Shown one piece after another: positions 1-51,299 of a stretch of DNA of 51,299 nucleotides. Location: positions 1-51,299 of the forward strand of contig CAJJAM010000002.1 in NCBI GenBank assembly GCA_905182235.1, written 5' to 3'. This DNA comes from SAR86 cluster bacterium SAR86B. GTDB taxonomy: Bacteria; Pseudomonadota; Gammaproteobacteria; Magnimaribacterales; Magnimaribacteraceae. Each line of letters opens with the position of its first letter. Positions within the stretch are counted from its first letter, which is position 1. Made by a program: the position numbers and the translations under genes. The notes beneath the pieces were generated by a model, which saw only the letters and a program-made list of their open reading frames with translations, searched no databases and was not told the DNA's origin.

Positions 1-1
1 A

Positions 2-592
2 AAGGGCCCTATAACTCATTTCTCCGGAGGTGAGAAAGCAAGACTTGCGTTGGCTATCATTGCCTTTCAAAAGCCCAACCTTCTGCTTATGGATGAGCCA
101 ACAAATCATTTAGACATGGATATGAGGCAGGCTCTTACAGTTGCTCTGCAAGAATTTGGAGGCGCCATTTTGCTTATTTCTCATGACAGGCACCTTTTAG
201 TGAACACAGTGGATGAATTTTTGATTATTGATGATGGAAAACTAACAAACTTTAATGGCGATTTGGAAGATTATCGAAAGGCAGTCTTGAAAGGCACAAC
301 AAACTTCAAATCAAAAAAAGTAATCCAAGAGACCGATACAAAACCTATTGTAAAGATTGATAAAAAACAGGCTCGGCAAATCAGAGCTCAAATATCAACT
401 AATGAAAAAACTTTAAAGCGCCTTCAAAGAAAGCTTTCTGAAACTGAAGAGTTCTTAAATTCTCCTGAGTCTTACACTGATGAATCTGGGCCGGACCTGC
501 AGTCTCTCTTAAGAAATCAAGCAGACCTTACATCTCAAATTGAATTAACTGAAGAAGAGTGGCTGCAACTTAACACCCAACTAGAAAATTAA
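2..592 (+). CDS. ABC-F family ATPase, YheS-like (3' part only)
   Basis: This is the C-terminal part of a cytoplasmic ABC-F protein with two ATPase domains; members act on the ribosome or translation rather than in transport. The reading frame is open from base 2, so the start lies outside the window. Visible are the signature SGGEKARL, Walker B LLLMDEPTNHLD with the ABC-F style NHLD, and the switch histidine in ISHDRHLL, followed by a charged linker and a C-terminal coiled coil of about 70 residues rich in K, E and L. The phrase DMRQAL and the GDLEDY segment resemble E. coli YheS more than Uup or EttA. Family assignment is firm, subfamily likely. Confidence 0.88.
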   Translation, partial: KGPITHFSGGEKARLALAIIAFQKPNLLLMDEPTNHLDMDMRQALTVALQEFGGAILLISHDRHLLVNTVDEFLIIDDGKLTNFNGDLEDYRKAVLKGTTNFKSKKVIQETDTKPIVKIDKKQARQIRAQISTNEKTLKRLQRKLSETEEFLNSPESYTDESGPDLQSLLRNQADLTSQIELTEEEWLQLNTQLEN

Positions 593-681
593 ATTTAGTT
601 GTTCTAAGAAGAAAGATTCTACCTGCCTTTTCAGAGTCATCTCAAACATATAGACTTTGATGAATACATTGCCAATTACAC

Positions 682-2442
682 ATGAAGAACTCCAAATACT
701 GCTTAAGCCTAATTTTATCTTTTATTGCATTATCTGCATTAGCCGAGGCTGATGAAAATCGTGAATTTCTAGCGTTCCTTGAAGATGAATGGCAATTTGA
801 ACTAAGTCAAAGCCCAGTTTACGCAACTGCTATGGGCGTTAAAGGGTACGAAACGTTATGGAGAGATAATTCATTAGAAGCAATAGGAGCCAGAAGGTCA
901 CACAACAAGGAAACAGTTAATACTCTCAAAGGGTTTAAAAAGGAAGACTTGTCCGAAACCAATCAATTAAATTTAAGACTTTTTACTGATCTAGCAAAAA
1001 AAGAATTAGAAATAGATCAATTTAACAGACATTTACTTCCGTTCAGTCACAGGGGCGGTATTCAGCTAGCTCACGAAGATGCAGAGACTCTCCCTTTTAA
1101 GAATCCACAAGATTACAGGTTTTGGATTGAGCGCCTGAAAAATTTAGACCAACGGGTTAATCAAACAATTGTGCTGGCTAAACAAGGAATAAAAAAAGGT
1201 TATAAAGCGCCCAAGGTATTAATGAACAGGGTTGATAGACAAATAGATTTACAGAGTCGTGATAATGTTAATAAAAATCCTTTCTTCAAAATTTTTATAA
1301 ACCTGCCTGACTCGATTCCAGATGAAGAAAAAACTGCTATAAGAGCAGAAGCTAAAAAGGTTATTGAAGAAGTGGTCATTCCATCATATCAGTTACTAGG
1401 AAAATATTTTAAAGATGAATACTTACCGCAATCAAGGGGCACGGTTGGTTTGTATGATATTCCTGATGGTAGGAAATTATATGAAGTATTGGCAAAGTCT
1501 TTCACGACCACAAATCTATCGCCAAAAGAAATACATCAAATAGGATTGGATGAGGTTCAAAGAATAAGAGGCGAGATGGAAGTCGTTATTAAAGAGCTGG
1601 AATTCGAAGGGTCTTTTAAGGATTTCTTAACCTTCCTAAGAGAAGATGAAAGGTTTTATTACAAAACTTCTGAAGAGTTGTTTGAAGGTTATCTCGCAGT
1701 TTCAAAAAGAATAGATCCTGAATTGGTAAAACTGTTTGGCAATCTTCCAAGAACACCTTATGGTTTAAGGGCTATTCCTGAAGAATCTGCTCCTGATACT
1801 ACCACAGCTTATTATATGTCCCCTTCTCCGGATGGATTAAGAGCCGGTTATTATTACGTCAACTTATATAAGCCTGAAACTAGACCAAAATTTGAGATGG
1901 AAGTCCTTTCTGTGCATGAGGCCGTGCCGGGACACCATTTACAAATTTCTTTAGCAATGGAAATGGGAGAAATGCCCATGTTTAGAAGAGTAAGTCCCTA
2001 CACTGCTTTTGTTGAAGGATGGGGCTTGTACAGCGAAAGCTTGGGTTACGATTTAGGTTTATACAAAGATCCCTACTCTAAGTTTGGGCAGCTAACTTAC
2101 GATATGTGGAGAGCCGTAAGGTTGGTAGTAGACACCGGCATGCATTATTACGAATGGGATAGACAAAAAGCCATAGATTTCTTTTTAGATAACGCCGGTA
2201 AATCAGAGCTAGACATTATCAACGAGATTGATCGATACATAGTCATGCCGGGTCAAGCCTTGGCGTACAAAATTGGCCAAATGAAATTTTTAAGTTTGAA
2301 ACAAAAAGCCAGGACGGAGTTAGGAGAAGAATTTAATATCAGAGACTTTCACGACACTGTACTAAGTCAAGGTGCCCTCCCCTTGAACGAATTGGATTCT
2401 ATTATCGAGAGCTACATACAAGAGAATAAAAAACAGCTTTAG
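682..2442 (+). CDS. DUF885 family metallopeptidase-like protein, secreted
   Basis: The 586-residue protein belongs to the DUF885 family, whose members look like zinc peptidases but mostly have no defined substrate. It starts with a signal peptide (hydrophobic run at residues 9-20, then ALAEAD), so the domain should be periplasmic. The family hallmark HEAVPGHHLQ lies at residues 412-421; H412, E413 and a following His are the likely metal ligands and base. The downstream FVEGWGLYSE motif supplies the usual further acidic ligand. Length is normal for the family. It stands alone on the plus strand and converges on the small-gene patch. Metallopeptidase chemistry is inferred from the motif, not shown. 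Confidence 0.85.
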   Translation: MKNSKYCLSLILSFIALSALAEADENREFLAFLEDEWQFELSQSPVYATAMGVKGYETLWRDNSLEAIGARRSHNKETVNTLKGFKKEDLSETNQLNLRLFTDLAKKELEIDQFNRHLLPFSHRGGIQLAHEDAETLPFKNPQDYRFWIERLKNLDQRVNQTIVLAKQGIKKGYKAPKVLMNRVDRQIDLQSRDNVNKNPFFKIFINLPDSIPDEEKTAIRAEAKKVIEEVVIPSYQLLGKYFKDEYLPQSRGTVGLYDIPDGRKLYEVLAKSFTTTNLSPKEIHQIGLDEVQRIRGEMEVVIKELEFEGSFKDFLTFLREDERFYYKTSEELFEGYLAVSKRIDPELVKLFGNLPRTPYGLRAIPEESAPDTTTAYYMSPSPDGLRAGYYYVNLYKPETRPKFEMEVLSVHEAVPGHHLQISLAMEMGEMPMFRRVSPYTAFVEGWGLYSESLGYDLGLYKDPYSKFGQLTYDMWRAVRLVVDTGMHYYEWDRQKAIDFFLDNAGKSELDIINEIDRYIVMPGQALAYKIGQMKFLSLKQKARTELGEEFNIRDFHDTVLSQGALPLNELDSIIESYIQENKKQL

Positions 2443-2491
2443 ATGCAGCCATGACCGTTAAAATATTGAAAAAAAGAAACTTGGTGCAGGT

Positions 2492-2878
2492 TTAGATTTT
2501 ATTGTTCTTTAAAATTTCTTTAAAATACGAGTCTCTTTTACGTATAACTTGACTGCCATTCATAAACTGGCATTGCCAAAATAGATTATTTCTCTGCATT
2601 ACTAAAGATTTTCTATTTATCTTTATTCTTTCATTTAATTCTTTTTCTCGCCACATTAGATTATGAACATCGCCAGATAATTCCGTTCCAATAAGGTTTT
2701 TAAGTGTATTCAAATAATTCTGTGTAGACGTATTGTATCGAACAGTTCCTTTATCTAAATCAAGCCTGTACCAATTAACCAACAATCTATCATCACTTTT
2801 ACACTCCAGCCCTATTTCTTCTGACCAAGCTCCCAGAGACATGAGCAAGGTCAGCAAGGTAATGGTTAAGGATTTCAT
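2492..2878 (-). CDS. Small secreted protein, unknown function
   Basis: I do not recognise this 128-residue protein. It has a clear signal peptide (MKSLTITLLTLLMS, predicted cut after GAWS) and a basic mature part with two cysteines that could pair (GLECKS and WQCQFM). The ATG overlaps the stop of the gene before it by 4 bases, so it is the last gene of a three-gene unit that begins at 3813. Its first 45 bases closely match the start of the gene at 3361-3813, although the mature proteins are not alike. Periplasmic location is likely. Confidence 0.6.
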   Translation of the reverse strand: MKSLTITLLTLLMSLGAWSEEIGLECKSDDRLLVNWYRLDLDKGTVRYNTSTQNYLNTLKNLIGTELSGDVHNLMWREKELNERIKINRKSLVMQRNNLFWQCQFMNGSQVIRKRDSYFKEILKNNKI

Positions 2879-3354
2879 ATCGGAAACCTAAGTAGGTCCT
2901 TTATAGGCTGAACAGGATTTGGTTTATCCTTAATTATATTTTCAGCTGCCAACAGGATAGAACGCTCATGTTCTCCCATGAAATTAGCTATGAAACAAGC
3001 TTCTGAATCTTCTTCGTCTACTAGTGTTGATAATTCTTCGTATTGAGGAAGGTAAATATTTTTTACTGATTGATGTATGTTTTCAAATTGCTCCTTAAAT
3101 GACATTCCTTTGAAGCTCTCAGCTATCTCAAGACCTTGATTTCTTAATGATTTGTTCTCTTCAATTGGTAAGCCCAGTTTTACAAGTAAAGGTCTCATTA
3201 TTGCTTTTCCCTCTGTTTCAAGTTGGAGCATATTGCTAAAAATATAACGCTGGTTATCGTCTTCAGCCAAAGTAAGCATGGACTCGAATATCATTTCGCC
3301 AACTTGTTCGCCTAGATAGACCTCAGATAAGCATTCCTTAAATTTTTGATTCAT
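2875..3354 (-). CDS. Helical protein, possibly ferritin-like fold
   Basis: This 159-residue protein has no signal peptide or membrane segment and appears almost wholly alpha-helical, with acidic residues spaced along helices (EVYLGEQVGEMIFESM, LQLETEGKAIM, MGEHERSIL). The spacing and the EHE element recall ferritin-like four-helix bundles, but a complete ExxH metal-site pair is not obvious, so this is only a suggestion. It lies 6 bases after the NTF2-like gene and overlaps the following secreted protein by 4 bases, so the three are probably made together. A cytoplasmic location contrasts with its secreted neighbours. Confidence 0.55.
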   Translation of the reverse strand: MNQKFKECLSEVYLGEQVGEMIFESMLTLAEDDNQRYIFSNMLQLETEGKAIMRPLLVKLGLPIEENKSLRNQGLEIAESFKGMSFKEQFENIHQSVKNIYLPQYEELSTLVDEEDSEACFIANFMGEHERSILLAAENIIKDKPNPVQPIKDLLRFPI

Positions 3355-3360
3355 ATTTGT

Positions 3361-3813
3361 TTATTTAGTTTCTCTATTTACTAAGTCCGATTGAAGAAAT
3401 TTTAGCTTTAATTCCGCACCCTCTTTCACTAAATAAACACTTTCTAGCCAATTTGAGATTACTGATTCATCGTCAGTTGTTTTGAAAACACCATCATTAA
3501 CATAGGATATGTGTGCAGAATTATCATCTATTGATACAACGTAATTCGATAGAACCCAATCAGTAGATACAGTAGTCTTAGAAGCGTCTTGAAGAAATTC
3601 ATCAAATTCATTCATATCCCATGCCTTACCCATTTCAAATATTTGGAAATCATCGGTCAGAATAGTTAATATTTTTTCCTTCTGGTAAATCTCAATATCT
3701 AACAAATTAAAAAATTGATTTAATTTAGAAATTGCTTCTTTCTCTGTAATAGAATCAGCCCACAGGCCTCCAGAGACCAGTAAGGTTAGTAAGGTGATGG
3801 TTAGGTGTTTCAT
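3361..3813 (-). CDS. Secreted NTF2-like (SnoaL/DUF4440-type) protein
   Basis: The 150-residue protein has a signal peptide (MKHLTITLLTLLVS, cut near WADS) and a mature part with the pattern of NTF2-fold domains: an N-terminal helix pair, then strands ending in YLVKEGAELKLKFLQSD. No catalytic residues can be named. I chose the ATG at 3813, which follows a good Shine-Dalgarno sequence (TTGGAGAGC), rather than the in-frame TTG 12 bases upstream. Promoter repeat copy A lies just upstream. The signal peptide and its DNA are nearly shared with the protein at 2492-2878. The fold call is moderate, the function unknown. Confidence 0.6.
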   Translation of the reverse strand: MKHLTITLLTLLVSGGLWADSITEKEAISKLNQFFNLLDIEIYQKEKILTILTDDFQIFEMGKAWDMNEFDEFLQDASKTTVSTDWVLSNYVVSIDDNSAHISYVNDGVFKTTDDESVISNWLESVYLVKEGAELKLKFLQSDLVNRETK

Positions 3814-3833
3814 AAAGCTCTCCAAATTCTCAG

Positions 3834-3873
3834 TTAACTATACCACCAACTGATAAACATCCAATATGAGCTA
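3834..3873 (-). promoter_or_regulatory. Conserved promoter repeat, copy A
   Basis: Read on the minus strand, a TTGGAT box (3859-3864) and TATAGT box (3837-3842) are separated by 16 bases, with TGG before TATAGT making an extended -10. The core CAGTTGGTGGTATAG is shared with copies B-E. Copies A and E form one subtype (CATATTRGATGT upstream of the spacer). The stop codon of the preceding gene lies inside the repeat, as if the repeat had joined onto that gene's end. It should drive 3813-2492. Confidence 0.62.
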
Positions 3874-4317
3874 AGGAGCAAGACTAGATCTGGCTTGAAC
3901 TCCCCAGTGACCATTGTCGTTTGTAAGGATATACAATGACTGATAATTTTTTAATGGGTTATTATTTTTATCGTATCGTTGGAAAATGGTAGAAATATGA
4001 ACTTTATTTTCTGATTCTAAGACGACATTTCTAGATACCCAAGCTGAATGATGCCAACCTGTTGCGACAAGACGATCAAAGATATCTACCGATGAGAACT
4101 CTTTCTTATTAGCCCATACTTTGACACCTCCGCCCGCCAATCGTACATGAGGATAATTTAATGTTTCTGACCACTCTTCCATGTCCCTGCTATTAAACGT
4201 CAACATAAAGGAGTCTAAAACTTGCATTGCTTGATCAGCAGATCCTGGTTGGTCTTTTTCAGCACTCCAAACAATCGTGGCCATAAGCATTGTTATTAGA
4301 AGTGTTAGTTTTTTCAT
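3871..4317 (-). CDS. Secreted NTF2-like (SnoaL-type) protein
   Basis: This 148-residue protein has a signal peptide (MKKLTLLITMLMATIVWS) and a SnoaL-like mature domain: an opening helix (AMQVLDSFMLTFNSRDMEEW) and the closing strand WGVQARSSLAP, both typical of a large group of small NTF2-fold proteins. It begins directly after the stop codon of the gene at 4318-4545 (TAA then ATG), so the two are surely co-transcribed. Its stop codon falls inside promoter repeat A. A binding or scavenging role in the periplasm is possible, but nothing in the sequence identifies a ligand. Confidence 0.65.
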   Translation of the reverse strand: MKKLTLLITMLMATIVWSAEKDQPGSADQAMQVLDSFMLTFNSRDMEEWSETLNYPHVRLAGGGVKVWANKKEFSSVDIFDRLVATGWHHSAWVSRNVVLESENKVHISTIFQRYDKNNNPLKNYQSLYILTNDNGHWGVQARSSLAP

Positions 4318-4545
4318 TTAATCCTGCTCTGGATAATCCAAAGTTTCGCAGTAACCATATACGGTAGAACCACAAACATTATCTCCAGCTGGGCATTTCT
4401 GGTTTTCCCTTAAATCACATTCTTGGAAAGAAGCATAATTTTCTTCTCCGATTTCTACTTTAATCTCAACATCTGATACTAAGGCTATAACTCCAATAGC
4501 AACGATAGCAATTAACACCCATATTTGATTCTTACTAATGTTCAT
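4318..4545 (-). CDS. Small membrane-anchored Cys-rich protein, unknown
   Basis: The 75-residue protein has one N-terminal membrane segment (residues 8-24) and a short outer part with four cysteines (ECDLRENQKCPAGDNVCGSTVYGYCE), which would suit two disulfides in the periplasm. I do not recognise the family. It is the first gene of a pair with the SnoaL-like gene. The ATG lies only 6 bases after the TATAGT of promoter repeat B, with no room for a ribosome-binding site, so the transcript is probably leaderless. Confidence 0.55.
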   Translation of the reverse strand: MNISKNQIWVLIAIVAIGVIALVSDVEIKVEIGEENYASFQECDLRENQKCPAGDNVCGSTVYGYCETLDYPEQD

Positions 4546-4548
4546 AGA

Positions 4549-4621
4549 TTAACTATACCACCACCAACTGATACCTCCTCCAAGCTTGGCAGGGCTTTGA
4601 AGATTGTGAGGTTGTTGGAAA
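4549..4621 (-). promoter_or_regulatory. Conserved promoter repeat, copy B
   Basis: This copy shares about 70 bases with copies C and D, including the distal part CTTCAAAGCCCTGCCA. TATAGT (4552-4557) is preceded by TGG. The TTGGAG box (4578-4583) is 20 bases away instead of 16 because this copy has an extra GGT and one more base, so the extended -10 may carry most of the activity. The ATG of the next gene starts 6 bases beyond TATAGT. Confidence 0.6.
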
Positions 4622-4679
4622 ATTTACTATTTAGGTTTAAATATCTACTTATCAGTAGTTGAACAATTTGCGGAATGGG

Positions 4680-4907
4680 TTATTCATCACCCGCAATATC
4701 AGAGAAATAGCTTTTTGGTTTAGAACCTTCATTAGCATCGGCTGGTAGTCCTTGTCTTGTTAAAGCTCCCGAAGCTCTTTTTCTTTCTTCTTGTTCTTGT
4801 TCTTCTCCAGACTCTTCAACCATGCCTGCTTTAGACTCATACTCTTTCTGCTCTATGTTCTCGTCAGCATTGCCTTTCCAGAGCCATTTTAATATTTTCT
4901 TAATCAC
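4680..4907 (-). CDS. Small acidic protein with basic amphipathic N-terminus
   Basis: About 75 residues with no recognisable family. The N-terminus (IKKILKWLWKG) is a basic, tryptophan-bearing amphipathic helix that could sit on a membrane. It is followed by a very acidic stretch (EESGEEQEQEERKRASGAL) and a tail ending SDIAGDE. I prefer the GTG at 4907, 6 bases after TATAGT of promoter repeat C, which matches the geometry at copy B. A TTG one codon upstream is the alternative. A 58-base gap separates its stop from repeat B. It could be a spurious frame, but position and promoter favour a gene. Confidence 0.45.
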   Translation of the reverse strand: MIKKILKWLWKGNADENIEQKEYESKAGMVEESGEEQEQEERKRASGALTRQGLPADANEGSKPKSYFSDIAGDE

Positions 4908-4910
4908 CAA

Positions 4911-4985
4911 CTAACTATACACCAACTGAGACTTCCTCCAAATTTGGCAAGGCTATTGGAATATTGAAGCAAGGGAACTTGGTTA
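4911..4985 (-). promoter_or_regulatory. Conserved promoter repeat, copy C
   Basis: TTGGAG (4936-4941), 16 bases, TATAGT (4914-4919). This copy has lost three bases before the -10, so the exact TGn extension is absent. The distal part is recognisable but more diverged than in B and D. The preceding gene's stop codon (4990) lies within 5 bases of the repeat's far edge. Confidence 0.58.
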
Positions 4986-4989
4986 GGTC

Positions 4990-5328
4990 TTAGAGGATAC
5001 CTAAGAAAAAGAAGAGCAATAATAATAAAGGCAATCCAAGATAGAACGCTGTATCTATCTTCTTTTCAATTCCATTTTTAAGTATGGAGAGTGAAAGAGC
5101 TTCTCCAATTGAGCCTACCTGAAAGATATTTTTAATTAACTTATAAACTGGGTTAAATATATAGAGAAGAAATATAATGACAATATAGCCTACCAATCCC
5201 CTATCTAAGAGTGCACTCACCAATCCAACAAAGTTTCCTCTTATATCTGGACTAAAAAGGACACCAACTAAAACAGCTATAACAACTAAGGTCTCAGCTA
5301 TAATTAATATCTTTCTTATATACTCCAT
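4990..5328 (-). CDS. Small integral membrane protein, unknown
   Basis: The 112-residue protein has three strong hydrophobic segments (about residues 7-25, 45-60 and 96-111) and little else, so it is an inner-membrane protein of unknown role. The segment between them (NPVYKLIKNIFQVGSIGEALSLSILKNGIEKKID) is basic and probably cytoplasmic. The ATG follows a strong AGGGAGAAG ribosome-binding site that is almost identical to the one before the gene at 5713-6129. It is a single-gene cassette between promoter repeats C and D. Confidence 0.55.
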   Translation of the reverse strand: MEYIRKILIIAETLVVIAVLVGVLFSPDIRGNFVGLVSALLDRGLVGYIVIIFLLYIFNPVYKLIKNIFQVGSIGEALSLSILKNGIEKKIDTAFYLGLPLLLLLFFFLGIL

Positions 5329-5349
5329 AATCTTCTCCCTTAATCAGAT

Positions 5350-5418
5350 TTAACTATACCACCAACTGATAAACCTCCAAATCTGGCAGGGCTTTGAAGA
5401 CTATGAGGTTAGGGAAGT
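5350..5418 (-). promoter_or_regulatory. Conserved promoter repeat, copy D
   Basis: The clearest copy: TTGGAG (5375-5380), a 16-base spacer, and extended -10 TGG-TATAGT (5353-5358). It matches copy B over the distal CTTCAAAGCCCTGCCA block. From TATAGT to the ATG at 5328 it matches copy E at 24 of 27 positions, so here the conserved unit includes the leader and ribosome-binding site. Confidence 0.65.
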
Positions 5419-5580
5419 TTAGCCTATAAAAGGAAGTACCGAACTTTCTTCAAGTCTCCCATCTTAGCTTTCTATGGGATAGAAGCCTTAATAGAAAGAG
5501 ATAAAGCTTATGATGAGAATGCCTTTGGATTTACTGACGGAAAGAAGAAGGACTATGTATATGGAGATATAGAACTGTGA
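5413..5580 (+). pseudogene. Fragment of an unrecognised gene (3' end)
   Basis: A plus-strand frame is open from the TAG at 5410 to TGA at 5578-5580 and reads like ordinary protein (YRTFFKSPILAFYGIEALI, then KKKDYVYGDIEL), but it lacks a start codon. It begins where promoter repeat D ends. Its TGA overlaps a GTG that opens the next small frame, the coupling typical of bacterial gene pairs. I read it as the tail of a gene cut off when the cassette patch formed. It could be chance, since it is only about 55 codons. Confidence 0.3.
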
Positions 5581-5738
5581 AAGTAGCTTTCTACCTCTTC
5601 GATGTAATTGTTACCAAACTAACCATTCTTCTTTTTACAGGCTTCTTTGCTACTAGCACTCAAGCTGACGTAGAAATACTAACCCTAAGAAAAGTTGAAT
5701 TATTCAACTCTTTTAAAACTGAAGTTGAATTAAATTAA
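5577..5738 (+). CDS. Possible small secreted peptide (53 aa)
   Basis: GTG start overlapping the TGA of the upstream fragment by 4 bases. The product has a hydrophobic segment (residues 11-24, VTKLTILLFTGFFA) followed by a signal-peptidase-like site (STQADVE) and about 22 mature residues. It overlaps the 3' end of the minus-strand gene at 5713. It may be a relic of the same lost operon rather than a working gene. Confidence 0.3.
   Translation: MKVAFYLFDVIVTKLTILLFTGFFATSTQADVEILTLRKVELFNSFKTEVELN
5687..5712 (-). terminator. Possible weak terminator
   Basis: On the minus strand the 7-bp inverted repeat AGTTGAATAATTCAACT is followed by TTTTC, just after the stop codon of the gene at 5713. The stem is AT-rich and therefore weak. 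It could also work from the plus strand, where it lies within the small frame at 5577. Confidence 0.35.
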
Positions 5739-6129
5739 TCGAAGTTTCCTTGTCTTGGTTATTAATAAAATTCCTGTTAAAAGGGTTTATTAGATTGTTT
5801 GTGCTAAAAGCATTAAGTCTATAATTAGAATCTCTTGAGTTTCTATCTTTTCCAGCAAGCGTAAAACCATATCCATCTGCAAAGGAGTTATCAGAAACTA
5901 AATTTGAATCATTGTTACTATTATTTCTAACTACGTAAATGACTATGCCAGCAATTAAAACTACTCCAATACCTATATTTTTAGACTTTTTATCTTCACA
6001 GTCTGGGTCTGGATTGTATTCACATCCATCAAATTTTATGTCCGTTGAGTTCGGTGAAGCATTTATTCCTGAGGAAAAAATAATAAAAGCTAATAACGAT
6101 AAAGTAGTAAGTATTTTTTTTAATATCAT
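5713..6129 (-). CDS. Secreted or membrane-anchored small protein, unknown
   Basis: From the ATG at 6129, which follows a GAGGAAGAAG ribosome-binding site, the product is about 138 residues; a TTG 15 bases upstream is less likely. It has a signal peptide (LTTLSLLAFIIFSSGINA), a short part with two cysteines (CEYNPDPDCEDKK), a second hydrophobic segment (IGIGVVLIAGIVIYVV) and a polar, Asn/Ser-rich tail. This layout resembles small envelope proteins with a C-terminal anchor in mid-chain, but I know no family. It is driven by promoter repeat E. Confidence 0.5.
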   Translation of the reverse strand: MILKKILTTLSLLAFIIFSSGINASPNSTDIKFDGCEYNPDPDCEDKKSKNIGIGVVLIAGIVIYVVRNNSNNDSNLVSDNSFADGYGFTLAGKDRNSRDSNYRLNAFSTNNLINPFNRNFINNQDKETSINLIQLQF

Positions 6130-6149
6130 AATCTTCTTCCTCAATTAGA

Positions 6150-6190
6150 TTTAACTATACCACCATCTGGTATACATCTAATATGGGCTA
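6150..6190 (-). promoter_or_regulatory. Conserved promoter repeat, copy E
   Basis: TTAGAT (6176-6181), a 16-base spacer, and extended -10 TGG-TATAGT (6154-6159). It belongs to the copy A subtype upstream, but its leader down to the ATG at 6129 resembles copy D. Within it TATACCA and TGGTATA form a perfect 7-bp inverted repeat around 5 bases, which the other copies lack. Confidence 0.58.
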
Positions 6191-6242
6191 GAAATGTTTG
6201 AGGATGCTATATGTATCCCCTGTTTCCAATGGGCTTCTGCCC

Positions 6243-6291
6243 TCCCCTAGAAAAATGTGTAAACCGCACGAACAGTGAGTGTTTTAGGGGA
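6243..6291. repeat. Inverted repeat TCCCCTA/TAGGGGA
   Basis: TCCCCTA (6243-6249) and TAGGGGA (6285-6291) flank 35 bases. TCCCCTAG also occurs in the same orientation at the 3' end of the nearby tRNA-Glu gene (6417-6424), so the left arm may be a worn copy of the tRNA end. Confidence 0.35.
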
Positions 6292-6296
6292 AACTG

Positions 6297-6360
6297 TGAC
6301 TACATTATGACTACAGCTTTTTTTACTATGTGACTACATATAGGTCTTATATGACTACAT
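6297..6360. repeat. Four direct repeats TGACTACA
   Basis: TGACTACAT or TGACTACAG occurs at 6297-6305, 6308-6316, 6331-6339 and 6352-6360. The starts are 11, 23 and 21 bases apart, about one, two and two helical turns, as expected for a protein bound to one face of DNA. They lie just beyond the 3' end of tRNA-Glu, where arm-type sites of tyrosine integrases are usually found. The stretch 6191-6411 holds no gene. Confidence 0.6.
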
Positions 6361-6411
6361 TGTCCCTTAAGTTTCTAAGAAACATTGATAAAAACAAGGA
6401 TAGTAAGCAAG

Positions 6412-6486
6412 TGGCGTCCCCTAGGAGAGTCGAACTCCTGTTGCCTGGATGAAAACCAGGTGTCCTAACCACTAGACGAAGGGGAC
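6412..6486 (-). tRNA. tRNA-Glu (TTC)
   Basis: A 75-base cloverleaf with acceptor GTCCCC/GGGGAC, anticodon loop containing TTC (CTGGTTTTCATCCAG), T-arm GGAGTTCGACTCTCC and an encoded CCA end. It is a familiar integration target, and the direct repeats at 6297-6360 lie just past its 3' end. Confidence 0.97.
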
Positions 6487-6536
6487 TAAAGAGCAGCATT
6501 GTATGGAGGACTAGCTATAAGGTCAAACCTAATTAG

Positions 6537-7451
6537 CTATTCAACTGAAGAATATTCACTCCTGGATCTGATGTAAACTATTGCTCCTATAAGCAATACG
6601 CTAATTAACATTCCGTACCAAAATTCTTGCGTCGCGAGCAACAAAGGAATATCAGCAATTTCAACCACTCTAAGCTCTTCGTACTGCTTTGGAAACGAAG
6701 ACATGAGTGACCAAGGCTGCACCCTCTCTATTGCCGTTGCTAAAAACACTGCACTACCTAGAACGACCTTTTCAATGGCAATTATACCGACCAAAGGCAA
6801 CACAGCTGCAACGATGGGTTTCCTGGAATAAGCTCCTGCTAGCATTAACCAAGCAAATATGGGCAGAGACCATAAGAGTTGCATCCACAGGCTGAATATT
6901 ATTCTTAACCAATCAAGAATGGAATAAGCGTTCCAAATCCAAGTGAAGGGCACTATATCTGAAACGGCAAAGAAGATAGAAGCACTCAGTAATGCAACCA
7001 TGTGCAGGAAGATTAAAGCCGGTAAAATAATTAGAGGCGCAACAAAGACCACGACAAATACTTTTGATAAAACGGTCTCCAAATCAGAGATTGGAAGCGA
7101 TCTCCAAAAAATAATACTTTTGTCTTTTCGTTCTTCGTAGAACGTTCCTAAACTGTAAGACAAAACGGCAAATATCATTATAAAAGCAATCGGGAAGCCT
7201 AAAACAATCAAGCCACTTCTTATAACTCTTTCTTTTTGATCCACAGTAGCAGCACGCATCCACTCAACTGCCTCACCATTCTCATACACTGAGGTGGAGA
7301 AATTAAATTCGTTGGTTTTTATATCAGCGACACCAAAATACACCAGGACAATGACCAAGCTCAAGATGGTGGCAACAATGAAGGGTGCGTAAATTAATCC
7401 AACCTTATGTTCTTGCAGTTCTCTTTTAACAAGTGCAATCAGTACGTTCAT
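6537..7451 (-). CDS. ABC-2 type transporter permease
   Basis: The 304-residue inner-membrane protein has about six membrane segments, with a long outer loop after the first. The conserved middle (YEERKDKSIIFWRSLPISDLETVLSKV) is typical of ABC-2 permeases paired with YtrA-type regulators. Its ATG overlaps the stop of the ATPase gene by 4 bases, so both come from one mRNA with the GntR gene. The substrate is unknown; relatives are linked to cell-envelope stress or antibiotic response. Confidence 0.88.
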   Translation of the reverse strand: MNVLIALVKRELQEHKVGLIYAPFIVATILSLVIVLVYFGVADIKTNEFNFSTSVYENGEAVEWMRAATVDQKERVIRSGLIVLGFPIAFIMIFAVLSYSLGTFYEERKDKSIIFWRSLPISDLETVLSKVFVVVFVAPLIILPALIFLHMVALLSASIFFAVSDIVPFTWIWNAYSILDWLRIIFSLWMQLLWSLPIFAWLMLAGAYSRKPIVAAVLPLVGIIAIEKVVLGSAVFLATAIERVQPWSLMSSFPKQYEELRVVEIADIPLLLATQEFWYGMLISVLLIGAIVYIRSRSEYSSVE

Positions 7452-8326
7452 GATTGCTCTCCAGATTGATTAGATCGATTCATGATGGCCACAAAAAGAT
7501 CAGCTATGAAAGGAGGCCTTACTTCTCCCAAAGAAGAAAGCTTTTCGATATCCATGTCTTCATAAAGAAAGACTGTCCTGCCAAGCTCAGTTCTTATGTT
7601 GATGGGGTTTAATGATTTCGCTTTTTCATTGTTGTCTGCGTTTGGTCTTAGCTCTAAGAATCTTTGATTTAAAGAATCGATGGATTCCTTCATAACGGCC
7701 CGTCCTTTATCAAGAAACACGACGTCCGTTAACACCCCTTCTATTTCTTCAACTTGGTGCGTGCTTATTAATATGGTTTTATTTCCATCAAAGTAATCCT
7801 CTATTAGACGAGAATAAAACTCTTTCCTGTAAACCAAATCCAAACCTAAAGTGGGTTCGTCTAAAACCAAAAGTTCTGCATCTATGGCCATGATAATTGC
7901 CAGATGAAGTTGCACAATCATGCCTCTTGAGAGAGTCCTTATTTTAGACTTGTTTTTAATGTTGGTTTTAGAAAGGATGTTTCTTGCTTTTTTTGGATCG
8001 AATTCCGGGTGTACTCCTTCAACGTATTCCAGCATCTGTTCAACGGTCATCCATTTTGGCAAAACCGCTACGTCGGTTATGGAACAAACTTTCTTCAGAA
8101 GTTGGTGTCTGTTCTTAAAAGGCTCCAAGCCCATCACTTCTAGAGATCCTTCTGATTTGAGCAGCCCTAAAACCGCGTGCAAGAAAGTAGACTTACCTGC
8201 TCCGTTAGGGCCTATAAGACCTAATATCTGTCCTTGATATAAATCTAAATCCAACCCATTCAAAGCATTATTATCTGAGTATCTTTTCTTTATGCCTCTT
8301 GCTCTGACCACAATATCGTTTTGCAT
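7448..8326 (-). CDS. ABC transporter ATP-binding protein
   Basis: This 292-residue ATPase energises the ABC-2 permease encoded next. It has Walker A GPNGAGKST (residues 39-47), a signature-like LSRGMIVQLHLA in place of LSGGQ, Walker B LLVLDEPTLGLD and the switch histidine in STHQVEE. The SRG variant is common in this YtrB-like group. It starts 3 bases after the stop of the regulator gene. Cytoplasmic, on the membrane face. Confidence 0.9.
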   Translation of the reverse strand: MQNDIVVRARGIKKRYSDNNALNGLDLDLYQGQILGLIGPNGAGKSTFLHAVLGLLKSEGSLEVMGLEPFKNRHQLLKKVCSITDVAVLPKWMTVEQMLEYVEGVHPEFDPKKARNILSKTNIKNKSKIRTLSRGMIVQLHLAIIMAIDAELLVLDEPTLGLDLVYRKEFYSRLIEDYFDGNKTILISTHQVEEIEGVLTDVVFLDKGRAVMKESIDSLNQRFLELRPNADNNEKAKSLNPINIRTELGRTVFLYEDMDIEKLSSLGEVRPPFIADLFVAIMNRSNQSGEQS

Positions 8327-8329
8327 AAC

Positions 8330-8674
8330 TTAACTCTTCTTAATTAACTTGGATAAATCAATATCCAGTTGATTGGCCTTCTTTACCACCAAAGGCCAGT
8401 CTCCTTTCAAAAATTTGTCTTTCTCTAATTTAAACAACTGTTTTTTTGCTGAATCGGTAATGAACATCCCTAAACCTCGACGGTTTTCAACGATCTCTAA
8501 ATCCACCAGCGCCTGGTAAGCCTTTGACACCGTGAGAGGATTCACGCCGCCTTCTACGGCCATTTGTCTAACGGAAGGGATGGGGTCGCCTGATTTTAGG
8601 ACGCCGTCGATTATCAGAGAAACTACGTGATCTCTAATTTGTTGATATATAGGTTGTTGTCCTGTCCATTGCAT
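8330..8674 (-). CDS. GntR family (YtrA subfamily) transcriptional repressor
   Basis: About 114 residues: an N-terminal winged helix (PIYQQIRDHVVSLI, then SVRQMAVEGGVNPLTVSKAYQAL) and a short tail of two helices in place of a ligand domain, the mark of YtrA regulators. I chose the ATG at 8674, which is preceded by AGGGAG and opens the family's usual N-terminus (MQWTGQQPIYQQ), over a GTG at 8695. It leads the operon with the ABC transporter and probably represses it through the palindrome at 8697-8718. Confidence 0.88.
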   Translation of the reverse strand: MQWTGQQPIYQQIRDHVVSLIIDGVLKSGDPIPSVRQMAVEGGVNPLTVSKAYQALVDLEIVENRRGLGMFITDSAKKQLFKLEKDKFLKGDWPLVVKKANQLDIDLSKLIKKS

Positions 8675-8696
8675 AATAGCAATCTCCCTAACCACA

Positions 8697-8718
8697 GTGT
8701 ATTGGTTTGCTAATACAC
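8697..8718 (-). promoter_or_regulatory. Palindromic operator inside the ytrA-type promoter
   Basis: Perfect 7-bp arms GTGTATT and AATACAC separated by 8 bases. On the minus strand the palindrome fills the space between TTGTAA and TACACT, which are 17 bases apart and fit sigma-70 -35 and -10 boxes. A GntR dimer bound here would block RNA polymerase, implying self-repression of the operon. Confidence 0.65.
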
Positions 8719-8730
8719 TTACAAGCTGGC

Positions 8731-9492
8731 TTATTTCCTAAGATTTTTTTGGACGGCTGAGAAAAGCCCTCTGAATATATTGGCTTCCATTTTATCTATT
8801 CTTGCTCTTTTAAAAAACCGTCGAACACGGGTTAATAATTTTCTTGGGTTTTGAGTGTCATAAAAATTCACTTCTTGCATGAGTTCATCAAGATGCGTAA
8901 TTAATCTCTCGGTTTGTTCGTTATCTGCCAACTCAACGTCCCACTCAGGTTTCTCTACAAGATCGTAATGTTCAAGCATTGCCAGTCGTGTTTCATAAGA
9001 CAATATCTGCACGGCTTGGGATAGATTTAATGAGGAATATTCTTCATTGGTGGGTATGTGAACGTGTAAATTACACATACCAAGCTCTTCGTTGGTCAAA
9101 CCTCTGTCCTCTCTCCCAAAAACAACTGCCACTTTATTGACACCCTGCTGTAAGGCTTGAACTATCTCCTGACTCGCTTCCCTTGGTGAAACAAGAGGCC
9201 AAGGAATTTTTCTGTTACGAGCACTGGTGCCAATGATTAACTCACAATCTTTAGTAGCGCTGAATAGATCTGGATGAATCTCAGCTTGCTCAAGAACGTC
9301 TTTAGCAGCTTTTGCTCTATAGAAAGCTACGTCATTAGGAAAATCCTTAGGGTTCACTAAGAAGAGCTTGCTCAACCCCATTGTTTTGATTGCTCTGGCA
9401 GACGCTCCAATATTTCCTGGATGCGTTGTCCCTACAAGAACAAATTTTATGGAGTCCGCTAATAATTGATGTGCAGTTTTTTTTTCTTCCAT
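8731..9492 (-). CDS. trmJ: tRNA (cytidine/uridine-2'-O-)-methyltransferase TrmJ
   Basis: The 253-residue SPOUT methyltransferase methylates the ribose at position 32 of several tRNAs using S-adenosylmethionine. It shows the N-terminal FVLVGTTHPGNIGASARAIKTMG block, the VVFGREDRGLTNEEL motif and the knot-forming IPTNEEYSSLNLSQAVQIL near residues 145-163, then a C-terminal helical extension. It is divergent from suhB, as in many gammaproteobacteria, with about 60 bases between the starts. Confidence 0.93.
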   Translation of the reverse strand: MEEKKTAHQLLADSIKFVLVGTTHPGNIGASARAIKTMGLSKLFLVNPKDFPNDVAFYRAKAAKDVLEQAEIHPDLFSATKDCELIIGTSARNRKIPWPLVSPREASQEIVQALQQGVNKVAVVFGREDRGLTNEELGMCNLHVHIPTNEEYSSLNLSQAVQILSYETRLAMLEHYDLVEKPEWDVELADNEQTERLITHLDELMQEVNFYDTQNPRKLLTRVRRFFKRARIDKMEANIFRGLFSAVQKNLRK

Positions 9493-9553
9493 GCGTATAT
9501 TCTATCAGGGAGTGTCGAAGCATATGTTAGGATGCGCGCCTAAAAACAAACTT

Positions 9554-10363
9554 ATGGAACCAAAAGTAAACATAGCCTTAGAGGCAGCCAGAGCAGGATG
9601 CAAAGAATTACTAAGCTATGCGTACAGACTGGATCAGTTGGACGTTAAAGAAAAAGGGCCAACTAACTACGTAACTCAACTGGATAAAAAAGTGGAATCT
9701 ATCATTATTGATTCTCTAAAGACCATCTACCCGCGTCACACCTACATCTCTGAAGAAGCCGGTAAACTTGAAGGATTCGGTAAGGATATTGATTCAATGT
9801 GGATCATTGATCCGCTGGATGGAACAACAAATTACATCCACGGCTTTCCCTACTACGCAATATCCATAGCTTACGTTGAAAAAGGTAAAACTCTTCATGC
9901 TTTAACCATAGACGTATCAACACAAAATGAATTCACCGCCAGCCTTGGCTGTGGTGCCTACCTTAATGACAGGAGGATTAGAGTCAGCAAACGCAACGGC
10001 TTAAAAGGAGCACTGCTTAGTAACTCTTCTCACGATACTGATTCCGGTAGGGTTCGCCATGACAACATGTCCACGTTTAAATCGTTGTACTCTGAAGGGT
10101 TAACCATCAGAAGGACAGGATCTGCTGCCTTAGATATGGCCAACGTAGCTGCAGGTAGGCTCGATGGATTTTGGGGAAGCGGTCTTGGAATATGGGATAT
10201 TGCTGCGGGCGGATTGCTTGTTCAAGAAGCGGGTGGACTGGTCAGTGATTATTTTGGAGCACCGAACTATTTAGATGGAGATCATGTTATCTGCGCTGCT
10301 AATAAATGCTTCAAGCCAATGCTTCAATCAATCAAACCTTACGCTACCATCGTGGAAGATTAA
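9554..10363 (+). CDS. suhB: Inositol-1-monophosphatase SuhB
   Basis: About 269 residues from the ATG at 9554 ([15 protein letters not shown] matches the usual N-terminus); the frame stays open 21 codons upstream, but that stretch is unlike the family. Metal-binding motifs are present: the EE pair in [21 protein letters not shown] and [15 protein letters not shown]. The enzyme dephosphorylates inositol phosphate; in E. coli it also joins rRNA antitermination complexes. Its stop overlaps the end of secF, which converges on it. Confidence 0.93.
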
Positions 10364-11277
10364 GGAAGATCGTAAGGATCTGGATTTTCTGCATCTTCCA
10401 CTTTCAGGTGATCTTTAGTCAGCCCCATCATAATTAAAGCATTGGATGCAATATAAATCGAAGAGTAAGTTCCTACAATAACGCCGAAAATTAGAGCTAA
10501 AGCAAAATTCTTTATTAACTCTCCGCCCATCAAATAAAGTGAAAAGAGAACCAATAATGTAGTCAAAGAGGTAATTATAGTTCTGCCTAAAGTTTGATTG
10601 AGTGATCTGTTTATTAATTCAGTTGTATTTTCGTCCGTCTCACTTCTTAAATTCTCACGAATACGGTCAGAAACAACAATGGTGTCATTCAAAGAATAGC
10701 CTATTACTGCAAGTAAGGCCGCCAATACGGTTAGATCAAAATCAAATTCAAAAAAAGAAAAGATACCTAAGACAACAATAACATCGTGAACCAAGGCAGT
10801 CACTGCGGCGCCGGCAAACATGGATTGGAATCTAAAAGCAATGTAGAGCATCATGAAAGCCAAGGCCAATATCATAGCCAAACCTCCGTCATCTCTTAGC
10901 TCATCACCAATTTGTGGGCCAACGTACTCTATTCTTCTTAAGTCAATTTCAGTTCCCGCTGCATTGCTCTTAAGTAAGGTAATTATTTCAGCCCCCAACG
11001 TATCGCTTAGACTTCCCGGGAGCTTAATGAGCACTTCTTGATTGGATCCAAAATTTGCAACTTGCGCTCCTGAGTAACCAGCAGTCTTTAAAGTGGATCG
11101 AATTGAATTTAAGTCTGCAGATTCCGGATAGCTAAGCTCAACTAAAGTACCGCCTGTAAAATCTAATCCGTAGTTTAATTCTTTAAAAACCAAAGAGGTC
11201 ACAGAGATCAAAATAAGAATTGATGACACAACCAATGCGGGTTTTCTCCATGCCATGAAATCTACATTAAAAATCAT
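10360..11277 (-). CDS. secF: Protein translocase subunit SecF
   Basis: The 305-residue inner-membrane protein partners SecD in the accessory complex that uses the proton gradient to help pull proteins through SecYEG. It has the N-terminal membrane segment, a periplasmic P1 domain starting [15 protein letters not shown], and five further segments with the conserved [18 protein letters not shown]. Its start overlaps secD by 4 bases. Length is normal. Confidence 0.96.
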
Positions 11278-13124
11278 ATCGATAACCTCGAAAGATCTTT
11301 TTTACTTCCGTAAACAAGATTTATAAATGCACGAGTTCCCATGATTGCAGTAAACATTGAAGTGATGATGCCGATCATCAATGTAATTGAAAAACCTTTT
11401 ATAGCGCCGGTTCCTAATGAATACAAAACAACAGCAACTATTAGAGTTGTGAAATTAGCATCCCAAATAGTTAAAAAAGCTCGATCATAGCCTGCATCTA
11501 TAGCGTCCAAAGGTTTTCTGCCTCGAGCCAATTCTTCTCTTATCCTTGAAAATATCAAGACATTGGCATCAACGGCCATGCCCACGGTTAAAACAATTCC
11601 GGCAATGCCGGGTAGCGTGAGTGTTGCAGACAATATGGACATCACGGCTATCAATAAAATGATATTAAAACTCAAGGCTAGACTGGCGGCGATTCCAAAA
11701 ACACGGTAATAAATAAGAATAAAAAGTAAAACCAAAGCCATGCCTAATTCCATCGATAAAATACCTGCATCTATATTATCGGCTCCTAAGCTTGGCCCCA
11801 CCGTTCGCTCTTCAACAAAACGCATTGGTGCTGCTAAAGCTCCCGCCCTAAGTAGTAAAGCCAACTCTGAAGACTCACTCGGACTATCCAAACCTGTAAT
11901 TCTAAAGGTGGTGCCTAGAGCAGCGCGAATCGTTGCAAGGCTAATAATCTCTTTTATTTCATAGGTCTCAAGAACCGGAACTTGTTTACCAGAATCATCA
12001 ATTTGATATTTAGTTCTTGTTTTCTGCTCAACAAAAAGAACCCCCAATCGCTTGCCTATACTGCCTCTGGTCGCCCTGTGCATTCTACCGCCTCCTTGAC
12101 CATCAAGAGTTATGTTAACTTGAGGCAAGCCGTTTTCATCAAAGCTGGCTTGGGCAGTGGCCACTTGATCTCCGCCCAAAATTACGGCATCTTGCAGATC
12201 CGCACCTGGGCCTTGTTGGCCTTTAAAGGGGTAATTGGTCTTTCTTGTTCTTGGGGTATCCAGTTGAGCTTCTAGGTGAAATTCTAATGTGGCCGTCTTT
12301 CCAAGAATTTTCTTTGCTTCTGCAGTGTCTTGAATGCCCGGCAACTGAACGACTATTCTTGTCTTTCCTTGTCTCTGGACAATAGGTTCGGAAACGCCCA
12401 ATTCATTTACACGATTCCTTAAAGTGGTTAAGTTTTGATCTATTGCATCGGATTTAATTTGATCAATCTCCAACTCAGCTAAGACCAAAGAAATTGTTAA
12501 TGGTTCTTTTGAATCAGGAGATCCTAAAAACTGAGAGTAATTATCTTCTATAAAATCTTTGGCCTCACTGAAAACCGCTTCACTCTGAAATTTTACTGAA
12601 ATGGAAAGGTCTTCCTCAACAAACGCTCCTGAATATCGTATTTTTTCTTCTCTTAATCTTCTTTTAATGTCTTGCAGAGTTCCGTTTTGTCTGTTTTTAA
12701 TCGCCGCGGCAGTGTCTACTTCCATTAAAAAGTGAACGCCTCCTCTTAAATCCAGTCCTAACTTCATTGGTTCAGCTCCTATATTAGAGAGCCATTGAGG
12801 TGTCGTTGGAGCAAGATTAAGCGCAACAATAACGTCTCCGCCTAAATTATTGGAGAGAGCACTTTTAACCTTTAATTGATCATCTGATGAGCCTGTTCTT
12901 ATCAGAACATAATCATCCGTTGTTTCTATTCTTGTTTCAGAGTCTCCATCAGCAAGGATAGTTTCTATTCGTTCGGTTAGGTTGCTGTCCGGGCTTTGCG
13001 AACTGGAATTGTAAGATACTTGAACAGCCGGGTCAGGAGCATAAAGATTAGGCAAAGCGTAGATTATTCCAATACATAAGATTGAGATAATCAGTAAATA
13101 CTTCCAAGTGCCGTAACGTTTCAC
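11274..13124 (-). CDS. secD: Protein translocase subunit SecD
   Basis: The 616-residue partner of SecF is an RND-type protein with six membrane segments and a large periplasmic domain. Visible are the first membrane helix, [15 protein letters not shown] near residue 120, the [19 protein letters not shown] repeat and the C-terminal [21 protein letters not shown] segment with its conserved Asp. It sits between yajC (7-base gap) and secF (4-base overlap). Confidence 0.96.
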
Positions 13125-13131
13125 AAAATAC

Positions 13132-13425
13132 CTAGATTGAATTAATCGTTCCTTTAGGAAGCACGTTGGAGATAGCGCTGACTTGAACTTTAACCTTCAT
13201 GGAATCATTTAAAGTAACTTCCAGAAATTGGTCTCCGATCTTAGTAATTTTTCCTAAAATGCCTCCTGCGGTAACCACTTCATCTCCTATCTCTAAGCTA
13301 CTCAACATTTCTTGATGAGATTTTCTTCTCTTGTTCTCGGGTCGAATCATCAGGAACCAAATAAGCACCATGAAGCCTACTAAAAAAAGGAGTGTCGGAT
13401 CAAAAAATGTAAATGAATCTTCCAT
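13132..13425 (-). CDS. yajC: Sec translocon accessory protein YajC
   Basis: The 97-residue single-pass inner-membrane protein associates with SecDF. It has the hydrophobic segment LLFLVGFMVLIWFLMIRP and the typical cytoplasmic part (RRKSHQEMLSSLEIGDEVV, TAGGILGKI). Only 5 bases separate it from tgt and 7 from secD, in the standard operon order. Confidence 0.95.
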   Translation of the reverse strand: MEDSFTFFDPTLLFLVGFMVLIWFLMIRPENKRRKSHQEMLSSLEIGDEVVTAGGILGKITKIGDQFLEVTLNDSMKVKVQVSAISNVLPKGTINSI

Positions 13426-13430
13426 AGTGT

Positions 13431-15592
<2,162 letters not shown>

Positions 15593-15605
15593 ATCAAAGT
15601 CCTTA

Positions 15606-15691
15606 TGGTGCCGAAGGAGAGACTCGAACTCTCACACCCAGAGGGCGGGGGATTTTGAATCCCCTGCGTCTACCAATTCCGCCACTTCGGC
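15606..15691 (-). tRNA. tRNA-Leu (CAA)
   Basis: An 86-base class II tRNA with acceptor GCCGAAG/CTTCGGC, a long variable arm, anticodon loop TTCAAAA (anticodon CAA), T-arm GAGAGTTCGAGTCTCTC and encoded CCA. It lies just ahead of queA in the same direction. Confidence 0.96.
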
Positions 15692-15772
15692 TATAAAATA
15701 TATAAAATCCTAGTAGAAAGTTTACTATGAAAAGGTAAACTTCCGTTCTTAAAGTTAACAAGAGCGTATCTT

Positions 15773-18196
15773 ATGTTTAGTTTTTGGATTAGGAAACGTA
15801 TTTTTTCCTTAATCACATTTCTTTTAAAACCCGTCATAAAATTTGAAATAGAATTTGATGATGGCGTTTCTGTTGAATTGATGAAAGCAGCAGAAACGGT
15901 GTATGCCATTCCTACAGACTCAGTTACAGACTTAGTGTCATTACAGCTTGTAACAGAGAATCTTAATATTTTTAGACCTCTCTCAAAAATATCAAACTCA
16001 AGGCTTAGCAGATTTACTTGCCTAAAGGCTCCTGTGTTCAGCCGAAAGCAACAAAAGATTATTCGTCAGGCCAGTTATAACCTTGAATCAATCATTGCAT
16101 TGGATGACAGTCAAGTCACCGTTATTCCTACCTCTTTCTATTGGGGCAAGCATCCCGACAAGCAGAAATCATTATTTAAGATTCTTTTTTCTCAATCCTG
16201 GACAGCAACGAGCCCAATAAAAAAACTTTTTAAAATTATTTTCCACGGAAGGTCTTTAGTCATTAAATTTCACAGACCCCTAGCTATCGATGAACTTAAA
16301 GATAAAGGTAAAAATACAAAAGATAACGCCAGATTAATAAGCAGATATTTAAGAGCGCTCTTCAGGCGATCTAAACAGGCCAAGCTAGGACCGGATATTT
16401 CACACAGACGAACACTTGTGCATTCTCTTAGCCAAAACGCCGAGGTAAAGAAAGAAATAGAAAGGCTATCTGAAGGTAATGCAAAAATTAAGAAAAGGCT
16501 TAAGAAAAAATCTTTACGCTATGCTAATGAAATTTGTTCCGATCTGAATTACCCCATTGTCAGGCTTCTTATCAGGTCTTTTTCTTGGTTTTGGAACTCA
16601 CGCTATGACGGTATTCATATTAATAACCTAGAGGAGATAAAAAAGATTTCTAGTGAAAATTCAATTGTTTACGTGCCCTGCCATCGCAGCCATATAGATT
16701 ATTGCGCTTTGTCTTATATTCTTTATGAAAATGGACTCATGGTTCCTCAAATTCCTGCTGGAAATAATCTTAATCTGCCTATTATGGGCAGGATTCTAAG
16801 AGGTGGTGGAGCTATTTTCATGAGAAGGTCTTTTAAAAACCCTCTTTACAGTACCATTTTTTTTCAACACATAAGAAACCTGATCAGAAGAGGAAGTTCA
16901 ATAGAATTCTTTCCAGAAGGAGGAAGAAGCAGGTCCGGGCTGTCTCTGCCATCAAGACCGGGGCTCATCTCTATGATAATCAGAAGTTTTGCTAGCCTAG
17001 AATCTGATAATGTAAAAATAGTGCCTATTTACATAGGTTACGAAAAAATTCTTGAAGGCCAAAGCTATCTTTCTGAGCTCTCAGGTAAATCAAAAAAGGG
17101 TGAAAGTCTCTTAGATCCACTAAAAGTTTTAAAAGATTTTAATAACTACCTTGGCAATGCATACATAAACTTTGGATCCCCTATCGACCTGGGAAGCTTT
17201 CTTAGAGAAGAAGTTGAAGAATCGGATTTAAAAAAGAATGCACTTAGTGAAAAACCTGAATGGTTAAGAAAGGCCACTACAAGCTTGGGTGAGTTAATCA
17301 TTCAAGGTATTAATTCTTCAGTGGCAGTTACAACCACCAGTTTGTTTTCAATAAGCTTATTAACCGATTCAACTCAATCTTTGAGCGAAGACAAATTAAA
17401 ACAAAGAATAAACCTTTATCTGGATCTAATTAAAAACTCTAAAACCTACAATCACGTCTGGCTAACCAACACCAATGCTTCAGAAATTATTAATAAGACG
17501 GAAGAATTAAAACTAATCAGTAGTCAGCTTGTTGGTAATTCTAGAATATTTAAACCCACTAACGATGAGACATCCATTCTTTCATTTTATAAAAATAATA
17601 TTTCGCATATTTTTATACTTTATTCAACTGTATGCGAGTCACTCAGGTACGTTAATGAAATTTCTTACGATGAAGTTTTAAGGTTGGTTGGGTTGGTTTT
17701 TCCTTTCTTAAAAAGAGATTATAACCTTCTGGAAACTGATGCAGAACTCAATGATCTCATTAAAAGTGCTTTAAAAACCCTCATGAAATCTGGTTTGATA
17801 GAAGAAACTGAATCAGGAAATCTAACAAAACCCAACTCCGACACAGCAAAGTATGAAGATTTTATTGCTTTATCTAATATTAGCGAGCCTAGTATTAAAA
17901 GATTCTTCATAGTTTTAAACACCCTTTGGGAGCACCCTTCAATAAAAAGAGAAGAGTTAAAAAAGTTATGCACCAATATTGCCAAAAGGCTTGAGTCGGT
18001 TGAAGGTTGGCCTTATCCGGAATTTTCTGACAAGAATAAATTTGATGAGTTTATAGACAAGCTTTTATTGGATAAATTAGTAAAAGAGGATGGAGATCTT
18101 AACCTTCAGGCTGCAAGAATTACAAAGCGGGTTAAGAAAGATTATTTAAATTTCTTTAATCAACAATTTATCAACCTCATTAATGAGATGAACTAA
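15773..18196 (+). CDS. plsB: Glycerol-3-phosphate 1-O-acyltransferase
   Basis: This 807-residue membrane-associated enzyme puts the first acyl chain on glycerol-3-phosphate to begin phospholipid synthesis. The acyltransferase motif HRSHID is at residues 304-309, the glycerol-3-phosphate site FPEGGRSRSG at 380-389, and PIYIGYEKILEG follows at the usual distance. Length matches E. coli PlsB (807), including the long C-terminal region. Its 3' end overlaps the end of rsmJ by 17 bases, tail to tail. Confidence 0.95.
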   Translation: MFSFWIRKRIFSLITFLLKPVIKFEIEFDDGVSVELMKAAETVYAIPTDSVTDLVSLQLVTENLNIFRPLSKISNSRLSRFTCLKAPVFSRKQQKIIRQASYNLESIIALDDSQVTVIPTSFYWGKHPDKQKSLFKILFSQSWTATSPIKKLFKIIFHGRSLVIKFHRPLAIDELKDKGKNTKDNARLISRYLRALFRRSKQAKLGPDISHRRTLVHSLSQNAEVKKEIERLSEGNAKIKKRLKKKSLRYANEICSDLNYPIVRLLIRSFSWFWNSRYDGIHINNLEEIKKISSENSIVYVPCHRSHIDYCALSYILYENGLMVPQIPAGNNLNLPIMGRILRGGGAIFMRRSFKNPLYSTIFFQHIRNLIRRGSSIEFFPEGGRSRSGLSLPSRPGLISMIIRSFASLESDNVKIVPIYIGYEKILEGQSYLSELSGKSKKGESLLDPLKVLKDFNNYLGNAYINFGSPIDLGSFLREEVEESDLKKNALSEKPEWLRKATTSLGELIIQGINSSVAVTTTSLFSISLLTDSTQSLSEDKLKQRINLYLDLIKNSKTYNHVWLTNTNASEIINKTEELKLISSQLVGNSRIFKPTNDETSILSFYKNNISHIFILYSTVCESLRYVNEISYDEVLRLVGLVFPFLKRDYNLLETDAELNDLIKSALKTLMKSGLIEETESGNLTKPNSDTAKYEDFIALSNISEPSIKRFFIVLNTLWEHPSIKREELKKLCTNIAKRLESVEGWPYPEFSDKNKFDEFIDKLLLDKLVKEDGDLNLQAARITKRVKKDYLNFFNQQFINLINEMN

Positions 18197-18932
18197 CGAC
18201 GTACACGTCAAATCTAACCACCCTACCTTGGATTGAAAAACTAGGTTTTTGATTATTCAAATAACTGGAATTTTTATGTCTCTTAACTATTACCCTTTTT
18301 TTTGCGAAATTTAAGGCCTGTATGAGTAAATCCTCAGAAAGGTCTTCTTCCGATAGATCTCTTAAAGCTTGGATATTCTTTTTTGCTCTAGCACTTCCAG
18401 TGTTAGGAAACATTGGATCAAGATAAACAACGTCTGCTTCATTTTTCTTAATAGCAAAGAAATCTCTAGCATCCGATTGAATCAATTCAAACTTACTGAC
18501 CAAGCTCAAAACGTATTCCTCAGTTGAATTCTTGATGCCATCTTGCAAAAGGTAATGCAACCATGGAACCCTCTCAATCAACACTACGGAATTAGAAACG
18601 GTGGCTAATTCCAAGGCATCTCTTCCGAATCCAGCCGTAGCGTCTACGACAGAACAGTCTGAAGGTAATCCCTTCATGCACCTTAAAAGGTTGCTTTTCT
18701 TTTTATTGTTTGACCATTCCGTAAAATTACACAGAATAGGTTTTTGCTTACCTTTTAGCCCTATTTGTAAATGACTCTTTTTTTTACCCCTAACGAGATA
18801 ATATTGATCATTAGCTAATTGGGGTTCCTTTTCTTCTTCACCTCTAATTAAAAGATCCAGTCCAAGCCTTGAGGCAAGATCTTGAATAATTAATTCAGAT
18901 TCATTGGTTTCAGAAATCAATACAGGCAACAT
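18180..18932 (-). CDS. rsmJ: 16S rRNA m2G1516 methyltransferase
   Basis: About 250 residues. S-adenosylmethionine-binding motif VVDATAGFGRDALELA and the catalytic VVYLDPMFPNTGSARAKKN match RsmJ (YhiQ), which methylates G1516 of 16S rRNA. I chose the ATG at 18932, which overlaps the TGA of uppP in a TGATG junction, over an in-frame upstream Met inside uppP. It is the last gene of the long minus-strand series. Confidence 0.9.
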   Translation of the reverse strand: MLPVLISETNESELIIQDLASRLGLDLLIRGEEEKEPQLANDQYYLVRGKKKSHLQIGLKGKQKPILCNFTEWSNNKKKSNLLRCMKGLPSDCSVVDATAGFGRDALELATVSNSVVLIERVPWLHYLLQDGIKNSTEEYVLSLVSKFELIQSDARDFFAIKKNEADVVYLDPMFPNTGSARAKKNIQALRDLSEEDLSEDLLIQALNFAKKRVIVKRHKNSSYLNNQKPSFSIQGRVVRFDVYVVSSSH

Positions 18933-19720
18933 CAAACCCAGTAAGAAAGAAGCCAAACTCCTAATAAGACCCTATAAATAACAAACGGGGTAAAGCTAAA
19001 GCGATTCACTAATTTTAAAAAAGCATCGATGGTTAAGTAGGCGATTACAAAAGACACACATACTGCTAACACAAGGTCAGAACCCTGGTTTAGCAGGTCT
19101 TTTATGCTTAAATTCATTAATTCTGAGGCCGCTATTGCTCCTATCGTTGGAATGGCCAATAAAAAACTAAATTTTGCCGCTGCTTCTCTGCCAATGCCTA
19201 AAAAAAGAGCTGCCGATATGGTTACACCTGACCTGGAGGTTCCAGGTATCAAAGCAAAACACTGAGAGAGACCGATGATGAAGGCTTGTTGGGTGGTTAT
19301 CAAGTTAATGTCGTTAGAGGTTGTTTTTATCTTATCCGACCACAACAGAATAAGACCAAAGAAGATTGTTGCATAAGCTATAATTTCAGATGATCTAAGA
19401 TTCTGATCAACAAAATCTCTTAAAAGAAAACCCAGTATGAGAATTGGTAAGACGGCAACTAGAATATTGACCAGTTGATGAGTTTCCTCTTTATTCCTTT
19501 GATTGAAAGACAGCCCTCTTATCATTCCTATAACTTCTTTTCTAAAGTAAATCATCGCTGCCAATAAAGTGCCTAAATGCACTGCCACATCAAAAACGAT
19601 TCCTGTATCGGTTGAATTAAGAAATTCACTAACTAAGATTAGGTGTGCCGAGCTAGAAACTGGTAAAAATTCAGTCAGCCCCTGGATAACAGATAGAATA
19701 AAAAGATCAACGATACTCAT
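18932..19720 (-). CDS. uppP: Undecaprenyl-diphosphate phosphatase
   Basis: The 262-residue inner-membrane enzyme (BacA family) dephosphorylates undecaprenyl diphosphate so that the lipid carrier can be reused for peptidoglycan. Motifs: QGLTEFLPVSSSAHLIL near the N-terminus (catalytic Glu and Ser residues) and PGTSRSGVTISAALFLG in the centre with the phosphate-binding Arg. About eight membrane segments. It overlaps tsaB by 4 bases upstream and couples to rsmJ downstream. Confidence 0.95.
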   Translation of the reverse strand: MSIVDLFILSVIQGLTEFLPVSSSAHLILVSEFLNSTDTGIVFDVAVHLGTLLAAMIYFRKEVIGMIRGLSFNQRNKEETHQLVNILVAVLPILILGFLLRDFVDQNLRSSEIIAYATIFFGLILLWSDKIKTTSNDINLITTQQAFIIGLSQCFALIPGTSRSGVTISAALFLGIGREAAAKFSFLLAIPTIGAIAASELMNLSIKDLLNQGSDLVLAVCVSFVIAYLTIDAFLKLVNRFSFTPFVIYRVLLGVWLLSYWV

Positions 19721-20385
19721 TTAGCTTTCTTCCACTGATCTTCACCAAAAAGATAGATGGGAAGGAGTTCGGCAGGTTCTAATAATTCATTGTTAATGTA
19801 TTTATCTTTTGCAATTGACAGAAGATCTGAAGCCAAAGGCAGATTTAAAAAAATATTCTTTGATATTTCCTTAAGTCGCTTCTCGATCAGATCACATCCA
19901 TCTCCAACAAAGAATGTATTCTCCTCATAGGCAGATAATTTAAATTCTTCTACTGGAATGACGAAAGTATCGGAAGTAACAAGTGCGTCTTTTGAATATA
20001 AGAATTCGCCGACGTAGAGCTGTTGCATTCGAGCATCAACAATAGAAACGATGCGATCAGCGCCTAATTGAGTATTAATATTTCTTGCTAACACTTCAAG
20101 ACTAGAAACTTGTATGGTTTTTAGGTCATTACTAAATGCCAAACCTTGAGCTATAGAACACGCCAGTCTAATACCAGTGAAAGATCCGGGACCGCAACCA
20201 ACAGCGATTGCATTCAAGTCTTGCAATTGAGCGTTTGCCAGTTCAAGTAAAGCTTTGATTTCTATTAACAGCCTTTCCGTGTGTTGTTTGGGTAAAATTT
20301 TATGGAAATGAAAATCATCATCGTTAAACGAAAGACTCAGAGAACAGGCATCGCTAGAAGTCTCTATGGCAAGAATATTTGCCAT
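19717..20385 (-). CDS. tsaB: tRNA threonylcarbamoyladenosine synthesis protein TsaB
   Basis: The 222-residue ASKHA-fold protein partners TsaD in making t6A at position 37 of ANN-decoding tRNAs. The opening ILAIETSSDACSLSL and the VGCGPGSFTGIRLACSIAQGLAF block are diagnostic. The start is 1 base from the end of adk and its stop overlaps uppP. tsaD, tsaC and tsaE are not in the window. Confidence 0.93.
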   Translation of the reverse strand: MANILAIETSSDACSLSLSFNDDDFHFHKILPKQHTERLLIEIKALLELANAQLQDLNAIAVGCGPGSFTGIRLACSIAQGLAFSNDLKTIQVSSLEVLARNINTQLGADRIVSIVDARMQQLYVGEFLYSKDALVTSDTFVIPVEEFKLSAYEENTFFVGDGCDLIEKRLKEISKNIFLNLPLASDLLSIAKDKYINNELLEPAELLPIYLFGEDQWKKAK

Positions 20386-20386
20386 A

Positions 20387-21031
20387 TTAAGATCTTTTTA
20401 TTTGATCAAGAATAGCTCGTGAAACTTCTTCAGGAGACTGACTGCCGGAAACCTTGACGTAACTAATGGATTCTATTCCTTTTGAGTAGAACTTAATTAG
20501 CGGGGAAGTTTGGTTGCTGTAAACTTGCAATCTATCTTTAACCGTTTCAGGCTTATCATCCTCTCTTTGGACTAAAGGTTCACCGGTCTCATCATCAATA
20601 TCATGTGCTTTTGGTGGATTGAATTCTACGTGATAGTTTCTTCCAGAACCAGGATGCATTCGTCTGCCTGACATTCTATTTATTATCTCTTCTTCGGGCA
20701 CGTCTATCTCTATAACAAAATCTATTTCTATGGATCTCTTAACTAAGGCTTCTGCTTGAGGAATTGTTCTTGGAAAACCATCAAAGAGAAACCCTGACTG
20801 ACAATCACTTTGAGCTATTCTTTCTTCTACCAATCCAACAATAACTTCATCGGAAACCAATATCCCAGCATCCATAAGTGCTTGTGCTTCTTTTCCCAGG
20901 TCAGTTTGTGCCTCTACTGCCTCTCTCAGCATATTTCCAGTAGAGATGTGCGGTATGTTAAAGGCTTTACATATAACATCTGCTTGTGTGCCTTTTCCAG
21001 CACCGGGAGGGCCTAATAATATTATTTTCAT
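20387..21031 (-). CDS. adk: Adenylate kinase
   Basis: The 214-residue enzyme interconverts AMP, ADP and ATP. P-loop [10 protein letters not shown] at residues 7-16, AMP-site [24 protein letters not shown] and the lid region ([20 protein letters not shown]) are complete. The lid has His/Ser/Asp-type residues, not the four zinc cysteines. Length equals E. coli Adk. Its ATG overlaps the stop of acpS by 4 bases, an unusual partner compared with E. coli. Confidence 0.97.
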
Positions 21032-21417
21032 CTTTGTTCTCCTATTGCAAATGCCAAAGAGTAATCCTTTGTATCGGTTATTGTTAAATGAAATTTTTCC
21101 ACACCCCTTTCCTTAGCCACCCTCCCTGCCTCACCATGCAGATTGGTGTAGGGAGCGCCCGCTTCAGATCTAAGGATTTCAATATCTTTTATTAAAACAC
21201 CTTGAGAAAAGCCTGTTCCTAAGACTTTTGAAACCGCCTCTTTGCAGGCAAAATTATTACTGAGGTACGAAACTTTTTTTGTTAAGTTAATTTTTTTATT
21301 AAACTCATAAGACTCTTTCTCAGATAAAATCTTGTTAACAAACTTATTCCCAAACTTTAAAAACACATTTTCTATTCTAGATTTTTCTAAAAAATCTGCG
21401 CCAACACCTTTAATCAT
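21028..21417 (-). CDS. acpS: Holo-[acyl-carrier-protein] synthase
   Basis: This 129-residue enzyme transfers phosphopantetheine from CoA to acyl carrier protein. It shows the metal-site Asp in [13 protein letters not shown] and the [15 protein letters not shown] motif. In E. coli pdxJ lies between recO and acpS; here acpS overlaps recO directly, so pdxJ is missing at this place. Short overlaps on both sides suggest coupled translation. Confidence 0.93.
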
Positions 21418-22148
21418 TGTTTTGCCTCGTTTTCGATTAAGTATTTTCTTATATTTAAGGTCTTATTGCCAAGTTGAAAGTCCAGTGCGCGTCTCATTAT
21501 TTGCTTTGAGGCATTCCTTGAGCTTGTGCTGATAAGATCTCCTTTGGCAAAACTTAGGATATCTTTACCTGAAAAAGTATTTACCACAGATTTATTTTCA
21601 TCCGCTCCTAAGTTGGTGAACCCTAAGGTAGGATCAAAGCTATAAAAAGAATCAGCATCTATAGACTTCCCTGTTAAAGCTTCGCTTTCTAGATCAATTC
21701 CGTAACCAAGCTCTTGGAGTAAAATTAGCTCAAACGATCTAAGTTGCAACTCGATTGCCTCTTGATTTTGTTCTTTTGATAAATTGTAATAAAGAGACTT
21801 AAGCTGTTGAAATATTTCAGGATGAGGATCTTCCTTTTCAAGTGTTTTTGTTAAAAGTTCATTCAAGTAGATGATGCAACTAAATGCCACCTTAGAAGAC
21901 AACCTGAAATGGTCTATGATTTCGCAATGAGTAAGGTTCTTCAAGTCACTCTTCCCCACAAAAGAAATTGAAAAAACAGAAGAAGGTGTTTGAATAACTC
22001 TTAGGCTACTTTTGGGTCGTTTCGCCCCCTTCGCTACGAAAGAAATCTTTCCAAAATTTTCAGTGAAAGCGTCGACAATAAGACTCGTTTCTTTAAACGA
22101 CCTTGTGTGGAGAATAAACGCCGGTTCTAAATTAGCTCGATTAACCAA
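21414..22148 (-). CDS. recO: DNA repair protein RecO
   Basis: The 244-residue protein has the N-terminal OB-fold pattern (AFILHTRSFKETSLIVDAFTE, FVAKGAKRPKSSL) and the C-terminal helical part with FELILLQELGYGIDLE. It loads RecA on SSB-coated DNA with RecR. It overlaps era by 8 bases and acpS by 4. No zinc cysteines are seen in the C-terminal domain, as in many gammaproteobacterial RecO proteins. Confidence 0.92.
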   Translation of the reverse strand: MVNRANLEPAFILHTRSFKETSLIVDAFTENFGKISFVAKGAKRPKSSLRVIQTPSSVFSISFVGKSDLKNLTHCEIIDHFRLSSKVAFSCIIYLNELLTKTLEKEDPHPEIFQQLKSLYYNLSKEQNQEAIELQLRSFELILLQELGYGIDLESEALTGKSIDADSFYSFDPTLGFTNLGADENKSVVNTFSGKDILSFAKGDLISTSSRNASKQIMRRALDFQLGNKTLNIRKYLIENEAKQ

Positions 22149-23043
22149 GATCGTATCCCATTGTGCTCATGAAAGCTTCGTTATCGGTCCATCCGCTCTT
22201 AACTTTAACCCAGAGACTTAGCATTACCTTGGTTTGAAGCACTTCTTCTAGATCCAGCCTGGCTGCCGTACCAATGGATTTTAAACGCTTCCCTCCTTGA
22301 CCAATAACAATACCTTTCTGACTCTTTTTTTCTACAAAAAGAGTTGCTTCAATGTGCGTTACTTCATTTTTTAATTGAAAAGAATCGATCATGACTGAAA
22401 TGCGATAAGGGATCTCATCTCCCACTCTGGTTATGCATTTTTCTCTTATTATTTCACTCGTTAAAAACCTTTCAGTGGTATCTGCCACCTGATCTTCTGG
22501 GTAAGAATGAGCTCCTTTAGGAAGCTTAGAAAAGATAGAAGCTTCTAGGCTGTCAATATTTTGGTCTTTTAAGGCAGAAATAGGGACAATATCTGAGAAA
22601 TTAAAATTCAGTGATAGTTTTTCGATAAATGGGAGCAACCTGTCCTTATCCAAAACTCTGTCCACTTTATTAATAACAAGGATGACATGATCTAAATTAG
22701 CAGGTATCTGGGCCAGCAATCTTTCATCTTCTTCATCAAACCTTAATGCTTCAATAACGTAGAGAAGAACATCTACCCCTGACATTGCATCCAAAGCCAC
22801 TTTATTCATGTAACGATTTAAAGCTCTCTTCTGACCTTGATGAAAGCCAGGGGTGTCTATAAATATAGCTTGAGCACCTGCCTTAGTTTTTATACCCAAA
22901 AGTCTATGACGAGTTGTTTGAGGTTTTCTGGAAGTAATAGAAACCTTCTGTTCAACTATCTGGTTAAGCAAGGTTGACTTGCCCACATTGGTTTTACCGA
23001 TTAGGGAGACGTAACCTGTTCTTGAATCTTCTGATTTAGTCAT
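22141..23043 (-). CDS. era: GTPase Era
   Basis: The 300-residue GTPase binds 16S rRNA and aids maturation of the 30S subunit. G-motifs: GKTNVGKST (a Lys-Thr variant of the usual GRPNVGKS), DTPGFH, NKVD and SALK. The C-terminal KH domain includes VIGQGGKRLKSIGTAARLDLE. It follows rnc with an 8-base overlap, the conserved rnc-era pairing. Confidence 0.96.
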   Translation of the reverse strand: MTKSEDSRTGYVSLIGKTNVGKSTLLNQIVEQKVSITSRKPQTTRHRLLGIKTKAGAQAIFIDTPGFHQGQKRALNRYMNKVALDAMSGVDVLLYVIEALRFDEEDERLLAQIPANLDHVILVINKVDRVLDKDRLLPFIEKLSLNFNFSDIVPISALKDQNIDSLEASIFSKLPKGAHSYPEDQVADTTERFLTSEIIREKCITRVGDEIPYRISVMIDSFQLKNEVTHIEATLFVEKKSQKGIVIGQGGKRLKSIGTAARLDLEEVLQTKVMLSLWVKVKSGWTDNEAFMSTMGYDLG

Positions 23044-23695
23044 TCTTTAATTCTATTAACTCTAACATTTTTTCCGCAGCTTTTATTTCAGCTTTCTTTC
23101 GTGTGCTGCCTTCGGTTTCAACGGTCAAACCTAAACCATCAAGACGACACAGAATTTTAAATTTCTTAACTTGATTATTATTCTCTTCGCCAACTAATTC
23201 ATAAAAGGGTAAATCATCTCCTCTTTTTTGAAGATGCTCTTGCAACCTGGACTTTGAATCTTTTAGATCTTGGGAATGGCTAAGAGCACTTAACCTTTCA
23301 TTAAATAACGTGGATACGATTTTAGAAGCTTCATGAAAACCTCCGTCAAGGTAAATGGCTCCTATTAATGCTTCAAACGTATTACCCAATATTGAATTTC
23401 CTTGAGCCGTCTCTCCTTTTCCTATTTTTACACAGTCTTCAAGACCAATTTCTTTTCCCATCTCATTAAGTAATTCTCGACTAACCAAAGACGCCCGAAA
23501 TTGGGTTAACTTGCCCTCAGACAAACTCTCAAATCGTTTAAATACCTCTTCAGCAATAATAAAATTTAAGAGCGCGTCGCCTAAATATTCCAATCTCTCA
23601 TTATTATCAGATGAACTGCTCTTATGGGTAAGAGAAAGTTCCAATAAAGCAGGGTCTCTAAAACTGTATCCTAATTTTTGACTAATAGAGCGCAT
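23036..23695 (-). CDS. rnc: Ribonuclease III
   Basis: The 219-residue double-strand-specific endonuclease processes rRNA and some mRNAs. The signature NERLEYLGDALLNF carries the catalytic Glu/Asp residues, with GNTFEALIGAIYLDGG completing the site. A double-stranded RNA-binding domain follows from about residue 150 (SRLQEHLQKRGDDLPFYEL ... AEIKAAEKML). Only 6 bases separate it from lepB. Confidence 0.97.
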   Translation of the reverse strand: MRSISQKLGYSFRDPALLELSLTHKSSSSDNNERLEYLGDALLNFIIAEEVFKRFESLSEGKLTQFRASLVSRELLNEMGKEIGLEDCVKIGKGETAQGNSILGNTFEALIGAIYLDGGFHEASKIVSTLFNERLSALSHSQDLKDSKSRLQEHLQKRGDDLPFYELVGEENNNQVKKFKILCRLDGLGLTVETEGSTRKKAEIKAAEKMLELIELKND

Positions 23696-23701
23696 GGGTC
23701 A

Positions 23702-24682
23702 CTATTGAATCCTTCCGTTCCTACTAAAACCTGGAAACTCAGAGAAAGAACCCCAGTGCAACCATATGTATTCCGCTCTACCGATAAGATATTTATCAGA
23801 AAAATACCCCCAAGCTCTGCTATCTAAGCTGTTATCTCGATTATCTCCTATAGCTAAATAGCTGCCTTCTGGCACCTTCCATTTGTGCTCCTCATAGTCT
23901 GAAATACCTTGAGATTTAATGATATGAGTGCCCTTATCCAATGTTTCTTCTATTAAATCTCCAGTTTCATCTTTTCCAATTATCGTATGTGGAAGCTTCG
24001 TACCATTTATCCAAACTTCGTAGCCCTTAATTTCAACTAAATCTCCAGGAACGCCAAGAATGCGTTTGACGTATTTGATGCCTAATTCCGTGCATCGTTG
24101 TTTTTGTAAAGCCATGAACCTGTTCAAAAAAGACTGACTTTTTTGAAGAGATAAGTTGATGATATCCGGTCTTGCTTCTTGAGGGTTAACGTCACATAAA
24201 CTATGGGGTGGTAAAAAAACAGCAACCTCATTTCTCTTGGGTGCCGTTAAATCAGACAACAAGTAATGGGTACCTGGAAATTTAAGACCGTAAGCGTATT
24301 TATTTACAAGCACAAAATCACCTATTTGTAATCCTGGTTCCATTGATCGTGAAGGGATTTGATATGGTTCGTAAGTGAACGATCTCAAGCAAGTAATAAC
24401 AAATAATATAATAAAATACGATTTACTTTCTTTTCTAAGATCTTCTATTTTAATGAAGTGCCCAATCACCCATGAAATACCTGCCAGTAAAGTAGCAATG
24501 GATAAAACTAAGCCAAAATCTAAGTTTAATTGAAACACCCTCACTAGTATTACTAAAGCCAGGATAAACATTATAAAGCTCACAATATCCCTGCCTCGAC
24601 TGTTTTTAGAGCGAGTAAAAAGAACCCAAAAAGAATAACCAATCAGTTCGCTAATAACAAATAAAACTAGAGCTGTATCCAT
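23702..24682 (-). CDS. lepB: Signal peptidase I
   Basis: The 326-residue inner-membrane serine protease removes signal peptides of exported proteins. The nucleophile is in PSRSMEPGL and the general-base Lys in YVKRILGVPGD; the GDNRDNSLDSR box is present. The N-terminal part holds three or four hydrophobic segments, more than the two of the E. coli enzyme, at about the same total length. It begins 1 base after lepA ends. Confidence 0.95.
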   Translation of the reverse strand: MDTALVLFVISELIGYSFWVLFTRSKNSRGRDIVSFIMFILALVILVRVFQLNLDFGLVLSIATLLAGISWVIGHFIKIEDLRKESKSYFIILFVITCLRSFTYEPYQIPSRSMEPGLQIGDFVLVNKYAYGLKFPGTHYLLSDLTAPKRNEVAVFLPPHSLCDVNPQEARPDIINLSLQKSQSFLNRFMALQKQRCTELGIKYVKRILGVPGDLVEIKGYEVWINGTKLPHTIIGKDETGDLIEETLDKGTHIIKSQGISDYEEHKWKVPEGSYLAIGDNRDNSLDSRAWGYFSDKYLIGRAEYIWLHWGSFSEFPGFSRNGRIQ

Positions 24683-24683
24683 C

Positions 24684-26468
24684 TTAATCCCTAACCTTTA
24701 AAACTGATAAAAAAGCATCTTGAGGTATTTCAACCCTTCCTATGCTCTTCATTCTCTTTTTGCCTGCTTTTTGCTTTTTTTGCAGCTTCATCTTTCTAGT
24801 CACATCACCGCCATATAATTTAGCTGTTACGTCCTTTCTGTATGCTTTAACTGTCTGTCTAGAAATTATCTTCCCTCCAATCGCAGCTTGTATAGCAACA
24901 TCAAATTGCTGTCTGGGTATAACCTCTTTAAGGGACTCAGTAAATTGTTTGCCCTTTAAAGAGGCAACAGATCTATGTGCCATATGCGCAAGAGCATCTA
25001 CACGATCTCCATTAAGAAGAATATCTAGCTTTATTACATCTGCTTCTTCGTATCTATCCAAAGAGTAATCTAGGGAGGCATAGCCTCTGCTGACAGATTT
25101 TAACCTATCAAAGAAATCCACTACTATTTCACTTAAAGGAATATCGTATGTCAATTCTGCTTGATCAGCCACGTATCGCATTGTTATTTGCTTCCCTCTT
25201 TTGTCGTTGCAAAGCTTCATCACCGAACCAATATAAGCCTCAGGCACTAAGATGTTTGCTCTTGCAATGGGCTCTAATATTGATTTGACCTTACTGTAGT
25301 CTGGTAGAGCGCTAGGATTCTCAATTCTTAGTGTTTTTCCTTCCGTATTAATTATCTCATAAGCCACCGTAGGTGCTGTAGCGATGAGATCCATGCCGTG
25401 TTCTCGATTTAATCTCTCAGAGACTATTTCCATGTGCAAAGTGCCGAGAAATCCGCATCTAAATCCTGCTCCCAGAGCCTCAGATTGCTCCGGTTCATAT
25501 TGAAGAGCAGCATCGTTGATGCACAGTTTCTCTAGAGATTCTCTAAAAGCTTCAAAGTCATCAGCGCTTTGAGGAAAAAGAGCTGCATAGACTTGGGGAT
25601 TCACTTCCTTAAATCCAGGGAGACTTGCTGTGTCTGAATTTGCCTTAACAAGAGTGTCACCAACCGGAGCTCCTCTAATATCTTTTATGCTTGCACAAAT
25701 GAAACCAACTTGACCGGATTGCAGTTCTTTTAGGTCTTTTATTTTAGGGGTAAAAACTCCAATTTTATCCACATTATGTTTCTCTTTTTTTGAGAATACC
25801 TCAATGGAATCACCTTTTTTAATGGTGCCTTTTACAACTCTAACCAGAGACACGACACCCAAATAATTATCAAACCAAGAGTCTATGATTGATGCTTGTA
25901 ACGGCTCTTCAATTAAGACCTCTGGTTCAGGAATCAAGGCAACTACTTGCTCAAGAACTTCTTCAATACCAGTGCCCATTTTTGCGCTTATGCACGGAGC
26001 TTCCGAAGCGTCCACTCCTATTATTTCTTCTATCTCTTTTCTGACTCTCTCTGGATCGGATTGATCAAGATCTAATTTATTAAGGACAGGTATTATTGTT
26101 ACCCCCTCTTCTACGGCGCTATAACAGGTTGATAATGTTTGTGCTTCTACGCCCTGCGAAGCATCAACTAGAAGAATGGCTCCCTCACAAGCAGACAGAG
26201 ACCTGGAAACCTCGTAAGAAAAATCTACATGTCCAGGTGTGTCGATCAAGTTGAATTGGTAAGTTTCTCCATTCTTCGCTTTATAAGAAAGACATACCGT
26301 CTGAGCTTTTATTGTAATACCCCTTTCTCTCTCTAAATCCAAAGTGTCCAGAACTTGTGAGGTCATCTCGCGACTTGAAAGGCCTCCGCACAATTCTATA
26401 ATCCTGTCAGCAAGGGTAGATTTACCATGATCGATGTGGGCAATTATTGAAAAATTTCTAATATTCAT
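24684..26468 (-). CDS. lepA: Elongation factor 4
   Basis: The 594-residue ribosome-bound GTPase is thought to remodel stalled or initiating ribosomes. It has [21 protein letters not shown] and NKLD motifs, followed by EF-G-like domains and the C-terminal [18 protein letters not shown]-type tail (here [19 protein letters not shown]). lepA, lepB, rnc, era and recO keep the gammaproteobacterial order. Confidence 0.97.
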
Positions 26469-26513
26469 GCATAGAAAGCAACCTTATAAGGCTGTGAATA
26501 CTGAGAAGGATAA

Positions 26514-27905
26514 CTACTTTGTAAGCTTTAAGCTAAGAATTCTTTTAATCCCATTACGAGCCACACCAATAGTTATGTTTTTATCGGATTCAAGTTTTTT
26601 GAGAGCATTATTAAAATCCGTTGTGTTTCTGACAGGAATGCGTCCTATTGAATAGACAACGTCTCCTTTTAAAATTCCTGCTGAAGCCGCTAACCCAGTG
26701 GGGTCTAATTCTTTAACTAAAACTCCAGGCATGTCGCTTTTAGACTCTTGATTCCCCACTATGACACCTAAAATATTAGCAAAAGAGTTGGATTGCGAAG
26801 AAAAAGCCAATCCTGGATCTTTAGGCAATTCCCCCACCTTCACTCGTATTGATTTCTTTTTTCCATCCCTCAAAACCACCGCAGTTACTTGTGAGTCTGG
26901 TTTAATGCTGCCTACCGTTTGCGGTAAATCAGCAGAATAGAATATTTCTTCTCCATCAAATAAAAGTATTACATCCTCTTCCTTAAGACCAGATTTTTCG
27001 GCCGGGCTATTTTTAATAATTTGACTGATTAGCGCTCCTTTAGGTATTTCCATTTCTAAAGCTTCAGCTAGCTCAGTAGTTACTTCTTGTATGCTAACTC
27101 CCAACCAACCTCTAGCCACATAACCTTTTTCTTTTAGTTGGTCAGCTACATCCATTGCATAGTCAATAGGAATTGAAAATGAGACCCCCATGTAACCACC
27201 AGATCTTGTGTATATTTGAGAGTTAATACCAACAACTTCGCCTTCAAGATTAAATAATGGTCCTCCAGAATTACCTGGATTTATAGCGACATCAGTTTGC
27301 AAGAAAGGCACGTAAGTAGTATCCGAACCATTTGGAATGCTTCTTCCTTTAGCACTGACAATTCCTGCTGTTACTGAAAAAGAAAGCTGAAATGGAGAGC
27401 CTATAGCCACCACCCACTCTCCTACTTTAAGTTTCTTTGAACTCCCTATTCTCAAGACGGGTAAGTTGTCCGCTTCTATTTTTAATAAAGCAACATCCGA
27501 TCTGGCATCTAACCCAATTATTTCTGCCTTATATTCTCTTCTGTCTCCTAAACTTACCATTACCTCATCTGCACCTTCCACAACATGGTTATTTGTTAAC
27601 AGGTACCCATCTTTAGATATTATGAAGCCAGATCCAGTTGACTTAACAGGCCGCTGACGCTGCTGATTTGGTCCTTGTTCTCCAAAAAATCTTTTAAAGA
27701 ATTCATCGTACCTTGGATCTTCAAAGCCTCTTTGTCCGAACGGACTTGACTGCCTGTTAGACACAGTTTTGGTGCTGGTTATGTTAACGACAGCAGGAGT
27801 AGACTCTTCAGCTAAATCTGAAAAGTTAGGGAGATCTTTTGATATAAGCTGGTAACTCACCAGCAAGGCACCCACGGTTAAGGTAAGAAATTTTATTTCG
27901 CGCAT
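26514..27905 (-). CDS. Periplasmic serine protease, DegQ/MucD type
   Basis: The 463-residue HtrA-family protease degrades misfolded envelope proteins. It has an N-terminal signal segment, then the triad His in TNNHVVEGADEV, Asp in DARSDVALLKI and Ser in NPGNSGGPLF, and two PDZ domains (about residues 265-355 and 370-455). The position after rpoE and rseA is that of mucD in Pseudomonas, and the protein probably belongs to the same sigma-E response. The 45-base gap before lepA is the largest inside this series. Confidence 0.93.
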   Translation of the reverse strand: MREIKFLTLTVGALLVSYQLISKDLPNFSDLAEESTPAVVNITSTKTVSNRQSSPFGQRGFEDPRYDEFFKRFFGEQGPNQQRQRPVKSTGSGFIISKDGYLLTNNHVVEGADEVMVSLGDRREYKAEIIGLDARSDVALLKIEADNLPVLRIGSSKKLKVGEWVVAIGSPFQLSFSVTAGIVSAKGRSIPNGSDTTYVPFLQTDVAINPGNSGGPLFNLEGEVVGINSQIYTRSGGYMGVSFSIPIDYAMDVADQLKEKGYVARGWLGVSIQEVTTELAEALEMEIPKGALISQIIKNSPAEKSGLKEEDVILLFDGEEIFYSADLPQTVGSIKPDSQVTAVVLRDGKKKSIRVKVGELPKDPGLAFSSQSNSFANILGVIVGNQESKSDMPGVLVKELDPTGLAASAGILKGDVVYSIGRIPVRNTTDFNNALKKLESDKNITIGVARNGIKRILSLKLTK

Positions 27906-27920
27906 AATTTTTATTTAATT

Positions 27921-28616
27921 TTACTTTATCTGATTAGAGAAGTAATTTGCATTTTGAAGTATTCTAGATTTTTTTTCATCTGTTATGTTTCCGCTAACAG
28001 AAACAACAAACACTCCTTTGTCTGTTTTAATGAAAACTCTTCGTAATTCAGGTGCTTGCTTAGCTTTGTATTCTGATAGAACTGGAGACAAGCTTACCCT
28101 GAACTTTTTGCCATCTTTTGGAAATACATAATTTGCATGCATAGCCCCACCTGAAACGTAATTAAAATCTTTTAATTTTGCATCCATGCCTAAAACTGAA
28201 TTGTTCAATACCTCCATGGCCTCTGGACTTGCTATTGCATTAGCGATTGTTTGGGATGCTTCTTCTGAAAAAGAATCTGCATCTGTATAGGATGGGGTTA
28301 AGAAAAAATTAACTCCAAATACCATTGCTAGGCCTGCTGTAGCGGCTAAATAGCTTTTATACCTCGAGTAAGAAAAATCCTCTTCTACCACGTGAGGTTT
28401 TCTTCCTGACAACTCCCTCCTTACACGGCCAGATATATCAATTCCTATATTGCCCAAATCTTCATTGGTTAGACTTCGACGCGTTATTTGAAGTAAATCC
28501 CAATAATTTCTTAGATCCGGTTCTTTTTCAATTTCATCTAAAACTCTTCGAACTTCAAACTCAGACAATTCTCCATCTGCCAATGCAGAAATCTTTTCTT
28601 TTATATTTTCATTCAT
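27921..28616 (-). CDS. rseA: Anti-sigma-E factor, RseA/MucA-like
   Basis: The 231-residue protein has an N-terminal cytoplasmic domain that fits RseA (KEKISALADGELSEFEVRRVLDEIE, then YWDLLQITRRSL), one membrane segment (residues 90-107) and a periplasmic domain of about 120 residues. It would hold RpoE inactive until it is cut during envelope stress. It overlaps rpoE by 4 bases. No separate rseB or rseC follows, so how the periplasmic part is protected from cleavage is unclear. Confidence 0.88.
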   Translation of the reverse strand: MNENIKEKISALADGELSEFEVRRVLDEIEKEPDLRNYWDLLQITRRSLTNEDLGNIGIDISGRVRRELSGRKPHVVEEDFSYSRYKSYLAATAGLAMVFGVNFFLTPSYTDADSFSEEASQTIANAIASPEAMEVLNNSVLGMDAKLKDFNYVSGGAMHANYVFPKDGKKFRVSLSPVLSEYKAKQAPELRRVFIKTDKGVFVVSVSGNITDEKKSRILQNANYFSNQIK

Positions 28617-29242
28617 ATTATTTCTTTATTATTCCTAACTTTAAACTTATCTGTGATTGGTGAGATTAAATTCTCTAAAGCCTCTCGCCCTCTAAATATT
28701 CTTGAACGCACCGTGCCAACAGGACAGTTCATAATCTCTGCTATCTCTTCATAGTTTAGACCTTCAAACTCCCTTAAAGATAATGCAGTTCTTGTGTCCT
28801 CAGGTAGATTACTTAATGCATCATAGATGGTGTCCTTTAGACTCTGAGCCATAAGAATTTGTTCCGGAGAATCATTGGTGGGTAACTCATAAAAATCTTC
28901 ATTTTCGGAAATGCTCATTTCTGAAATGGAAGACTCTTTTCTACGTCCTTTAGAGACTAAATAATTCTTAGCCGTGTTAGCAGTTATTCTATAAAGCCAA
29001 GTATAAAATGCACTTTCCTCTCTAAACGAATCAATGGATCTGTAAGCTTTTATAAAAGCTTCTTGTGAAATGTCTTCTGCAAGTTGAATTTCTTTAACGA
29101 ACTTAAAGGCAATAGAAACAATACGAGATTGATATTTTAAAACTAAAAGATCAAAAGCTCGATAGTCTCCTTTTTTAGCTCTTCTTACCAAAGCAAGGTC
29201 TGCTTCTTTATTCGTTTCTTTTTTTAATTGCCTATCAACCAT
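28613..29242 (-). CDS. rpoE: RNA polymerase sigma-E factor
   Basis: The 209-residue ECF sigma factor has region 2 (DYRAFDLLVLKYQSRIVSIA, EDISQEAFIKAYRSIDSFR, FYTWLYRITANTAKNYL) and region 4 (LPEDTRTALSLREFEGLNYEEIAEIMNCPVGTVRSRIFRGR). It directs the envelope-stress regulon and leads the long minus-strand series. No Shine-Dalgarno sequence precedes the ATG, and a sigma-E-like promoter ends about 7 bases before it, so leaderless translation or a later start is possible. Confidence 0.95.
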   Translation of the reverse strand: MVDRQLKKETNKEADLALVRRAKKGDYRAFDLLVLKYQSRIVSIAFKFVKEIQLAEDISQEAFIKAYRSIDSFREESAFYTWLYRITANTAKNYLVSKGRRKESSISEMSISENEDFYELPTNDSPEQILMAQSLKDTIYDALSNLPEDTRTALSLREFEGLNYEEIAEIMNCPVGTVRSRIFRGREALENLISPITDKFKVRNNKEII

Positions 29243-29248
29243 AATGAA

Positions 29249-29276
29249 ATAGACCCAACAATGAGATAAAAGTTCT
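29249..29276 (-). promoter_or_regulatory. Possible sigma-E promoter of rpoE
   Basis: On the minus strand AGAACTT (29270-29276) and TCTAT (29249-29253) are separated by 16 bases, close to the sigma-E pattern GGAACTT-N16-TCTRA. Autoregulation of rpoE is usual. The downstream box has one mismatch, so this is tentative. Confidence 0.4.
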
Positions 29277-29310
29277 TATTAATAATAGTTCTTTTAAAAT
29301 TAAATAGATC

Positions 29311-30246
29311 TTAAAGCTCTCTTGCAAGCTTTAAGGCCCCTCTAAAACCAAGGTCTTGTGGTTTAACTCTGAATATAGGGGTTGCCTTAAGCAGGCTATT
29401 CATCGTCTCACTGTCTTCAAATATCTGTCTAAACTTGTTGTTATCTATATCAAATAATAAAGAATTCGTGATCGATCCCGCCAAGTAGACGCCTCCAAGC
29501 GCACCCCAAGCCAAAGCGATGTACCTTAAATAAGCAGCATAAAGGTAGTTCATACTCTCTTTTACTTCTAAGCAAACACCATCTGTATTGTAATTTGATA
29601 AGATTTCTTCGTTTGTAAGACTGCATTCTTCTTGGTCTGAAAGAACACAATAAAAGAAGTTCAATCCCTTACCAGATAAAAAATCTTCAAAAGTAGGCAT
29701 CCTTCCTGTCTTGTTTCTAAAAACTTCTATGATTTGATCAAGGCTTTCTTTTTTTATCTTAGCAGGAATATTTAAATGTCCCGCCTCAGTTGAAACAACC
29801 TCTTCATTTACGATTCCAGCCATGCCCAAACCAGTTCCTGGTATTACTAAAATTCTTGGGCCCCTGGCATCTAGAAATTTTTTCCCTATACATTCTAGCT
29901 CGTCTTCTTCAAGAAAATTAACTGCATGAGCCTGCAAGGCCAGATCATTTACAACCTTAAGTCCTTCCGGAAATAAACTTGATTTCAACTCTGATTGACT
30001 AAATTCTAAATCACAATTTACAAACGTAATCACATCTCCTATTACTGGCGCAGCCACTCCAATAAAGCCTCTTCTTATATTGCTAGCGTTTATAGATGAA
30101 AGGTAAGCTATACAAAGATCACTCATCGAGTTGTATTCAGAAATCTTTAACTCCTTCGCATTTTGGTAAGAAAACCCATCCTCAGTTATTGCAAACCTGG
30201 CATTGGTTGCTCCTAAATCCGCAAGTAGTGACGGCTTAAAATCCAT
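29311..30246 (-). CDS. glk: Glucokinase
   Basis: The 311-residue enzyme phosphorylates glucose with ATP. The opening LLADLGATNARFAI is the phosphate-binding site of the Glk family (E. coli type, not ROK), with LVIPGTGLGMAG and EAGHLNIPA as further motifs and AWGALGGVYLAG near the C-terminus. It overlaps the end of sdhE by 11 bases and may be translated from the same mRNA. Confidence 0.92.
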   Translation of the reverse strand: MDFKPSLLADLGATNARFAITEDGFSYQNAKELKISEYNSMSDLCIAYLSSINASNIRRGFIGVAAPVIGDVITFVNCDLEFSQSELKSSLFPEGLKVVNDLALQAHAVNFLEEDELECIGKKFLDARGPRILVIPGTGLGMAGIVNEEVVSTEAGHLNIPAKIKKESLDQIIEVFRNKTGRMPTFEDFLSGKGLNFFYCVLSDQEECSLTNEEILSNYNTDGVCLEVKESMNYLYAAYLRYIALAWGALGGVYLAGSITNSLLFDIDNNKFRQIFEDSETMNSLLKATPIFRVKPQDLGFRGALKLAREL

Positions 30247-30496
30247 TTTGATTTTTCATGTGTTTATCAACAATTAAGAGAGCTAAATCCTTCATTTTAT
30301 TTTCTTTTGGTTCAATCTTATTAACAAAGATATCAAAAAGCTCTATGTCCTCGTATTGTAATAATTTTTGAAAAAGCAGCTGATCTTCCTTTTTTAAATT
30401 TTCAAAATTATTTTCTACGAAAGGTAAAAGAATTTGGTCAAGCTCCCACAAGCCCCTTCTGCATTGCCACAATATTTTTTTCTTTAAATCTGTCAA
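30236..30496 (-). CDS. sdhE: FAD assembly factor SdhE
   Basis: About 86 residues from a TTG start at 30496 (TDLKKKILWQCRRGLWELDQIL); the frame runs further upstream but into sequence unlike the family and into ygfZ. The RG motif within CRRGLWELD is needed for flavinylation of succinate dehydrogenase. LLFQKLLQYEDIELFDIFV matches the rest of the fold. It is divergent from ygfZ, as in E. coli. No sdh genes are in the window. Confidence 0.85.
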   Translation of the reverse strand: MTDLKKKILWQCRRGLWELDQILLPFVENNFENLKKEDQLLFQKLLQYEDIELFDIFVNKIEPKENKMKDLALLIVDKHMKNQNGF

Positions 30497-30528
30497 GCTG
30501 TTTGCCCTATAATGTAAGTGATAAAACC

Positions 30529-31395
30529 ATGAACAAGAAAAGATTAATAAACTTGAACTATTTGAACATACTTGAAATAGCAGGTGAAGGGGCAATGGAG
30601 TTATTACAGGGACAATTAACTTGCGATATGGACAAAGTCAGTCCTAAAAACCCCATCCTAGGAGCAATATGCAACCTCAAAGGAAGGGTTGTTAGCTCTT
30701 TTGTTGTTATTTCTCCTCATGAGCAAAACACAAACAAGTTTTGGTTAATTGGTCCTGAGTTAATGATGAAAAAAACACAGGAAGTTCTTAAAAAATATTC
30801 TCCTTTCTATCAAGTAGATATTTCAATTCTTGCAGATAAAGATATATACGGTGCCGACAATGATGCCTTGGAAAAGTTTTTTCCTGAATTCAATCTTAAA
30901 GATAATCAACATAGCGGCTTAATCTTAGGTTATCTGGATAAAAGTTTTAAACTCATCATTATCAACCAAGGCGATAATATTTATGATTCTGGTGATGTTA
31001 CTTCAGATTTAAGTGACTGGTATTTAGATGATTTTCTTAATAAAGATGTTGAAATCACGGAAGATCTTTCTGAAAAACTAACCCCTCATGAAATAAATTA
31101 TGACGTTTCCGAAAGGGTAGATTTTGAGAAAGGTTGTTACACAGGTCAAGAAATTGTTGCAAGAATGCATTATCGGGCTAAAAGCTTACCAAGATTATAT
31201 TTAGCTGAAGGATCTAATGATCTTGCAGAAGCGAACATGTCGATTGAAGATAGAACAGGGAAAAGAATTGGCTCTGTAGTGAAAGTACTAAACCATCAGA
31301 AAGGGCATTACGCCTTAATATCAATTAAAGCTGACAAGATAGAAGGAGATTATAAAACTTCTGACGGTCGCACTTTACTAACAATTAAAAGGTAG
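30529..31395 (+). CDS. ygfZ: Folate-binding protein YgfZ
   Basis: About 288 residues from the ATG at 30529. The diagnostic KGCYTGQEIVARMHYRAK lies in the C-terminal half, with the redox-active Cys. The protein is related to GcvT and aids assembly or repair of certain iron-sulfur enzymes such as MiaB. The frame has an earlier Met at 30502, but MNKKRLINLNYLNIL fits the family start better. It ends 2 bases from ung, which converges. Confidence 0.9.
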   Translation: MNKKRLINLNYLNILEIAGEGAMELLQGQLTCDMDKVSPKNPILGAICNLKGRVVSSFVVISPHEQNTNKFWLIGPELMMKKTQEVLKKYSPFYQVDISILADKDIYGADNDALEKFFPEFNLKDNQHSGLILGYLDKSFKLIIINQGDNIYDSGDVTSDLSDWYLDDFLNKDVEITEDLSEKLTPHEINYDVSERVDFEKGCYTGQEIVARMHYRAKSLPRLYLAEGSNDLAEANMSIEDRTGKRIGSVVKVLNHQKGHYALISIKADKIEGDYKTSDGRTLLTIKR

Positions 31396-31397
31396 CC

Positions 31398-32081
31398 CTA
31401 CCATCTAATTTCTGTCAGGCCGTTTTTCTTTAAAAATTCATTACATTTCAAAAAATGACCATTGCCAAGGAAACCTTTGTATGCCGAAAGAGGCGATGGA
31501 TGTGCGGATTCTAAGACCAAATGTTTTGATCTATTAATAATAGATCCCTTCATTGATGCATTTTTCCCCCATAACATGAAAACTAATTTATCTGATTGGT
31601 TTAATTTACTTATGACCTTATCAGTGAATTTCTCCCAACCTATATTTGCATGAGAGCCGGGAAGACCTTCTTCAACTGTTAAAACACTATTTAAGAGGAG
31701 CACGCCTTGTTTGGCCCATCCTGTTAGTGAGCCATCCGAAGATTCCAGATTCCCTGTGCTTGAGAGTATTTCTTTATAGATATTCTTTAGTGAAGGGGGT
31801 ATTGCTGTTCCAGGGTTAACTGAGAAAGATAGCCCATTCGCTTGGCCAGCCTGGTGATAAGGATCTTGCCCTAGTATTACAACTTTAACTTCAGTAAAAG
31901 GGGTAATTTTCATGCATGAGAATAAGTTTTTTTCTTCGGGATAAAATATCTTTCCTGACCTTTTTACCTCTTCCAGGAATTGACTGATTATTACCATATA
32001 GTCTTTATTAAATTCAGATTTTAAAGCCTTTTTCCAGTCGGGCCCCAGAGAAGAGAATATATTTTTTTGAGAAGTTTTCAT
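31398..32081 (-). CDS. ung: Uracil-DNA glycosylase
   Basis: The 227-residue enzyme removes uracil from DNA. The water-activating motif GQDPYHQAGQANGLSFS (catalytic Asp), the Phe/Asn uracil pocket (LLLNSVLTV) and the HPSPLSAYKGFLG loop are complete. It is a single gene; upstream lie the DnaA-box cluster and a long AT-rich stretch. Confidence 0.96.
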   Translation of the reverse strand: MKTSQKNIFSSLGPDWKKALKSEFNKDYMVIISQFLEEVKRSGKIFYPEEKNLFSCMKITPFTEVKVVILGQDPYHQAGQANGLSFSVNPGTAIPPSLKNIYKEILSSTGNLESSDGSLTGWAKQGVLLLNSVLTVEEGLPGSHANIGWEKFTDKVISKLNQSDKLVFMLWGKNASMKGSIINRSKHLVLESAHPSPLSAYKGFLGNGHFLKCNEFLKKNGLTEIRW

Positions 32082-32113
32082 CTATAAGCACCCTATTCTA
32101 AAGAAAAAAAAGT

Positions 32114-32178
32114 TGTCGATAAACCAAAAAAAAATTAAGAATTTTATCCACAATTTCTGTGGATAAGTCTATGGATAA
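32114..32178. promoter_or_regulatory. Cluster of four DnaA-box-like sites
   Basis: TTATCCACA at 32144-32152 (plus strand) and TGTGGATAA at 32158-32166 (minus strand) are perfect boxes. TATGGATAA (32170-32178) and TGTCGATAA (32114-32122) each differ at one base. Four boxes in 65 bases is far above chance. They lie at the promoter side of ung and next to the AT-rich region that follows. Confidence 0.65.
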
Positions 32179-32604
32179 GTTTTACATATGTAGCAAATGC
32201 TTCTGTAACAAAGGAGTGTCAGCGAATTGTACAAATTTTGATCTAATAAAAAAAAACTCAATAAAAACAATAGCTTAGATTTTAAGCACTTTTTTTGTAA
32301 AAAAAATTATTAGTTTTTATAAGTTCATTGCTTAAGTTGGTAAAACCCTAGGTTTTATGTGCAAAAGATTGAGACTTCTAATTTAGTTAAATACATTAAA
32401 GACTTTTAATTGTTTTAATAACAAATACAAGTAGATAGCATTCTAGCTTAAATTAGATGGTCAGAAACTCTTAGAAACAGACTGGGAATTAATTTAATCA
32501 GAAATAAATTCAAATGCTTATTGGGCTAAACATTGAGCCTCTACTTCCAAGGAAATAGAAATAAAAAAGATATAATTACCAGGCGTTTATTGTTTTCCAG
32601 GCTG
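32179..32604. other. AT-rich intergenic region, possible DNA unwinding region
   Basis: No credible gene lies here. It has long A and T runs (for example 32249-32263 and 32289-32309) and very few G or C bases between about 32230 and 32450. Next to the DnaA-box cluster it could be an unwinding element. A short plus-strand frame from 32533 runs backward over the 3' end of the dehydrogenase gene and looks spurious. Confidence 0.4.
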
Positions 32605-33792
32605 TTATTTAAGAAGTCTTACATTAATAACATTTTCAATAGAAGAAAGAGTGTTTATAGCCTCCTCTTCTACTGTGTTTTCTATATCAATTATGTTGTA
32701 AGCAATATCGCCCCTGCTGACATTAGTCATATCAGCAATGTTTAGACCTAAATCACCAAGGGTAGTGGCAATTTGTCCAATCATGGCAGGTACATTCTTA
32801 TTGGTTATAGTGATGCGGTTAGGTGTTGTTCTGTTTAATTGGACGTTAGGAAAATTAACAGAATTTTTAATATTACCATTCTCAAGGAAATCAACCATTT
32901 GATTAACCGCCATAACTGCACAGTTTTCTTCAGCTTGAAATGTACTGGCCCCTATGTGAGGTAGTAAAATTACGTCTTTGTGTTGATTAGCTCTTTTAAT
33001 TAAAGTTGGTGTTGGGAAATCCGTTATGAAGTTATCTAAATTATTGGAATCAAGAATTTCTAAAACATCCTCTGTATTAACAACCTCATGCCTTGCAAAA
33101 TTGAGTAGTGAAACTCCTTCACAATGCTTCAAAAGATCTTTGTTAATAATCCCTTTCGTTGAATCTAAGGCAGGAATATGAATGGTTATGTAATCAGAAT
33201 TCTTAAATAATTCTTCCAATGATTCTGCAGGAATAACTTCACTGGGAAGTTTCCAGGCTGCTTCAACAGAAAGAGCAGGATCATATCCAATAACATGCAT
33301 TTCTAAAGCGACTCCCATTTTAGCTACTTTTGAACCAATAGACCCGAGACCCACAACACCCAATACGGAACCGGCTAATTCCTTTCCTTTAAACAACTTC
33401 TTATTCTCTTCCAGGTAAGGTTCAAGATCTTTCATTTCAGAAAGATGTTGTAAATTATTTACAAAATCTATGCTAGAAAAAATATTTCTACTAGACAGCA
33501 TCAAGCCGGCAAGGACTAATTCTTTGACAGCATTTGCATTCGCGCCAGGGGTATTAAAAACAACAACGCCTCTGTCGGTACATAAATCAACAGGTATGTT
33601 ATTCACACCTGCTCCAGCTCTAGATATAGCCATTAGAGTATTGCCAAGGTGTCCTTCATTCAACTTGGTACTTCTAACTAAAATACCGTCAGGTGTTTCA
33701 GAAGTTTCAGTCACACTGCAATTAGTTCCACCAAATTTCTCTAACCCAATGGGTGAGATATTACTGTAAGGCCTTACTTGAAAACTTGTCAT
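32605..33792 (-). CDS. serA: D-3-phosphoglycerate dehydrogenase with ACT domain
   Basis: About 395 residues from MTSFQVRPYSNISPIGL; an upstream Met at 33831 seems less likely. It catalyses the first step of serine synthesis, using NAD. The Rossmann motif GVVGLGSIGSKVA, substrate-binding Arg in LLNFARHEVVN, catalytic His in LLPHIGAST and a C-terminal ACT domain (about residues 325-395) are visible. The short form, without the intervening domain, resembles the 3-PGDH type rather than long SerA. It is divergent from argF; a TATAGT-like element lies between them. Confidence 0.88.
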   Translation of the reverse strand: MTSFQVRPYSNISPIGLEKFGGTNCSVTETSETPDGILVRSTKLNEGHLGNTLMAISRAGAGVNNIPVDLCTDRGVVVFNTPGANANAVKELVLAGLMLSSRNIFSSIDFVNNLQHLSEMKDLEPYLEENKKLFKGKELAGSVLGVVGLGSIGSKVAKMGVALEMHVIGYDPALSVEAAWKLPSEVIPAESLEELFKNSDYITIHIPALDSTKGIINKDLLKHCEGVSLLNFARHEVVNTEDVLEILDSNNLDNFITDFPTPTLIKRANQHKDVILLPHIGASTFQAEENCAVMAVNQMVDFLENGNIKNSVNFPNVQLNRTTPNRITITNKNVPAMIGQIATTLGDLGLNIADMTNVSRGDIAYNIIDIENTVEEEAINTLSSIENVINVRLLK

Positions 33793-33890
33793 TTTGAATG
33801 GTTGTCCTCTAAAAAAAGCGAAGGATATCATTAATTGCTATTATTCTCGATGAACTATATAGTCGACGGCTTTTTTTAAATGCACATAAG

Positions 33891-34766
33891 ATGAACAAAC
33901 ACTTTTTAAATCTAAAAGAATACGGATCCACTGGGGTGAGAGATTTAGTTCATGGTGCGCTTGAATTAAAGAATGGATCACATCAAAAGAATCTCAAGGG
34001 AAAGTATTTGGCTCTCATTTTTGAAAAATCTTCTACCCGAACAAGATTATCTTTTGAAGTCGCCATGAACCAACTGGGAGGCAGAGCTAGCTTTCTTTCT
34101 GTCAATGACCTTCAGCTTGGGCGAGGTGAACCCATTTCAGATACTTCTAAGATTATAAGTTCAATGGCTGATGGAATAGTTTTAAGAACCTTAAAGCATA
34201 GTACTCTAGAAAAATTTGCTGAAAGCTCTAGTGTGCCAACCATAAATGGTTTAACCGATCTATCACACCCATGTCAGCTGTTGGCAGATATGCTGACTTT
34301 TGTAGAACATAAAGGTTCACTAGAAAATAAAAAAGTTTGCTGGGTGGGGGATTTTAATAATGTTTGTTATAGCTACATGGAAGCAGCAGAAATTTTTAAT
34401 TTTAATCTGACTATTGTCTGTCCGGATGAATATAAACCAATAGATATTGAACTGAATAGCAATGTAGAGCTAACTAATTCAATTGATTCTGGACTTAAAG
34501 AAGCTGACCTAGTAACCACAGACGTGTGGGTTTCAATGGGAGATGAAAAAGACAGTGAAAGAAGGCTTTCTTTATTTTCGAACTATCAAATATCGCCAAC
34601 AGTTATGAATAAAGCAAAGAGTGATGCAATATTTCTTCATTGCCTTCCTGCCATTAGAGGGCAAGAAATCTCTGCAGATATGTTGGATGACCCAAGAAGT
34701 AAGGTTTGGGAGCAAGCAGAAAACAGACTGCATGCACAAAAGAGTCTTTTACTTGCTCTTCTTTAA
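33891..34766 (+). CDS. argF: Ornithine carbamoyltransferase
   Basis: The 291-residue enzyme makes citrulline from ornithine and carbamoyl phosphate in arginine synthesis. Carbamoyl-phosphate site STRTRLSFE, HPCQLLADMLT and the ornithine-site HCLPAIRGQEI are present. It is slightly shorter than the E. coli enzyme (334). The stop lies 4 bases from the end of glpK, which converges. Confidence 0.94.
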   Translation: MNKHFLNLKEYGSTGVRDLVHGALELKNGSHQKNLKGKYLALIFEKSSTRTRLSFEVAMNQLGGRASFLSVNDLQLGRGEPISDTSKIISSMADGIVLRTLKHSTLEKFAESSSVPTINGLTDLSHPCQLLADMLTFVEHKGSLENKKVCWVGDFNNVCYSYMEAAEIFNFNLTIVCPDEYKPIDIELNSNVELTNSIDSGLKEADLVTTDVWVSMGDEKDSERRLSLFSNYQISPTVMNKAKSDAIFLHCLPAIRGQEISADMLDDPRSKVWEQAENRLHAQKSLLLALL

Positions 34767-34770
34767 AAAA

Positions 34771-36246
34771 CTAGGATAAAGTCCTCCTTATTGCTTCTTG
34801 CCATCTAAGGTATTTTTGATTTTCTTCTTCTTGATTTATTGTTGAGGGAACAAACTCCCTATCAACCTTCCATACATCTTTCAGAGAGTCAAAACCTGAA
34901 TAGATGCCTGCATTAATACCTGCAAGAAAGGCAGCACCAACTGCAGTAGTTTCTATAACCTTAGGTCTATAAGTCTTAATACTTAAAACATTAGACAATT
35001 CTTGACTGAACCAAGAATTAGCAACCATGCCGCCATCAATTTTTAGTTCTTTCACTTCTGCTCCATCTTGTCTCATGGCCTCCAAAAGATCTTTTGTTTG
35101 GTAAACAATCGATTCAAGTGTGGCCTTTGTAATTTCGGCAACGCCACTATCTCGGGTTAAACCAAAGATAGCTCCCCTGGCTTCAGGATCCCAATGTGGT
35201 GCGCCCAAACCAGTCAGAGCGGGAACTACCACAACCCTAGAATCTGCATGGGCTTTTTGTATTAAAGTTTCTGTATCCGCTGCCGATTCAAAGAAATTTA
35301 AACCATCCCTGAGCCATTGAACAGCAGATCCTGCTACAAAAATACTTCCCTCTATGCCGTAAGTTATCTCTCCATTTATTCGGTAAGCAATGGTTGAAAG
35401 GAGCTTGTTCTTTGACTTTAAAAAATCTTTTCCTGTGTTTAAAATAACAAAACACCCAGTTCCATAAGTGCTCTTAACATCACCCTCTTCAAAACAACAT
35501 TGGCCTATTAAAGCTGCTTGCTGATCACCAGCCATGCCACCTATCCCTATGGAGCCTCCAAACAAATTGGTCACGCCATAATCATGAGCATTGTCACACA
35601 CCTCAGGGAGCATACTTTCTGGAATCTTAAAAAGTTCTAAAAGTTCAGGATCCCAAGAGTTCTCTGCAATGTTAAAAAGCATTGTCCGTGAAGCATTGGT
35701 TGCGTCTGTTTTGTGTACCTTACCCTCGGTTAATTTCCAGACTAAAAAACTGTCTATGGTACCGAACAGTAAATCACCTCTCACAGCTCCTTCTCTTGCC
35801 CCATCAACATTATCAAGAATCCAAGCCAATTTAGTGGCCGAAAAGTATGGATCAATTAATAACCCCGTTTTTTCTTGTATCATTTTTTCTAAGTCTGGCG
35901 TCTTGAGATTATTGCAGAATTCAGAGGTGCGCCTATCTTGCCAAACAATTGCAGGGTAAACAGGCTTGCCTGTTTTTTTATTCCAAACCAAAGTTGTTTC
36001 TCTTTGATTTGTTATGCCTATAGATGCAATATCAGAAGATCTTAAGTCCAGTCTCCTTATTAAAGTTTCTGAAACGGAAAGAACCGAGTCCCATATTTCA
36101 TCCGGGTCGTGCTCAACCCAGCCATCACTAGGAAAGAATTGTTTAAACTCTTTCTGTTCATAATCTATAAAATTTCCATCTTGATCAAAAATAACTGCTC
36201 TAGAGCTAGTAGTGCCTTGATCAATAGCCATAATCTTTTTATTCAT
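34771..36246 (-). CDS. glpK: Glycerol kinase
   Basis: The 491-residue FGGY kinase phosphorylates glycerol. The N-terminal AIDQGTTSSRAVIFD, QWLRDGLNFF, the VPALTGLGAPHWDPEARG signature and KIDGGMVANSWF are all in place. No glpF or glpD is adjacent. It may supply glycerol-3-phosphate for PlsB, and a glycerophosphodiesterase gene lies 4 kb away. Confidence 0.96.
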   Translation of the reverse strand: MNKKIMAIDQGTTSSRAVIFDQDGNFIDYEQKEFKQFFPSDGWVEHDPDEIWDSVLSVSETLIRRLDLRSSDIASIGITNQRETTLVWNKKTGKPVYPAIVWQDRRTSEFCNNLKTPDLEKMIQEKTGLLIDPYFSATKLAWILDNVDGAREGAVRGDLLFGTIDSFLVWKLTEGKVHKTDATNASRTMLFNIAENSWDPELLELFKIPESMLPEVCDNAHDYGVTNLFGGSIGIGGMAGDQQAALIGQCCFEEGDVKSTYGTGCFVILNTGKDFLKSKNKLLSTIAYRINGEITYGIEGSIFVAGSAVQWLRDGLNFFESAADTETLIQKAHADSRVVVVPALTGLGAPHWDPEARGAIFGLTRDSGVAEITKATLESIVYQTKDLLEAMRQDGAEVKELKIDGGMVANSWFSQELSNVLSIKTYRPKVIETTAVGAAFLAGINAGIYSGFDSLKDVWKVDREFVPSTINQEEENQKYLRWQEAIRRTLS

Positions 36247-36302
36247 ACATTTACCAAAAAAAACAGAAAACAGAAAAGAGTAACTGTTTTAAATATAAAC
36301 AC

Positions 36303-36311
36303 TTATCCACA
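36303..36311 (+). promoter_or_regulatory. DnaA box upstream of nrdA
   Basis: A perfect TTATCCACA in the glpK-nrdA intergenic region. In E. coli DnaA boxes upstream of nrdAB tie its expression to replication. A single box here supports, but does not prove, the same arrangement. Confidence 0.55.
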
Positions 36312-36361
36312 GCAAATACACAATAATTTTCTATATTTATAGTATTGTAATTTACTATAAA

Positions 36362-36377
36362 ACACAGTATCTTGTGT
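36362..36377 (+). promoter_or_regulatory. Likely NrdR box upstream of nrdA
   Basis: The 16-base near-palindrome ACACAGTATCTTGTGT fits the NrdR consensus (ACACWATATWTWGTGT) at most positions. NrdR boxes normally come in pairs. A weaker half-match, ACACAATA, begins at 36318, but the 44-base offset is not the usual spacing. nrdR itself is not in the window. Confidence 0.6.
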
Positions 36378-36459
36378 CTAGAATTAAAAAAACCACTATA
36401 TGTAGGGTTATAGTTAAAAAAAAGAAAGTAAAGTAGAAAAGAAAAAAAAGGGAAAACGC

Positions 36460-39321
36460 ATGGAAACCGCCACAGAAACAGGGAAACAAGACCCTCAACA
36501 AGAAACAAAACAAGCTGCACAAAAACCAGCAATAGCACCGGGACAAATGAGAGTAATAAAAAGAAACGGTTCAGTTGTTTCCTACGATGCAGAAAAGATA
36601 GCCATAGCAATAACAAAAGCTTTTTTAGCCGTTGAAGGAGGAGCCGCAGCAGCCTCAACAAGAATTCATAATGAAGTGAATGAATTGGCAAATGCCATAA
36701 CGATAACTTTTAGCAGAAGGATGCCTTCAGGTGGAACACTCCACATTGAAGAAATACAAGATCAGGTGGAACTGGAACTTATGCGCACAGGCGAACAAAA
36801 AGTAGCACGTGCATATGTTCTCTACAGAGAAGAAAGAAGAAAGGAAAGGAAGGAGACAGGACCGGCAACAGAAGAAATATCAGACATAAAAGTTGTTTTA
36901 GACTCGGGAGAGGATGGAGCTGCAGACATGGCAAGACTGGACAAAATGGTCGGTGAAGCCTGCGAGGGACTAGACGGAGTAGCTAAGGAAGAAATAACAG
37001 AACAAGCAAATAAAAATCTCTACGATGGAGTGACTTTAGAAGACGTTAAATCTTCTCTGGTAATGACAGCCAGAACACTGGTAGAAAAAGAACCAAACTA
37101 CACTTACGTAACAGCAAGAATACTACTAGACAACATAAGATCAGAAGGTCTTTCATATCTGGGTATGCAGGCTCAAGCAACGCAACCAGAAATGGAAGAA
37201 CTGTACCCAGAAGCGCTGAAGCAATTCTTAGATAAAGGCGTAGAGAACAACATCCTAAACCCGGAACTGCAAAAAATGGATATAGAAAGATTAGGAAAAG
37301 CCATGCAGGGGGAAAGGGACAACAATTTTACTTATTTAGGACTACAAACCTTATATGACAGATATTTTATTCATGACAACGACGTTAGATATGAACTTCC
37401 TCAAGTTTTCTTTATGCGTGTTTCCATGGGACTGGCACTAGGAGAGGAGAACAAAGAAGAGAAGGCCATAGAGTTCTACAACCTTCTTTCTAGCTTTGAT
37501 TACATGAGTTCGACACCTACCCTCTTCAATGCAGGCACTCAGCACTCTCAACTCTCTTCTTGTTACTTAACCACGGTGCCTGATGATCTTCACGGCATAT
37601 ATGGAGCAATACAAGATAATGCCATGCTTTCAAAGTGGGCAGGTGGACTAGGGAATGACTGGACCCCAGTCAGAGGACTGGGATCAAAAATTAAAGGGAC
37701 AAACGGAAAATCACAAGGTGTTGTCCCCTTCTTGAAAGTAGTAAATGACACCGCAGTAGCAGTAAATCAAGGAGGAAAAAGGAAAGGAGCAGTTTGTTCT
37801 TATTTAGAAACTTGGCACATGGATATAGAGGAGTTTGTAGAACTGAGAAAGAACACAGGGGACGACAGAAGAAGAACGCACGACATGAATACCGCCAATT
37901 GGGTTCCTGATCTGTTCTTAAAGAGAGTATCTGAAGGAAAAAGCTGGACGCTGTTCACTCCTAGTGATACGCCAGATTTACATGACCTTTATGGATTGGC
38001 TTTTGAAAAACGCTACGAAGAATATGAAGCACAAACAGAAACAGGTGAAATAGACTTCTATAAAAAAATAGATGCAAAAGAGCTCTGGAAAAAAATGCTT
38101 TCGATGGTCTTTGAAACTGGACATCCTTGGATAACATTTAAAGATGTTTGCAACCTAAGATCTCCACAACAACACGTAGGAGTAGTTCACTCATCAAACC
38201 TTTGCACAGAGATAACTCTAAACACAAGTCAAGACGAAATAGCTGTATGCAACCTTGGTTCTGTCAATCTTACGCACCACATAGCCGAAGGCAAGCTGGA
38301 CGAAAAGAAAATAGAGAAAACCATAAACACTGCTATCCGCATGCTGGATAACGTCATAGATATAAATTACTACGCGGTAAAGGCGGCAGAAACATCCAAC
38401 CTAAAACACAGGCCAATAGGTCTAGGTATTATGGGTTTTCATGATGCTCTCTACATGCTTAAAACACCATACGCCTCAGATGAAGCAGTAGAATTCGCAG
38501 ACAGGTCCATGGAAATGGTTAGTTACTATGCAATTAAGGCATCAAGCGACCTGGCAAAAGAAAGAGGGGCGTACAGCTCATATGAAGGCTCTCTTTGGAG
38601 CCAAGGTATTTTGCCTATTGACTCTATACAACTGCTCAAAGAAAGTAGAGGTGACGACTATTTAGACATGGACGAGAGCTCGACCATGGACTGGGATGGC
38701 TTAAGAGAAACAATCAAAACTCAAGGCATAAGAAATTCCAATGTCATGGCGATTGCACCAACGGCAACAATAGCAAATATAACCGGAGTGTCTCAATCCA
38801 TAGAACCGACTTATCAAAATTTGTTTGTTAAATCAAACCTCTCGGGTGAATTCACAGTAACAAATATACCCATGGTAGAGACTCTTAAAGAACTGGGTCT
38901 CTGGGACTCAGTTATGATTAATGATCTTAAATACTATGATGGAAGCGTAGCAGGTATATCACGCATCCCAGAAGAAATTAAAAAACTTTATGCTTGTGCT
39001 TTTGAAATAGAACCAAAATGGCTGATTGATGCAGCAAGCAGAAGACAAAAATGGATTGACCAAAGCCAATCACTTAATCTTTATATTAACGAACCTAACG
39101 GTAAAAAGTTAGATATTATGTACAGAATGGCTTGGTTAAGAGGCCTTAAAACAACTTATTATTTAAGATCCAAAGGTGCAACCACCTCTGAAAAATCAAC
39201 AATAGCAACAGGTGAATTAAACGCCGTATCTGCAACAGCAGAACCGCAGGCAACTCCACAAGCCGCCGCCCTTCCTGATGCATGTTCTATAACAGATCCA
39301 GACTGCGATGCATGTCAATAA
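36460..39321 (+). CDS. nrdA: Class Ia ribonucleotide reductase, large subunit
   Basis: The 953-residue catalytic subunit reduces ribonucleoside diphosphates. It is longer than the E. coli protein (761) and like the Pseudomonas type: two N-terminal ATP-cone regions (about residues 30-125 and 140-230) precede the catalytic barrel, with SSCYLTTV, NLCTEITLN and the C-terminal redox tail (DACSITDPDCDACQ). The codon choice is unusual for a gene expected to be well expressed: isoleucine is mostly ATA and the text is very purine-rich. It is followed 15 bases later by nrdB. Confidence 0.96.
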   Translation: METATETGKQDPQQETKQAAQKPAIAPGQMRVIKRNGSVVSYDAEKIAIAITKAFLAVEGGAAAASTRIHNEVNELANAITITFSRRMPSGGTLHIEEIQDQVELELMRTGEQKVARAYVLYREERRKERKETGPATEEISDIKVVLDSGEDGAADMARLDKMVGEACEGLDGVAKEEITEQANKNLYDGVTLEDVKSSLVMTARTLVEKEPNYTYVTARILLDNIRSEGLSYLGMQAQATQPEMEELYPEALKQFLDKGVENNILNPELQKMDIERLGKAMQGERDNNFTYLGLQTLYDRYFIHDNDVRYELPQVFFMRVSMGLALGEENKEEKAIEFYNLLSSFDYMSSTPTLFNAGTQHSQLSSCYLTTVPDDLHGIYGAIQDNAMLSKWAGGLGNDWTPVRGLGSKIKGTNGKSQGVVPFLKVVNDTAVAVNQGGKRKGAVCSYLETWHMDIEEFVELRKNTGDDRRRTHDMNTANWVPDLFLKRVSEGKSWTLFTPSDTPDLHDLYGLAFEKRYEEYEAQTETGEIDFYKKIDAKELWKKMLSMVFETGHPWITFKDVCNLRSPQQHVGVVHSSNLCTEITLNTSQDEIAVCNLGSVNLTHHIAEGKLDEKKIEKTINTAIRMLDNVIDINYYAVKAAETSNLKHRPIGLGIMGFHDALYMLKTPYASDEAVEFADRSMEMVSYYAIKASSDLAKERGAYSSYEGSLWSQGILPIDSIQLLKESRGDDYLDMDESSTMDWDGLRETIKTQGIRNSNVMAIAPTATIANITGVSQSIEPTYQNLFVKSNLSGEFTVTNIPMVETLKELGLWDSVMINDLKYYDGSVAGISRIPEEIKKLYACAFEIEPKWLIDAASRRQKWIDQSQSLNLYINEPNGKKLDIMYRMAWLRGLKTTYYLRSKGATTSEKSTIATGELNAVSATAEPQATPQAAALPDACSITDPDCDACQ

Positions 39322-39336
39322 AATCAGGAGAAAATT

Positions 39337-40599
39337 ATGTTAAGTTGGGACGAATTTGAAACACCAGAAGCAGCAAAGAAGCCGCCAGAACAAGAGAAAA
39401 AAGCTGCACCCGCCGAGACTGTTGAAATAAAAGAAGAGCAGATTGATGAAGCCTTTAAAGAACAGCCAAAAATAAATGTCTCTCTAGAAACTGGTCCTGT
39501 CTCAAGTCGACTGGAGAGAGCAAAAAAAGCAGTAGAAAAATTTGATCAAACTCTTGGAGATGCTGCATTAGCTGGTTCCGCATCAAGAGTGAATGTGGAT
39601 GAGAAAGCAATGATCAACTGCAGTGCTGACGTCAATCAGCTAGTACCTTTTAAATACGATTGGGCTTGGCAAAAGTATCTAGATGGTTGTGCAAATCACT
39701 GGATGCCACAAGAGGTTAACATGACTGGAGATATAGCACTCTGGAAGTCAGAAGAAGGTTTATCAGACGATGAGAGAAAGATTATTATGCGAAGCTTAGG
39801 TTTCTTCTCTACAGCAGATTCCTTGGTAGCGAATAATCTTGTTCTGTCTGTTTACAAACACTTAACTAATCCAGAATGTCGCCAATACTTACTAAGACAA
39901 AGTTTTGAAGAAGCAATTCACACTCATGCATATCAATACGTAATCCAATCGCTTGGCATGGACGAAGCAGAACTCTTTAATATGTATAGAGAAGTTCCTT
40001 CGGTAGCGAGAAAAGCATCATGGGCCTTGGAATTTACTAAAGAGTTGGATGACCCTCATTTTAAAACAGGAACCGTCGAGCAAGATAAAAAACTGTTGCG
40101 TAACCTGATAGGTTTTTATTGTGTTCTAGAAGGCATCTTCTTTTACTGTGGCTTTACCCAGATTCTCTCCATGGGAAGAAGAAACAAAATGAACGGCACT
40201 GCTGAGCAGTTTCAATACATTTTGAGAGATGAATCGATGCACCTTAATTTTGGTATTGATGTTATTAATCAAATTAAACTTGAAAACCCTCAGCTGTGGG
40301 ATGAAGAGATGCAAGATCAAGCAGCAGGGATGATCCTTCAAGGAATGCAACTCGAAATAGAATACGCTAGAGACACTATGCCTAGAGGCGTTCTTGGAAT
40401 GAATGCCAGCATGATGGAAGAGTATCTAAATTACATAGCTAACAGACGTTTAGTGCAAATTGGATTACCGGAAGAATTTCCTAATGCCGAGAACCCATTC
40501 CCGTGGATGTCCGAAATTATGGATCTTAGAAAAGAGAAGAATTTTTTCGAAACCAGGGTAATAGAATATCAAACGGGTGGCGCTTTAACCTGGGACTAA
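39337..40599 (+). CDS. nrdB: Class Ia ribonucleotide reductase, small subunit
   Basis: The 420-residue subunit holds the di-iron site and tyrosyl radical. Iron ligands appear in [13 protein letters not shown] (with the Tyr matching the radical site), [10 protein letters not shown] and [12 protein letters not shown]. An N-terminal extension of about 80 residues, rich in Lys, Glu and Ala, makes it longer than E. coli NrdB (376). A clear AGGAG precedes the ATG. Its stop codon abuts the start of the next gene. Confidence 0.96.
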
Positions 40600-41331
40600 A
40601 TGGTTAGAATCATCGGGCATCGGGGAGCCTCTGATGATGCCCCAGAAAATACAATTTCTTCAATAAAAGAGGCCTTTATACAAGGTGCTGATGGTGTTGA
40701 GGTTGATGTCAGGATAACGAAAGACGGAAAAGTTATCTGCATGCACGATAAAAATACGCTCAGAACAACCGGATCATCTCTGGAAGTCAATAAAGTAAAA
40801 TACAGTGAACTGAAGGAGCTTGACGCAGGCAGCTGGAAATCAAGTGAATGGGTAAACGAACCCATACCCCTATTGGAAGAAGTTCTAGAAGAAGTGCCTA
40901 AAGATAAAGAAATATTTATTGAAATAAAAACTGGATTAGAAATAATTGATCCGTTAATTTTATTAATTCAGGACTCAAACATAAAACAAAAAAATATTTC
41001 TGTTATTTCATTTAATGATCAAGTAATTAAAAATATTAAATTGTGTCTGCCTGAAATAACAGCGAATTTACTGGTTGCTTTTGACCCTTCCTATAATGAA
41101 GAAGACTTACCTCAATTATTAGAAAACATCGGAGCGGATGGAGCTGGAGTACAAAATCACCCAAAACTAACCAAAAGTTTTGTAGAGAAAATAAATACTC
41201 TCAACAAAAATATCCATGTGTGGACAGTCAACAAGGGAGATGAAGCAAAGGAATATTCTCTCTTGGGACTTTCGTCAATAACAACCAATAAGCCTGGTCA
41301 TATTAGAGATTATCTATCAGCCTCTAAATAG
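40600..41331 (+). CDS. Glycerophosphodiester phosphodiesterase
   Basis: The 243-residue TIM-barrel enzyme hydrolyses glycerophosphodiesters to glycerol-3-phosphate and an alcohol. The catalytic IGHRGASDDAPENT and VEVDVRITKDGKVICMHD motifs, then EIKTG and the late HVWTVN, are typical of cytoplasmic UgpQ-type enzymes; there is no signal peptide. The ATG directly follows the nrdB stop (TAA then ATG), so it is made with nrdAB, an odd partnership that may just reflect genome packing. Confidence 0.93.
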   Translation: MVRIIGHRGASDDAPENTISSIKEAFIQGADGVEVDVRITKDGKVICMHDKNTLRTTGSSLEVNKVKYSELKELDAGSWKSSEWVNEPIPLLEEVLEEVPKDKEIFIEIKTGLEIIDPLILLIQDSNIKQKNISVISFNDQVIKNIKLCLPEITANLLVAFDPSYNEEDLPQLLENIGADGAGVQNHPKLTKSFVEKINTLNKNIHVWTVNKGDEAKEYSLLGLSSITTNKPGHIRDYLSASK

Positions 41332-41367
41332 TAGTTTTGTTAAGCTTTAAACATTATAGTTGTTGGT

Positions 41368-41745
41368 ATGAAAAACCATAATCAAGGATTTTTAGGGCTG
41401 GTTCAAAAGGCTTTAGAAGTTATACCTGAATACGATGTCCATCAAGTTAAACATAAAATTGATCAGTCTGATAATTTTGTCCTAGTCGATGTAAGGGAAG
41501 ACAGGGAATGGGTTCAAGGAAACATCCCATCTTCCATACACATAGGCAAAGGTGTTATTGAGCGAGACGTAGCTAATTTAATACCTGATCAAGAAACTGA
41601 AGTGGTTCTTTACTGTCAAGGAGGCTATAGATCTGCCCTTGCCGGAGAAAGTCTAAAAGAAATGGGCTATAGCAATGTGCTTTCCATGAGTGGTGGTTTT
41701 AGCGACTGGGTAAATAATAAATTTCCTATTCAGCAAGAGAGTTAG
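41368..41745 (+). CDS. Rhodanese-domain protein, cytoplasmic
   Basis: This 125-residue single-domain sulfurtransferase has the CH2-like motif LVDVREDREW and active-site loop YCQGGYRSALAG, with Cys at about residue 89. It probably moves sulfane sulfur, but the acceptor is unknown. It has no signal peptide, unlike the second rhodanese at 44011. It ends 5 bases before the carboxyltransferase gene. Confidence 0.88.
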   Translation: MKNHNQGFLGLVQKALEVIPEYDVHQVKHKIDQSDNFVLVDVREDREWVQGNIPSSIHIGKGVIERDVANLIPDQETEVVLYCQGGYRSALAGESLKEMGYSNVLSMSGGFSDWVNNKFPIQQES

Positions 41746-41750
41746 ATCTC

Positions 41751-43103
41751 ATGGAAAAAATAAAAAAGGTAGGAATTACAGAAGTTGTTCTAAGGGATGG
41801 CATTCAATCCCTTCTCGCAACTCGAGTTGCTTTGAGAGATTTGGTCCCAATAATACCTGCTTTAGATAAGGTGGGTTACTGGTCAATGGAAACGTGGGGA
41901 GGAGCTACTTACGATGCCTGCATCAGGTATCTTGATGAAGACCCATGGGAAAGACTAAGAGTATTTTCTAAATTGATGCCTAACACACCACAACAAATGC
42001 TTATTAGAGGTCAGAATCTAGTGGGTTATCGCCCATACTCCAATAAAGTAGTTTCAGAATTTTTAGATAAGTCTGCTGAGAATGGAATTGATGTCTTTAG
42101 AACTTTTGACGCCTTGAACGATTTCAATAATATTGAATTTACAATTAAAGAAGTAAAAAAACTGGGTAAACATGCACAGGGAGCCATGGCTTACACAACA
42201 AGCCCCGTGCATAATCTTGGCACATGGATGGAGCTAGCAAAAAAAATAGAGGATGCTGGAGCGGATTCAATTGCTATAAAAGACATGGCAGGATTGCTTA
42301 AACCTTATGATGCATTTGATTTGGTCAGCAACCTCAAAGAAAAACTATCCATACCTGTCCACATGCAAACTCATGCAACCACCGGCATGTCCACAGCCAC
42401 CAACATGAAGGCCATAGAGGCTGGCATAGACAATATAGACACTTCGATTTCTTCCATGAGCATGACTTACGGACACTCAGCCACTGAGACTTTGGCCGCC
42501 ATCTTCCAAGACGAGGATGTTGTAATAGATTTGGATACCCAAGCCTTAGAAGAGATTTCTATTTTCTTTAAAAAAATAAGAAAAAAATATTCAGAATACG
42601 AAGGCGACATGAAAGGAGTTGATTCAACTATGTTGGTTAAACAAGTTCCGGGTGGAATGTTATCTAACTTAGAATCTCAACTGAAAGCCAACAAACAGGA
42701 AGATAAAATTGAACTGGTAAAAGAAGAAATACCTAAAGTAAGAAAAGATTTTGGTTACCCTCCTTTAGTCACACCAGCTTCTCAAATAATTGGAGCTCAA
42801 GCTCTTTTAAATGTCATGGGGAATGTTCGCTATGGCAACCTTTCCAACGAATCAAAAAACTTAATATTGGGAAAATATGGTGAGCTTCCTGGTGAAGTTA
42901 ATCAGGAACTGCTTTCAAAAATCTCATCATTGGATCAGGAAATAAAGGAAGAAAATTCAGAAGATTTAGTGACCATGAAAGAAGAACTTAAGAAATTATG
43001 CACCGAGAATGATTTAGACGATCTTTCAGATAATATGGAAATGCTCCTAACTTATATTCTATTCCCTAATATTGCTTTGAAATTTTTTAAAACTCTTCGA
43101 TAA
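41751..43103 (+). CDS. Oxaloacetate decarboxylase/pyruvate carboxylase-type carboxyltransferase
   Basis: The 450-residue protein has the TIM-barrel carboxyltransferase domain (EVVLRDGIQSLLATR, IAIKDMAGLL with the Lys that is carbamylated in the family, HMQTHATTG metal ligands) and the following PYC/OADA helical domain (QVPGGMLSNLESQL, YILFPNIALKFF). It ends there: the biotinyl domain of OadA or PycB is missing, and no biotin carboxylase, BCCP or oadB/G gene is nearby. It may use a biotinyl protein encoded elsewhere, or act without biotin. The first motif has Ile where most have His or Gln. Confidence 0.85.
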   Translation: MEKIKKVGITEVVLRDGIQSLLATRVALRDLVPIIPALDKVGYWSMETWGGATYDACIRYLDEDPWERLRVFSKLMPNTPQQMLIRGQNLVGYRPYSNKVVSEFLDKSAENGIDVFRTFDALNDFNNIEFTIKEVKKLGKHAQGAMAYTTSPVHNLGTWMELAKKIEDAGADSIAIKDMAGLLKPYDAFDLVSNLKEKLSIPVHMQTHATTGMSTATNMKAIEAGIDNIDTSISSMSMTYGHSATETLAAIFQDEDVVIDLDTQALEEISIFFKKIRKKYSEYEGDMKGVDSTMLVKQVPGGMLSNLESQLKANKQEDKIELVKEEIPKVRKDFGYPPLVTPASQIIGAQALLNVMGNVRYGNLSNESKNLILGKYGELPGEVNQELLSKISSLDQEIKEENSEDLVTMKEELKKLCTENDLDDLSDNMEMLLTYILFPNIALKFFKTLR

Positions 43104-43128
43104 ATTAAATGACCTTTATTAGCTTTAT

Positions 43129-44010
43129 GTGCAAGAATTAGATTTTATGGAACAAAATTTTAAAGTTACAAACCTTGATCGAACATTTGGAGCTACTGTT
43201 ACCGATATTAAGCTTACAGATATAGACGATAAGACAACAAAAGATCTATACCGTCTCTGGTTAGACCGATCTTTACTTATTTTTCCAGATCAACATCTGA
43301 CTAACGAACAACAAGTTAGATTTGCAGAAAGATTTGGCAAGCTTGAATTTGATCTGAGTCCTATAAGCAACGTCAGAACCGATGGCACCGTAAGAGACGC
43401 CAACGATGATGATATCGTTAAATCTCTTAAAGGCAACATGGAATGGCATCATGACAGCACCTATATGCCTGTTCAGGCAAAGGGAGCGGTTTTTACTGCA
43501 CATCAAGTGCCTTCTAAGGAAGGAAGGACGGGATGGGCTGATATGACGGCTGCTTACGAGGCACTGGACCAGAGCATGAAGGATAAAGTAGAAAATCTTT
43601 CTGCTTATCATTCCTACGAATGGAGCCAACAAGAGAGGTATGGTCATAAACCACAAGGGGAAAGTGAATTTAATGGCTATGGATTTGATGTGGACCCAAA
43701 ACCACTCAGACCTCTTGTTAAAGTACACCCCGAGACGGGCAAGAAAACATTAACAATTGGACGTCATGCATACAAGATACCTGGCCTCCCTGATCAAGAA
43801 GCAAGAGAGCTGGTAAAGTTCTTAGAGGATTTTGCTTGCCAAGAACCCAGAACGTACCATCACTCGTGGACAGTAGGGGATGCTGTGATTTGGGACAACA
43901 GAAACCTCATGCATCAAGCTCAACCTTGGGACTTGACCGAGCCTAGAATCATGTATCATGCCCGACTCGAAGGCGACGCTAAGAGCGAATCTGCTCTCAA
44001 CTATAAATAG
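43129..44010 (+). CDS. TauD/TfdA family Fe(II)/2-oxoglutarate dioxygenase
   Basis: About 290 residues. The iron ligands are in MEWHHDSTYMP (HxD) and DNRNLMHQAQPWD (His), with the 2-oxoglutarate Arg in EPRIMYHARLEGD. The family oxidises sulfonates, aryloxyacids and other small acids; the substrate here cannot be told. It starts with GTG (43129) or, 18 bases on, ATG (43147); neither has a strong Shine-Dalgarno sequence. Its stop abuts the end of the rhodanese gene that converges on it. Confidence 0.9.
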   Translation: MQELDFMEQNFKVTNLDRTFGATVTDIKLTDIDDKTTKDLYRLWLDRSLLIFPDQHLTNEQQVRFAERFGKLEFDLSPISNVRTDGTVRDANDDDIVKSLKGNMEWHHDSTYMPVQAKGAVFTAHQVPSKEGRTGWADMTAAYEALDQSMKDKVENLSAYHSYEWSQQERYGHKPQGESEFNGYGFDVDPKPLRPLVKVHPETGKKTLTIGRHAYKIPGLPDQEARELVKFLEDFACQEPRTYHHSWTVGDAVIWDNRNLMHQAQPWDLTEPRIMYHARLEGDAKSESALNYK

Positions 44011-44331
44011 TTATTTTTCGATCACGTCTCCAACCAAGATCTTAGCTTCAAGAAGAGAGCCTGCATTAATAACATTAATATAACCCAAGTTATTTAAAAT
44101 AACTTTAGCTTTTTCTGCTCTGTTTCCACTTCGACAATAGAGTATTATTTTATTGTCTTTTTTTACATCTAGATCTTGAATCTCAGAAATTTCTTGCCAC
44201 TCTATACGTTTAGCAGAAGATAAGTGACCTTGATTCCATTCATCAGTAGTCCTTACATCAACAACAAGATCTTCAGAAATTAAAGTTAAGCTTATGGATA
44301 TAAGGGTTAATATTGAGATTAGCTTCTTCAC
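44011..44331 (-). CDS. Periplasmic rhodanese-domain protein
   Basis: The 106-residue protein, PspE-like in size, has a signal peptide (MKKLISILTLISISLTLIS) and a minimal rhodanese domain (LVVDVRTTDEW, then YCRSGNRAEKAK with the active Cys). It lies 11 bases after the ceramidase-like gene, so the two are likely co-transcribed. Thiosulfate sulfurtransferase activity in the periplasm is probable. Confidence 0.86.
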   Translation of the reverse strand: MKKLISILTLISISLTLISEDLVVDVRTTDEWNQGHLSSAKRIEWQEISEIQDLDVKKDNKIILYCRSGNRAEKAKVILNNLGYINVINAGSLLEAKILVGDVIEK

Positions 44332-44342
44332 AAACGAACGGA

Positions 44343-45323
44343 TTAAACTTCTTCTTGTTGCACTTTTCTTTCAGTTCGTAAGAACATAAAGAAACACCAA
44401 GTAGCCACTGCTGACAATACATGCCAAATACCATGAGCTTGGAAGAATCTGTCGGGGTCACAATAAGAACTGTCAGGTACACCGGTGAGCCAAATGGAAA
44501 AGGCTATTAAATAACTTGCTTGGCCTGCAAAGAACCAAGGGCTATAGGTTCTTCTGTAGCGAGGTGCTTGCGGAGATAATAATGCTGGAATCCAAAACAA
44601 CAATACCCACCAGTATTTATCAAATTCAGCAATAATCTCTGTAGGGAAAATACCAAAAACAGCACAAACAACAAATCCAACAAGACCTGAAAGCCATCTG
44701 AATTGAGGCGACCAAAATCTATACAACGCTTCGGATATACACCAAAGCCCAATAGATAAACCAAACAGATCAATGCCGATTGAGAAATCAAACCAACGCA
44801 TAAGTCCATCAATTACAACTATGGATATATAGACGGTAAAGAATGTCTTAACCGTCCAACGGCCCATTTCTTTAACGTTGATTAACCAAGGTAACAAAAT
44901 GTACATTACCATGCTGAGGTTATCTGCCCATTGACCCCAATCGGTATGAGTTCCGTGCATAAGCATGGATCCAGGCCCTAAATAAATAGCCGCTCCTGCA
45001 TAAAGCATAGAAATAGGAGTAAGACCATGGAATTGATTGGAATCTGTACTCCTGACGTCTTTAGACAAGACCCAAAACATCAACAGTCCAGTAACCATAA
45101 AGCCTAAGTTGCTTAAAGCATTGACGGGTTCTCTGAACATAGATGTACTCACCCTCTCGCACCACCTTGAAGCTTCACCTATTACAGCACCAGATTCCAA
45201 AGAAGGGATAACACCCAACAACCCTAGAACAACATACAAAAGCATAAATCCAGCACTTATCATTAGCGCAATTGGAAATACTTTAGTTTGCCAACTAGGT
45301 CTATCTACAATTTTATCTTCCAT
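44343..45323 (-). CDS. Ceramidase-family integral membrane protein
   Basis: The 326-residue protein has about eight to nine membrane segments. It carries the metal-site pattern of alkaline ceramidases and their relatives: GPGSMLMHGTHTDWGQWADNL gives a His and an Asp, and AHGIWHVLSA gives the HxxxH pair. The EPVNALSNLGFM segment also fits. The family hydrolyses amide or lipid bonds in membranes; bacterial members are mostly uncharacterised. It lies just after the proteorhodopsin terminator, with its own promoter (copy F). Confidence 0.8.
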   Translation of the reverse strand: MEDKIVDRPSWQTKVFPIALMISAGFMLLYVVLGLLGVIPSLESGAVIGEASRWCERVSTSMFREPVNALSNLGFMVTGLLMFWVLSKDVRSTDSNQFHGLTPISMLYAGAAIYLGPGSMLMHGTHTDWGQWADNLSMVMYILLPWLINVKEMGRWTVKTFFTVYISIVVIDGLMRWFDFSIGIDLFGLSIGLWCISEALYRFWSPQFRWLSGLVGFVVCAVFGIFPTEIIAEFDKYWWVLLFWIPALLSPQAPRYRRTYSPWFFAGQASYLIAFSIWLTGVPDSSYCDPDRFFQAHGIWHVLSAVATWCFFMFLRTERKVQQEEV

Positions 45324-45361
45324 AAATTAAAAATATTTAGTTAGTAATGCTTTATAAAAAA

Positions 45362-45383
45362 TTAACTATATCACCCTGATAAA
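45362..45383 (-). promoter_or_regulatory. Degenerate promoter repeat, copy F
   Basis: Minus-strand TTTATCAG-GGTGATATAGTTAA matches the core of copies A-E apart from a 2-base gap and one change, and keeps an extended -10 (TGATATAGT, TATAGT at 45365-45370). The upstream part is the proteorhodopsin terminator rather than the rest of the repeat. It should drive the ceramidase-like gene. Confidence 0.5.
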
Positions 45384-45406
45384 AAAAGAGGGCATAAAGC
45401 CCTCTT
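45381..45406 (-). terminator. Rho-independent terminator of proteorhodopsin
   Basis: On the minus strand a perfect 8-bp stem AAGAGGGC/GCCCTCTT with a 5-base loop is followed by a run of T. It lies 27 bases after the proteorhodopsin stop and separates it from the ceramidase-like gene. Confidence 0.9.
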
Positions 45407-45432
45407 CTTCCTTTCCCGGAAATTTAGGATAT

Positions 45433-46179
45433 TTAAGCAGTTCTCTTATCTTCAACTGCTGCAGCCCATATTACTAAGCCAAACAGTATCTTGTTTACGA
45501 AATCTGCAAGGTTATAAATAAGGTTTAGAGAACTTGCATCCACAGAACCCATTAAATAACCAAACACGTATCCAGCTGGATAAATGGCCCAACCTACAAT
45601 AATAATCCACATCATTGTGTTGTAAGCGGTTTGTACTGAAGGACTTGTTGTTAAAACTGCCTCTTTGCCTTCTCCCATCCACAGTGTGTAGATCATGTAA
45701 ACCCAGAAAGCCACTCCTATAAGGAACGCTGGAAGAGCTGGCATAAGACCTGCTTCTCCTGCATAACCAAATACAAGCATTAACAAAGAGCTTACGAATA
45801 ATTTATAAAACAAAGATGCAGCAACTTCAGTTACCGCTCTTAGAATAAGATAAAACTCTGCCATGAGTAATGGTACGGTTAAGAGCCAATCTATGTACCT
45901 AAATACAGTTGGTGTTTCTCCCGTGTCAATCCACACACCGCGCATGTAAAGATAGTGCCAAAAAGCTATACCTGTTACTAACCCAGCTATAGTCAGTGAG
46001 GTTTTCCATTTTTCACCTACGTTATCTCTTTCAATAAAAAAGAAAACGGTAGCAGCCAATAAAGCTGCTGTTACTAGCCAAAACGACACTCCCACGAAGT
46101 CGTTAGCATTTAAGTCTCCACCGCTGGCAGCAAAAAGAGGTGCCGCTGCAAAACTGGATAATATTATAAGAAATTTCAT
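45433..46179 (-). CDS. Proteorhodopsin, green-absorbing light-driven proton pump
   Basis: The 248-residue, seven-helix retinal protein has a cleaved signal peptide (MKFLIILSSFAAAPLFA). Residues fall at reference positions: His75, Arg94, proton acceptor Asp97 (RYIDWLL), tuning residue Leu105 (green), proton donor Glu108 (MAEFYLIL), and the retinal Lys at 230 (FVNKILFG). This is a proton pump, not a sodium (NDQ) or chloride pump. A strong GGGAGTAAG site precedes the ATG. No retinal synthesis genes (crt, blh) are adjacent. Confidence 0.98.
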   Translation of the reverse strand: MKFLIILSSFAAAPLFAASGGDLNANDFVGVSFWLVTAALLAATVFFFIERDNVGEKWKTSLTIAGLVTGIAFWHYLYMRGVWIDTGETPTVFRYIDWLLTVPLLMAEFYLILRAVTEVAASLFYKLFVSSLLMLVFGYAGEAGLMPALPAFLIGVAFWVYMIYTLWMGEGKEAVLTTSPSVQTAYNTMMWIIIVGWAIYPAGYVFGYLMGSVDASSLNLIYNLADFVNKILFGLVIWAAAVEDKRTA

Positions 46180-46345
46180 GTCTTACTCCCATATGAATAA
46201 TTTAATTAATAGATAGAACCTAGATTTAATCTATTCTGGGCGTCCGAATTATCAATCTAAAAAACCGTGTCCCGGTTATTTCGTCAAATTCAGCAAGACA
46301 GGACTATAAAAGTAACTCCTTTTTTATAATTCTTCAAGTAAAATA

Positions 46346-47548
46346 TTATTCTGGCTTCAAAGCTGAGTAGACCAAAGACCTTAATTCTCTCCTGACCTGA
46401 TAAGTTGAAGATGGAAGAAGTTGCGTCATAAATATAATAACAATATCTTCTTTCGGATTGATCATGAAGACTGTGCTGGCAGCACCTCCCCAACCAAACT
46501 CACCTACGTCACTTAAAGTTTGAGATTTAGCAGGATCTAACATCACTGAGAACCCTAAACCAAAACCCACCCCTGCGTAAGGTGTTTCGCTAAAAGCAGA
46601 CTGACTCATTTCAGTGAGGTCCTTTCCTTCTGGCAAGTGATTGCAGCTCATTAGCTCGATGGTCTTCCTTCCAATCAGTCTTTTTCCTTTAAATTCTCCC
46701 TGATTAATGATCATGGAACAAAAGTTATAATAATCGCTCATGGTGGAAAACAAACCTCCTCCTCCAGATAAATGCCTTGTATTTAAAAAAGGTATCTCTA
46801 AGAGCCTAGGGCTTCCTTTAGGGTCGTGTTCGTATAAAGCAGCCAATCTGTCTTTCTTTTCTTCAGGGCAAGAAAACCCTGTGTCTGTCATTTCCAATGG
46901 GTCAAAGATATTTTTATTAAAATACTCATCTAGCTTCATTCCTGACAACACCTCAACCAAGTATCCCAAAACATCAGTAGAGACAGAATAATTCCACTCG
47001 TCTCCCGGAGAAAATTCCAGGGGCAGTTTGGCAAGAATACCAACGAACTCTTCTAGTGAGCTTGCTTGTTCTAATTTAGCCTTACGATATGCAGCATCAA
47101 CATTAGACTTATTCATGAATCCATAAGTAAGACCTGACATATGGGACAAAAGGTCTCTTATAGTCATATGCCTTTTAGGTCTCGAAGTTAAAAAATTTGG
47201 ATAAGTCCCTGACTCATAAACTCTTAAGTTCTTCCAATCAGGTATGTACCAGTGAACTGGATCATCCAGTCTAAACAAGCTCTTTTCAAATAATTGCATA
47301 ATGGAGATGCTGGTGATCGCCTTAGTCATAGAATAAATTCTGAATATGGCATCTTCTTTCATGGATTTATTATTCTCACGATCCATCAGACCTAAAGAGT
47401 CCAAATAAGCTACCTCGCCTTTTCTTGCTACCAAAGTCAAAGTACCGATGTACTTGCCATCCTTGACGTAGGTTTCGTCCAAATAAGACCTGATGTTCTT
47501 TAAGACTTCTGAGTCTAAACCTACGGATTCTGGGTTTACTGTTTTCAT
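46346..47548 (-). CDS. Serine beta-lactamase-fold hydrolase (family VIII esterase-like)
   Basis: About 400 residues from the ATG at 47548, which has a clear AGGAGG ahead of it; an upstream Met at 47602 is less likely. The SxxK nucleophile is S73-M-T-K76, the Tyr motif is Y187-S-V, and GWGGAAST takes the place of KTG. This set, with WGG, is typical of EstB-type carboxylesterases rather than true beta-lactamases. No signal peptide is seen, so the substrate is probably cytoplasmic, an ester or small amide. Confidence 0.85.
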   Translation of the reverse strand: MKTVNPESVGLDSEVLKNIRSYLDETYVKDGKYIGTLTLVARKGEVAYLDSLGLMDRENNKSMKEDAIFRIYSMTKAITSISIMQLFEKSLFRLDDPVHWYIPDWKNLRVYESGTYPNFLTSRPKRHMTIRDLLSHMSGLTYGFMNKSNVDAAYRKAKLEQASSLEEFVGILAKLPLEFSPGDEWNYSVSTDVLGYLVEVLSGMKLDEYFNKNIFDPLEMTDTGFSCPEEKKDRLAALYEHDPKGSPRLLEIPFLNTRHLSGGGGLFSTMSDYYNFCSMIINQGEFKGKRLIGRKTIELMSCNHLPEGKDLTEMSQSAFSETPYAGVGFGLGFSVMLDPAKSQTLSDVGEFGWGGAASTVFMINPKEDIVIIFMTQLLPSSTYQVRRELRSLVYSALKPE

Positions 47549-47681
47549 GTTTATCCTCCTAGATAAAGTGAAAGATGATACTAAATTTTTAATGAAAACC
47601 ATGCAAGCTTCTGCAATAAAGTTTTATCCTTACAAAAAAAAGATTATTATTGTTTCATCGATAGAAAATTGAGGAACCAAA

Positions 47682-49388
47682 ATGCATGACCTAGTTATAA
47701 GAAATGGAAAAATAGTTGATGGAAGTGGCAATGAATCATTCATGGGTGATATTGCGATTGATAAAGATCGTATAAGTAAAATAGGCCTGGTTGAAGATCA
47801 AGGGAAAAAAGAAATTGATGCTGAAGGTCATCTTGTAACGCCTGGATGGGTAGATATTCATACTCATTACGATGGGCAGGTTTGTTGGGATTCTTATTTA
47901 ACTCCTTCTTGCTGGCATGGAGTTACTACAGTTGTAATGGGAAATTGCGGCGTTGGTTTTGCACCTGTAAAACCCGGAACAGAAGAATTTCTTGTTCAAC
48001 TCATGGAAGGAGTGGAAGATATTCCTGGAGTGGCATTAAATGAAGGTGTGAGTTGGGACTGGGAGAGCTTTCCGCAATATCTTGATTCCATTGGAAAAAA
48101 TAATTACGCCATGGATGTTGGTGCAATGATTGGGCATGGACCCATTAGGTCATACGTCATGGGGTTTGACAGATGCCAAGGCAAAGAAGAGGCATCTGAT
48201 GGTGAGATAGCAGAAATGGCGGAGATTACTAAAGAAGCCATAGAGGCAGGAGCTCTTGGTTTCAGCACTTCAAGAACTTACCTCCACAAAGATAAATTTG
48301 GTGAGTACGTTCCTGGAACGGAAGCTAGCGCTAAAGAAATGAGAAAGATAGCTAATACTATAGCTGATCTAGGAAAAGGAACTTTGGAGATAGTTTCGGA
48401 TTGGATGGATAAAGACCTTGAGCTAGATTGGATTAAAGAATTCGTAGAGGAATCTGATAGAACACTTACTTACGCACAAACAGGCGGCGACCCATTTAAG
48501 ACCTGGAAATATTGTGAAGAAAATTTCTCTAAAGGTGTAAAGATCCGTCCTCAATTTACTGGAAGACCCACTGGAATGTTGTTCAGCTTAGAATCAACTG
48601 TTCATCCTTTTATTGCCCATCCTAGTTATGCAGAAATAGCTGATAAGTCATTAGAAGAAAAAGTATCTGCTATGAAAGATGAATCTTTTAAGCAGAGACT
48701 TCTTTCTGAGGAACCTGCTGTTGATAAAAATCACATGATCTACACTCTGATGACTGCATTTGATAAGCAGTTTCCAATGGATCATATTCCTAATTACGAG
48801 CCGCCTCTTGAAGATAGCATTGCAGGTATAGCTAAGAGCTCTAACAGAACAGTGATGGAAGTCATGTATGAAGAGTTGCTTAAAAATGATGGAAAAACTT
48901 TTGTTTGGGCCCCGTTCGCACCCTACCCTGACCATAACCTGGATTTCTATAAAATGATTATGGAGTTTGAGAGTTCTGTAGCTGGGCTCAGTGATGGAGG
49001 GGCTCACTGTGGACTTATATGTGATGCCAGTATGCCGACTTGGAATATATCTCACTGGACTAAAGATAGAGTTAAAGGAGATAAAATACCTTTAGAGTTT
49101 CTTGTCAGAAAACAAACGAAAGAGACTGCAGAAACTTTTGGTTTAATGGATAGAGGACAAATCAAAGAAGGTTACATGGCTGATATCAACATAATTGATC
49201 ATGATAAATTGTGTGTTTATAAGCCAGAGATGGTGCATGACCTGCCAACGGGAAGCAGAAGGATCATCCAAAAAGCTGGAGGCTATATTGCCACTATAAA
49301 AAGTGGCGTGGTGACGTTCAAAAATGATGAAGCCACAGGTGAACTGCCAGGAACTTTAATCAGAGGTGAGCAAGCAGCACACGCTTAA
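47682..49388 (+). CDS. N-acyl-D-amino-acid deacylase-like amidohydrolase
   Basis: The 568-residue amidohydrolase has the N-terminal metal motif VDIHTHYDGQVCWD, a central IGHGPIRSYVMG and GFSTSRTYLHKD, the catalytic Asp in GLSDGGAHCGLICD, and a closing beta-sandwich (GQIKEGYMADINIID). These fit the D-aminoacylase group, which frees D-amino acids from N-acyl forms, though relatives act on dihydropyrimidine-like rings. AGGAACC lies before the ATG. It is followed 3 bases later by the RraA-like gene. Confidence 0.85.
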   Translation: MHDLVIRNGKIVDGSGNESFMGDIAIDKDRISKIGLVEDQGKKEIDAEGHLVTPGWVDIHTHYDGQVCWDSYLTPSCWHGVTTVVMGNCGVGFAPVKPGTEEFLVQLMEGVEDIPGVALNEGVSWDWESFPQYLDSIGKNNYAMDVGAMIGHGPIRSYVMGFDRCQGKEEASDGEIAEMAEITKEAIEAGALGFSTSRTYLHKDKFGEYVPGTEASAKEMRKIANTIADLGKGTLEIVSDWMDKDLELDWIKEFVEESDRTLTYAQTGGDPFKTWKYCEENFSKGVKIRPQFTGRPTGMLFSLESTVHPFIAHPSYAEIADKSLEEKVSAMKDESFKQRLLSEEPAVDKNHMIYTLMTAFDKQFPMDHIPNYEPPLEDSIAGIAKSSNRTVMEVMYEELLKNDGKTFVWAPFAPYPDHNLDFYKMIMEFESSVAGLSDGGAHCGLICDASMPTWNISHWTKDRVKGDKIPLEFLVRKQTKETAETFGLMDRGQIKEGYMADINIIDHDKLCVYKPEMVHDLPTGSRRIIQKAGGYIATIKSGVVTFKNDEATGELPGTLIRGEQAAHA

Positions 49389-49391
49389 AGT

Positions 49392-49874
49392 ATGTCCTTC
49401 ACAACGCCTGATTTATCAGATGAAAATCCTGATGCCCTAGCCCTTCTGCCTATACTCAAAAACCTAGGCGGCAGGAAATCCTTTCATGGGAAAATTGAAA
49501 CCCTGAAATGCCCAGATGACAACTCCTTTGTAAAACAACTTTTAAACTCTGAAGGCAAAAAAAGAATTCTGGTAGTGGATGCTAATGGAATCAATACAGT
49601 GGCTCTTTTAGGAGACATGATTGCTGAGGCTGGCGTGAAGAATAACTGGAGTGGCGTGGTTATCAACGGCTACATAAGAGACGTAGATATCATCAATACC
49701 TTAAACATAGGCGTACAAGCGCTTGGGACCGTGCCCGTTAGGAGTGCAAAGAAAAATCAAGGCGAGCTTGGAATAGATGTATCTTTTGGAGGGCTGACCT
49801 TTAAGTCAGGGGACTACGTTTACGCTGATAATAACGGCTTATTGTTAAGCAAAAGAGAATTAAAGCTATCTTAA
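49392..49874 (+). CDS. RraA family protein
   Basis: The 160-residue protein resembles RraA (regulator of RNase E) and the 4-hydroxy-4-methyl-2-oxoglutarate aldolases of the same fold: TPDLSDENPDALALLPIL, LGDMIAEAGVKNNWSGVVINGYIRD and GDYVYADNNGLLL. The conserved Arg-Asp in GYIRDVD is the metal and substrate site in the aldolases. Its partner upstream is a catabolic amidohydrolase, which slightly favours an enzyme role. It shares stop-codon bases with the convergent permease gene. Confidence 0.85.
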   Translation: MSFTTPDLSDENPDALALLPILKNLGGRKSFHGKIETLKCPDDNSFVKQLLNSEGKKRILVVDANGINTVALLGDMIAEAGVKNNWSGVVINGYIRDVDIINTLNIGVQALGTVPVRSAKKNQGELGIDVSFGGLTFKSGDYVYADNNGLLLSKRELKLS

Positions 49875-51055
49875 ATAGACCTTAACGCCTCTGTGATATC
49901 CCTTCTGGCAGCATTCCAGGCCGGAAACAATCCTCCTATCAAGCCCACTATAAGAGCCAAGGTCATTCCTTGTTGAACGATTTCACCCGTGACTGCAAAA
50001 GCGAAAGCTGTTTGTGTAAAGGAGCCGCCGGCTAGAGTAGAAACGGTGTATCCATTAAATAAAGCATAAGCTATACCCGCGCCCAGAAGACCGCCTATAG
50101 TTGCTAAGATTAAAGCTTCAATCATCAAAGAGACAAGAACAGTGGAACCATTAAATCCTAGCGCCCTTAAAGTGCCTATTTCAACCAATCGAGTAGAGAC
50201 AGCGCTATACATGGTATTTAATGCAGCAAATACAGCCCCTACTGCCATGATATAACCCACCACTTGTCCAAATATCTTAATTAGGTCTGAACCCGAAGCT
50301 TGGCTGTCGTAGAAATCTAATTCAGTCAAAACTTTTAACTCCAAACTTGGATAATTTTCTATGTAGATACCTAAATCATCAAAACTGTCTTTGCTTTCTA
50401 ATCTAACGATCGCACTTGAAACACTGCCTTCTCGTCTAAATATATTTTGCGTTATGGGTAAATCACCCCAAACTTCAGATTCATGGACATCACCGCCAGT
50501 AGTAAAGACACCAACCACAGTGACAAAGCCGTCCCTTACTTTTATTTGGTCTCCTAGATCAACTCCATCGTATTGGTCATGAGCTCCCTTACCTATTATT
50601 ACCTCAGCAGTTCCGGTGTTAAAATTTCTTCCGCTTATAATCTCTAACTCGGGTCTTATTTTAAAACTGGTCTGTTGAACTCCCCTAAACGGCAGGTTGG
50701 ATGTTGACTCTGCTCCTTTCTTTTTCAAATCAATAATCGCATAAATTTCACCAGCGACTAAAGGGTCTCCGTTTTCTTCTTTGACTCCCGGTGAATTCAA
50801 AATGATGTCAACTTCCTGCATTTGAAGTCCACTACTAAGCTCTGAACTGGATCCATCCCTTAGAATTATCACCCTGTCTTCCTGTCCTGTATTGGATATT
50901 GTTGAATTCAGACCTTCTCCCATGGCCAAAAGAGAAACCATCACTGCTACTGAGCCTGCGATACCTACAATAATGACAATAGAAGCACCTGATCGCTGAA
51001 GCACGCTTTGTAAGTTCATTTGTGTTATGGAGAAAACCTGTCTAATAAAACTCAT
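49871..51055 (-). CDS. FtsX/MacB-type ABC transporter permease
   Basis: The 394-residue protein has an N-terminal membrane segment (residues 23-47), a periplasmic MacB-like domain of about 220 residues, and three C-terminal segments with the conserved VSTRLVEIGTLRALGF motif. Such permeases extrude lipoproteins, peptides or drugs, or transmit force to the periplasm. It follows another permease of the same kind by 1 base, so the two may form a heterodimer with an ATPase outside the window. Confidence 0.9.
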   Translation of the reverse strand: MSFIRQVFSITQMNLQSVLQRSGASIVIIVGIAGSVAVMVSLLAMGEGLNSTISNTGQEDRVIILRDGSSSELSSGLQMQEVDIILNSPGVKEENGDPLVAGEIYAIIDLKKKGAESTSNLPFRGVQQTSFKIRPELEIISGRNFNTGTAEVIIGKGAHDQYDGVDLGDQIKVRDGFVTVVGVFTTGGDVHESEVWGDLPITQNIFRREGSVSSAIVRLESKDSFDDLGIYIENYPSLELKVLTELDFYDSQASGSDLIKIFGQVVGYIMAVGAVFAALNTMYSAVSTRLVEIGTLRALGFNGSTVLVSLMIEALILATIGGLLGAGIAYALFNGYTVSTLAGGSFTQTAFAFAVTGEIVQQGMTLALIVGLIGGLFPAWNAARRDITEALRSI

Positions 51056-51056
51056 A

Positions 51057-51299
51057 TTAATTTTTCCTTAAAGCATCTACTACGTTTAATCTCATGGCTG
51101 AATAAGCGGGTAATAATCCAGATATAGTAGCGGTTAACAAAGCCAATGCTATAGCGCTTAGAACTATAGAAAATGAAAACTCTATTTGTCCTGCAAATCC
51201 TAACGCCACTCCTGAAAAGAATGGGAACAAAGCAAAAGCCATCAAAACACCTATTGCGGCACCTATCAAACAAATCAGCACTGATTCCATCAAAACAAA
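51057..51299 (-). CDS. FtsX/MacB-type ABC transporter permease (3' part only)
   Basis: The frame is open to the last base of the window, so only the final 80 or so residues are seen. They hold two membrane segments and the closing ISGLLPAYSAMRLNVVDALRKN, which matches the end of MacB/FtsX-type permeases and closely parallels the end of the next gene. It is the upstream partner of that gene. Confidence 0.85.
   Translation of the reverse strand, partial: FVLMESVLICLIGAAIGVLMAFALFPFFSGVALGFAGQIEFSFSIVLSAIALALLTATISGLLPAYSAMRLNVVDALRKN

Follow-up and report, generated by a model that had tools for sequence, protein, structure and literature searches.

A predicted DARS2-type DnaA-reactivating sequence beside ung in SAR86 marine gammaproteobacteria

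In E. coli, two kinds of DnaA-control site lie away from oriC. The DARS sites reactivate DnaA, and according to a review (PMC5742627) their common feature is an equal spacing of DnaA boxes with an opposed box I, the head-to-head placement of DnaA on boxes I and II being what marks a DARS; datA, which inactivates DnaA, consists of DnaA boxes and an IHF site (PMC5742627). The DARS2 core has been described as conserved in gammaproteobacterial relatives of E. coli (PMC4245941), and DARS-like sequences have been reported in V. cholerae (PMC6090056). We found no earlier description of a DARS in SAR86 in the open-licence literature. SAR86 are abundant uncultivated marine bacteria with streamlined genomes, only distantly related to E. 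coli. DARS sites occupy intergenic DNA somewhere between oriC and the terminus. The DARS2 subtype has an IHF-binding site set at a fixed distance from its core, and the activity of E. coli DARS2 requires the Fis-binding sites FBS2-3.

A box cluster with DARS geometry between ung and a serA-like gene

We analysed a 51,299-nucleotide stretch (the window) of contig C2 from a SAR86 genome of 1.06 Mb in 44 contigs, 83% complete. The first-pass annotation had described two perfect and two one-mismatch DnaA boxes inside 65 bp next to AT-rich DNA, and both observations held: the boxes lie where it placed them, and the 523-bp gap between ung and the serA-like gene (32082-32604) has 27% G+C, against 38% across the window. 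The features of this region are as follows.

31398..32081, minus strand: ung, uracil-DNA glycosylase (NCBIfam NF003589, TIGR00628)
32114-32122, minus strand: fourth DnaA box, TTATCGACA, one mismatch
32144..32152, plus strand: DnaA box I of the putative DARS core, TTATCCACA, perfect, with the offset and orientation of box I in E. coli DARS1 and DARS2
32158..32166, minus strand: DnaA box II of the putative core, perfect, head-to-head with box I
32170..32178, minus strand: DnaA box III of the putative core, TTATCCATA, one mismatch
32229..32243, no strand assigned: Fis-type site, GTACAAATTTTGATC, at +85 from box I, a full match to the published consensus GnnYAnnnnnTRnnC
32265..32277, plus strand: IHF-type site, AAACAATAGCTTA, at +121 from box I, one mismatch to WATCAANNNNTTR
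32605..33831, minus strand: serA-like phosphoglycerate dehydrogenase (best NCBIfam match TIGR01327, below cut-off)

When the window was resampled 150 times under a first-order Markov model, no equal span contained more than two such boxes, and the strict 35-bp core is expected from base composition about 1e-9 times in this genome. The gap gave no Rfam match and its RNA folding was within the ordinary range (z -1.4), which speaks against an RNA element; the single terminator-like match in the gap is the inverted box pair itself.

The three boxes were compared with the E. coli sites in NC_000913.3. Box I is opposed to boxes II and III, and the offsets and orientations, 0(+)/14(-)/26(-), are identical in the window, DARS1 and DARS2. 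Summed over the three boxes, mismatches to TTWTNCACA number one in the window, two in DARS1, three in DARS2, six in datA (a measure of fit to the DARS geometry and not to datA's own layout) and nine in oriC, which fits the geometry poorly. The resemblance to DARS2, which lies in the rppH-mutH gap, extends to the flank, where IHF-type sites are predicted on the downstream side of both cores. DARS2 has them at +93 and +109, and the window's site, at +121, is about one helical turn further out than the second of these. The two elements differ in that boxes I and II are both perfect in SAR86, that the SAR86 element adjoins ung rather than mutH, and that in SAR86 the Fis-type site comes before the IHF site, counting from the core, whereas the full-consensus Fis site of DARS2 lies beyond the IHF sites, at +145. 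DARS1, in the bioD-uvrB gap, shares the core geometry but has neither an IHF-type site (≤1 mismatch) nor a Fis consensus in the scanned stretch. The E. coli genes ygfZ and serA are no further than about 90 kb from mutH; a positional kinship of the SAR86 site with DARS2 is suggestive only. The source genome encodes homologues of IhfA, IhfB, Fis and Hda, those of IhfB and Hda scoring below the NCBIfam cut-offs. Taken by its anatomy, the element at about 32144-32277 is very probably a DARS2-type DnaA-reactivating sequence.

Conservation in the SAR86 order and across the class

Relatives had been proposed as a check on the cluster, and they share its core: three boxes with no more than two mismatches to TTATCCACANNNNNTGTGGATAANNNTRTGGATAA were present upstream of ung in 52/52 loci from four families of the order. 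Nearly all sequence changes among the 52 cores fall in box III, which is weakest in family f4, while the box I/II pair is kept throughout, with a single box I change in one locus. Column information is high across the core and drops to background level directly beside it. Each of the six complete genomes has the strict inverted pair a single time, always at ung, and no other such core turned up in these SAR86 genomes. The box at 32114 is missing from both congeners (L015 and L016); it is not shared and probably lies outside the conserved element, as no part of the putative DARS. On the ung side the core adjoins the gene in all relatives (Ung itself is 82% identical to the protein of its nearest named relative, an uncultured SAR86 cluster bacterium), and the serA-like neighbour is kept in most relatives with enough flanking sequence.

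The IHF-type site is conserved in three of the four families. An IHF-type site (≤1 mismatch, +105 to +134) was found in 42 of the 44 f1-f3 loci, mostly at +119 to +122 and on the plus strand, compared with 2-6/44 in six control windows and 19/44 at +270 to +300. That last interval, counted from box I, is where loci of genus g6 (L020-L043, L053) repeatedly carry a second IHF-like site, AAACAATAACTTA. Most relatives also have a palindromic Fis-type 15-mer, placed at +84 to +86.

The fourth family differs in both the site and the protein. It is represented by eight genomes of one genus (G037, G040, G043, G046, G049, G052, G055 and G058), and the IHF site is missing from seven of their eight loci, the other keeping an IHF-like site. 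The contrast with f1-f3 gives a Fisher's p of about 2e-6 if the loci are taken as independent, which they are not. Most f1-f3 genomes carry two to four DNABII genes, including IhfA and IhfB where these could be classified; f4 genomes carry none or one, and all six single genes were best matched by HU. Two f4 genomes were without any DNABII gene, possibly through incompleteness. Both IHF subunit genes thus appear to have been lost throughout f4, and because f4 as sampled is one genus and one clade, the joint loss of genes and site counts as one event.

To examine the breadth of the element, we searched 370 gammaproteobacterial genomes and found the core (≤3 mismatches) in 262, some of which may represent other box clusters, against none for a reversed-pattern control. 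Among 30 sampled class loci, 17 had an IHF site between +118 and +122 (0.27 expected) and ten had a Fis consensus at +86. Two class loci with the IHF site at +109 had the Fis consensus at +75, so that both flanking sites may shift together over one helical turn. Loci L305 and L308 have DARS1-like cores (TTATCCACTATTCC... and TTATCCACCATTCC...), and at +121 each shows a perfect IHF consensus that DARS1 of E. coli K-12 lacks, a hint that DARS1 may formerly have had an IHF site. Outside the gammaproteobacteria, the core pattern was observed in the phylum families f196, f200 and f204, with up to nine copies in one f196 genome.

Chromosomal position and alternative roles

The first-pass annotation had suggested a possible replication origin, citing the boxes, the AT-rich DNA and a gene polarity in which genes to the left lie mostly on the minus strand and those from argF to the dioxygenase mostly on the plus strand. 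The left side is indeed mostly minus, but the right side is mixed. An origin displaced from dnaA to the ung site would account for DnaA boxes adjoining an AT-rich gap and for a local skew change around 30-36 kb inside the window. Against it stand the complete relatives, in which cumulative GC skew was sampled in 20-kb stretches of single-contig genomes beginning at dnaA (one G040 stretch being N): the minimum did not fall at the ung site in any of G036, G040, G056 and G007. In G036 and G040 it coincided clearly with dnaA; the profiles of G056 and G007 were noisy, with the minimum close to dnaA in the former and no more than about 200 kb from it in the latter. In the six complete relatives, 310-628 kb separate the box cluster from dnaA, which amounts to 0.52-0.79 of the half genome, an arm position similar to that of DARS1 (0.66; DARS2, 0.41); the mid-arm position rests on these relatives because the source genome is incomplete. 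On skew and arm position together we reject an origin at ung, a reading we find scarcely credible. The source genome has dnaA on a different contig, where the genes run gyrB-recF-dnaN-dnaA-rpmH (names read off translations, dnaA also by Pfam). The dnaA-rpmH gap (about 156 bp; L010 9740-9880, G000:C42) contains two perfect inverted DnaA boxes and is probably a very compact oriC or a dnaA autoregulation site.

The first-pass annotation had also offered a regulatory or datA-like titration role as a fallback. That the site is a DnaA-control site away from oriC agrees with our results, but its anatomy is that of a DARS (reactivation) and not of datA (inactivation). A site that, like datA, binds ATP-DnaA and IHF and promotes ATP hydrolysis, or one that simply titrates DnaA, would likewise combine DnaA boxes with an IHF site off oriC, as datA does (PMC5742627); yet E. 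coli datA fits the three-box geometry poorly, with six mismatches against one, and published work assigns the head-to-head pair to DARS, so that we consider this role highly improbable. Slightly less so, though still very unlikely, is a promoter element through which DnaA, bound 62-97 bp upstream of the ung start, would repress or activate ung in step with replication. The constant position immediately upstream of ung throughout the order speaks for such control, and it could coexist with DARS activity. However, a promoter-like site for ung was sought in the gap and none was found, and class-wide cores have the IHF site at an equal offset while ung lies within 1.5 kb in 0/30 loci. Conversely, only four of 80 ung loci in a protein-similarity set had the core, all four from the SAR86 order; the linkage to ung is therefore particular to this order.

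Proposed mechanism and significance

For the preferred reading, a DARS2-type element, we infer DnaA binding, nucleotide exchange and an effect on initiation by analogy with the E. coli sites. Hda would make ADP-DnaA after initiation, and this form would then bind all three boxes. On boxes I and II, DnaA molecules arranged head-to-head would release ADP with the aid of IHF and probably Fis bound in the flank, and the departing apo-DnaA would take up ATP and could again fire oriC at dnaA. The SAR86 DARS would in this way work against Hda. SeqA was sought in nine genomes of the order and not found; with Hda present where tested, E. coli-type sequestration is apparently missing. Given a single DARS copy and no SeqA, the recharging half of the DnaA cycle may rest on one DARS opposed to Hda.

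The putative DARS itself is of a known kind, the newer parts being the class-wide layout of core, Fis site and IHF site and the IHF-less family. The ancestral gammaproteobacterial DARS may have consisted of the core, a palindromic Fis-type site near +86 and an IHF site near +120 (or, one helical turn nearer, at +75 and +109), with SAR86 relying on one copy against Hda and one IHF-less family running an IHF-independent version; this broader proposal could equally well prove right or wrong. Family f4 offers a natural experiment on whether a DARS needs IHF. For growth-rate estimates from metagenomes, which depend on where the coverage peak is placed, the conserved DnaA-box cluster should not be mistaken for the SAR86 origin. 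Streamlined and distant from E. coli as they are, SAR86 still carry the DARS core, and the presence of the exact core across the class, together with the fixed flanking sites in SAR86, suggests that DnaA recharging is old and rarely given up.
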